A DNA stretch of 38,857 nt from Acetobacteraceae bacterium (lineage in GTDB: Bacteria > Pseudomonadota > Alphaproteobacteria > Acetobacterales > Acetobacteraceae), in assembly GCA_027487675.1 (NCBI GenBank), contig JAIYDD010000096.1:1-38857 (forward strand), written 5' to 3'. Position numbers and translations under genes: made by a program. The stretch's first letter is position 1. Each line of letters starts with the position of its first letter. Shown piece by piece: positions 1-38,857 of the stretch. A model generated the notes under the pieces. It was not told the DNA's origin. It made no database searches and saw nothing but the letters and a program-made list of their open reading frames with translations.

Positions 1-31
1 CCTTCGGCGAGGCGAAGACGATGGTGGGCAT
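1..31 (-). CDS. ParA/MinD-like ATPase, first 10 codons only
   Basis: Only the first ten codons lie in the window, reading MPTIVFASPK on the minus strand, preceded by a GGAGG ribosome-binding site five bases before the ATG at 31. This beginning (short hydrophobic strand followed by SPK) is how many alphaproteobacterial ParA-type partition ATPases start, where KGG-x-GKS, the deviant Walker A motif, comes next. The decisive motif is outside the window, so the family call is an inference from the N-terminus alone. The upstream region holds a cluster of short repeated motifs. Confidence 0.45.
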   Translation of the reverse strand, partial: MPTIVFASPK

Positions 32-45
32 GGCGACCTCCACGC

Positions 46-215
46 GCGCTATCGGGCGGCTTTCCGATAGCAAGCAGAAAGCGCGCCGACGGTCAACGGA
101 TAGCCACCGGATAGCTTTCTGGTCGCCATCGGCGTCCCGAAGGCGCGCCCGCCCCGCCCAGGCTCCCGGATATCCGATCGCCGTCCGCTTTTGGATAGCT
201 TCCCGATATCCCACG
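46..215. repeat. cluster of GATAGC/GATATC motifs upstream of the ParA-like start
   Basis: About 170 bases immediately upstream of the ParA-like start carry several copies of a short motif: GCTATCGG near 49, CCGATAGC at 64, GGATAGC at 98, 109 and 193, GGATATCC at 168 and CGATATC at about 204. Two neighbouring pairs (98/109 and 193/204) are 11 bp apart, one helical turn. The motif is noticeably more AT-rich than its surroundings. This could be a binding array for a partition or replication protein, or for autoregulation of the ParA-like gene. No classical parS palindrome is seen. Confidence 0.35.
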
Positions 216-565
216 GCAGCCCGATGGCCATCCGATCGCGCGCCCACCTGCCCCCGCCATCCCCATCCGCCGCTCGCGCACAGCCCGGCCCCACCCCCGC
301 AGGGCGATGGCACACGCTCTGGCGCGGAGGAAAACTCCCTCTCCCGCCTTGGCAGGGGAGCGCCGGCGCAGTGCGCCGTCGGGGGTGGGTCGCGCAGCGC
401 TCGACGGAAAGCCTCTTCGTATCAAAGATATGGGTTGGCGCTTCGCGCGCCCCCCTCACCCCGACGGGGCACTGCCACGGCGCTCTCCCCCCGTCGGGGG
501 GAGAGGGCAAGAACCTCTCCGCCGTTCGCGCTCCGTACTGCATATGCAATTGCCCTGAGGGGCGG
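216..565. other. noncoding stretch with a REP-like hairpin
   Basis: I see no credible gene here; the open frames on both strands lack family resemblance and a ribosome-binding site. At 483-505 lies a perfect 10-bp stem (CTCTCCCCCC / GGGGGGAGAG) with a GTC loop, about 60 bases downstream of the methyltransferase stop on the minus strand. It is the first member of a repeat family found again near 5953 and 12958. The neighbouring CCCCTCACCCC near 452-463 is the reverse complement of the GGGTGAGGGG tail seen in the other copies. It could help end transcription of the methyltransferase gene, but there is no T-run. Confidence 0.5.
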
Positions 566-1438
566 TCAGCCGCGGCGGCCGGCCAGGATGCGGTAGCGCA
601 CATGGCCCTCGGTCTGCAGCGTCTCCAGCAGCAGGCCGCCGATCTCGGCCTCCGCCCGCACGCCGAGGCCGAGCAGGCGCGACAGCCGCGTGCCGCGTTC
701 CAGCTCCGCCAGCCGCGGCGCCAGCGCCTGCATCCCGCGCACCTGCAGCAGCGGGTTGAGGTCGCGCTCCGCCACCGGCGCCAGGCCGGCGGCGCGGAAC
801 GCATCCAGCCAGCCCTGGCGCGTCGGCGCCACCGGGCAGCGCCAGCAGCGGCGGAAGCGGGCGAGCCGCGCGGCCGCCTCGGCCGGCAGCGCCTCCTCCG
901 GCATGTCGTCCACCACCACCAGGTGGCCGCCCGGGGCGAGCGCCTCGGCCAGGTTCGCCACGGTCCGCGCGGGGTTCGCGCTGTGGATCAGGCTCTCGAT
1001 CCCGTAGATCAGGTCGTAGCGGCCGGGCAGCGGCGCGTCGTAGGAGCCGACCTCGATCCGCACGCGATCGGCCAGCCCGCGCGCCGCCACCTCCGCCATG
1101 CCGCGCGCCGCCTGCACCGGCGACAGCGTCAGCCCCAGCCATGCCCCGCCGAGGCGCGGTGCCAGGTCCAGCATCGTCGCGCCATAGCCGCAGCCGGCAT
1201 CCAGCACCCGCGGCGCCGCCGGCAAGGCGAGCCCTTCCAGCATCAGGCGGTGGATGACGAAGGGCGATGCCGCGCCGCCCGCCGGATCGGCCAGCGCGCG
1301 ATGCACCGGCAGCGCCCCATGCCCGGCCTCCGCCCGCCTTTCGTGGAACCAGGACAGGCGGTCGAGCCAGCGGTAGTAGCGGGCGACCCGGCGCGCCTGG
1401 CGCGCGGCATCGGGCGGAACGGTTCGGGGCACGGGCAT
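566..1438 (-). CDS. class I SAM-dependent methyltransferase
   Basis: 290 residues from the ATG at 1438; a longer in-frame extension exists but overlaps the divergent gene and its sequence is not protein-like. The SAM-binding motif I, VLDAGCGYG, sits at residues 78-86, followed by an acidic-strand equivalent and LTLSPVQ (about 103-109), which resembles the GxTLSxxQ segment of cyclopropane-fatty-acid-synthase and sterol/tocopherol-type C- and N-methyltransferases. YDLIYGIESLIH further on matches the motif II/III region with an acidic residue. The substrate cannot be told from sequence; a small lipid or isoprenoid acceptor is a guess from the family. It is divergent from the flavoprotein gene at 1551 with 112 bp between. 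Confidence 0.75.
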   Translation of the reverse strand: MPVPRTVPPDAARQARRVARYYRWLDRLSWFHERRAEAGHGALPVHRALADPAGGAASPFVIHRLMLEGLALPAAPRVLDAGCGYGATMLDLAPRLGGAWLGLTLSPVQAARGMAEVAARGLADRVRIEVGSYDAPLPGRYDLIYGIESLIHSANPARTVANLAEALAPGGHLVVVDDMPEEALPAEAAARLARFRRCWRCPVAPTRQGWLDAFRAAGLAPVAERDLNPLLQVRGMQALAPRLAELERGTRLSRLLGLGVRAEAEIGGLLLETLQTEGHVRYRILAGRRG

Positions 1439-1550
1439 GCGCCCAGCATGGGCCCTGGCTGCGCCGGCGCAAGCACCAGTGGCGCGGGCCGCGGCAACCG
1501 CGGGGGCGCCTCGGCCGTTCCACGCCCGACCGAGGCGAAGGAGACGGCGC

Positions 1551-2066
1551 ATGGCGGAGACGCGGACGGACAAGGCGGCGCGCGACAAGCTGTGGGGGAT
1601 GATCCGCGACATCAAGGTCGCGATGCTGGTGACGCTGGACCAGGAAGGGCAGATGCGCGGCCGCCCGATGCGCGCCGTGGCGCTGCGCGAATTCGCGGGG
1701 GAGCTGTGGTTCTTCACCAGCCAGCCCAGCCCCAAGACGGCGGAGATCCGCCAGGATGACCGGGTGCTGCTGGCCTATGCCGACCCGGACGACCAGAACT
1801 ACGTCGCCATCAGCGGCCACGCGCAGGTGATCCGCGACGAGGCGAAGCAGAAGGAACTGTGGTCCGAGCCGCTGCGCACCTGGTTCCCGGGCGGGCCGGA
1901 AGACCCCTCCGCGGCGCTGCTGAAGGTGGAGGTGGACGGCGCGGAATACTGGGACAGCCCGTCCTCGACCCTGGTGCACGCCTATGGCTACGTGAAGGCG
2001 CGGCTGACGGGCGAACCGCCGAAGGCGGGGGAGAACGACAAGGTGGCGCTGCGCAAGCCGGCCTGA
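1551..2066 (+). CDS. pyridoxamine 5'-phosphate oxidase-family general stress protein
   Basis: 171 residues. The start at 1551 is chosen because GAAGGAGA precedes it and the family similarity begins directly at MAETRTDKAARDKLWGMI. The pattern (MLVTLDQEGQMRGRPM near residues 25-40, LWFFTSQPSPKTAEI, then a YVAISGHAQV strand) is that of the split-barrel flavin-binding general stress protein 26 group. These proteins bind FMN or FAD, or sometimes other cofactors, in the cytoplasm. Their physiological role is poorly defined and often linked to oxidative or salt stress. The gene ends facing the dehydrogenase at 2241, with a hairpin array between them. Confidence 0.85.
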   Translation: MAETRTDKAARDKLWGMIRDIKVAMLVTLDQEGQMRGRPMRAVALREFAGELWFFTSQPSPKTAEIRQDDRVLLAYADPDDQNYVAISGHAQVIRDEAKQKELWSEPLRTWFPGGPEDPSAALLKVEVDGAEYWDSPSSTLVHAYGYVKARLTGEPPKAGENDKVALRKPA

Positions 2067-2083
2067 CGGGGGCGATGGCGGGT

Positions 2084-2230
2084 GCCACCTGCCGGGGGGT
2101 GCTCCGCAGCCCCCGATACCCGGCGCCGCCTGCCCGGGGGTGCTCCGCACCCCCCGATAGCCGCGCCACCTGCCCGGGGGGTGCTCCGCACCCCCCGATA
2201 CCCCCCCGGCCAAGGGCCCAAGGCCCTTGG
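2084..2230. repeat. three 40-bp tandem hairpin units plus a fourth hairpin
   Basis: Three head-to-tail units start at 2084, 2125 and 2165 (spacing 41 and 40 bp). Each begins GCCRCCTGCC and contains a stem-loop of the type GGGGGTGC-TCC-GCACCCCC, then CCGATA. The second unit has a perfect 8-bp stem (2136-2154) and the third a perfect 9-bp stem (2176-2196); the first has one mismatch. A separate perfect 9-bp stem with a CAA loop (CCAAGGGCC / GGCCCTTGG) follows at 2210-2230. The array fills the gap between two convergent genes, so a bidirectional terminator or RNA-end stabiliser is plausible. None has a clear T-run. Confidence 0.8.
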
Positions 2231-2240
2231 AACCCTTCCC

Positions 2241-3140
2241 TTATGCGCCGCTCAAATCGGCGATGAGCGCACCGAGCGACGCACTGTCCAACTCGCCGCG
2301 GCCGGAATTGACCAGGGCCTCCAGCATCTGCGCGGCCAACGCGGTCGCCGGCGCGAAGACACCCATGTCGCGCATCGCCGCGGCCGACAGCCGCAGATCC
2401 TTGCGCATCAGCGCCGCCCGGAAGCCGGGGGCGAAGGCGCCCTCCAGCATGCGCTTCGCATGGTTCTCCAGCACGAAGGACCGCGCACTGCCGCCGAGCA
2501 GCGCCGTCCGCATCGCCGCCCCGTCCAGCCCGGCCTTCGCACCCAGCGCCAGCGCCTCCGCCACCGCCAGCATGGTCGTGGCCACGATCAGCTGGTTGGC
2601 CGCCTTGCAGACCTGCCCCGCGCCCGCCGGGCCGAGATACGTCAGCGTCCTGCCCATCGCGCGGAAGGCCGGCTCGGCGCGGGCGAAGGCAGCCGCGTCG
2701 CCACCCACCATGCAGGTCAGCGTGCCGTCCTTCGCGCCCTGCGGGCCGCCGGAGACCGGGCTGTCCAGCAGCACCGCGCCCGTCCGCTCCGCCAGGCGCG
2801 TGGCGAACTCGGCCGCGGCGGTCGCGGAGATGGTCGAGAAATCAACCACCACCGTCCCCGGCGCGACGCCCTCCGCCACGCCATCGGGGCCGAACAGCAC
2901 TGCCTCGACGTCCGGCGTGTCCGGCACGCAGATGCCGATGAAGGCCGCCCCCCGCGCGGCCTCGGCCGGCGTCGCGGCCCAGCGCGCGCCCGCCGCCTCC
3001 AGCGCCGCCGCCTTGGCGCGGCTGCGGGTGGCGACCGCCAGCGCGAAGCCCGCCTTGGCCAGGTTCGCCGCCATGGCGGCCCCCATCACGCCCAGGCCGA
3101 TGAAGGCCACGGGGGCGGGCGGGGCGATGCTGTCCGTCAT
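2241..3140 (-). CDS. NAD(P)-dependent 3-hydroxyisobutyrate dehydrogenase-family oxidoreductase
   Basis: 299 residues, the usual length for the beta-hydroxyacid dehydrogenase family. The Rossmann motif GLGVMG is at residues 15-20, the substrate-binding signature SPVSGGPQGAKDGTL at about 127-141, and the catalytic lysine of GQVCKAANQ at K179. The family oxidises or reduces beta-hydroxyacids such as 3-hydroxyisobutyrate, tartronate semialdehyde or glyoxylate/succinic semialdehyde; the sequence does not separate these. It lies 35 bp downstream of a Bug-family receptor gene on the same strand, so the pair is probably transcribed together and the enzyme may act on the imported hydroxyacid or carboxylate. 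Confidence 0.88.
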   Translation of the reverse strand: MTDSIAPPAPVAFIGLGVMGAAMAANLAKAGFALAVATRSRAKAAALEAAGARWAATPAEAARGAAFIGICVPDTPDVEAVLFGPDGVAEGVAPGTVVVDFSTISATAAAEFATRLAERTGAVLLDSPVSGGPQGAKDGTLTCMVGGDAAAFARAEPAFRAMGRTLTYLGPAGAGQVCKAANQLIVATTMLAVAEALALGAKAGLDGAAMRTALLGGSARSFVLENHAKRMLEGAFAPGFRAALMRKDLRLSAAAMRDMGVFAPATALAAQMLEALVNSGRGELDSASLGALIADLSGA

Positions 3141-3175
3141 GCGGCGTCAGGTCCTCCGAAAGGTCGCGCGGGCGC

Positions 3176-4141
3176 TCAGGCCCGGCGGATGGCGGCGCGG
3201 ATGGCGTCCAGCAGCGCATCCATGTCGCGCTGGAACCCCGGCCCGTCGGCATAGCCGTCGGCTTCCCCCGTGCGGGCCTGGAAGGCCTGCCAGACCGGGG
3301 TGGCCAGCCCCAGGCGGAAGCGGTCGTGCAGATACGCCACCATCTCGGGCGGCATGCCGGCGGGGCCGATCCAGCCCTTCATGTTCTCCGCCACCACCGC
3401 CATGCCCAGCTCCGCCAGCGTCGGCACCTGCGGATGGGCCGGGTGGCGGCGGGCCGACGCCACGGCCAGCGGCAGGATGTCGCCCGAGGCGACCAGCCCG
3501 CCGAACTCGTCCGACGCCTGCACCGCCAGGTCGATCTGCCCGGCGATCAGCGCCTGCTGCTGCGGCCCGCCGCCGGTGTAGGGCACGTGCAGCAGCTCGA
3601 CGCCCGCCGCGCGCGACAGCAACAGGAAGATCGAATGCGACAGCGTGCCGACGCCGGCCGAGCCATGGGTCAGCGCCTCCGGCTGGGCGCGCGCGGCGTC
3701 CAGCGCCTGGGCCATGCTGGTGAAGCGGCCGCCGCGCCCGCGGGCGCAGATGCAATGCGCGTTGCGCGTCAGCCGGATGATCGAGGTGAAGCTGCGCTTC
3801 GGGTCGTAGGGCAGCTCGCGATGCGCGGGGATCGAGGTGCTCTCGCTGCCGCCGCCCAGCAGCAGGGCGGTGCCGTCGGGCGGCATCCGCGCCACCTGCT
3901 CGGCCGCCAGCGCGCCGCCGGCGCCGGGGCGGTTCACCACGACCAGGGGCACGGGGAAGATCGGCGTGCAGGCCTCCGCGATGGTGCGGGCGATGATGTC
4001 GCTGCCCCCGCCCGGGGCGAAGCCGGCGATCAGCTGGATCGGGCGTGTCGGCTGCCAGCCCTGGGCGCGGGCAATGGCCGCGATGGCGAGCGGGGCGGCG
4101 GCGAGCGTCAGCAGCCCGCGGCGGCGGATCGGCATGGGCAT
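3176..4141 (-). CDS. Bug-family tripartite tricarboxylate receptor, periplasmic
   Basis: 321 residues. The N-terminus has a twin-arginine-like RRRGLLTLAAAPLAIA signal ending around ARA, consistent with export. The mature part follows the Bug pattern: a start like RPIQLIAGFAPGGGSDIIAR, then VVNRPGAGGALAAEQVA, and HVPYTGGGPQQQALIAGQIDLA. Bug proteins bind small carboxylates or other polar ligands in the periplasm and usually serve TctAB-type transporters, although many, like this one, are encoded without a transporter beside them. It is upstream of the dehydrogenase gene at 2241-3140. The residues after PYDPKRSFTSIIRLTRNAHCI differ from the usual consensus, so the ligand may be unusual. Confidence 0.88.
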   Translation of the reverse strand: MPMPIRRRGLLTLAAAPLAIAAIARAQGWQPTRPIQLIAGFAPGGGSDIIARTIAEACTPIFPVPLVVVNRPGAGGALAAEQVARMPPDGTALLLGGGSESTSIPAHRELPYDPKRSFTSIIRLTRNAHCICARGRGGRFTSMAQALDAARAQPEALTHGSAGVGTLSHSIFLLLSRAAGVELLHVPYTGGGPQQQALIAGQIDLAVQASDEFGGLVASGDILPLAVASARRHPAHPQVPTLAELGMAVVAENMKGWIGPAGMPPEMVAYLHDRFRLGLATPVWQAFQARTGEADGYADGPGFQRDMDALLDAIRAAIRRA

Positions 4142-4222
4142 CGTCTCCCTGGCGGGCCGTCTCGCGCGGCCCTGGACCGCAGCATGGCGCGCGGCCGGCA
4201 GGGCGGCAACCGGCGCGCCGCG

Positions 4223-5035
4223 TCACGTGCCTTCGTCGGGGATGTTCAGCAGCGCGCCGCAGGCCTTGCAGTGCACCGCATCCGGCTCGTGCCGGCCGAG
4301 CCCGCAGGCCTGGCAGCGGAAGCGCACCTTGTTCGGCCGGAACAGCGCCTGCGCCAGCCGCAGGAACAGCGTGACGCCGGCCAGCATGATCACCACGCTG
4401 ATCAGCCGCCCCGCCGTGCCGGGCAGGGTGATGTCGCCGAAGCCCGTCGTGGTCAGCGCCGTCACCGTGAAATACAGCGCATCGGCGAAGTTCGCGATCT
4501 GCGGGTTGGTCGCCTGCTGGGTGGCGTGCACCACGCCGGTCATCACCACGATGAACACCGTCAGGTCGGCGGCGGCGACGAAGGCGTCCTGGTTGCGGCG
4601 GAACAGCGGCAGGTCGTGGCGCAGATGCGCGACCAGCCGTGCCGAGCGCAGCAGCCGCACCACGCGCAGGCTGCGCAGGAAGCCCCAGCCGGGCAGGAAG
4701 GGCGCGGCGAGGAAGGCGATCACGGAAAGCAGGTCGGCGATCCCCGCCGGGTGCAGCAATTCCCGCCGCGCCGAGGCCGACCCGCGCAGGCGCAGCGCGA
4801 ATTCCGCGGCCAGCGCGATGCCGAACAGCAGGTCCACGCCGAGCACCAGCCGCGAGCGCGGCAGGAAGCTCTCCGCGATCACCCAGCCGATGGCGGCGAG
4901 GTCGAGCGCCAGCAGCGCATAGGCCGCCCGCGCGCCAGGCCGTCCGCCGGCGCGGAAGATGCCGGCGATCGGATCGGGCAAGCGGTCCGCGCGCGCCGTG
5001 CCGTCCTGGTCGTCGCCGCGCGCCGGGTCGGCCAC
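4223..5035 (-). CDS. voltage-sensing potassium channel with C-terminal zinc ribbon
   Basis: 270 residues with a GTG start four bases after the hbd stop, so it is probably cotranscribed with hbd. Hydrophobic segments around 37-57, 64-82, 98-115 and 157-172 precede the pore. The S4-like segment has arginines at 121, 124, 127, 130 and 133, exactly every third residue, as in true voltage sensors. The selectivity filter TTTGFGD is at 195-201, followed by a last membrane helix (about 211-231). The tail carries two CxxC pairs (C241/C244 and C256/C259), a rubredoxin-like zinc ribbon, then ends. Known family: Kch/KvAP-like 6TM channels. The zinc ribbon fused to the pore helix is unusual and could be a metal or redox sensor (inference). 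Confidence 0.85.
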   Translation of the reverse strand: MADPARGDDQDGTARADRLPDPIAGIFRAGGRPGARAAYALLALDLAAIGWVIAESFLPRSRLVLGVDLLFGIALAAEFALRLRGSASARRELLHPAGIADLLSVIAFLAAPFLPGWGFLRSLRVVRLLRSARLVAHLRHDLPLFRRNQDAFVAAADLTVFIVVMTGVVHATQQATNPQIANFADALYFTVTALTTTGFGDITLPGTAGRLISVVIMLAGVTLFLRLAQALFRPNKVRFRCQACGLGRHEPDAVHCKACGALLNIPDEGT

Positions 5036-5039
5036 GCGC

Positions 5040-5918
5040 TCAGCGCGTCGGCTTCGGCGGGCTCACCGAATGGTCGTAGAAGCCGCGGCCCGTCTTGCGG
5101 CCGAGCCAGCCGGCCTCGACATATTTGCGCAGCAGCGGGCTCGGCCGGTATTTCGGGTCGCCCAGGCCCTGGTGCAGCACCTCCAGCACCGAGAGGCAGG
5201 TGTCGAGGCCGATGAAATCCGCCAGCTCCAGCGGCCCCATCGGGTGGTTGCAGCCGAGCTTCATGCCGGTGTCGATCGAGGCCACGTCGCCCACGCCTTC
5301 CTGCAGCGCGAAGCAGGCCTCGTTGATCATCGGCAGCAGGATGCGGTTGACGATGAAGGCCGGATAGTCGGCGGCATAGGCCACCGTCTTGCCCATGCGC
5401 GTGGCCAGCCCCGCCACCGCCTGCACCGTCGCGTCTTCCGTGGCCAGGCCGCGAATCACCTCCACCAGCTTCATCAGCGGCACCGGGTTGAAGAAGTGCA
5501 TGCCGACGAAGCGCCCCGGCCGGTCGGTGGCCGCCGCCAGCCGCGTGATCGGGATGGAGGAGGTGTTGGTGGCGATCAGCGCATCCGCGCGCAGGTGCGG
5601 GCACAGCGCGGCGAGGATCTTCGTCTTCAGCGCCTCGTTCTCGGTCGCCGCCTCGATCACCAGGTCGCAGTCGCCGAAGGCGGCATGGTCGGTGCTGGCG
5701 GAGATGCGCGCGAGCGCCGCGTCGCGGTCGGCGGCCTGCAGCGTGCCCTTCTGGACCTGGCGGTCCATGTTCTTCGCGATGGTGGCCTGCGCCTTGTCCA
5801 GCGCGGCCTGCGCGACATCCAGCATCACCACCGTGATGCCGGCCTGCGCCGCGACATGGGCGATGCCGTTGCCCATCTGGCCGGCGCCGATCACGCCGAT
5901 CCGTGCGATGTCCGCCAT
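5040..5918 (-). CDS. hbd: 3-hydroxybutyryl-CoA dehydrogenase
   Basis: 292 residues from the ATG at 5918, chosen over an in-frame ATG at 5942 because GGGGAAGG sits just before it and the family starts at this point. The NAD-binding motif GAGQMG is at residues 11-16. NTSSIPIT, GMHFFNPVPLMKLVEVI and NRILLPMINEA carry the catalytic Ser, His and Asn of the family. It oxidises (S)-3-hydroxybutyryl-CoA to acetoacetyl-CoA or works in reverse, in fatty-acid or butanoate/polyhydroxybutyrate metabolism. It follows etfB-etfA on the same strand across a 134-bp gap holding a REP-like hairpin, an order common in alphaproteobacteria. Confidence 0.93.
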   Translation of the reverse strand: MADIARIGVIGAGQMGNGIAHVAAQAGITVVMLDVAQAALDKAQATIAKNMDRQVQKGTLQAADRDAALARISASTDHAAFGDCDLVIEAATENEALKTKILAALCPHLRADALIATNTSSIPITRLAAATDRPGRFVGMHFFNPVPLMKLVEVIRGLATEDATVQAVAGLATRMGKTVAYAADYPAFIVNRILLPMINEACFALQEGVGDVASIDTGMKLGCNHPMGPLELADFIGLDTCLSVLEVLHQGLGDPKYRPSPLLRKYVEAGWLGRKTGRGFYDHSVSPPKPTR

Positions 5919-5952
5919 CCGACCTTCCCCCAGCCTGCGCAACAGAAAAGCC

Positions 5953-5991
5953 TTCTCCCCCCGCCGGGGGGAGAGGGTTGGGTGAGGGGGG
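5953..5991. repeat. REP-like hairpin with GGGTGAGGGG tail
   Basis: A stem TTCTCCCCCC / GGGGGGAGAG with a GCC loop is followed by GGTTGGGTGAGGGGGG. It is the same element as at 12958 and, in the other orientation, near 452-505. It lies between etfA and hbd. A second imperfect GC-rich hairpin around CCGCCCGGGCGG follows near 6020. Such elements act as transcription attenuators or mRNA-end stabilisers in some bacteria; here that role is only inferred. Confidence 0.7.
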
Positions 5992-6052
5992 CGTCACACC
6001 CTCGAACCCTCCCCCCTCCCGCCCGGGCGGAAGAGGGACGACGGCGGCCCGC

Positions 6053-6982
6053 TCAGCCCTTGGCGAGTTCCGCTTCCAGCTCCGGGATCACCTTGAAGAC
6101 GTCGCCCACCAGGCCGTAGTCGGCGACCTGGAAGATCGGCGCCTCCTCGTCCTTGTTGATCGCGACGATGACCTTGCTGTCCTTCATCCCCGCCAGGTGC
6201 TGGATCGCGCCCGAGATGCCGAAGGCGATGTAGAGTTCCGGCGCCACGATCTTGCCGGTCTGGCCGACCTGCATGTCGTTCGGCGCATAGCCCGCATCCA
6301 CCGCGGCGCGGGAGGCACCGATGGCCGCACCCAGCTTGTCGGCGACGCCTTCCAGGATCCTGAAATTGTCCGACGAGCCCATCGCGCGCCCGCCGGAGAC
6401 GACGACGCGGGCTGCCGTCAGCTCCGGCCGTTCAAGCTTGGCGATCTCCGCGCCGACGAAGCAGGACAGCGCCGGCGCCTCGACCGTCGGCGCGGCTTCG
6501 GTGGCGGCGGCGCCGCCCTCGGCCGGGACCGGGTCGAAGGAGGCGGCGCGGATGGTCATCACCTTGGTCGCATCGGCGCTGCGCACGGTCGCCAGCGCGT
6601 TGCCGGCATAGATGAAGCGGCGGAAGGTGTCCGCGCCCTCCACGCCGGCGACGTCGCTGATCACCTGCACGTCGAGCAGCGCGGCAACCCGCGGCATGAT
6701 GTTCTTGCCCATCGCGCTGCCGGGCGCGAGCAGGTGCGAATAGCCGGGCGCGAGCGCCACCAGCAGCGCCGCCGCGGGCTCGGCCAGCCCGTGGTCATAG
6801 GCGGGGCCGGCGGCGACGATCACCTTCGCGACGCCGGGCAGCTTCGCCGCGGCGTCGGCGCCCTCGGCGCCCAGCACCAGCACATGGACATCGCCGCCGA
6901 TCTTCTGCGCGGCGGCCAGCGCGCTGCGCGTGGGCTGGGAAACGGCCGCGCCGGAACGGTCGGCCAGGACGAGAACCGTCAT
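6053..6982 (-). CDS. etfA: electron transfer flavoprotein alpha subunit
   Basis: 309 residues, the usual length. The N-terminal domain starts [11 protein letters not shown]. The C-terminal FAD-binding part is highly typical: [14 protein letters not shown], then [24 protein letters not shown], then [31 protein letters not shown]. With EtfB it forms the soluble heterodimer that takes electrons from acyl-CoA and related dehydrogenases to ETF:ubiquinone oxidoreductase. It starts two bases after the etfB stop, so the two are translationally coupled and made in equal amounts. Confidence 0.97.
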
Positions 6983-6984
6983 GG

Positions 6985-7734
6985 TCAGATCACCTTCGCC
7001 TCGGTGCGCAGCTTCTGCACCAGTTCCTGCACGGAGCCCACCTTCACGCCGGCCTGGCGCTTCGGCGGCTCCTCCACCTTCAGCACGGTCAGCCGCGGCG
7101 CCATGTCGACGCCGAGCGCATCGGGCTTGATCGTCTCGATCGGCTTCTTGCGCGCCTTCATGATGTTCGGCAGCGACGCGTAGCGCGGCTCGTTCAGGCG
7201 CAAATCGGCGGTGACCACCGCCGGCAACGTCAGCGCCACCGTCTCCAGCCCGCCATCGACCTCGCGCGTCACCTTCGCGCCATCGGCCGCCAGCTCGACC
7301 TTGCTGGCGAAGGTGCCCTGCGGCCAGCCAAGCAGCGCGGCCAGCATCTGGCCGGTGGCGTTCATGTCGTCGTCGATCGCCTGCTTGCCCATCAGCACGA
7401 CCCGCGGGCCTTCCCTGGCCACGATCGCCTTCAGGATCTTGGCGACGGCCAGCGGTTCGACGAGGCCGTCATGCTCGACCAGGATGCCGCGGTCGGCGCC
7501 CATGGCGAGCGCGGTGCGGATCTGCTCCTGCGCCGCGGCGGGGCCGACGGAGACGGCGACGATCTCGGTGGCGATCCCCTTCTCCTTCAGGCGGACCGCT
7601 TCCTCGACCGCGATCTCGTCGAAGGGGTTCATCGACATCTTGACGTTCGCCGTCTCGACGCCCGAGCCATCCGCCTTCACGCGGACCTTCACGTTGTAGT
7701 CGACCACCCGCTTCACGGGGACGAGGATTTTCAT
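6985..7734 (-). CDS. etfB: electron transfer flavoprotein beta subunit
   Basis: 249 residues starting [16 protein letters not shown] at 7734; the open frame extends far upstream but this start matches the family exactly. The AMP-binding domain features are present: [18 protein letters not shown] near residue 36, [12 protein letters not shown], and [25 protein letters not shown]. It is the first gene of the etfB-etfA pair. In many relatives a cobalamin adenosyltransferase gene lies between the small twin-membrane protein gene and etfB; it is absent here, with 140 bp of apparently noncoding DNA instead. Confidence 0.97.
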
Positions 7735-7874
7735 CGATTGCCGGTCCCTTGGGCTGGCGCGCGCCATCGCGGGCGGCCGCGGGCCGGCCCGGTTCGGGGG
7801 CGGACGATAGGGCTCGTGGCAGGGCCGGGCAAGGCGGCGGCCCCGATCGCGCGCCGGTGCACCACCTGCCGGCC

Positions 7875-8072
7875 CTACCGCCCGGAGACGAGCAGCAGCA
7901 GCACGAACAGCGCCACGGTGACGAGCTGCAGCACCACCCGCCAGCGCATCAGCGCGTTGGAGCGCCCGCCGCCGGATTGCTCGTTGCGCACCAGGCCGAT
8001 CATGCCCGCGAACATCACCCCGACCGTGGCGAGCATCGACATGCCGACGAGGACCATGAGGAAGGTCGTCAT
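7875..8072 (-). CDS. small twin-transmembrane protein (HIG1-like)
   Basis: 65 residues from the ATG at 8072. Two hydrophobic segments (about 4-25 and 45-63) are joined by a short polar loop, [21 protein letters not shown]. This pattern, with an R/N/MRWRV loop and two helices, is that of the small HIG1/twin-membrane proteins often found upstream of etfBA in alphaproteobacteria. HIG1-type proteins elsewhere associate with cytochrome oxidase complexes; no such role is shown for this one. It is encoded upstream of etfB on the same strand. Confidence 0.75.
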
Positions 8073-8212
8073 CCGCCGAAGATGGCATGCCCGACGCCGG
8101 GGGCAAGCCGGTTTCCGCCCGCCGAAGCGGGCGACGGCGCCGGCACCGGGCACGACCGCCCGGCGGCGACGCCTGCCGGTCGCCCAGGCGGGCGACCGGC
8201 GTCAGCCGGCGC

Positions 8213-9130
8213 TCAGGCCAGCCGCCGCACCGCCACCGCGCGGCGCGTGCCGAGCCGCGCGCCGAGCACCGCCGCCAGCGCCCCCAGCAGCATCGCCGCG
8301 AAGGCCCAGTAGGCCGCGGTCGCCGCCGCCTCCGCCGCCTGCTGGCCGGCCTGGCGCGCGGTCTGCTCGGCCTCGGTCGCGATGCGCGCGGCCTCCGCCT
8401 CGGCCTGCTGCACGCGGGCCTGGGCCTGCTCCGGGGGGATGCCGTATTCCGCCGCGGCCAGCTGGGCGAGCCGGTCGCGCTCCGCCGGCTGGAAGGCGCC
8501 CTGCGTGGCGCGGCGCGCCAGCAGCTGCGCCATCTCGGCCCGGCGCTGGTCGGGCGTCATCTGCGCCGGCTCGCCCCCCGTCGCCAGCGCGGATTGCAGC
8601 CGCTCGGCCAGTGCGCGCGGATCGACGGCGTTGCCGATCGCGGGCGCGGCTTCCTGCGCCACCTGGCCGATGCCCTGCGCCGCGCCGCCCAGCATGCTGG
8701 TCGCGCCGCGCCAGGCGCCGGCGGCGGTGCCGGCGACCACGTTGCCCAGCAGCATCGCCGCCACCACGAAGCCCAGCGCCCATACCGCAAGCCCGTGCAG
8801 CGTGCCGTCCGTGCCGTCGGCGGTGCCGGAGAGGCGCGCCGCGGTCCAGCCGCCCGCCATCAGGCCGATCAGGTTGGCGACCAGCAGCCAGATGCCGCCG
8901 GCCATGCCGAGCGTGGAGGCCGCCGGCGTCTCGCCGGGCTGGATCGGATCGATCGTCGTCGCGCCGACCGCCAGCCCCAGCACGTTCAGCATCACGCCGA
9001 CGGTGACGGCGACGATGGCGCCGGCGAAGACCGCACCCCAGGAGATGCGTGGCGGCAGGGCGGGCGCGCCCTCGGGCGCGGTGGCGGTGGTGGCGACGAT
9101 ATCGTCCCCGGTGACGGCGCGGCTTGGCAT
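8213..9130 (-). CDS. multi-pass membrane protein of unknown function
   Basis: 305 residues from the ATG at 9130. The open frame continues upstream over a divergent gene, but that part is a shadow. Three glycine/alanine-rich membrane segments lie in the first half (about residues 30-55, 72-95 and 113-140), with conserved-looking [13 protein letters not shown] at the start of the first. A long polar, Ala/Gln/Glu-rich helical region (about 190-275, likely coiled coil) leads to a last membrane helix (about 277-297) and a basic tail. This layout is seen in unnamed alphaproteobacterial membrane proteins, sometimes labelled PhnA-like. I cannot assign a function. It is divergent from the TauE/SafE gene, 210 bp away. 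Confidence 0.75.
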
Positions 9131-9340
9131 GATGAAGGGTCCCTTGGTCCTCGGCCCCGGCAACGCCGCCGCCCGGTGGCGGTTCGTTGCCCGATGGATG
9201 CTGGCTGCCGCACGGAATGCGCGGCACGGACCGGGGCGGGCGCAGCCGCGGCGCCGTGCCGTCGGCGCGGCTTGCGGCGCGACCTTTTCGGGTGCAGACC
9301 GCCCCATTGACGCCACGCCGCCATGCGAATCCGAGGCGCG

Positions 9341-10249
9341 ATGCAGGTCTATCTGCCGATCGCCGAAATGTCGGTGGATGCCCTGCTGCTGCTGGGCATC
9401 GGCCTTGGCGTGGGCTTCCTCTCCGGGCTGTTCGGCGTCGGCGGCGGCTTCCTGCTGACGCCGCTGCTGATCCTGATCGGCATCCCCTCCGCCGTCGCGG
9501 TGGGCTCGGGCGCCAACCAGACGCTCGGCGCCTCCGTCTCCGGGCTGCTCGCGCAGTGGCGGCGCGGCAATGTCGACGTGCGGATGGGGATGGTGCTGCT
9601 GGCAGGCGGCTTCGCCGGGTCGGTGGTGGGCGTGCAGCTCTTCGCCTGGCTGCGCCGCGCGGGGCAGGTCGACCTCGCCGTCTCGATCTTCTACGTCGTC
9701 GTGCTCGGCACCGTGGGCGCGCTGATGGTGCGCGAAAGCGTGGGCGCCATCCTGGACCGCCGGCGCGCCAGGCCCGCCCGGCTGCACGAGCACCTCTGGA
9801 TCCACGGCCTGCCCTTCAAGGTGCGCTTCCGGCGGTCGCGGCTCTACATCTCCGTCCTGCCGCCCTTCGGCATCGGCTTCGCCATCGGCGTGCTGTCGGC
9901 GGTGATGGGCGTGGGCGGCGGCTTCATGCTGGTGCCGGCCATGATCTACCTGCTGGGGATGCCGACCTCGGTCGTCATCGGCACGTCCCTGTTCCAGGTC
10001 GTCTTCGTCACCGCCAACGTCACCTTCCTGCAGGCCGTGCAGGTGGGCAGCGTGGACATCGTGCTGACGCTGCTGCTGCTGGCCGGCGGGGTCGCGGGCG
10101 CGCAGTTCGGCGCGGCGATGGGCACGAAGCTGCGGGGCGAGGAGACGCGCGCGCTGCTCGGCGCGCTGGTGCTCTCTGTCGCCGGCGCGCTGCTGTGGGA
10201 CATGCTGCGCGTGCCCGAGCAGCTCTTCGTCATCGGCCCGGCGCGGTGA
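9341..10249 (+). CDS. TauE/SafE-family anion (sulfite/organosulfonate) exporter
   Basis: 302 residues from MQVYLPIAEMSVD at 9341; an upstream in-frame ATG at 9323 is less likely because relatives begin at this MQVYLPIAE. The two homologous halves each carry a glycine motif after a helix: GVGGGFLLTPLLI (about 30-42) and GVGGGFMLVPAMIYLLG (about 195-211). The protein should span the inner membrane about eight times. The family exports sulfite, sulfoacetate or related anions. Its stop overlaps the GTG start of the next gene, and the set TauE/SafE, TIGR02186 protein and universal stress protein is a known conserved trio in alphaproteobacteria. Confidence 0.92.
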   Translation: MQVYLPIAEMSVDALLLLGIGLGVGFLSGLFGVGGGFLLTPLLILIGIPSAVAVGSGANQTLGASVSGLLAQWRRGNVDVRMGMVLLAGGFAGSVVGVQLFAWLRRAGQVDLAVSIFYVVVLGTVGALMVRESVGAILDRRRARPARLHEHLWIHGLPFKVRFRRSRLYISVLPPFGIGFAIGVLSAVMGVGGGFMLVPAMIYLLGMPTSVVIGTSLFQVVFVTANVTFLQAVQVGSVDIVLTLLLLAGGVAGAQFGAAMGTKLRGEETRALLGALVLSVAGALLWDMLRVPEQLFVIGPAR

Positions 10250-11007
10250 GGGGCTGGGCGCGCGGCGCGGCACGGCTGCTGGTCCTGCTCGCGCTGTCGA
10301 TGCCGGGCGCGGCGGCGGCGCAGGCCCCGCCTTCGCTCGCGGCGGAGCTGTCGGTGCGGCGCGTCGAGGTCACCACCGCCTTCGCCGGCGGCGAGATCCT
10401 GGTCTTCGGCGCGACGGAGCGCCTGATAGGCCCGGGCGGCGACCAGGTGGTGGTGCTGGCCAGCGGCCCGCCCGGATCGCTCGTCGTGCGCCAGAAGGTC
10501 GAGGCGATGGGCTTCTGGATCAACGGCCCCGCCGCCCGCTTCAACGGCGTGCCGAGCTTCTGGGCGCTGGCCGCCACCTCCCCGGTCGAGGAGCTGCTGG
10601 CGCCGCCGGACCGGGCGGAGCTCCGCCTCGGGCTCGACGTGCTGCCGGTGGTGCACCTCGGCGCGCGGGGGACCCAGTTCCGCGACGCGCTGACCACGCT
10701 GAAGCAGGAGGCCGGGCTCTGGGTGGACCAGGTGCGCCCGATCGAGGTCACCGGCGGGCGGCTGTTCCATGCCCGGCTGCCGCTGCCGTCGACCGTGCAG
10801 ACCGGCAGCTACCCGGTGCAGGTGCTGCTGATCCGCCAGGGGCGGGTGGTGGCGCGGCAGGAGCTGTCGCTGCAGGTGCAGCGCGTCGGCACGGCGGCGC
10901 AGATCGCCGATATCGCGCAGGACCAGCCGGTGCTGTATGGCCTCGTCTGCATCCTGCTGGCGGCGCTGGCCGGGTGGCTGGGCAGCGTGCTGTTCCGGAG
11001 GGGCTGA
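10246..11007 (+). CDS. TIGR02186-family membrane-anchored protein
   Basis: 253 residues from a GTG at 10246 that overlaps the TauE/SafE stop by four bases (GTGA), indicating translational coupling. An N-terminal signal (ARGAARLLVLLALSMPGAAAA) is followed by a periplasmic beta-rich domain beginning LAAELSVRRVEVTTAFAGG and containing GPPGSLVVRQKVEAMGFWIN, features of the TIGR02186 family. A C-terminal hydrophobic segment (about 228-248) anchors it, ending in FRRG. Function is unknown; the constant pairing with the exporter suggests it is an accessory subunit in sulfur-anion handling (inference from context). Confidence 0.85.
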   Translation: MRGWARGAARLLVLLALSMPGAAAAQAPPSLAAELSVRRVEVTTAFAGGEILVFGATERLIGPGGDQVVVLASGPPGSLVVRQKVEAMGFWINGPAARFNGVPSFWALAATSPVEELLAPPDRAELRLGLDVLPVVHLGARGTQFRDALTTLKQEAGLWVDQVRPIEVTGGRLFHARLPLPSTVQTGSYPVQVLLIRQGRVVARQELSLQVQRVGTAAQIADIAQDQPVLYGLVCILLAALAGWLGSVLFRRG

Positions 11008-11011
11008 GCCG

Positions 11012-11503
11012 ATGGACGAGACCGCAGCGGCCAAGGCGCGGCGCGACCGCGTCTTCCTGGTGGTGGTCGACGACAGCGCGGAACGCCGGGTGGCGCTGCG
11101 CTATGCGTGCCTGCGCGTGCGCAACAGCGGCGGCCGCGTCGCCCTGCTGCGGGTGATCGAGCCGGCGGGCCAGGTGGAATGGGCCGGCGTCGGCGCCATG
11201 CTGGCCGAGGAACGCCGGCAGGAGGCGGAGAAGCTGCTCTCCGGCCTCGCGGCGGAGGTGAACGAGATCACCGGCGGCCTGCCGATCCTGCTGATCCGGG
11301 AGGGCGAGCCGCGCGACGCGCTGCTGGCGCTGGTCGAGGAGGACCCGCGCATCTCCATCCTGGTGCTGGCCAGCGCCACCGGCGGGTCCGGGCCCGGGCC
11401 GCTGATCGCGGCGCTGACCGGGCGCTATGCCCAGAAGCTCGGCGTGCCGCTGACCATCGTGCCGGGCGCGATGAGCGAGGCGGAGCTGGAACGCGTCACC
11501 TGA
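11012..11503 (+). CDS. universal stress protein family (UspA-like)
   Basis: 163 residues starting MDETAAAKARRD after a GGAGGGG ribosome-binding site that lies inside the end of the previous gene. The fold pattern is clear: VFLVVVDDSAERRVALRYA at the N-terminus, VALLRVIEP as the second strand, and ILVLASATGGSGPGPLIAALTG followed by VPLTIVPG. The C-terminal G-rich segment resembles the ATP-binding G-x2-G-x9-G(S/T) motif. It is the third gene of the exporter trio, four bases after the TIGR02186 gene. Confidence 0.88.
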   Translation: MDETAAAKARRDRVFLVVVDDSAERRVALRYACLRVRNSGGRVALLRVIEPAGQVEWAGVGAMLAEERRQEAEKLLSGLAAEVNEITGGLPILLIREGEPRDALLALVEEDPRISILVLASATGGSGPGPLIAALTGRYAQKLGVPLTIVPGAMSEAELERVT

Positions 11504-11635
11504 TGCGTGCCCCCGGGCGCCGGGCGGGCGCATGAAGCGGCCGCTGCCCACCCATGTCCGCGGCCACGTTGCGGCCGGGGGCAAATCGGACCACATTGGT
11601 CGGCAATCACGGCAGCATCGCGGACACTGACACAG

Positions 11636-12205
11636 ATGTTCATCGAAACCGAAGGCACGCCCAACCCCGCCACGCTGAAGTTCCTGCCGGGCCGGGACGT
11701 CATGGGGGGCCGCGGCACCGCCGACTTCACCGCAGCGGTCGAGGCCGAGGGCCGCAGCCCGCTCGCCGCCCGCATCTTCGCGGTGGGCGAGGTGGCGCGG
11801 GTGTTCCTGGGCAACGACTTCGTCACCGTCACCAAGGCCGAGGACGCCGACTGGCAGCGCCTGCGCCCGCGCGTGCTCGGCGCCATCATGGAGCACTGCC
11901 TGACCGGTCTGCCCGCCCTGGAAGGCGCCGCGGAGGAGGAGGCGGAGGCCGAGGATTTCGACCCGGCCGACGGGGAGGTGGTGGTCCAGATCAAGGAGCT
12001 GCTGGACACCCGCGTCCGCCCGGCGGTGGCCGGCGACGGCGGCGACATCGTCTTCCGCGGCTTCCGCGAAGGCGTGGTCCGGCTGCGCATGCAGGGCGCC
12101 TGCAGCGGCTGCCCTTCCTCCCGCGCCACGCTGAAGCACGGGGTCGAGACCATGCTGCGCCACTACGTGCCGGAAGTGGTCCGGGTGGAGCAGGTGGAGG
12201 CCTGA
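11636..12205 (+). CDS. Nfu-type iron-sulfur cluster carrier
   Basis: 189 residues. The N-terminal Nfu domain begins [20 protein letters not shown] and runs to about residue 88, an acidic linker follows, and the C-terminal NifU domain (about 113-185) carries the cluster-binding CxxC at C156/C159 within GACSGCPSS. Two such subunits bridge one 4Fe-4S cluster, which is passed to enzymes such as lipoate synthase or aconitase. It has its own 132-bp upstream gap after the stress-protein gene, so may have its own promoter. Confidence 0.95.
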
Positions 12206-12338
12206 ACCAGGCCGGCGGCGCCCGGCGCGCCGCCATTCACGCGGCGGATGGCGAACATCGCCCATCCGCCCTGGCGGCGTCCCGCCCGGCTGCATATGTG
12301 CCGCCGGGCATTCGCCACAGGCGGGAGATGACCGATCC

Positions 12339-12938
12339 ATGCTGTCCGATCCGAACACCCTCGACGACAAGGCGCTCGACCTGCTGTTCCGGGAAGCCCG
12401 GACGCAGAACAAGTGGCAGGACCGGCCGGTGCCGGACGCCAAGCTGGAGGAGATCTACAACCTCCTGAAGATGGCGCCGACCTCGGCCAATTCCTCGCCG
12501 GCGCGCTTCGTCTTCGTGCGCACGCCGGAAGGCAAGGCGAAGCTGAAGCCCGCGCTCTCGGCCGGCAACATGGAGAAGACGATGACCGCGCCGGTCACCG
12601 CCATCGTCGCGCATGACGTCGAGTTCTACGAGAAGCTGCCCTTCCTGTTCCCGCATGCCGATGCGCGGGCCTGGTTCGCGGGCAGCAAGGCCTTCGCCGA
12701 GACCAGTGCCTTCCGCAACGGTACGCTGCAGGGGGCCTACCTGATGCTGGCCGCCCGCGCGGTCGGGCTGGATGTCGGCGCGATGAGCGGCTTCGACAAC
12801 GCGAAGGTGGACGAGGCGTTCTTCGCCGGCACGACCTGGAAGTCCAACTTCCTGGTCAATATCGGCTTCGGCGACCCGTCCGGCCTGTTCCCGCGCAGCC
12901 CGCGCCTCAGCTTCGACGAGGCCTGCCGCTTCGAGTGA
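12339..12938 (+). CDS. malonic semialdehyde reductase (RutE-like nitroreductase family)
   Basis: 199 residues, typical for RutE-like proteins. The FMN-binding nitroreductase pattern is present: an N-terminal [15 protein letters not shown], then [19 protein letters not shown] (about 42-60), and [27 protein letters not shown]. RutE reduces malonic semialdehyde to 3-hydroxypropionate in pyrimidine degradation, but no other rut genes are seen here, so it may act on another aldehyde, quinone or nitro compound. Start at 12339 follows GGGAG by about 11 bases. A REP-like hairpin follows the stop. Confidence 0.85.
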
Positions 12939-12957
12939 CCCCGCACCCCCCGGGAAG

Positions 12958-12999
12958 CCCTCTCCCCCCACCGGGGGGAGAGGGTTGGGTGAGGGGGGG
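12958..12999. repeat. REP-like hairpin with GGGTGAGGGG tail
   Basis: A perfect 12-bp stem (CCCTCTCCCCCC / GGGGGGAGAGGG, loop ACC) is followed by TTGGGTGAGGGGGG. It starts 20 bases after the nitroreductase stop and lies between convergent genes, so it may terminate or protect both transcripts. It is the best-preserved of the three copies in the window. Confidence 0.8.
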
Positions 13000-13073
13000 G
13001 GCCGATCCACGATGGCCCGACACACGGTCCGGCTATGCCTGCCGTCCGCCGGGCGGAGGGCGAAGCCGCCGCG

Positions 13074-13799
13074 TCACGCCGCCTGCTGCGTCGCCCGCCC
13101 CGCATGCGGGTCCAGCCGGTAGCCGCCGCCCTCGGTCAGCAGCAGCCGGGCATTCGACGGATCCGGCTCGATCTTCTGGCGCAGCCGGTAGATATGCGTC
13201 TCCAGCGTGTGCGTGGTGACGGCGCTGTTGTAGCCCCACACCTCGTTCAGCAGCACCTGCCGCCCCACCGGCCTGCCGCCGGCGCGATACAGGTACTTCA
13301 GGATCGCGGCTTCCTTCTCGGTCAGCCGGATCTTGCGGTTGCGCGCCGCCTCCAGCAGCAGCTTGGCCGAGGGGCGGAAGGTGTAGGGCCCGACGGTGAA
13401 GACCGCGTCCTCGGAATTGTCGAAGACGCGCAGCTGGGCACGCAGCCGCGCCGTCAGCTCGCTGACGCGGAAGGGCTTGGCGATGTAGTCGTTGGCGCCG
13501 CTGTCGAGGCCCCGGACGATGTCCTGTTCCTGGTCGGCGCCGGTCAGCATCAGGATCGGCATGCGCAGGCCCTGGCGCCGCAGCCTGGCGCAGAGCTCGC
13601 GCCCGTCGCCGTCGGGCAGCCCGATGTCGAGGATCACCGCGTCGTAGCGCGCATCCTCGGCGCTCAGCCGCTGCAGCGCCTCGGCCGCGGTGCCCGCCTC
13701 GTCCGGGGCGAACTCGTCGTCCTGGGCGAGCATCTCCGTCAGCGATTGCCGCAGGGCTTCGTCGTCATCGACGACGAGGATGGGACGTGGACCGGCCAT
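13074..13799 (-). CDS. OmpR/PhoB-type response regulator
   Basis: 241 residues from ATG 13799, preceded by GGGAGA. The receiver domain has the acidic pocket D11-D13, phosphoacceptor D58 (VILDIGLPDG), T86 and K108 (IAKPF). The DNA-binding winged helix occupies roughly 140-230, with LTEKEAAILKYLYRAGGRPVG and the recognition helix HTLETHIYRLRQKIEPDP. It should be a phosphorylation-dependent transcription factor. No histidine kinase is present in the window, so its partner is unknown. It is divergent from ribA, with 277 bp between that contain several short CAC/GTG palindromes. Confidence 0.93.
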   Translation of the reverse strand: MAGPRPILVVDDDEALRQSLTEMLAQDDEFAPDEAGTAAEALQRLSAEDARYDAVILDIGLPDGDGRELCARLRRQGLRMPILMLTGADQEQDIVRGLDSGANDYIAKPFRVSELTARLRAQLRVFDNSEDAVFTVGPYTFRPSAKLLLEAARNRKIRLTEKEAAILKYLYRAGGRPVGRQVLLNEVWGYNSAVTTHTLETHIYRLRQKIEPDPSNARLLLTEGGGYRLDPHAGRATQQAA

Positions 13800-14076
13800 G
13801 ATGTCTCCCGCTTTCGGCATCGCCCTAACGGCGACGCGACAGGTGGGTTTCACGCAAGCGTGGTGCCGTCTCTCGCGGATGCGTTGGAACGGGCGTTCAC
13901 GCCGTGAAGGCGAACATGCCTCACGGCTCACGGCGGGGGCAAGCGTCGTGAACGGACCGCATCGATCACCTAAGCTCGATGAACGGAATGTTTTTTCACC
14001 GGTGCACCCCTCCCAAACGCCTCAGCCGCGCCACATTCGCCGGGGTTCATGGGGGCGCCTCTTGGATCGCCAGGGA

Positions 14077-15261
14077 ATGAACGGCATCAATCACATCGGC
14101 TCACAGTTTCGCGACGTGACCGCTGCGCGCGCCACGCGGGATCCCCGCGCCGCCGCCATGCGGGCCGTCCATCGCGCGGCGTCCGAACTGCGCCGCGGCA
14201 CGCCCGTGCTGCTGCGCGGGGCGGAAGGCCCGCTCGTGCTCGCCGCGGCGGAGACCGTCTCGGCGCGCGGCCTGGCCGAGCTGGCGGCGGCGGGCCTCGG
14301 CCCGGCGGTGCTGCTGCTGGCCCCCGTGCGCGCCGCGGCGGTGCTGCAGCGCCCGGTGCCGCAGGGCGTCGGCGGCGCGGCCGAATGCGCCGCCGTCGCG
14401 CTGCGCCTGCCGCCCGCCCTGCTGGACCCGGCGGCGCTGCGCAGCCTGGCCGACCCGACCGCGGAGCGCCTGCTGCCGGCGGAGCCGGAGCGGCTGCCGG
14501 CGCCCGCCCTCTCCCCTGCGGCGATCCAGCTGGCGAAGCTCGCCCGCCTGCTGCCCGCGCTGGTCGCCGCCCCGGCGGCGGAGGCCGCCGGCCGCACGCT
14601 CGACCTGCTGGCGGTTGAGGCCGCCGACATCCTCGCCTACCCGGCGGACGCCGCGACCACGCTGGCCCGCGTCGCCGAGGCCCGCGTCCCGCTCCAGGAT
14701 GCGCCGGAAGCCCGGATCATCGCCTTCCGCGCCGCCGATGGCGGGATCGAGCACCTGGCCATCCTGGTCGGCACGCCGGAGGACGCGCCGGCGGATGGCC
14801 CCGCCCCGCTGTCCCGCATCCATTCCGAATGCTTCACCGGCGACCTGCTGGGCAGCCTGCGCTGCGATTGCGGCCCGCAGCTGCGGGGTGCCATCGCGCG
14901 CATGGCGGCCGAGCCGCAGGGCGGCGTGCTGGTCTACCTGGCGCAGGAAGGGCGCGGCATCGGCCTGGTGAACAAGCTGCGCGCCTACACGCTGCAGGAC
15001 CAGGGGCTCGACACGCTCGATGCCAACCGCGCGCTGGGCTACGGCGCGGACGAGCGCAACTTCGCCGTCGCGGCGGAAATGCTGCGCGCGCTGGCGATCG
15101 GCCGCGTGCGGCTGCTGACCAACAACCCCGACAAGCTGTCGGGGCTGGCGGCCTGCGGCGTGGCGGTGGAAGGCCGGGTGCCGCTGCGCTTCGCCGCCAA
15201 CGGCGTGAACGACGGCTACCTGGAGACCAAGGCGCTGCGCTTCGGCCACCTGCTGGCCTGA
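14077..15261 (+). CDS. ribA: GTP cyclohydrolase II with long N-terminal extension
   Basis: 394 residues. The C-terminal half (about 190-394) is RibA: HSECFTGDLLGSLRCDCG supplies the three zinc-binding cysteines, and QEGRGIGLVNKLRAY and LLTNNPDKLSGL the GTP and catalytic segments. It opens the GTP ring in the first step of riboflavin synthesis. The first 190 residues look like a decayed RibB (dihydroxybutanone-phosphate synthase) half: RGTPVLLRGAEGPLVLAAAE can be aligned to the start of RibB, but the acidic active-site motif (DDEDRENEGD-type) is missing. So only the cyclohydrolase activity is predicted. The next gene begins five bases after its stop. Confidence 0.92.
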   Translation: MNGINHIGSQFRDVTAARATRDPRAAAMRAVHRAASELRRGTPVLLRGAEGPLVLAAAETVSARGLAELAAAGLGPAVLLLAPVRAAAVLQRPVPQGVGGAAECAAVALRLPPALLDPAALRSLADPTAERLLPAEPERLPAPALSPAAIQLAKLARLLPALVAAPAAEAAGRTLDLLAVEAADILAYPADAATTLARVAEARVPLQDAPEARIIAFRAADGGIEHLAILVGTPEDAPADGPAPLSRIHSECFTGDLLGSLRCDCGPQLRGAIARMAAEPQGGVLVYLAQEGRGIGLVNKLRAYTLQDQGLDTLDANRALGYGADERNFAVAAEMLRALAIGRVRLLTNNPDKLSGLAACGVAVEGRVPLRFAANGVNDGYLETKALRFGHLLA

Positions 15262-15266
15262 GCGCG

Positions 15267-15782
15267 GTGCCGGCCGCCGACGGCTTCGCGCGCGTCTTCC
15301 CCGACGGGCGCCTGATGCTGGACGGCCTGGTCCTGCGCTGCGCCCTCGGCAAGGGCGGCGTCCGCCCGCCGACCGAAAAGCGTGAGGGCGACGGCGCGAC
15401 GCCCGCCGCCCGCATGCCCCTGCGCCGGGTGCTGTTCCGCGCGGACCGCCTGCCACCGCCGCGCTGCGCGGTGCCGGTGGAGCCGCTGGCCCCCGACGAC
15501 GGCTGGTGCGACGACCCTGGCCACCGCGCCTACAACCGCCCCGTCCGCCTGCCCTTCGAGGCGTCCCACGAACGGCTTTGGCGCGACGACGCGGTCTACG
15601 ACATCATCGGTGTGCTGGGCTGGAACGACGACCCCGTCGAGCGGCACCGCGGCAGCGCGATCTTCCTGCACCTGGCACGGCCGGACTACCGGCCGACCGA
15701 AGGCTGCGTGGCGCTGGCGCTGCCGGACCTGCGGACGACACTGGCGGCGGGACTGCGGGGGGTGGAGGTGCTGGGCGGGTGA
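15267..15782 (+). CDS. L,D-transpeptidase (YkuD)-like protein
   Basis: 171 residues from a GTG at 15267, five bases after the ribA stop. The C-terminal part carries the YkuD catalytic pattern: a histidine in AIFLHLARPD followed by PTEGCVALAL with the nucleophilic cysteine, and DIIGVLGWND and AYNRPVRLPF upstream. YkuD enzymes make 3-3 cross-links in peptidoglycan or attach proteins to it. No signal peptide is visible, which is odd for a periplasmic enzyme, although this short, signal-less form is common in alphaproteobacteria. Probably cotranscribed with ribA, with no obvious metabolic link. Confidence 0.75.
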   Translation: MPAADGFARVFPDGRLMLDGLVLRCALGKGGVRPPTEKREGDGATPAARMPLRRVLFRADRLPPPRCAVPVEPLAPDDGWCDDPGHRAYNRPVRLPFEASHERLWRDDAVYDIIGVLGWNDDPVERHRGSAIFLHLARPDYRPTEGCVALALPDLRTTLAAGLRGVEVLGG

Positions 15783-15792
15783 GCCTCGGTCG

Positions 15793-16058
15793 CCGGGAGG
15801 GGCTCTGCCCCTCCCGGACCCTCCCCGCCGGGGACCGTGGCGGTCCCCGGACCCCAGCCTTCAGTTTTCGTCGGTGTCAGGGGAGGGGGCATCGCGCGCC
15901 CGTTCCGGCGGCGCGCCTGTGAGGCCCCCTCCCCTGACACCGACCAACTGATGACGGGTCCAGGGGCGTCACGCCCCTGGCGTCGGGCCCCATCTGCGAT
16001 GCTTCGCATCGCTGATGGGAACCCGGGATGGGGTACGGGGAAGGCGGAGCCTTCCCCG
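15793..16058. repeat. array of six near-perfect hairpins between convergent genes
   Basis: Six stem-loops fill the gap between the transpeptidase-like gene and the Lrp regulator. Stems: 15793-15817 (11 bp, loop TCT), 15828-15850 (10 bp, loop TGG), 15870-15944 (21 perfect bp, loop 33 nt with its own GCGCGC stem, further extended by TCAGTT/AACTGA), 15960-15980 (9 bp, loop TCA), 15989-16019 (6+7 bp with one T-T mismatch, loop TTC) and 16036-16058 (10 bp, loop GGA). Five of the six have exactly three loop bases. No T-run follows any, so they are not classical terminators. Confidence 0.9.
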
Positions 16059-16078
16059 GGCCACCCGCGCAGCCCCCC

Positions 16079-16558
16079 TCAGATCGCCAGTGGCGCGTTG
16101 TCCACGACTTCCTTCATGACGAAGAAGGTGCGGGTCTGGCGCACGCCGGGCAGGGCGATGAGTTGTTCGCCGTGCAGGCGGTTGAAGTCGCCGATGTCGC
16201 GCACGCGGATCTTCAGGAAGAAGTCGAAGTCGCCTGCCACGAGGTGGCAGTCTAGCACGAAGGGCAGCTTGCGGATGGCGGCTTCGAAGGTCGCGAAGCT
16301 TTCGGGGGTGGAGCGGTCGAGTTCCACGCCGACGATCACCAGCGTGCCGCGGTCCACCGACGGGGGTGCGATTTCGGCGCGGATGGCGCGGATGGTGCCG
16401 GTGTCCAGCAGGCGGCGGGTGCGGCGGTGGCAGGTGGCTTCGCTGCAGCCGGCGGCGCGGGCGAGTTCGGCGTTCGACATCCGGCCGTTGCGTTGCAGGG
16501 CGCGCAGGATCCGCAGGTCGGTCGGGTCGAGCTCGGGTGGGTTGGAAGCTTCTTTCAT
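16079..16558 (-). CDS. acdR: Lrp/AsnC-family regulator, likely AcdR
   Basis: 159 residues from ATG 16558. The N-terminal helix-turn-helix follows [20 protein letters not shown], with [20 protein letters not shown] as the recognition part. The C-terminal ligand-sensing RAM domain runs from about residue 70. The gene is divergent from acdS with 137 bp between. In plant-associated bacteria, AcdR is an Lrp-like activator encoded divergently from acdS and responds to ACC; the same arrangement supports this role here. The name rests on context as much as on sequence. Confidence 0.85.
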
Positions 16559-16695
16559 GCGCGCAGCCTCGATGCGGCATTTGCCCGTATGCAGGGCCCG
16601 ATGGCAAGGGAATCGGGTCGCAAGGGGGCGCCAGATCGCAAGCACCCTCCGCGGCTTTCCTGCTATCGCGCCGCTGCCCCGAGACGGAGAGAGCG
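16559..16695. promoter_or_regulatory. divergent acdR-acdS control region
   Basis: This 137-bp gap must hold both promoters and the regulator's binding sites. It contains GCATTTGCCCGTATGC (inverted GCAT/ATGC ends) near 16575-16590 and two related GGCAAGGGAATCGGG / CGCAAGGGG segments around 16610-16630. Lrp boxes are degenerate, so I cannot fix a site. The acdS start is preceded by GGAGAGAG. Confidence 0.4.
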
Positions 16696-17715
16696 ATGCT
16701 GCGGCTGCAAAAATTTGAGACCTACAAGCTGACCTTCGGCCCGACGCCGATCGAGTTCCTGCCGCGCATGACCGCGGCGCTCGGCGGCCAGGTGCAGATC
16801 TTCGCCAAGCGCGACGACTGCAATTCCGGCCTCGCCTTCGGCGGCAACAAGCTGCGCAAGCTGGAATACATCGTCCCCGACGCCATCGCGGCAGGCGCGG
16901 ACACGCTGGTCTCGATCGGGGGCGTGCAGTCCAACCACACGCGCATGGTCGCGGCCACCGCCGCCAAGCTCGGCATGAAGTGCGTCGTCGTGCAGGAAAG
17001 CTGGGTGCCGCATGAGGACGCCGTCTATGACCGCGTCGGCAACATCCTGCTGACGCGGCTGATGGGTGCCGACAGCCGCATCGTCCCCGACGGCTTCGAC
17101 ATCGGCATCCGCCGCAGCTGGGAAGACGCGATCGAGAGCGTGCGCGCCGCCGGCGGCAAGCCCTATGGCATCCCGGCCGGGGCGTCGGTGCACAAGTTCG
17201 GCGGCCTCGGCTATGTCGGCTTTGCCGAGGAGGTGCGCGCGCAGGAATCGCAGATGGGCCTTCGCTTCGACTACATCATCGTCTGCGTCGTCACCGGATC
17301 GACCCAGGCGGGCATGGTGGTGGGCTTTGCCGCCGATGGCCGCGCGGACCGCGTGATCGGCATCGATGCCTCCGGCACGCCCGCGCAGACCCGCGCGCAG
17401 GTGCGGCAGATCGTGGACCAGACGGCGGAGCTGGTGGAGCTGGGCCGGCGCGTGACCGAGGAGGAGATCGTCATCCTCGAGGACTACGCCTACCCCGCCT
17501 ATGGCGTGCCGAGCGCCGAGACCAACGACGCGATCCGTTTCGCCGCGCGCACCGAGGCGATGATCACCGACCCGGTCTATGAGGGGAAGTCGATGCAGGG
17601 GATGATGGACCTGGTGCGCAAGGGCTTCTTCCCGGCCGGGTCGACGGTGCTCTATGCGCATCTCGGCGGCGCGCCGGCGATCAACGGCTACAGCTACACC
17701 TATCGCAACGGGTGA
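16696..17715 (+). CDS. acdS: 1-aminocyclopropane-1-carboxylate deaminase
   Basis: 339 residues, one more than the classic enzymes. PLP-binding K52 lies in [12 protein letters not shown]79 in GGVQSNHTR, and the residues that separate true ACC deaminase from D-cysteine desulfhydrase are all present with an offset of one: Y295-E296 in [11 protein letters not shown] and L323 in AHLGGAPA. It cleaves ACC, the ethylene precursor, to ammonia and 2-oxobutanoate in the cytoplasm, giving the cell nitrogen and lowering ethylene in a host plant. With the divergent Lrp-type regulator it suggests a plant- or rhizosphere-associated lifestyle. It faces murJ with 23 bp between the stops. Confidence 0.96.
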
Positions 17716-17738
17716 TGTCACAGCGCGGGCGGCGGGGA

Positions 17739-19280
17739 TCAGCTCCGCCGCCGGCGCAGCATCCGCCGCACCTCGCGCAGGTCGAGCGCGCCGATCGCCT
17801 GCGCCGCGCCGAAATACGCGACCATGCCGGTGGCCACCAGCACCGCGACGCCGCCCAGCCGCGCCAGCCCGCCCTCCAGCGGGAACACCATGGCCTGCAA
17901 GGCCAGCAGCACGGCGGCCATCGCGACGGCGGCCGCCAGCAGCCGCGGCGCGGCGCGGCGCAGGCGGCGGTCCAGCACCAGCCGCCCGCGCCGCATCAGC
18001 AGCCAGCCCAGCGCCAGCACGTTGAGCCAGGACGCGACGGAGGTCGCCAGCGCGATCCCGACATGCCCGATCACCGGCGTCAGCACCACGTTCAGCGCCA
18101 GGTTCACCGCCACCACCAGCACGCCCACCTTCACCGGCGTCGCCGTGTCGCCGCGCGCGAAGAAGCCGGGCGTCAGCGCCTTCACCAGCACGAAGGCCGG
18201 CAGGCCGATGGCATAGGCGACCAGCGCGGCCGCCGTGGCGCGCGTCGCCTCCGCCCCGAAGGCGCCGCGTTCGAACAGCGCGGCGATCAGCGGCGTGGCG
18301 GCCACGCCCATCGCGAAGGCGGCCGGCAGGGCGAAGGCCAGCGTCAGCTCGATGGCGCGGTTCTGGCTGCGATGCGCCGCCAGCCGCTGCCCCAGCCGCA
18401 GCTGCCGCGCCAGCAGCGGCAGCAGCGCCGTGCCCACCGCCGCCCCGATCACGCCGAGCGGCAGCTGCGACAGCCGGTCCGCATAGTACAGGTAGCTCAC
18501 CGCCCCCGTCGGTAGCAGCGAGGCGATGATGATTCCGATCGCCAGGTTCAGCTGCGTGACGCCCGCCCCCAGCAGCCCCGGCCCCATCCGCCGCAGCACC
18601 TGCCGCACGCCGGGGGTCAGGCGCGGCCGGCTCAGCGGGTTGATCGCCATGCCTGCGACGCGGGCGGCGGCGATCAGCATCAGCAGCTGCAGCAGCCCCG
18701 ATGCCACCACGCCCCAGGCCAGCGCATGCGCCGGCGTCGCGACGAAGGGCGTGAGGCCGAGCAGCGCCGCCATCGTCACCAGGTTGAACAGCACCGGCGC
18801 CGCCGCGGCCGCCGCGAAGCGGTCCATCCCGTTCAGCACGCCGGAGACCAGCGCCGCGAGGCAGATGAACAGCAGATACGGGAAGGTGATGCGCGTGAGC
18901 TCGACGGCCAGCGGGAAGCGCAGCGCCTCTCCCACAAAGCCCGGCGCCAGCACGAACAGCAGCTGCGGCATGAACACGATGCCGAGCAGCACGAGCCCGC
19001 TGAGCACCAGCGTCATCAGCCCCGCCAGCGAATTGGCCAGCGCGCGCGCCGCCGCCGGCCCGTCCGCCGCATAGGTGCCGGAAAAGGCGGGCACGAAGGC
19101 GGCGTTGAAGGCGCCCTCCCCGAACAATTGCCGGAACAGGTTGGGCAGCCGCAGCGCCACGAAGAAGGCGTCCGCCACCGGCCCCGCGCCCAGCTTGGCC
19201 GCGATCAGCATGTCCCGCGCGAAGCCGAGGATGCGGCTCGCCATGGTCCAGCCGCCGACGGTCGCGATGCTGCGCAGCAT
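17739..19280 (-). CDS. murJ: lipid II flippase MurJ
   Basis: 513 residues from ATG 19280 (MLRSIATVGGWTMASRILGFARD); the open frame extends upstream but this is the family start. The whole chain is hydrophobic with about 14 membrane helices. Family signatures: ARDMLIAAKLGAGPVADAFFVALRLPNLFR, GEGAFNAAFVP, and YYADRLSQLPLGVIGAAVGTALLPLLAR. Residues FARGDTATPVK lie on the inner-face loop. MurJ flips lipid-linked peptidoglycan precursor across the inner membrane and is essential in most bacteria. It is divergent from grpE with 156 bp between. Confidence 0.95.
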   Translation of the reverse strand: MLRSIATVGGWTMASRILGFARDMLIAAKLGAGPVADAFFVALRLPNLFRQLFGEGAFNAAFVPAFSGTYAADGPAAARALANSLAGLMTLVLSGLVLLGIVFMPQLLFVLAPGFVGEALRFPLAVELTRITFPYLLFICLAALVSGVLNGMDRFAAAAAAPVLFNLVTMAALLGLTPFVATPAHALAWGVVASGLLQLLMLIAAARVAGMAINPLSRPRLTPGVRQVLRRMGPGLLGAGVTQLNLAIGIIIASLLPTGAVSYLYYADRLSQLPLGVIGAAVGTALLPLLARQLRLGQRLAAHRSQNRAIELTLAFALPAAFAMGVAATPLIAALFERGAFGAEATRATAAALVAYAIGLPAFVLVKALTPGFFARGDTATPVKVGVLVVAVNLALNVVLTPVIGHVGIALATSVASWLNVLALGWLLMRRGRLVLDRRLRRAAPRLLAAAVAMAAVLLALQAMVFPLEGGLARLGGVAVLVATGMVAYFGAAQAIGALDLREVRRMLRRRRS

Positions 19281-19436
19281 GGGCGCTGCGGTAGCAGGCG
19301 GCCCCCGGGGCGGGTAGCCCCGCGCGCACGGGTTGTCCCGGGCCGCCCGCGCGACTAGGTGGAGGGCGAAGCGGTCGCCAGGCCCTCGCCGGGCCGCGGC
19401 GCGACCCGGATCCCGACACGATCCCCGACGGCAGGC

Positions 19437-20009
19437 ATGAGCGACAAGACCGAGACCCCGACCGACCCCGCGGCGGACCAGCAGGCGGCCGCGCCCGAGA
19501 CGACCGAGGCCCCCGAGACGCCCGCGCCCAGCGACGCCGAGCGCCTCGCGGCGCTGGAGGCCGAGGCCGCGCAGTTCCGCGACCGCTGGCTGCGCGCGGA
19601 AGCCGAGATGCAGAACCTGCGCACGCGCGCCAAGCGCGAGGCCGATGATGCGCGGCTCTACGCCGTGCAGAAATTCGCCCGCGACGTGGTGGAGACGGCC
19701 GAGAATTTGCGCCGCGGCCTGGACAGCCTGCCCCCCGCCGCCGAGGACGAGCCCGAACTGCTCGCCAAGCTGCGCGGCGGCTTCGAGGGCGTGGAACGCG
19801 CCTTCGTCGCCATGCTGGAACGCCACGGCGTGCAGAAGCAGGACGCGCAGGGCAAGCCCTTCGACCCGGAACTCCACCAGGCCATGGCCGAGCAGCCCGC
19901 GCCGGAAGGCACCGAGCCCGGCACCGTCATCCAGGCCTGGACCCCGGCCTGGACGCTGCACGGCCGCCTGCTGAAGCCCGCCATGGTGGTGGTCGCCGGC
20001 AAGGGCTGA
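19437..20009 (+). CDS. grpE: nucleotide exchange factor GrpE
   Basis: 190 residues from ATG 19437. A disordered acidic N-terminus (to about residue 37) precedes the long helix with FRDRWLRAEAEMQNLRTRAKRE, then KFARDVVETAENLRRGL, and the C-terminal beta domain FDPELHQAMAEQPAPEG with GRLLKPAMVVVAG. It is the exchange factor for DnaK. Neither hrcA nor dnaK is next to it. Upstream, TTGTCC and CTAGGT 16 bp apart (about 19333-19360) could be a promoter, but the match is weak. Confidence 0.96.
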   Translation: MSDKTETPTDPAADQQAAAPETTEAPETPAPSDAERLAALEAEAAQFRDRWLRAEAEMQNLRTRAKREADDARLYAVQKFARDVVETAENLRRGLDSLPPAAEDEPELLAKLRGGFEGVERAFVAMLERHGVQKQDAQGKPFDPELHQAMAEQPAPEGTEPGTVIQAWTPAWTLHGRLLKPAMVVVAGKG

Positions 20010-20019
20010 GGCATCGGGC

Positions 20020-20532
20020 GTGACCGCACCCGCCGGCGCCCCGCGCGACATCGGCGCCGCCGACCTCGCCGCGCTGAACGCGCTGAACGACGCCCATGCG
20101 GCGGAGGTGAACGCGCTGGCGCCGGCGGATTTCGCGGCGCTGGTGGGCGCGGCCTTCGCCGCGCGCATGCTGGACGGACCGGCCGGCGCGCCCGCCGCCT
20201 TCTGCATCGCGCTGAGCCACGCCACGCCGGCCCAGGGCCCGAACCATGGCTGGTTCCTCGCCCGCCTGCCGCGCTTCGCCTATGTGGACCGCGTGGTGGT
20301 GGCCGAGGCCAGCCGCGGCCGCGGCCTCGCCCGCGCGCTCTATGCCGATCTCGCCGCGCGGGCGCGCGCGGCCGGGCTGCCGGTGCTGGCCTGCGAGGTG
20401 AACCTCGACCCGCCCAACCCCGCCAGCATGGCCTTCCACGACAAGCTGGGCTTCGCCGAAGCCGGCACCGCGACCGATCCGCGCAACGGCAAGCGCGTGC
20501 GCTACCTGGTGCTGGACCTGGCCGCCGGCTGA
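20020..20532 (+). CDS. GNAT-family N-acetyltransferase
   Basis: 170 residues from a GTG ten bases after the grpE stop, so likely cotranscribed. The acetyl-CoA-binding motif A is VDRVVVAEASRGRGLARALY (about 87-106, with R-G-R-G-L-A), followed by a helix and VLACEVNLDPPNPASMAFHDKLGF, the usual motif B with an asparagine-rich turn. The protein acetylates an unknown amine substrate. Sequence places it in a subgroup with a long N-terminal helix region DLAALNALNDAHAAEVNAL; no substrate can be inferred. Confidence 0.9.
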   Translation: MTAPAGAPRDIGAADLAALNALNDAHAAEVNALAPADFAALVGAAFAARMLDGPAGAPAAFCIALSHATPAQGPNHGWFLARLPRFAYVDRVVVAEASRGRGLARALYADLAARARAAGLPVLACEVNLDPPNPASMAFHDKLGFAEAGTATDPRNGKRVRYLVLDLAAG

Positions 20533-20613
20533 GCGCGCCGGCGCGCCGCAGCCGACGCATGACAAAGCAGCGTCGTCCGCGCAGAGTGCGCCTCTCCGCC
20601 GGAGGCCCCGCCG

Positions 20614-22191
20614 ATGCTTCTCTCCCGCCGCGTCCTGCTCGCCACCGCCCTCGCCCTGCCGGCGCTGCGCCGCGCCGAGGCGCAGGCCGCCCACCGCGTG
20701 GCCATCCTGCACGTCAACGACTTCCATTCGCGGCATGAGGGCGGGCAGGCCAACGGCGCCGCCTGCCGTGCCGACCAGCCCTGCCTCGGCGGCAGCGCGC
20801 GGCTGGTGGGCGCCGTCAAGGCCGGCCGCGCCGCCGCCGCGGCCGAGGGCCGCGCCAGCCTGGCGATCGACGCCGGCGACCAGTTCATGGGCAGCCTGTT
20901 CTACACCCACCATCGCGGCCTGGCGGAAGCGGCGATCCAGAACGCCTGGGGCTGCGAGGCGATGGCCCTCGGCAACCACGAATTCGACCACGGGCCGGAG
21001 AATGCGGCGCGCTACGCCCGCGCGCTCTCCGCGCCGCTGCTGGCCGCCAACCTCGACACCAGCGGGGAACCGGCGCTGCACGGCCTGGTGCGCCCCTGGA
21101 TCGCCTTCGGGCGCGGCGGCGCGCGGATCGTGCTGGTGGGCCTGATCACCGAGGACACGCCGACCATCGCCTCCCCCGGGCCCCGCCTGCGCTTCCGCAA
21201 CGCCGAGGAAGCGGCGGAACGCGCCATCGCCGAGGCCCGCGCCGCCGGCCCCGCCACGGTGATCCTGGTGTCGCATCGCGGCCTCGGCGCCGACCGCGCG
21301 CTGGCCGCGCGCGTGCGCGGGGTGGATGCGATCATCGGCGGCCATTCGCACACGCTGCTGGCCAACCGCCCGGACGCGGCGGGGCCGGCGCCGACGCTGG
21401 TCGATGGGCCGGACCGCGCGGTGCGCATCGTGCAGGCCGGCGCGCTCGGGCGCTTCCTAGGCCGCCTCGACCTCGACATCGCGGCCGATGGCCGCATCGC
21501 CGGCCATGGCGGCGAACCCGCGGAGCTGACGGCGGCCGTCGCGGAGGATGCGGAAGCCGCCGCCATCGTCGCCCGCTTCGCCGCCCCGCTCGGCGAGCTG
21601 CGCGCCCGGCCGGTCGCCGCCTCCGCCGCCGTGTTCGACAACGGCGCCTGCCGGATGGCCGAATGCGCCATCGGCAACCTGATCGCGGAGGCGATGCTGG
21701 CCGCCGTGCCCGGCGCCGACATGGCGCTGCAGAACGGCGGCGGCATCCGCGCCAGTTTCCCCGCCGGCACCATCACTTATGGCGACGTGCTGACCGTGCT
21801 GCCCTTCGGCAACACGCTGGCCACCGCGACGATCCGCGGCGGGCACCTGCTGGCGGCGCTGGAGAACGGCCTGTCCCAGCCCGGCGCCGGGCGCTTCCCG
21901 CAGGTCGCGGGGATGCGGATCGTCTGGGACCCGGCGCGGCCGGCGGGCAGCCGCATCGTCTCGGCCGAGATCACAAGCGGCGAACGCGCCGGCGCGGTGC
22001 AGCCCGACCGGGCCTATCGGATCGTGACCAACAACTTCCTGCGCCTGGGCGGCGACGGCTACGCGCCGCTGCGCGACCAGGCGCTGGAATCCTACGACAC
22101 CGGGCCGCTGCTGGAGGAGGTGGTGGCCGCGCACCTGGCGGCGCAGGCGCCGGCGACGCCGCGCACGGATGGGCGGATCGCGACGCGATAG
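20614..22191 (+). CDS. secreted 5'-nucleotidase / metallophosphoesterase
   Basis: 525 residues after a GGAGG ribosome-binding site. The N-terminus SRRVLLATALALPAL is twin-arginine-like and the protein should reach the periplasm. The metallophosphoesterase domain has D36 and H38 in HVNDFHSRH, DAGDQFMGS, GNHEFDHGPEN and GGHSHT, which bind the two metals. The C-terminal 5'-nucleotidase domain has NGGGIRASFPAGTITYGDVL and VTNNFLRLGGDGY. It would hydrolyse nucleoside phosphates or nucleotide sugars to recover phosphate and nucleosides. It ends before a 686-bp noncoding region. Confidence 0.93.
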   Translation: MLLSRRVLLATALALPALRRAEAQAAHRVAILHVNDFHSRHEGGQANGAACRADQPCLGGSARLVGAVKAGRAAAAAEGRASLAIDAGDQFMGSLFYTHHRGLAEAAIQNAWGCEAMALGNHEFDHGPENAARYARALSAPLLAANLDTSGEPALHGLVRPWIAFGRGGARIVLVGLITEDTPTIASPGPRLRFRNAEEAAERAIAEARAAGPATVILVSHRGLGADRALAARVRGVDAIIGGHSHTLLANRPDAAGPAPTLVDGPDRAVRIVQAGALGRFLGRLDLDIAADGRIAGHGGEPAELTAAVAEDAEAAAIVARFAAPLGELRARPVAASAAVFDNGACRMAECAIGNLIAEAMLAAVPGADMALQNGGGIRASFPAGTITYGDVLTVLPFGNTLATATIRGGHLLAALENGLSQPGAGRFPQVAGMRIVWDPARPAGSRIVSAEITSGERAGAVQPDRAYRIVTNNFLRLGGDGYAPLRDQALESYDTGPLLEEVVAAHLAAQAPATPRTDGRIATR

Positions 22192-22244
22192 GGGTCGGGC
22201 GACGCCGCGTGGCCCGGGGGGAGGCTTTGCCTCATACGCGCGAA

Positions 22245-22599
22245 GCTAACAGGCTGCGGAAATTCGCCTCGGGAAGCAAAGGGAAAGGTCGAGGGGCTCC
22301 GCCCCTCGAGCACCCCGGCAGGAACCTGATGTTCCTGCACCTGTAAGCGGGGCAAAATCTCGGGCGAGTGTGGGGAGACAACTCGGATTCGCGCATCAGT
22401 CATCGGCAGAAATGGCAGCTATCCGCCGTTTTCAGTTGTTCCGCTCGGCGATGGTGCACTTGCGTGCCCGGGGTTTTGCCCCGCCTACAATAACCAAGGG
22501 GAGGTGCAGGAACATCAGGTTCCTGCCGGGGTGCTCGAGGGGCGGAGCCCCTCGACCTTTCCTTTTGCTTCCCAAGGCGAATTTCCGCAGCCTGCTAGC
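22245..22599. repeat. 98-bp inverted repeat built of hairpins
   Basis: The left arm (22245-22342) and right arm (22502-22599) are reverse complements over 98 bp with three mismatches. Each arm carries two small hairpins, GAGGGGC-TCC-GCCCCTC and CAGGAAC-CTGAT-GTTCCTG. The similarity continues inward after an insertion of about 12 bases in the right arm, in GTAAGCGGGGCAAAA against GTAGGCGGGGCAAAA. The central about 130 bp is more AT-rich. No transposase or clear target duplication is seen. It sits between convergent genes and resembles a non-autonomous element or a pair of inverted intergenic repeats. Confidence 0.85.
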
Positions 22600-22877
22600 C
22601 CTGCGCGCGGCCCGGGGGGACCGGCAGGGCCGGGTGACGCCCGATGCCGCCGGTACCGGCGCCGGGCGCCGCGGCGGCACCAGGCTGTGCGCGGCGCGCA
22701 CCGCCGCGAGCCGCCCGAAGCCGCGCCGCAGGCACCGCGCCGCGCGAAGCTGCCGGGCGGCTGGACCTGGGTTGGCCTGAGTGTGCTCGGGCCAACCCCC
22801 GACCAGCTGCCTTGGGCCGGCGATTCACGCCCTTCGTCGTGCCGACCTTCGGTGCGCACACTCAGGACGATCGCGGG
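22600..22877. other. noncoding stretch with two competing stems
   Basis: No supported gene. GGGTTGGCC (22769-22777) pairs with GGCCAACCC (22790-22798) around a 12-nt loop. The loop holds TGAGTGTGC (22778-22786), which is also an exact reverse complement of GCACACTCA at 22856-22864. So two alternative structures can form just downstream of the RraA-family gene stop on the minus strand. The rest is GC-rich, featureless sequence, possibly a decayed gene. Confidence 0.4.
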
Positions 22878-23594
22878 CTAGCGCCCGCGCGCCGTGCGCC
22901 AGGCCGCGAATTCCTCCAGGCTCGCCGCGTGGGTGGCGGGATAGAGGCCGACCAGGCTGCGGCCCTCCGCCACCTTCTCGGCGGCGAAATCCTCGTAGGC
23001 CGTCATCTCGGTGGCTTCCCGCGCGATCTCCTCCGCCAGATGCGCGGGGATGACGATGACGCCATCCGCATCGCCCAGCATCACATCGCCCGGGAAGACC
23101 GGCGCATCGCCGCAGGCGATCGGCACGTCGATGTCCACAGCCTGGTTCAGCGTCAGGTTGGTCGGCGCGGCGGGCCGCGTGTGATAGGCGGGGATGCCCA
23201 GCGCCGCGATCTCCGCGCTGTCGCGGAAGCCGCCATCGGTCACCACGCCCGCAACGCCGCGCGCCTTCAGCCGCCCGACCAGGATCGCACCCGCCGAGGC
23301 CGCGCGCGCATCCTTGCGGCTGTCGAAGACCAGCACCTTGCCGGCCTCCGCATTCTCCACCGCCCTGCGCTGCGGATGCTCCGGGCTGCGGAAGACGTCG
23401 AGGGTGTTCAGGTCCTCGCGCGCCGGGATGTAGCGCACGGTCGTCGCCTCGCCGACCATGCTGTCCGTCACGGCATGCAGCGGCAGCGCGCCCTGGATCA
23501 TCTGGCCGCGCAGGCCGCGCTTGAACAGGCAGGTCGCAACCGTCGCGGTGCTGACCTTGCGCAGCTTCGCGCGCGTCGCGTCGGACAGCGGCAT
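22878..23594 (-). CDS. RraA-family protein (class II pyruvate-aldolase-like)
   Basis: 238 residues from ATG 23594. The RraA fold signature is clear: STATVATCLFKRGLRGQ near the start, VTDGGFRDSAEI with the R-D pair that binds pyruvate and metal in the 4-hydroxy-4-methyl-2-oxoglutarate aldolase group, and GDAPVFPGDVMLGDADGVIVIP. True RraA regulates RNase E, but the catalytic R and D here favour a metal-dependent aldolase or decarboxylase. It follows the IlvD/Edd dehydratase gene by 11 bp, so it may cleave the 2-keto-3-deoxy sugar acid that enzyme makes (inference). Confidence 0.85.
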   Translation of the reverse strand: MPLSDATRAKLRKVSTATVATCLFKRGLRGQMIQGALPLHAVTDSMVGEATTVRYIPAREDLNTLDVFRSPEHPQRRAVENAEAGKVLVFDSRKDARAASAGAILVGRLKARGVAGVVTDGGFRDSAEIAALGIPAYHTRPAAPTNLTLNQAVDIDVPIACGDAPVFPGDVMLGDADGVIVIPAHLAEEIAREATEMTAYEDFAAEKVAEGRSLVGLYPATHAASLEEFAAWRTARGR

Positions 23595-23605
23595 CGGATG
23601 GGGCC

Positions 23606-25351
23606 TCAGTAGATCACGGGTTCGGAGACGGGCGCGCCGAAATCGGTGCGCAGGAAGTCGAAGTCGCAGCCTTCGTTCGCCTGCTGGATGTGCTTGCTGA
23701 AGGCGAAGCCGTAGCCGCGCTCGAAGCGCGGGGGCGGCGGGGTCCAGGCGGCGCGACGGCGCGCCAGTTCGGCATCCTCCACCCGCATGGCGATGCGGCG
23801 CGCCGGCACATCGACCTCCACGATGTCGCCGGTGCGCAGCAGCGCCAGCGGCCCGCCGACATAGCTTTCGGGCGCCACGTGCAGCACGCAGGCGCCGTAG
23901 CTGGTGCCTGACATGCGCGCATCCGACATCCGCAGCATGTCGCGATGGCCCTGCTTCAGCAGCGCCTTCGGCATCGGCAGCATGCCCCATTCCGGCATGC
24001 CCGGGCCGCCCTGCGGCCCCGCGTTGCGCAGCACCATCACGGTGTCCGGCGTGAAGGGGAAGTTCTCGTCGTCCACCGCCTTCTTCATCGAGGGATAGTC
24101 GTCGAACACCACCGCCGGCCCGGCATGCGTCAGGAATTTCTGGTCCATCGCCGCCGGCTTGATCACGCAGCCATCGGGCGCCAGATTGCCCTTCAGCACC
24201 GCGAGCGACCCCTCGCCATAGATCGGGTTGTCGAAGCGGCGGATCACGTCGTCATTGAACACCCGCGCGCCCGCGATGTTCTCGCCGATGGTGCGCCCGG
24301 TGACGGTCAGGCAATCGAGGTGCAGGTGGTCGCGCATCCGCTCCATCAGCGCGCGGATGCCCCCGGCGTAGAAGAAATCCTCCATCAGGTAGGTGCTGCC
24401 GGAGGGGCGGACATTGGCGACCACCGGCACGCGCCGGCTTGCCTTCTCGAAATCGTCGAGGCCGATGTCGTGCCCCGCGCGCCGCGCCATGGCGATCAGG
24501 TGGATGATGGCGTTGGAGGAGCACCCCATCGCCATCGCCACCGCGATCGCGTTCTCGAAGGCCGCGCGCGACTGGATGCGCGACGGCTTCAGGTCCTCCC
24601 ACACCATCTCCACGATCCGCCGCCCGCTTTCCGAGCACAGCCGGACATGCCCCGCATCCGGCGCGGGGATGGAAGACCCGCCGGGCAGCACCAGCCCCAC
24701 CGCCTCGGCGATCGCGGTCATGGTGCTCGCCGTGCCCATCGTCATGCAGGTGCCGTGGCTGCGGGCGATGCCCTGCTCCACGCCGAGCCAGTCCGTCTCG
24801 GTGATCTTCCCGGCGCGCAGCTCGTCCCAGTACTTCCAGGAATCGCTGCCGGACCCCAGCACCTTGCCCTGCCAGTTGCCGCGCAGCATCGGCCCGGCGG
24901 GGACGTAGATGCAGGGGATGTCCATGCTGGTGGCGCCCAGCAGCAGGCCCGGCGTGGTCTTGTCGCAGCCGCCCATCAGCACGGCGCCGTCCACGGGATG
25001 GCTGCGCAGCAGCTCCTCCGTCTCCATCGCCAGCATGTTGCGGTAGAGCATGGTGGTCGGCTTGACGAAGCTTTCGCTCAGCGACAGCGCCGGCAGCTCC
25101 ACCGGGAAGCCGCCGGCCATCAGGATGCCGCGCTTCACATCCTCCACGCGCGTCTTGAAGTGCACGTGGCAAGGCTGCAGGTCGGACCAGGTGTTCAGGA
25201 CGGCGATGACCGGCCGGCCCTGCCATTCCTCCGCCGCGTAGCCCATCTGCATGGCGCGCGAGCGGTGGCCGAAGCTTCGCAGGTCGGCCGGGCCGAACCA
25301 GCGGCGGCTGCGCAGCTCCTCGGCGGTCTTGCGGCGGGGCAGGTCGGTCAT
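23606..25351 (-). CDS. IlvD/Edd-family dehydratase, likely L-arabinonate dehydratase
   Basis: 581 residues from ATG 25351 with GGAGGACC before it. The cluster-binding cysteines are C61 (SDLQPCHVH), C129 (MGGCDKTTPG) and C202 (HGTCMTMGTAS); K131 beside C129 is the carbamylated metal ligand and S481 in MSGTSYG the likely general base. These match, with an offset of about two, the [2Fe-2S] sugar-acid dehydratases known from Rhizobium. It removes water from a C5 or C6 sugar acid to give a 2-keto-3-deoxy acid. Its neighbours (RraA family, Bug receptor, GntR regulator) form a sugar-acid uptake and catabolism locus. Confidence 0.9.
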   Translation of the reverse strand: MTDLPRRKTAEELRSRRWFGPADLRSFGHRSRAMQMGYAAEEWQGRPVIAVLNTWSDLQPCHVHFKTRVEDVKRGILMAGGFPVELPALSLSESFVKPTTMLYRNMLAMETEELLRSHPVDGAVLMGGCDKTTPGLLLGATSMDIPCIYVPAGPMLRGNWQGKVLGSGSDSWKYWDELRAGKITETDWLGVEQGIARSHGTCMTMGTASTMTAIAEAVGLVLPGGSSIPAPDAGHVRLCSESGRRIVEMVWEDLKPSRIQSRAAFENAIAVAMAMGCSSNAIIHLIAMARRAGHDIGLDDFEKASRRVPVVANVRPSGSTYLMEDFFYAGGIRALMERMRDHLHLDCLTVTGRTIGENIAGARVFNDDVIRRFDNPIYGEGSLAVLKGNLAPDGCVIKPAAMDQKFLTHAGPAVVFDDYPSMKKAVDDENFPFTPDTVMVLRNAGPQGGPGMPEWGMLPMPKALLKQGHRDMLRMSDARMSGTSYGACVLHVAPESYVGGPLALLRTGDIVEVDVPARRIAMRVEDAELARRRAAWTPPPPRFERGYGFAFSKHIQQANEGCDFDFLRTDFGAPVSEPVIY

Positions 25352-25369
25352 CGGCGGGTCCTCCACGCG

Positions 25370-26347
25370 TCAGTCGAGCCTGATCTGCGCGCGCCGCGCA
25401 ACCTCGCCCCAGCGCTGCGTCTCGCTGGCGACGAAGCGGCCGAATTCCTCGGACGCGCTGCCGACCGGGGTGATGCCCAGTTCGCGGAAGCGCGTCGAGA
25501 CCGTCGGCGTCGCCAGCGCCGCCGCGGCTTCGCGTTGCAGGCGCTGCACGATCTCCGGCGGCACGCGGGCGGGGGCGAAAAGGCCGTGCCAGGACAGGCT
25601 CTCGAAGCCCGGCACGGCTTCGGCCACCGCCGGGATCTCCGGCGCGGCCGGCGTGCGCTGCAAGGACGTCACGCCGAGGATCCGCAGCTTGCCTTCGCGG
25701 TGGAAGGGCAGCACGGAAGACAGGTTGTCGAAGGCCACCGCCAGGTCGCCGCCCAGCAGCGCGGTGACGATCTGCGCGCTGCCGCGATAGGGCACGTGCT
25801 CCAGCTCCGTCCCCGTCAGCTGCCCGAACAGCGTGCCCGCCAGGTGCACCGAGGTGCCGACGCCCGAGGTCGCGAAGGCGACGTCCCGCGGCGGCCGCGC
25901 GCGCAGCATCGCCACGAATTCCGCGACATTCTGCGCCGGGACGTTGTTCGCCACCGCGATCGCGTTGGGCTGCGCCGCGAGCTGCGTGATCGGCGCGAAG
26001 TCGCGCGCCACGTCATAGGGCAGGCGCGGATAGATCGCCGGGTTGATCGCATGGCTGCTGATGGTGCCGAGGCAGATGGTGTAGCCATCGGGCGTGGCGC
26101 GCGCGCAGGCCTCCGCGCCGATGTTGCCGCCGGCGCCGGGCCGGTTCTCGATGACGAAGGGCTGGCCGAGCGTCTTCGCCATCTCGCCCGTGACCAGCCG
26201 CGCGACGGTGTCGGAGGTGCCGGCCGCGAAGGGCACGATCACGCGGATCGGCTGGCTCGGCCAGGGCCGGGTCTGCGCCGCGGCGGGCGCGGCGACGGCA
26301 AGGCCGAGGGCGGCCGCCAGGACCAGGCGGCGGACGGGCAGGCGCAT
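25370..26347 (-). CDS. Bug-family tripartite tricarboxylate receptor, periplasmic
   Basis: 325 residues with a Sec-type signal (MRLPVRRLVLAAALGLAVA, cleavage after AAA-Q). Mature features are typical: WPSQPIRVIVPFAAGTSDTVAR, VIENRPGAGGNIGAEACA, HVPYRGSAQIVTALLGGDLA and FAPARVPPEIVQRLQ. It ends 18 bp before the dehydratase start, so it probably heads the operon. It would bind the sugar acid or a carboxylate in the periplasm; no transporter genes are adjacent. It is divergent from the GntR regulator, with the candidate operator in between. Confidence 0.92.
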   Translation of the reverse strand: MRLPVRRLVLAAALGLAVAAPAAAQTRPWPSQPIRVIVPFAAGTSDTVARLVTGEMAKTLGQPFVIENRPGAGGNIGAEACARATPDGYTICLGTISSHAINPAIYPRLPYDVARDFAPITQLAAQPNAIAVANNVPAQNVAEFVAMLRARPPRDVAFATSGVGTSVHLAGTLFGQLTGTELEHVPYRGSAQIVTALLGGDLAVAFDNLSSVLPFHREGKLRILGVTSLQRTPAAPEIPAVAEAVPGFESLSWHGLFAPARVPPEIVQRLQREAAAALATPTVSTRFRELGITPVGSASEEFGRFVASETQRWGEVARRAQIRLD

Positions 26348-26400
26348 CGCGTTCCTCCTCCGGCGCCGCTGGCGGGCGCTCGTGCTTTGCTGCGTGCTAT

Positions 26401-26412
26401 CTCATATATGAG
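26401..26412. promoter_or_regulatory. CTCATATATGAG palindrome, candidate GntR operator
   Basis: A perfect 12-bp palindrome lies in the 127-bp gap between the divergent Bug and GntR genes. It is the most AT-rich stretch for several hundred bases and is 54 bases upstream of the Bug start. FCD-type GntR regulators bind short palindromes placed in this way, often with AT-rich centres. The regulator gene next to it is the natural candidate to bind it and control both directions. Confidence 0.6.
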
Positions 26413-26474
26413 TCAAGGCGGCGTCAAGCCGCCGATTGGTGCGCCCCCGCCCGGATGTTAAGCGACGAAGCCGC

Positions 26475-27209
26475 ATGCCCGATGCCCCCGCCACGCTGCC
26501 GGTCCCGCCGGCCAGGCTCGACGCGATCTCCCCGCTCGGGCCGCGCCGTTCCGCCGCGGACATCGCCTATGACCGCATCCGCGAGGCGCTGATCGCGCTG
26601 CTGCTGCCGCCGGGCACCGTGATCGCGCGCGGCGCCATCGCGCGGCGGCTCGGCATCAGCCAGACCCCGGTGCGGGAAGCGCTGATCCGCCTGCAGGCCG
26701 AGCATCTGGTCGAGGTGGTGCCGCATTCCGCCACGCGCGTTTCCCGCATCGACCTCGACGGCGCGCGGGAAGCGCTGTTCCTGCGCCTGTCGGTGGAGCT
26801 GGAGATCGTGCGGCGCCTGGCGTTGTCGCCCTCGGCGCCGGCCGTCGCGGAATTGCGGGCCGAGCTCGCGCGGATGCGCGCCCTGCGCGAGGCCGACGCC
26901 ACAGCCGGCTTCCACGCCGCCGACGAGGCCTTCCACGCCGCGCTGTATCGCGCCGCCGGCGTGCCGGGGCTGCGCGAGCTGGTGCGCAGCCGCAGCGGCC
27001 ATCTCGACCGCCTGCGCCGCCTGCACCTGCCCGCGCCCGGCAAGGCGGACGCCGTGCTCGCCGAGCACGCTGCGCTGGCCGAGGCGATCCTGGCCGGCGA
27101 TGCGCCGCGCGCCGAGGCGACGCTGCGCGCGCATCTCTCCGGCACGCTGGCCCAGGCCGCCCGGCTGCGCGACGCCACCCCGCATTTCTTCGCCGATGCG
27201 AACCCCTGA
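26475..27209 (+). CDS. GntR-family transcriptional regulator (FCD domain)
   Basis: 244 residues; ATG 26475 is chosen over a possible upstream start at 26436. The winged helix-turn-helix is at about 25-90: AYDRIREALIALLLPPGTVI, AIARRLGISQTPVREALIRLQAEHLV. The C-terminal all-helical FCD domain (about 98-225) has FHAADEAFHAALYRAAG and EHAALAEAILAGD, the metal/ligand-binding histidine positions. FCD regulators sense carboxylic acids. It likely controls the divergent Bug-dehydratase-RraA operon and perhaps the following gene, 21 bases downstream. Confidence 0.9.
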   Translation: MPDAPATLPVPPARLDAISPLGPRRSAADIAYDRIREALIALLLPPGTVIARGAIARRLGISQTPVREALIRLQAEHLVEVVPHSATRVSRIDLDGAREALFLRLSVELEIVRRLALSPSAPAVAELRAELARMRALREADATAGFHAADEAFHAALYRAAGVPGLRELVRSRSGHLDRLRRLHLPAPGKADAVLAEHAALAEAILAGDAPRAEATLRAHLSGTLAQAARLRDATPHFFADANP

Positions 27210-27230
27210 CGCGTGCGGGAGAACCAGGCC

Positions 27231-27965
27231 ATGCCCGACCCCTTCGGCTTCGACCACGCGCTCGGCGTCATCACGCCCTCCGGCAATCTGGTGGTGGAGC
27301 GCGTCACCACCGCCTTCCTGCGCGACGTGCCGACCGTCTCGGCGCATTTCGCGCGCATCCCGGTCTTCGGCGCGCGCGATCCGTTTCCCGCCGGCTACGA
27401 CCTGGACGGCATGCTGACCGCGGCGCGGCTGCTGGCCCATGCGAAGCCCGATGCGATCTTCTGGAGCGGGTCGAAGGGCGGGGCCATCGGCCTCGCGCAC
27501 GACATCGACCTGAAGGCGCGCATCGAGGACGCGACGGGCATCCCCGCCACCACCTCCTGCCTTGCCTTGCAGCCCGCGCTCACGCGGCTCGGCGCCGCCC
27601 GCATCGCACTCGTCACGCCCTATGCGCCCGACTACCAGCGCCGGCTGGTGGACCAGCTGCGGCGCGACGGGATCGACATCGTGGCGGAAAGCCATCTCGG
27701 CATGACCGACAACCTCTCCTACGCCTCGGTCGGCGTCGACCGCATCCTGGCGCAGGTGGCGGAGGTCATGCCGCATCGCCCCGACGCGGTGCTGGCCTGG
27801 TGCACCAACTATGCCGGCGCGCTGGCCGCCGGGCGTGCGGAAGCCACGCATGGCGTGCCGCTGCTGGATGCCGTCACGCTGCCGTTGTGGCAGGTTCTCG
27901 GCGGGCTCGGCGTCGCGCCGCGGCCGGCGGCCGCGCGCTGGGGCCGGCTGTTCGCGCCGGGCTGA
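27231..27965 (+). CDS. maleate isomerase / arylmalonate decarboxylase-family protein
   Basis: 244 residues from ATG 27231. The family pattern is LGVITPSGNLVVERV at the start, a first active-site loop IFWSGSKGG (about 77-84), IALVTPYAPDY (about 125-135) and a second loop VLAWCTNYAG with C191. In maleate isomerase and Asp/Glu racemases both loops carry cysteine; here the first is glycine (G80), as in arylmalonate decarboxylase, which also keeps only the second cysteine. So a decarboxylase or a one-cysteine isomerase is more likely than a racemase (inference). It is downstream of the GntR gene and faces the glycosyltransferase fusion gene. Confidence 0.82.
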   Translation: MPDPFGFDHALGVITPSGNLVVERVTTAFLRDVPTVSAHFARIPVFGARDPFPAGYDLDGMLTAARLLAHAKPDAIFWSGSKGGAIGLAHDIDLKARIEDATGIPATTSCLALQPALTRLGAARIALVTPYAPDYQRRLVDQLRRDGIDIVAESHLGMTDNLSYASVGVDRILAQVAEVMPHRPDAVLAWCTNYAGALAAGRAEATHGVPLLDAVTLPLWQVLGGLGVAPRPAAARWGRLFAPG

Positions 27966-27972
27966 GGCGCCT

Positions 27973-29901
27973 TCAGGCCGCGGCGCGGAACGGCGTCAGG
28001 CAGAGATCGGGCAGCAGCGGATGGTTCGGCCGGTCGAGCGGGCCCGGCATCGGCTCGCTGCTCGGACCGTCGAACTCGTCCATGTCCCGCCGCAGCAGGG
28101 TCAGCTCCACCACCTGCGGGACCGGCACGCCCTGCACCAGCGCCATGCCGGCATAGTTGTTGGCGTGCAGGTGCACCGGCGCGTGGTGGCGCGTCAGCAC
28201 ATCCAGGCAGCGGCGCAGCCGGTCATGCATCTCCCGCGTGCCGAGCGCGCCGAGATCGTGCAGCTCGCAGACGATGACCTCGTAGGCCGCCAGCTGGTCG
28301 GGATCGATGGCGTCCAGCGCCGCGTATTCCGCGCCCTCCACGTCGAACTTCAGCAGCCGCCGCGGCGCGTCCACCGCCGTCGCGCGCCCATGCAGGTCGG
28401 CGAAGCTCAGCAGCAAGCCGTCGCTCGCCGGGCCCCAGCCGGCGCGGTGGAAGCGGAAATTCGCATGCGCCGCGGGCGGGCCCTCGACCGTGTGGTCGAA
28501 CTGCAGCACCTGCGCGCCGCGCTTCGCCAGCTCCAGGTCGAAGCTGACATCGTTGCCGACGCCGATGGACAGCACGACGCCGGCTTCCAGCGCGATCTCC
28601 GGCAGCACATAGCCGCCATCCCACGCGTTGCCGATGCGCGTCTTGCGCCCGCGCCGCATGGCGTGGGGGTGCATGCGCGCCAGCAGCGCCAGCACCTCCG
28701 CCTGCGAAGGGGGCGGCGCGGCGGGCGGCGGCACCGCGACGGTGCCGCCCGCGGCCAGCTCCAACAGCGCCTCCGCCGCCGCATCCCAGGAGAAGGCGCC
28801 GAGCAGCGCGGCGCGCGCCCCGGCCTGCGCCGGCGTATCGTCGCCGCGATCGGGGCGCACCGCCGCCATCGCCTCGACCAGCGCATCCATCGAGGGTTCC
28901 AGGAAGCGGCCGGGCGGGAAGCCCGCATCGCCGTCGCGCAGGCCAGGCCGCGCCGGCAGGCGGGTGGCGAGAAGGGAAGGGCAGAAGCCATCCGTCGCGC
29001 CGCCTTCGGTCACGATCACCGGCAGCCCCGCCGCGATCGCTTCCAGCACCGGCAGGTTGAAGCCCTCCGCGCGATAGGGCGAGACATAGGCATCCGCCGC
29101 GCCATACAGCTCCCGCAGCTGCGCGAGATCGAGCGCGCCGGGAACCAGGCTGATCGCCGCCAGCGTGTCCTGCCGCAGCAGCGACGGGCAGCGCGCGCCG
29201 ACCGCGGCGACGCTGTCGCCGACGCCCACGCCATACAGCGCCGACTGATCCTTCAACATCAGCCGCGCCGGCACGCCACGCGCGCGCAGATGGGCGAAGG
29301 CTTCCAGCAGCAGGTCGATGCCCTTGTTCCAGAAGGGGCCGCCGATGTTCAGCAGCACCACCTCCTCCGGCGCGAAGCCGAGCCGCGCGCGCACCGCCGC
29401 GCGCTGCGCGGCATCGAGCGGCCGGAACGAAGACGCGTCCACGCCATGCGGCACGATGCGGATGCGCCCCGGGTCGATCCCCGCCTCCGCGAGCCGGTCG
29501 CGTGACCAGGCTGAAGGCGTGACGACCAGATTGTCGTCCCGCGTGAAGAAGCCGCGATCCGCATCCGGCACGAAGCTGTTCGCGCCGAGCCCGAGCTCCG
29601 TCACCATGAAGCTGATCGTCCGCCGCGCATCATCCGGCGCACCGCTGCGGAAGGGTGAGCAGATGCGGTACACCGCATCCATCGCCTCGCCGGGCGGCAT
29701 TTCGCCCAGCGCCGCGATGCGCGCGGAATCCTCCACCGAAAGCCCCGCGCCCTGCGCGCCCGGCGTCCAGCCCAGCGGCATCGGCAGGTCGCGATGGAAC
29801 AGCCGCAGCCCCGGCCGCTTCAGCAGCGACAGGATCTGGAACTGGTTCACCATGGCGAAGGAGTGGTGCACCCCCCGCCAGCCTTCGATCAGCAGCCGCA
29901 T
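27973..29901 (-). CDS. GT4-type glycosyltransferase fused to an FkbM/METTL24-like methyltransferase
   Basis: 642 residues from ATG 29901, preceded by GAGAGGAA. The N-terminal part (about 90-385) is a GT-B glycosyltransferase: RIRIVPHGVDASSFRP, GGPFWNKGIDLLLEAF and SPYRAEGFNLPVLEAIAAG, with the E-x7-E motif at 279-287. A Pro/Ala linker (389-398) joins a methyltransferase (about 410-640): DGGYVLPE, LSIGVGNDVSFDLELAKRG as SAM-binding strand, and LKFDVEGAEYAAL. A sugar could be added and then methylated by one protein. It is divergent, across only 55 bp, from the type I secretion genes, which suggests a shared role with them. The acceptor is unknown. Confidence 0.85.
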   Translation of the reverse strand: MRLLIEGWRGVHHSFAMVNQFQILSLLKRPGLRLFHRDLPMPLGWTPGAQGAGLSVEDSARIAALGEMPPGEAMDAVYRICSPFRSGAPDDARRTISFMVTELGLGANSFVPDADRGFFTRDDNLVVTPSAWSRDRLAEAGIDPGRIRIVPHGVDASSFRPLDAAQRAAVRARLGFAPEEVVLLNIGGPFWNKGIDLLLEAFAHLRARGVPARLMLKDQSALYGVGVGDSVAAVGARCPSLLRQDTLAAISLVPGALDLAQLRELYGAADAYVSPYRAEGFNLPVLEAIAAGLPVIVTEGGATDGFCPSLLATRLPARPGLRDGDAGFPPGRFLEPSMDALVEAMAAVRPDRGDDTPAQAGARAALLGAFSWDAAAEALLELAAGGTVAVPPPAAPPPSQAEVLALLARMHPHAMRRGRKTRIGNAWDGGYVLPEIALEAGVVLSIGVGNDVSFDLELAKRGAQVLQFDHTVEGPPAAHANFRFHRAGWGPASDGLLLSFADLHGRATAVDAPRRLLKFDVEGAEYAALDAIDPDQLAAYEVIVCELHDLGALGTREMHDRLRRCLDVLTRHHAPVHLHANNYAGMALVQGVPVPQVVELTLLRRDMDEFDGPSSEPMPGPLDRPNHPLLPDLCLTPFRAAA

Positions 29902-29956
29902 CGCCCAAGTTCCTCTCGGACGCCGCCTTGTGGTCCGCCGCGCGTGAAGGAAAGGT

Positions 29957-32160
<2,204 letters not shown>

Positions 32161-32164
<4 letters not shown>

Positions 32165-33492
32165 GGGTGGTCGCCGCCCGCCGCCGCCGCGGCCGCAAGC
32201 CCGCCCTGGCGCCGGAAGCGCTCGCCTTCCAGGACGAGCTGGACGCACTCGTCGCGGAGCCCGCGCCGCTCGGCCTGCGGCTCTGGCCCGCCTTGGCCGG
32301 CGGGCTGGTGCTCGCGCTGCTGTTGGCGGCCGGCCTGATGCGGATCGACGTGGTGGTGACCGGCCAGGGCCGGCTGATGACCGATGCGCCGCCCGTCGTG
32401 CTGCAACCCATGGATCGGGCGGTGCTGCGCGAACTGCGCGTGAAGCCCGGCGACCGGGTGCGCGAGGGCGACGTGCTCGCCGTGCTCGACCCCACCTTCA
32501 CCGAGGCCGATCGCGAGGCCCTGGCCGTCCAGCGCGCCACGCTTGCCGCCCAGCTCGACCGGCTGGAGGCCGAGCGCGCCGGCCGCCTTCCGCCGCTGGC
32601 CGCCGATGCGGAGTCCGAGCTGCAATTCCTGCTGCTCGCCCGCCGCCTCGCCTTCCGCGCGGCCCGCCAGGCGGCGCTGGAGGCGGAACTGCGCAGCGCG
32701 GAGGCGGCGCTTGAGACGGAGCGCAGCCAGGCCGGCGCCATCGCCGAGAAGCTCGCCGTGGCGCGCGAGGTGGAGTCGATGCGGACGCGGCTGATGGAAG
32801 GCCAGGTCGGCTCCCGCCTCAACCTGCTCTCCGCCCGCGTCGCCCGTCTCGAAGCCGAGCAGGATCAGCGCCGCGCCGAGGCGCGCCTCCAGGAAGCCGG
32901 CCACCGCCTGGCCGCCCGCCGCGCGGACCGCGAAGCGTTCCTGGAAGACTGGCAGCGCGGCGTGATGGAGGAACTGGTGCGTGTCCGCGCCGATCTTGCG
33001 CGCGTCGACGAACAGCTCGCCAAGGCCCGCCGCCTGGAAGCGCTGACCCTGCTGCGCGCACCGCGCGACGGCGTGGTGCTGGAACATGCGCGCCGCGCGC
33101 CGGGCTCCCTGGTCGCGGCCGGCGAGCCCGTCGTGGTGCTGGTCCCTGCCGACGTGCCGCTGATCGCGGAGGTCAACTTGCGCTCCTCCGATGTCGGCCG
33201 GCTCGGTCCCGGCGACGCCGCGCTGGTGAAGATCGATGCCTTCCCCTGGCGCCGCCACGGCGCGGTGGCGGGCCGGCTGCGCGCCGTCAGCCGCGACAGC
33301 GTCCAGCCAGAAGGCGGCGGCGGCGCCTTCCACCGCGCACAGATCGAGCTCGGCGCCGGCCTCTCGCCGCAGGCCGAGCCCATCCCCGGCATGACCCTGA
33401 ACGCGGAGATCAAGGTCGGCACCCGCAGCGTGCTCGGCTTCTTCCTCGAGCCGCTGATCCGCGGCCTGCAGGAAAGCCTGCGCGAGCCCTGA
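32161..33492 (+). CDS. HlyD-type membrane fusion adaptor of type I secretion
   Basis: 443 residues; its ATG overlaps the ABC transporter stop (ATGA), so they are translationally coupled. A basic cytoplasmic N-terminus (1-38) leads to one membrane helix (about 41-60). LQPMDRAVLRELRVKPGDRV (about 81-100) is the first half of the lipoyl-like domain, a long helical hairpin runs from about 115 to 310, and LRAPRDGVVLEHARRAPGSL is the second half. The end, GMTLNAEIKVGTRSVLGFFLEPL, is the HlyD C-terminal signature. It links the ABC transporter to the outer-membrane channel. Its stop lies nine bases from that of the convergent GT41 gene. Confidence 0.95.
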
Positions 33493-33501
33493 CGCGCCGG
33501 C

Positions 33502-35373
33502 TCAGCCAGGCGCCAGGCGCACGCGCCGATACGCATCCTCCAGCCGTCGCGTGAAGCCTGCCGCATCGCCCAGCGTGCGCCGCCAGGCGCCGGCGGCCAG
33601 CCGGCCGCGCAGCGCGGCGTGCCGCGCCGGTTCCCGCGCGAAGGCCACCGCGCGCGTTGCATAGTCAGGCAGGTCGGCGGCGATGCATTCGGGCATCTCC
33701 ATCGCCGTCAGCAGGCTGGTCGCCATGCGCGCGGCGAAGGCGCGGCCGGCCAGCGTCAGCAGCGGCAAGCCCATGCGCAGCGCGTCGGAGGCGACGGTGC
33801 CGGCGTTGTAGGGCGTGGTGTCCAGGAACAGGTCGGCCAGCGCCATGCGGGCGCGGTAGCGCGCGGGATCGACGCGCGGGGCGAAGATCAGCCGCTCGGG
33901 CGCCAGGCCGCGCGCCAGCCAGCGTTCGGTCAGCGCGCGGCGGCTGCCCGGCCCGTCATCGACCAGCCACAGCACGGCGTCCGGCGCATTCGCCAGGATC
34001 TCCAGCCAGGTGAAGAACAGCTCCGGCGTGATCTTGTAGTGGTGGGAGAAGCAGCAGAAGACGAAGGCGCCTTCGGGCAGGCCTTCGCCCGCGCGGCTCA
34101 CCGTCGGCAGCGCCGGCTCGCGGCCGTCATTGGCCTGGAAGCAGCCTTCGACATGCAGCGGCGCCGGCGCGTAATGGGCGCCTTCGCCCGGCGGGATCGC
34201 CACCGCGTCGCTGATCAGCCAGTCCAGCTCCGGGATCGGCACCGGCCCGATATAGCCGAGATAGGTCGCCTGCACCGGCGCCGGCTTCCAGCGCAGCACG
34301 CCGGGCCTGGCGCCGCGCGTCAGCCCGTTCAGGTCCACCAGGATGTCGATCTCGTCGGCACGGATGCGCCGCGCCGCCGCTTCGTCCGACAGCGCGCGGA
34401 CCGGCACGTGGTGATCCAGCGCCGCGACGACCCGCGCGCGGATGTCGCTGCCGTCCTCCGGGCTGTTGCAGTAGCCGAACACCTCGAAGGCGTCGCGGTC
34501 GTGGCGTTCCAGCACCTCGGCGATCAGGAAGCTCATCGCATGGCGGCAGAAGTCGGACGACAGGTAGCCCAGCCGGATGCGCGCATGCGGATAGCCCCGC
34601 GCGGGTGCCAGCCGTGCCGGCGCGGGCGGCACCTTGCGCGCGATCCAGGCCGCCGCGACGTCGCGCTGCCGCGCCGGGTCGTCGAACAACGCCAGCGCGC
34701 CGAGCGGCCCGGCATTCGCCGCCAGCACCTCCTCCGGCAGGTCTGGCAGCCCGGCCGACAGCGACGGCCAGGCGCAGAGGCGCTGCCGCAGGTGCACCAG
34801 GTGCTGCTGCACGTCGGGCTGGTCCGGCGCCAGCAGCAGCGAGGCGCGGAGTTCCGCCACCGCCTCCTCCAGCCGCCCCTGGTCCTCCAGCATGCGGCCG
34901 ACATGGTTGTGCAGCGTCCGGCGCATCTCGGCATCGGGCAGCGCGCGCCGCCAGGTCGCCAGCGCTTCCTCCTTGCGGCCTTGCGCTTCCAGCGCCAGGC
35001 CGAGATTGACCACGGCCTGGTGCAGCCCGGGCCGCAGCGCCAGGGCATTGCCATAGGCGATGGCGGCCTGCGCGGGATCGCCCGTGCCTGCCAGCAGAAC
35101 GCCCAGGTTGAACCAGGCCGGCGCCGCCTCCGCCATCGCCGGCCGCAGCCCGGCCCAGCCCTTGTAGAGCGCGATCGCCGCATCGGCGCGCCCGGCATCG
35201 GTCAGGGCTTCGGCCGCCACCACGGCGCGCTCCAGCGACATCGCGCCCAGCGCCGCCGCGGCGCGCTGCATCTGCTCGGCCGGCAGGGCCGGCAGCCCGC
35301 CCGGGGCCGCAAGGCGGTCGGCCAGCCACGCCTCCTCGGCGAGCAGGGCGGGAAGCGGGGCAAGGGCGTTCAT
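33502..35373 (-). CDS. GT41 (O-GlcNAc transferase/SPINDLY-like) glycosyltransferase with TPRs
   Basis: 623 residues. The N-terminal 45-205 is a stack of TPR-like helices (WFNLGVLLAGTGDPAQAAIAYGNALALRPG is one full unit). The catalytic part (about 265-610) matches eukaryotic OGT and bacterial homologues: LGYLSSDFCRHAMSFL with H278, FCCFSHHYKITPELF with K447, and LFLDTTPYNAGTVASDALRMGLP (about 515-537). These residues correspond to His498, Lys842 and the Asp925 region of human OGT. Bacterial members add sugars to Ser/Thr of proteins such as flagellins and adhesins. It is encoded divergently from the giant Ser/Thr-rich repeat gene, its most obvious candidate acceptor (inference). Confidence 0.93.
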   Translation of the reverse strand: MNALAPLPALLAEEAWLADRLAAPGGLPALPAEQMQRAAAALGAMSLERAVVAAEALTDAGRADAAIALYKGWAGLRPAMAEAAPAWFNLGVLLAGTGDPAQAAIAYGNALALRPGLHQAVVNLGLALEAQGRKEEALATWRRALPDAEMRRTLHNHVGRMLEDQGRLEEAVAELRASLLLAPDQPDVQQHLVHLRQRLCAWPSLSAGLPDLPEEVLAANAGPLGALALFDDPARQRDVAAAWIARKVPPAPARLAPARGYPHARIRLGYLSSDFCRHAMSFLIAEVLERHDRDAFEVFGYCNSPEDGSDIRARVVAALDHHVPVRALSDEAAARRIRADEIDILVDLNGLTRGARPGVLRWKPAPVQATYLGYIGPVPIPELDWLISDAVAIPPGEGAHYAPAPLHVEGCFQANDGREPALPTVSRAGEGLPEGAFVFCCFSHHYKITPELFFTWLEILANAPDAVLWLVDDGPGSRRALTERWLARGLAPERLIFAPRVDPARYRARMALADLFLDTTPYNAGTVASDALRMGLPLLTLAGRAFAARMATSLLTAMEMPECIAADLPDYATRAVAFAREPARHAALRGRLAAGAWRRTLGDAAGFTRRLEDAYRRVRLAPG

Positions 35374-35612
35374 GCGCGCATCCTGCGGCGGGGTTGGGGC
35401 GCCAGCATCGCGCGCGGCCCGTGAAGAATCCGTGCAGCCGCGGCCGTCGCGCCGGGCGATGCGATGCGCCGCTGCGGTTAACTCCGGGGCAACCCCGCAT
35501 CGGCAGACTGCCGACGCTCACGGGCGACAAGATGTTCCCCGGACGCGTCCGCGTCGGCGACGGTCATGTCCGTCGCCGCGGGTGCGGCCAGTCACGCACG
35601 GGGACTCCGCGC
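35374..35612. promoter_or_regulatory. divergent control region before the giant repeat gene
   Basis: This 239-bp gap separates the GT41 gene from the giant repeat gene. GGTTAACTCCGGGG near 35477-35490 is the only AT-containing palindrome-like spot (GTTAAC). A second in-frame ATG at 35532 could add 27 codons, but it has only a weak ribosome-binding site and its residues (with Cys, His and Pro) do not resemble the repeats. GGGGA eight bases before 35613 supports that start. No operator can be defined. Confidence 0.4.
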
Positions 35613-38600
35613 ATGTCCGTCTTCGCCTCGCTCACCACGGCCCAGATCCAGCAGATCTCGACCGAGGTGATTTCCGGCCTGAGCACGGCCGACATCCGCG
35701 CCATGTCGACGGCGCAGGTCGTGGCCCTGACCACGGACCAGATGGCGGCGCTCGGAACCCTGCAGGTCTCCGCCTTCAGCTCCGTCCAGCTGCGGGCGAT
35801 GGAAACCGAAGACCTCGCCGCGATCGGCACCACGCAGATCCGTGCCCTGGCCGCGGAGCAGCTCGCCGCCCTGGCGACGGACCGGCTCACCGCGCTGACC
35901 TCGGACCAGCTCGGCAGCCTCACCTCGGGCCAGATCGCCGGCATCACCTCGGCACAGCTGGCCGCGCTCAGCACCGCGCAGCTCGGCGAGCTCGGCTCCG
36001 CGCAGCTGCGCGGCCTGTCCACCGCGGCCATCCGCGGCATGACGACTGCGCAGGTGGAGGCGCTGGAGACCGGCCACCTCGTCTCCATCTCGGCGGCCAC
36101 GCTCGGGGCGTTCGGCACCGCGCAGGTGGTCGCGCTGACCACCGACCAGGCGGCCGCGCTGACCACCTCGCAGGTCGCGGCACTCGGCTCCGCGCAGCTG
36201 CGCGCGATGGAGACGGCCGACCTCGCGGCGCTGACCACCGCCCAGCTGCGCGCGCTGAGCGCCGCGCAGCTCGGCGGGCTGACCACCGCGCAGGTCGCCG
36301 CGCTCACCACCGAGCAGGCCGGCGCGCTCGGCTCCGCCCAGCTCGCGGGCTTCGGCTCGGGGCAGATCGCCGCGCTGACGACCGAGCAGGTGGCGGAACT
36401 GTCCTCCACCGCGCTGGCCGGCCTGACCACCGCCGCCGTGCGGGGCCTGACGACCGCGCAGGTCGAGGCGCTGACCACCGACCAGCTGTCGCGCCTGTCC
36501 GCCGCGACCCTGGGCGCGCTCGGCACCGCGCAGGTCGTGGCGCTGACGACGGAGCAGGCCGCCGCGCTGACCACCTCGCAGGTCGCGGCGCTCGGCTCCG
36601 TGCAGCTGCGCGCGATGGAGACGGCCGACCTGGCGGCCCTGACCACGTCGCAGGTGCGCGCGCTGACCGCGGCCGGCGTCGGTGCGCTGACGACGGCGCA
36701 GGTCGCGGCGTTGACGACCGAGCAGGCGGGGGCGCTCGGCTCCGCGCAGCTGGCCGGGCTCGGCTCGGCGCAGCTCGCCGTGCTCACCACCGAACAGGTG
36801 GCGGAGCTCTCCTCCGCCGCGGTCGCGGGCCTGACCACGGCCGCGATCCGCGGCCTGACCACCGCCCAGGTCGAGGCGCTCGGCACCGCGCAGCTGTCGC
36901 GCCTGTCCGCCGCCACCATCGGCGCGCTCGGCACCGCGCAGCTCGTCGCGCTGACGACGGAGCAGGCGGCCGCGCTGACCACCGCGCAGATCGCCGCGCT
37001 GACCTCCGCCCAGGCGCGCGCGATGGAGACGGCCGATCTCGCCGCGCTGACCACCGCGCAGATCCGCGCGCTCGGCGCGGCGCAGGTCGCCGGGCTGACC
37101 AGCGCGCAGGTCGAGGCGCTGACCACGGACCAGGCGGGCGCCCTGACCTCCGCGCAGCTCGCCGGCTTCGGCTCCGCCCAGCTCGGCGCGCTCAGCACGG
37201 AACAGCTGTCGCAGATCGCCTCCGGCGCCCTGGGCGGCCTGACCACCGCCGCGATGCGCGGGCTCACCACGGCGCAGGTGGAGGCGCTGACGACCGGGCA
37301 GGTCGCAAGCCTGTCCGCCGCCACGCTCGGCGCGCTCGGCACGGCGCAGGTGGTCGCCCTGACCACGGACCAGGCGGCGGCGCTGACCACGGCGCAGCTG
37401 GCGGGCCTCGGCTCGCTGCAGCTCCGCGCGATGGAGACCGCCGACCTCGCGGCGCTGACCACCGATCAGCTGCGCGGCCTGACCGCCGCCGGCTTCGGCG
37501 CGCTGGCGACGGCGCAGCTCGCCGCCCTGACCACCACGCAGATGGGCGCGCTGAGCTCCGGCCAGCTGGGCGGCCTCGGCTCCGCGCAGATCGCCGCGCT
37601 GACCACCGAGCAGCTGGCGGAGATCGGCTCGGCCGCCTTCGCCGGCCTGACCACGGCCGGCATCCGCGGCCTGACCACGGCGCAGGTGGAGGCGCTGACC
37701 ACCGCGCAGCTGTCGCGCCTTGCCGCCGCCGCGCTGGGCGGGCTGGGCACCGCGCAGGTCGTCGCGCTGACCACCGCGCAGGCCGCGGCGCTGACCACCG
37801 CGCAGCTGGCCGGCCTGGCCTCGACCCAGATGCGGGCGATGGAAACGGCGGACCTCGCCGCGCTGACCAGCGCGCAGCTGCGCGCGCTGAGCGCGCCCGC
37901 GATCGCTGCCCTGACGACGGCGCAGATCGAGGCGCTCACCACCGAGCAGGCCGGCGCGCTGACCTCCGTGCAGCTCGCGGGTCTCGGTTCCGCCCAGGTC
38001 GCGGCGCTGACGACCGCGCAGCTCGTGCAGGTCGGCACGGCCGCCATCGCCGGCCTCGGCACCGCCGCCGTGCGCGGCCTGACCACGGCGCAGATCGAGG
38101 CGCTGACCACCGGGCAGATCGCCAGGCTGTCCGCCGCGACCATCGCGAGCCTGTCCACCGCCCAGGTCGTCGCCCTGACCACCGACCAGGCCGTCGCCCT
38201 GACCACGACACAGGTCGCGGCGCTCACCTCCGTCCAGTCGCGCGCGCTGGAAACCGCCGATCTGGCCGCCCTGACCACCGCGCAGCTTCGCGCCCTCAGC
38301 GCCCGCGGGATCGGCGGGCTCGGCACCGCGCAGATCGAGGCGCTGACCACCGACCAGGCAGGCGCCCTGACCTCGGCGCAGCTCGGCGCCTTCGGCTCGG
38401 CGCAGGTCGCGGCGATGACGACCGGCCAGGTCGCGCAGCTCTCCACCGAGGCGATGGGCGGCCTCGGCACGGCCGGCATCCGCGGCCTGACCACGACGCA
38501 GCTCGAGGCGATGAGCACGGCCCAGCTGTCGCGGCTTTCCGGCACCGCCTTCAGCGGCCTCGGCACCGCGCAGGTCGTGGCGCTGTCCACCCAGCAGACC

Positions 38601-38857
38601 TCCGCCCTCACCACCGCGCAGATCGCCGCGCTGACATCCGCGCAGGCCCGCGCGCTGGAGACCGCCGACCTCGCCGCGCTCACCACCGCGCAGGTCCGCG
38701 CCCTCAGCGCCGCGGTGCTCGCCGCGCTGACCACCGGCCAGGTCGCGGCGCTGACCACCGAGCAGGCGCAGCCGCTGACCTCGGCGCAGCTTGCCGGCTT
38801 CACCTCCGCGCAGATCGCGGCGCTGACGACGGAGCAGATCGCGCAGGTCAGCTCCGC
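35613..38857 (+). CDS. giant Thr/Ser-rich octapeptide-repeat protein, 3' end outside window
   Basis: The frame is open from ATG 35613 to the window end, 1081 complete codons, and I translated all of it without a stop. After a six-residue leader, MSVFAS, everything is octads of the form L-T/S/G-T/S-x-Q-V/I/L-x-A/G, 134 complete ones plus three residues. There is no signal peptide or membrane segment. I see no Lys, Asn, Cys, Trp or Tyr, one His and two Pro. Such composition and no N-terminal signal fit a type I secretion substrate, whose signal would be at the unseen C-terminus. The neighbouring ABC-HlyD pair and GT41 enzyme suggest export and O-glycosylation. An adhesin, sheath or surface-layer role is a guess; I do not recognise the family. 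Confidence 0.9.
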   Translation, partial: MSVFASLTTAQIQQISTEVISGLSTADIRAMSTAQVVALTTDQMAALGTLQVSAFSSVQLRAMETEDLAAIGTTQIRALAAEQLAALATDRLTALTSDQLGSLTSGQIAGITSAQLAALSTAQLGELGSAQLRGLSTAAIRGMTTAQVEALETGHLVSISAATLGAFGTAQVVALTTDQAAALTTSQVAALGSAQLRAMETADLAALTTAQLRALSAAQLGGLTTAQVAALTTEQAGALGSAQLAGFGSGQIAALTTEQVAELSSTALAGLTTAAVRGLTTAQVEALTTDQLSRLSAATLGALGTAQVVALTTEQAAALTTSQVAALGSVQLRAMETADLAALTTSQVRALTAAGVGALTTAQVAALTTEQAGALGSAQLAGLGSAQLAVLTTEQVAELSSAAVAGLTTAAIRGLTTAQVEALGTAQLSRLSAATIGALGTAQLVALTTEQAAALTTAQIAALTSAQARAMETADLAALTTAQIRALGAAQVAGLTSAQVEALTTDQAGALTSAQLAGFGSAQLGALSTEQLSQIASGALGGLTTAAMRGLTTAQVEALTTGQVASLSAATLGALGTAQVVALTTDQAAALTTAQLAGLGSLQLRAMETADLAALTTDQLRGLTAAGFGALATAQLAALTTTQMGALSSGQLGGLGSAQIAALTTEQLAEIGSAAFAGLTTAGIRGLTTAQVEALTTAQLSRLAAAALGGLGTAQVVALTTAQAAALTTAQLAGLASTQMRAMETADLAALTSAQLRALSAPAIAALTTAQIEALTTEQAGALTSVQLAGLGSAQVAALTTAQLVQVGTAAIAGLGTAAVRGLTTAQIEALTTGQIARLSAATIASLSTAQVVALTTDQAVALTTTQVAALTSVQSRALETADLAALTTAQLRALSARGIGGLGTAQIEALTTDQAGALTSAQLGAFGSAQVAAMTTGQVAQLSTEAMGGLGTAGIRGLTTTQLEAMSTAQLSRLSGTAFSGLGTAQVVALSTQQTSALTTAQIAALTSAQARALETADLAALTTAQVRALSAAVLAALTTGQVAALTTEQAQPLTSAQLAGFTSAQIAALTTEQIAQVSS
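35799..38857 (+). repeat. 408-bp tandem superrepeat, 17 octads each
   Basis: The octad METADLAA (or METEDLAA, LETADLAA) recurs at 35799, 36207, 36615, 37023, 37431, 37839, 38247 and 38655, always exactly 408 bp apart. Between anchors each of the 17 octads keeps its own character: octad 2 ends Q-x-R-A or R-G, octad 5 mostly reads TT(E/D)QAGA-like, octad 10 lacks Gln and ends R-G, octad 12 is mostly QLSR, octad 14 is mostly GTAQVVA. The seven octads before 35799 correspond to octads 11-17. Copies differ at many third positions and some residues, so the duplication is not recent. Confidence 0.95.

Follow-up and report, generated by a model that had tools for sequence, protein, structure and literature searches.

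The giant adhesins secreted through type I systems belong to the RTX/LapA class, and the locus described here resembles theirs in that a giant repetitive protein is encoded beside HlyB/HlyD-type genes. It differs from this class in that Pfam searches at E up to 1 gave no match to the RTX calcium-binding nonapeptides (PF00353) in the visible part of the protein and in that its repeats are predicted to be helical, not Ig- or cadherin-like. To our knowledge, the natural substrates of bacterial OGT-type enzymes are mostly unknown. Another close system is HMW1/HMW1C, for which PMC3012730 describes a GT41-family enzyme that glycosylates the large exported protein in the cytoplasm, followed by export. 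Our locus shares with this system and with other glycosylated adhesins a GT41-family enzyme and a large protein for export, here predicted from the genes. However, HMW1 relies on two-partner secretion, Asn acceptors, and a TPR-free enzyme, whereas our locus has type I genes, a TPR enzyme, and Thr/Ser-rich octads predicted to be helical. Nothing on point was found in the literature searched for GT41 or OGT together with type I secretion and giant or octapeptide repeats.

An octad-repeat gene at a contig end

The window, by which we mean the whole stretch of 38,857 nucleotides analyzed, is one entire contig (G000:C209) of an Acetobacteraceae bacterium, and the repeat array therefore ends where the assembly ends. 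Translation of positions 35613-38857 from the ATG at 35613 gives a plus-strand frame of 1081 codons that is free of stops up to the contig end at 38857, and, as the initial annotation had claimed, it is made of octads only (134 counted from residue 6 on, in a single register with zero shifts). With octad positions numbered 0 to 7, position 1 is L, M, I, F, or V in 134/134 octads, and Q occupies position 5 in 97 of the 134. The array is a tandem repeat with a 408-bp period (17 octads) and a score of 2921 that reaches the contig end. A PF20080 search of the genome itself gave 31 matches, all on C209, and a continuation of the gene on a different contig was rejected on this ground.

The same DNA holds a competing plus-strand frame (ATG 35372; 1162 codons) and minus-strand open frames of up to 1087 codons, and the repeat frame itself has an alternative upstream start at TTG 35394. 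The frame from ATG 35613, which the initial annotation had named as the coding one, is borne out by the differences among the seven 408-bp copies (545, 411, and 1032 at its codon positions 1, 2, and 3, respectively) and by a start common to the relatives (Met, a few residues, and LTTxQI). The codon-position differences also led us to reject genes on the minus strand or in the second frame within the array. We take the long antisense frames, as was done before us, as by-products of a repeat of 76% GC; opposite the arrays of relatives they reach 2601 codons in locus L057 and 2388 in L077 but only 368 in L078. The relatives' proteins end in short conserved tails, which in the closest relatives have the form -NALF-x. 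A phage origin of the repeat gene was rejected, as tblastn against 50,697 phage records gave zero matches at an E value of 1e-5.

Repeat family and predicted fold

The octad-repeat gene is a member of Pfam family PF20080, "ALTTAQ repeat" (ALTTAQ_rpt), which its product matches with 848 bits in 33 stretches (E = 9.6e-263) against a cut-off of 26.4 bits. The best PDB sequence match is HeliScrew4 (9zem; phmmer E = 9.4e-14), a solved protein of 120 residues with octads of the ALTPEQIA type that, judging from its name and sequence, is probably designed. It is likened to our protein by sequence only, is short, and has mostly Pro at position 3, where the window protein has Thr or Ser. The earlier view that the octad lies outside all described repeat classes is thus not supported. 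Whether the family counts as well described, which the initial annotation had set as a refutation of its claim, has a divided answer, as it is catalogued in Pfam but no description of its function was found in the literature searched (preprints and most subscription papers were outside its scope). Within the same scope, LTTAQV, HeliScrew, and ALTTAQ occurred in no paper, and papers with the string LTTAQ or PF20080 were unrelated, judged by title. The Pfam entry carries a name only; the gene context, the turn length, and the GT41 link come from the present analysis.

In the AlphaFold model each octad forms one short helix (pLDDT 93.4; pTM 0.84). A single-sequence run was weaker (pLDDT 82.0, with the remaining four models at 42.9 to 62.7) and merged residues 74 to 94 into one long helix. 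Both runs are helical, with short helices that begin at the second Thr of the octad and without strands. This supports the N-capping box and alpha-solenoid proposed in the initial annotation, and we infer from the models that the repeat protein is a long alpha-solenoid. Foldseek, run against a structure library ending at 8 April 2026, did not return 9zem but matched the model to mesothelin (7ued; E = 2.6e-5), an ARM/HEAT-like protein that PMC10035497 describes as a nine-layered spiral of 24 short helices; the predicted fold may resemble it as a compact solenoid. The beta-solenoid that had been offered as the alternative would suit a short repeat with small residues and the weak phmmer matches of the window protein to leucine-rich-repeat proteins, but the two AlphaFold runs gave helices and no strands and the top PDB match bears the name HeliScrew4, and we consider this fold highly improbable. 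It is just as hard to believe that the public names of relatives are correct. Their records read "ICE nucleation protein," "heme utilization protein," and "large exoprotein involved in heme utilization or adhesion," but Pfam searches of the window protein (all matches with E of 1 or less) and of the Cereibacter relative (0.001) gave no ice-nucleation or haemagglutinin family, and the model is helical.

A period common to the arrays

The octad arrays have in common a period of 3.40 octads (27 residues) that is independent of superrepeat length (64 arrays). The first set comprised 68 arrays, each 70 octads or longer, near-duplicates included, from which L064, L088, L094, and L189 were dropped as repeats of others; genome G013 is absent from the 64 because L064 and L094, both dropped, are one and the same array. 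The 3.40-octad period exceeds all 100 shuffles in 62 of the 64 arrays (the exceptions being one L197 array and L201), and it is the strongest band in 43 and among the top three in 61, ranking below third in L078 and both L197 arrays. Lags off 3.4 were seen in L111 (9), L103 (26), and L108 (15), which have 37 to 48 octads each, and in L139 (16), where 363 octads with register jumps give a spectral peak at 3.39. The p-values and z-scores are inflated because the arrays share descent and octads arise by duplication, and this relatedness weighs most on the azimuth result for position-3 Thr. That Ser runs in antiphase to Thr at this position is largely because the sum of the two is nearly constant.

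We read 3.40 octads as one turn of the solenoid; each turn would then take up about 3.4 short helices (27 residues), with a rotation of about 106 degrees from one octad to the next. Superrepeats lie near whole turns (17 octads are 5 turns, 24 are 7, 38 are 11, and 48 are 14), and because they close on nearly whole turns, copying would lengthen the rod with its faces unrotated.

Neighboring genes

The genes beside the array (Table 1) were outside the scope of the initial annotation, and among them the GT41 and type I secretion genes tell most about function. The GT41 gene is divergent from the repeat gene across a gap of 240 bp, and its product has both the PF13844 catalytic domain and TPRs. 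Its matches among solved structures include OGT (5e-79) and XcOGT (2.3e-76). The Lys aligned to the catalytic Lys of the OGT YKI motif is invariant across five aligned GT41 sequences. The repeat gene lies beside ABC transporter and HlyD-type genes, the context of a type I secretion cargo; the transporter scored 575.3 bits with TIGR01846 and 474.3 bits with TIGR03375, each under the curated cut-off. It is uncertain whether the GT4-type gene belongs to the module.

Table 1. Positions in the window of the repeat gene and its neighbors
Feature	Position	Strand	Evidence and remarks
GT4-type glycosyltransferase, weak FkbM methyltransferase match	27973..29901	-	PF13692 2.7e-14, PF05050 7e-4
Type I secretion ABC transporter (HlyB/LssB-like), 735 aa	29957..32164	+	PF00664, PF00005
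HlyD-type membrane fusion protein	32194..33492	+	TIGR01843 271.9 bits, above cut-off; PF13437; start approximate (similarity onset)
TPR + glycosyltransferase family 41 (O-GlcNAc transferase type), 623 aa	33502..35373	-	PF13844 7.5e-63
ALTTAQ octad-repeat gene, giant	35613..38857	+	1081 codons visible; 3' end lost at contig end

Linkage in relatives and the Thr/Ser signature

Octad frames recur in related genomes. Among the 79 loci of the nearest GT41 relatives (best 80 matches), 59 show an octad frame no more than 10 kb from the GT41 gene, and a reversed-frame control gave 0 hits. In 12 of the other 20 loci a contig end follows the GT41 gene at a distance of 5 kb or less, and 8 have room for an array. 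Seen from the arrays, 16 of 19 PF20080-bearing relatives have GT41 beside the array, with a gap of less than 300 bp in 12 of these 16. Type I secretion genes are clustered with the array in Cereibacter, Pseudomonas, and Pseudoroseomonas plasmids and also in genome G102, which is from another class, and TolC is part of the P. asturiensis and Pseudomonas sp. clusters. On plasmid pA of Cereibacter sphaeroides 2.4.1, WP_011836187.1 is the ABC transporter, WP_011836188.1 the GT41 enzyme, and WP_011836189.1 the octad protein. The module recurs across distant Proteobacteria.

The start of the repeat protein is not signal peptide-like, and the type I ABC transporter is seen in only 25 of the 79 GT41 loci, in flanks no longer than 10 kb (best 80 matches). 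Both would fit a solenoid that stays in the cytoplasm as a scaffold, binding the TPR domain of the GT41 enzyme or other partners while the type I system exports something else, and helical solenoids are often scaffolds. However, type I cargo is without N-terminal signals anyway, and the secretion genes adjoin the array in the several lineages named above, TolC included. We think such an intracellular role decidedly unlikely.

Arrays also exist apart from GT41, as in Shinella, Thioclava, and two rhizobia. Eleven of those examined, Thioclava and Shinella among them, have no GT41 in the surrounding stretch. In a survey of 398 genomes of the phylum, GT41 was far commoner (133 genomes) than PF20080 (28 genomes); 9 of the 28 were without GT41, and of the 19 with it, 16 belong to one family. 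An RTX/Calx-beta protein is encoded on the opposite side of the array in Cereibacter, and flagellar genes lie near the arrays in Rhodovastum and Pseudorhizobium. The GT41-free arrays and these neighbors are consistent with a rod that is exported unglycosylated, the GT41 and other glycosyltransferases serving another target, such as a secreted protein or flagellin, and being co-inherited in a surface-structure island. Against this stand the short gaps between array and GT41 and the composition of the octads. The median fraction of Thr at position 3 is 0.64 in 66 GT41-adjacent arrays versus 0.31 in 11 unlinked ones, with overlapping ranges (0.30 to 0.88 and 0.11 to 0.44) and statistics that ignore phylogeny, and Pro at this position is at 0.01 versus 0.15. 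The comparison left out L088, L093, L094, L189, L209 (contig end), and any array of fewer than 40 octads. L060, L061, L064, and L070 were assigned to the linked group by hand, the first three from a GT41 found in the adjoining stretch and L070 by inference from contig C55, which carries the other half gene. The Thr/Ser signature follows GT41 linkage even inside three genomes with arrays of both kinds, and an unglycosylated rod seems to us unlikely.

Discussion

The sugar-attaching enzyme and the export machine encoded beside the array suggest the making and export of a rod with a coat of sugar. We consider it reasonably probable that the repeat gene supplies a glycosylation-and-export module with its carrier protein, a giant surface rod that is O-glycosylated in the cytoplasm and leaves by type I export. 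The TPR-GT41 enzyme would, from the linkage and the Thr signature, attach sugar to the Thr and Ser residues of the octads in the cytoplasm, with the second Thr, the first residue of each short helix, as the main acceptor. Xylose is one candidate for this sugar, as a UDP-glucuronate decarboxylase is encoded beside the Pseudoroseomonas locus. The HlyB/HlyD-type exporter would then secrete the chain without signal peptide cleavage, and outside the cell the chain would fold to a glycan-displaying rod whose role may be that of an adhesin on the cell surface, a sheath, or a matrix fiber.

More tentatively, and with less than even confidence, this may be a widespread, undescribed surface system in which an OGT-type enzyme and type I secretion make rods that reach several thousand residues in length. 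Such rods would have a helical lattice of 3.40 units per turn, carry glycosylated Thr and other residues striped along fixed faces, and grow by whole-turn duplications, which together would make them a sequence-programmed glycan ruler.

In conclusion, this catalogued repeat family now has a model of its fold, a sequence-derived turn length, and likely candidates for its modifying enzyme and its route of export, and as a natural building block for rods the octad is very simple. If the proposed function is true, bacterial OGT-type enzymes would have a clear substrate class, and type I secretion would gain a class of giant cargo that is alpha-helical and glycosylated.

Results

The giant octad open frame from ATG 35613 is real, with all 134 octads (L-T-T-x-Q units of eight residues) in one unbroken register and a 17-octad superrepeat of 408 bp overlying them, the seven copies of which are 70-82% identical at the DNA level. 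The same DNA also holds other long open frames, but among the 408-bp copies, codon positions 1, 2 and 3 of the ATG 35613 frame carry 545, 411 and 1032 differences, respectively. The repeat is already catalogued, and the gene is a member of Pfam PF20080. The window is one complete contig of a 288-contig, 5.18-Mb assembly, and since PF20080 had no match on any contig of this genome but the window's, we attribute the absent 3' end of the gene to an assembly gap. The protein of the neighboring GT41 gene (glycosyltransferase family 41, O-GlcNAc-transferase [OGT] type) matched the solved structures of OGT (5e-79) and XcOGT (2.3e-76).

Features of the window
Feature	Position	Strand	Remark
GC-rich tandem repeat	2084-2203		41-bp unit, about three copies
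GT4-type glycosyltransferase	27973-29901	minus	upstream of repeat gene
HlyB/LssB-like ABC transporter	29957-32164	plus	upstream of repeat gene
HlyD	ends 33492	plus	upstream of repeat gene
TPR-GT41 enzyme	33502-35373	minus	start 240 bp from repeat gene
Octad-repeat gene	ATG 35613 to last base of window	plus	open frame, 1081 codons

Among 59 related genomes, the window's own (G000) included, PF20080 was found in 19 and GT41 in 34. Sixteen of the 19 have a GT41 gene close to the array and on its contig (G000, G001, G003, G004, G006, G008, G010, G012, G013, G014, G019, G020, G025, G029, G031 and G032). The gap was below 300 bp in 12 of these 16 and 551 bp to 4.3 kb in the remaining four. G002 and G021 had a weak PF20080 match with no GT41 beside it, and in G028 the stretch stops at a contig edge. 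Starting from the enzyme, we took the 79 best GT41 relatives in named genomes; at 59 of these loci an octad frame above 60 bits lay within 10 kb, while reversed frames gave no match among the 5583 scanned at the 79. By record titles, the 59 loci include ones from Acetobacteraceae, Rhodobacter, Rhodovulum, Azospirillum, Niveispirillum and Nitrospirillum and also from Duganella, Massilia, Rugamonas, Geomesophilobacter and Pseudomonas. The ABC gene was seen at 25 of the 79 loci, and 23 of these also have an array; in G102, a genome of another class, array, HlyD, ABC and GT41 genes are consecutive.

The module is also plasmid borne, on annotated plasmids of Cereibacter sphaeroides 2.4.1 and KD131, on plasmids of Pseudomonas sp. 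and P. asturiensis (TolC included) and on a Pseudoroseomonas plasmid, where the genes include one annotated as OGT, a TPR gene, one for UDP-glucuronate decarboxylase and two for methyltransferases. All four TPR genes tested (Cereibacter 2.4.1, Pseudomonas sp., Rhodovastum and Rhizobium CCGE532) matched the GT41 domain PF13844. In the Pseudoroseomonas cluster, where the octad gene is annotated as several pieces, the decarboxylase gene (L194:6127-7101) sits between those for OGT and HlyD, a hint of a pentose donor. On Cereibacter sphaeroides 2.4.1 pA, an RTX/Calx-beta gene (PF03160, PF00353; L075:14719-17808) directly adjoins the octad gene, and this cluster may therefore have a second type I cargo. 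Flagellar genes adjoin octad genes on plasmids of Rhodovastum atsumiense and Pseudorhizobium flavum (L076, L196). In family f69 (e.g., G098, G157, G161 and G122), PF20080 arrays occur in 16 related genomes, with open frames of up to 6436 codons; some of these genomes are rich in GT41 domains, with 47 matches in G098 and 43 in G157. This lineage seems to live on the octad/GT41 system.

An even draw of 398 genomes across the phylum gave PF20080 in 28 and GT41 in 133. Nineteen of the 28 (the window's own and 18 of the other 27) had GT41, where about 9 would be expected at the overall rate; 16 of these 19 belong to one family, outside which GT41 was found in 3 of 12 PF20080 genomes. Eight of the nine PF20080 genomes without GT41 hold one to five matches, and the ninth (G448) holds a full array. 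No GT41 was detected in the stretch examined around the arrays of Thioclava, two Shinella records, a Roseateles-labelled record, Rhizobium BG6 and R. lusitanum or around the paralogous arrays of G004, G006, G012 and G407. From these survey genomes and arrays, GT41 is therefore a frequent partner of arrays and not a necessary one. In the Roseateles-labelled record (L195, NZ_CP084753.1, Roseateles sp. XES5, UNVERIFIED_ORG), the gene order of katG, peroxide-inducible activator and octad gene is that of Shinella (cf. L193), and the label may be wrong. G012, G006 and G004 each have another octad paralogue (L067, L068 and L069), which is irregular, about 1120-1190 residues long, Pro-richer and not beside GT41; its start (MQVTS...LRAAGQ) and end (-AALYG) are conserved.

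We set octad registers for arrays of many genomes and compared the lags at which octads resemble each other. Lineages differ in superrepeat length: the window and Rhodovulum have 17 or 34 octads, several genomes of the window's genus have 48, Niveispirillum and Pseudoroseomonas 24, Nitrospirillum 38 and Pseudomonas 27 and 44. Each of these lengths is near a multiple of 3.4 octads; some lags in short arrays and in L139 depart from this. In the spectra of the 64 arrays with 70 octads or more, the band of 0.2845-0.3015 cycles per octad was the strongest in 43, ranked first to third in 61 and exceeded all 100 octad-order shuffles in 62. The mean frequency of 0.2940 (standard deviation, 0.0021) corresponds to 3.40 octads, or 27.2 residues, and in the averaged spectrum the peaks that come next (0.4125, 0.118, 0.178 and 0.4715) are its folded-back second to fifth harmonics. 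We read this period as the turn of a putative solenoid, with about 106 degrees per octad. On that reading, the window's 134 octads would make about 39 turns; at the roughly 1 nm that a helical layer of a solenoid measures, the rod would be some 40 nm long, and that of G428, where the frame has 5446 codons, near 190 nm. In the nine arrays examined for azimuth, where octad duplication inflates z, Thr at position 3 (counting 0-7) clusters on one side in the window array (z = 9.5), L057 (15.0), L098 (14.6) and L203 (16.4), more weakly in L126 (3.4), and is absent from the reported features of L138. Residue choice thus appears to follow azimuth around the putative solenoid.

The residues at position 3 also differ with the neighbor of the array. 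In 66 arrays beside GT41 versus 11 not beside it, with statistics that ignore kinship, median position-3 Thr was 0.64 (range, 0.30-0.88) versus 0.31 (0.11-0.44; Mann-Whitney, 6e-7), Thr or Ser was 0.88 versus 0.53, Pro was 0.01 versus 0.15 (2e-7), and Thr per octad was 1.30 (0.75-2.31) versus 0.87 (0.73-0.99). On rhizobial plasmids, the three linked arrays measured (L078, L192 and L196) have 1.03-1.14 Thr per octad, and the five without a linked GT41 (L186, L188, L191, L193 and L195) have 0.73-0.95. The linked array was the higher in position-3 Thr in all three genomes with both kinds measured (G004, G006 and G407). Pro is a favored first residue of helices, and HeliScrew4 (PDB 9zem), a solved 120-residue octad protein, mostly has Pro at the site where GT41-linked arrays have hydroxyl residues. 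Hydroxyl residues replacing Pro beside GT41 are what glycosylation sites would predict.

Arrays begin within a few residues of a Met, and no signal-peptide-like N-terminal extension was seen on them by eye. Many alphaproteobacterial GT41-linked arrays (e.g., L057, L090, L098 and L187) end in -NALF plus one residue. Duganella-type and Pseudomonas-type proteins have an extra C-terminal domain of about 190-290 residues, shared by L077, L123, L135, L148, L156 and L202, with the motifs DLNGDGVQT ... GLLALDRNGDGxINDGSELFG and only weak EF-hand matches in Pfam; it is perhaps a secretion or anchoring domain.

Discussion

The array, the common period, the conserved module and the Thr signature are established directly here, together with a predicted model of one helix per octad, and the array is very probably an alpha-solenoid. 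GT41 would O-glycosylate the octads in the cytoplasm, and we consider it likely that the enzyme does act on them. A HlyB/HlyD-type system would then export the protein, and type I secretion is its probable route. Outside, the protein would fold into a glycan-bearing surface rod; the whole chain, from cytoplasmic O-glycosylation to rod, is moderately probable.

In its logic, the proposed chain comes closest to that of HMW1C. This enzyme of the GT41 family adds sugar to a large adhesin while the latter is still in the cytoplasm, and without the enzyme the adhesin is partly degraded and poorly tethered (PMC3012730). HMW1C differs from the window module in secretion route and acceptor residue and lacks TPRs. 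In the literature searched, we found no description of an OGT-type GT41 coupled to type I secretion and to an alpha-helical octad rod, or of the 3.40-octad turn, and both seem undescribed. We file the putative octad system within the wider class of secreted, glycosylated giant surface proteins.
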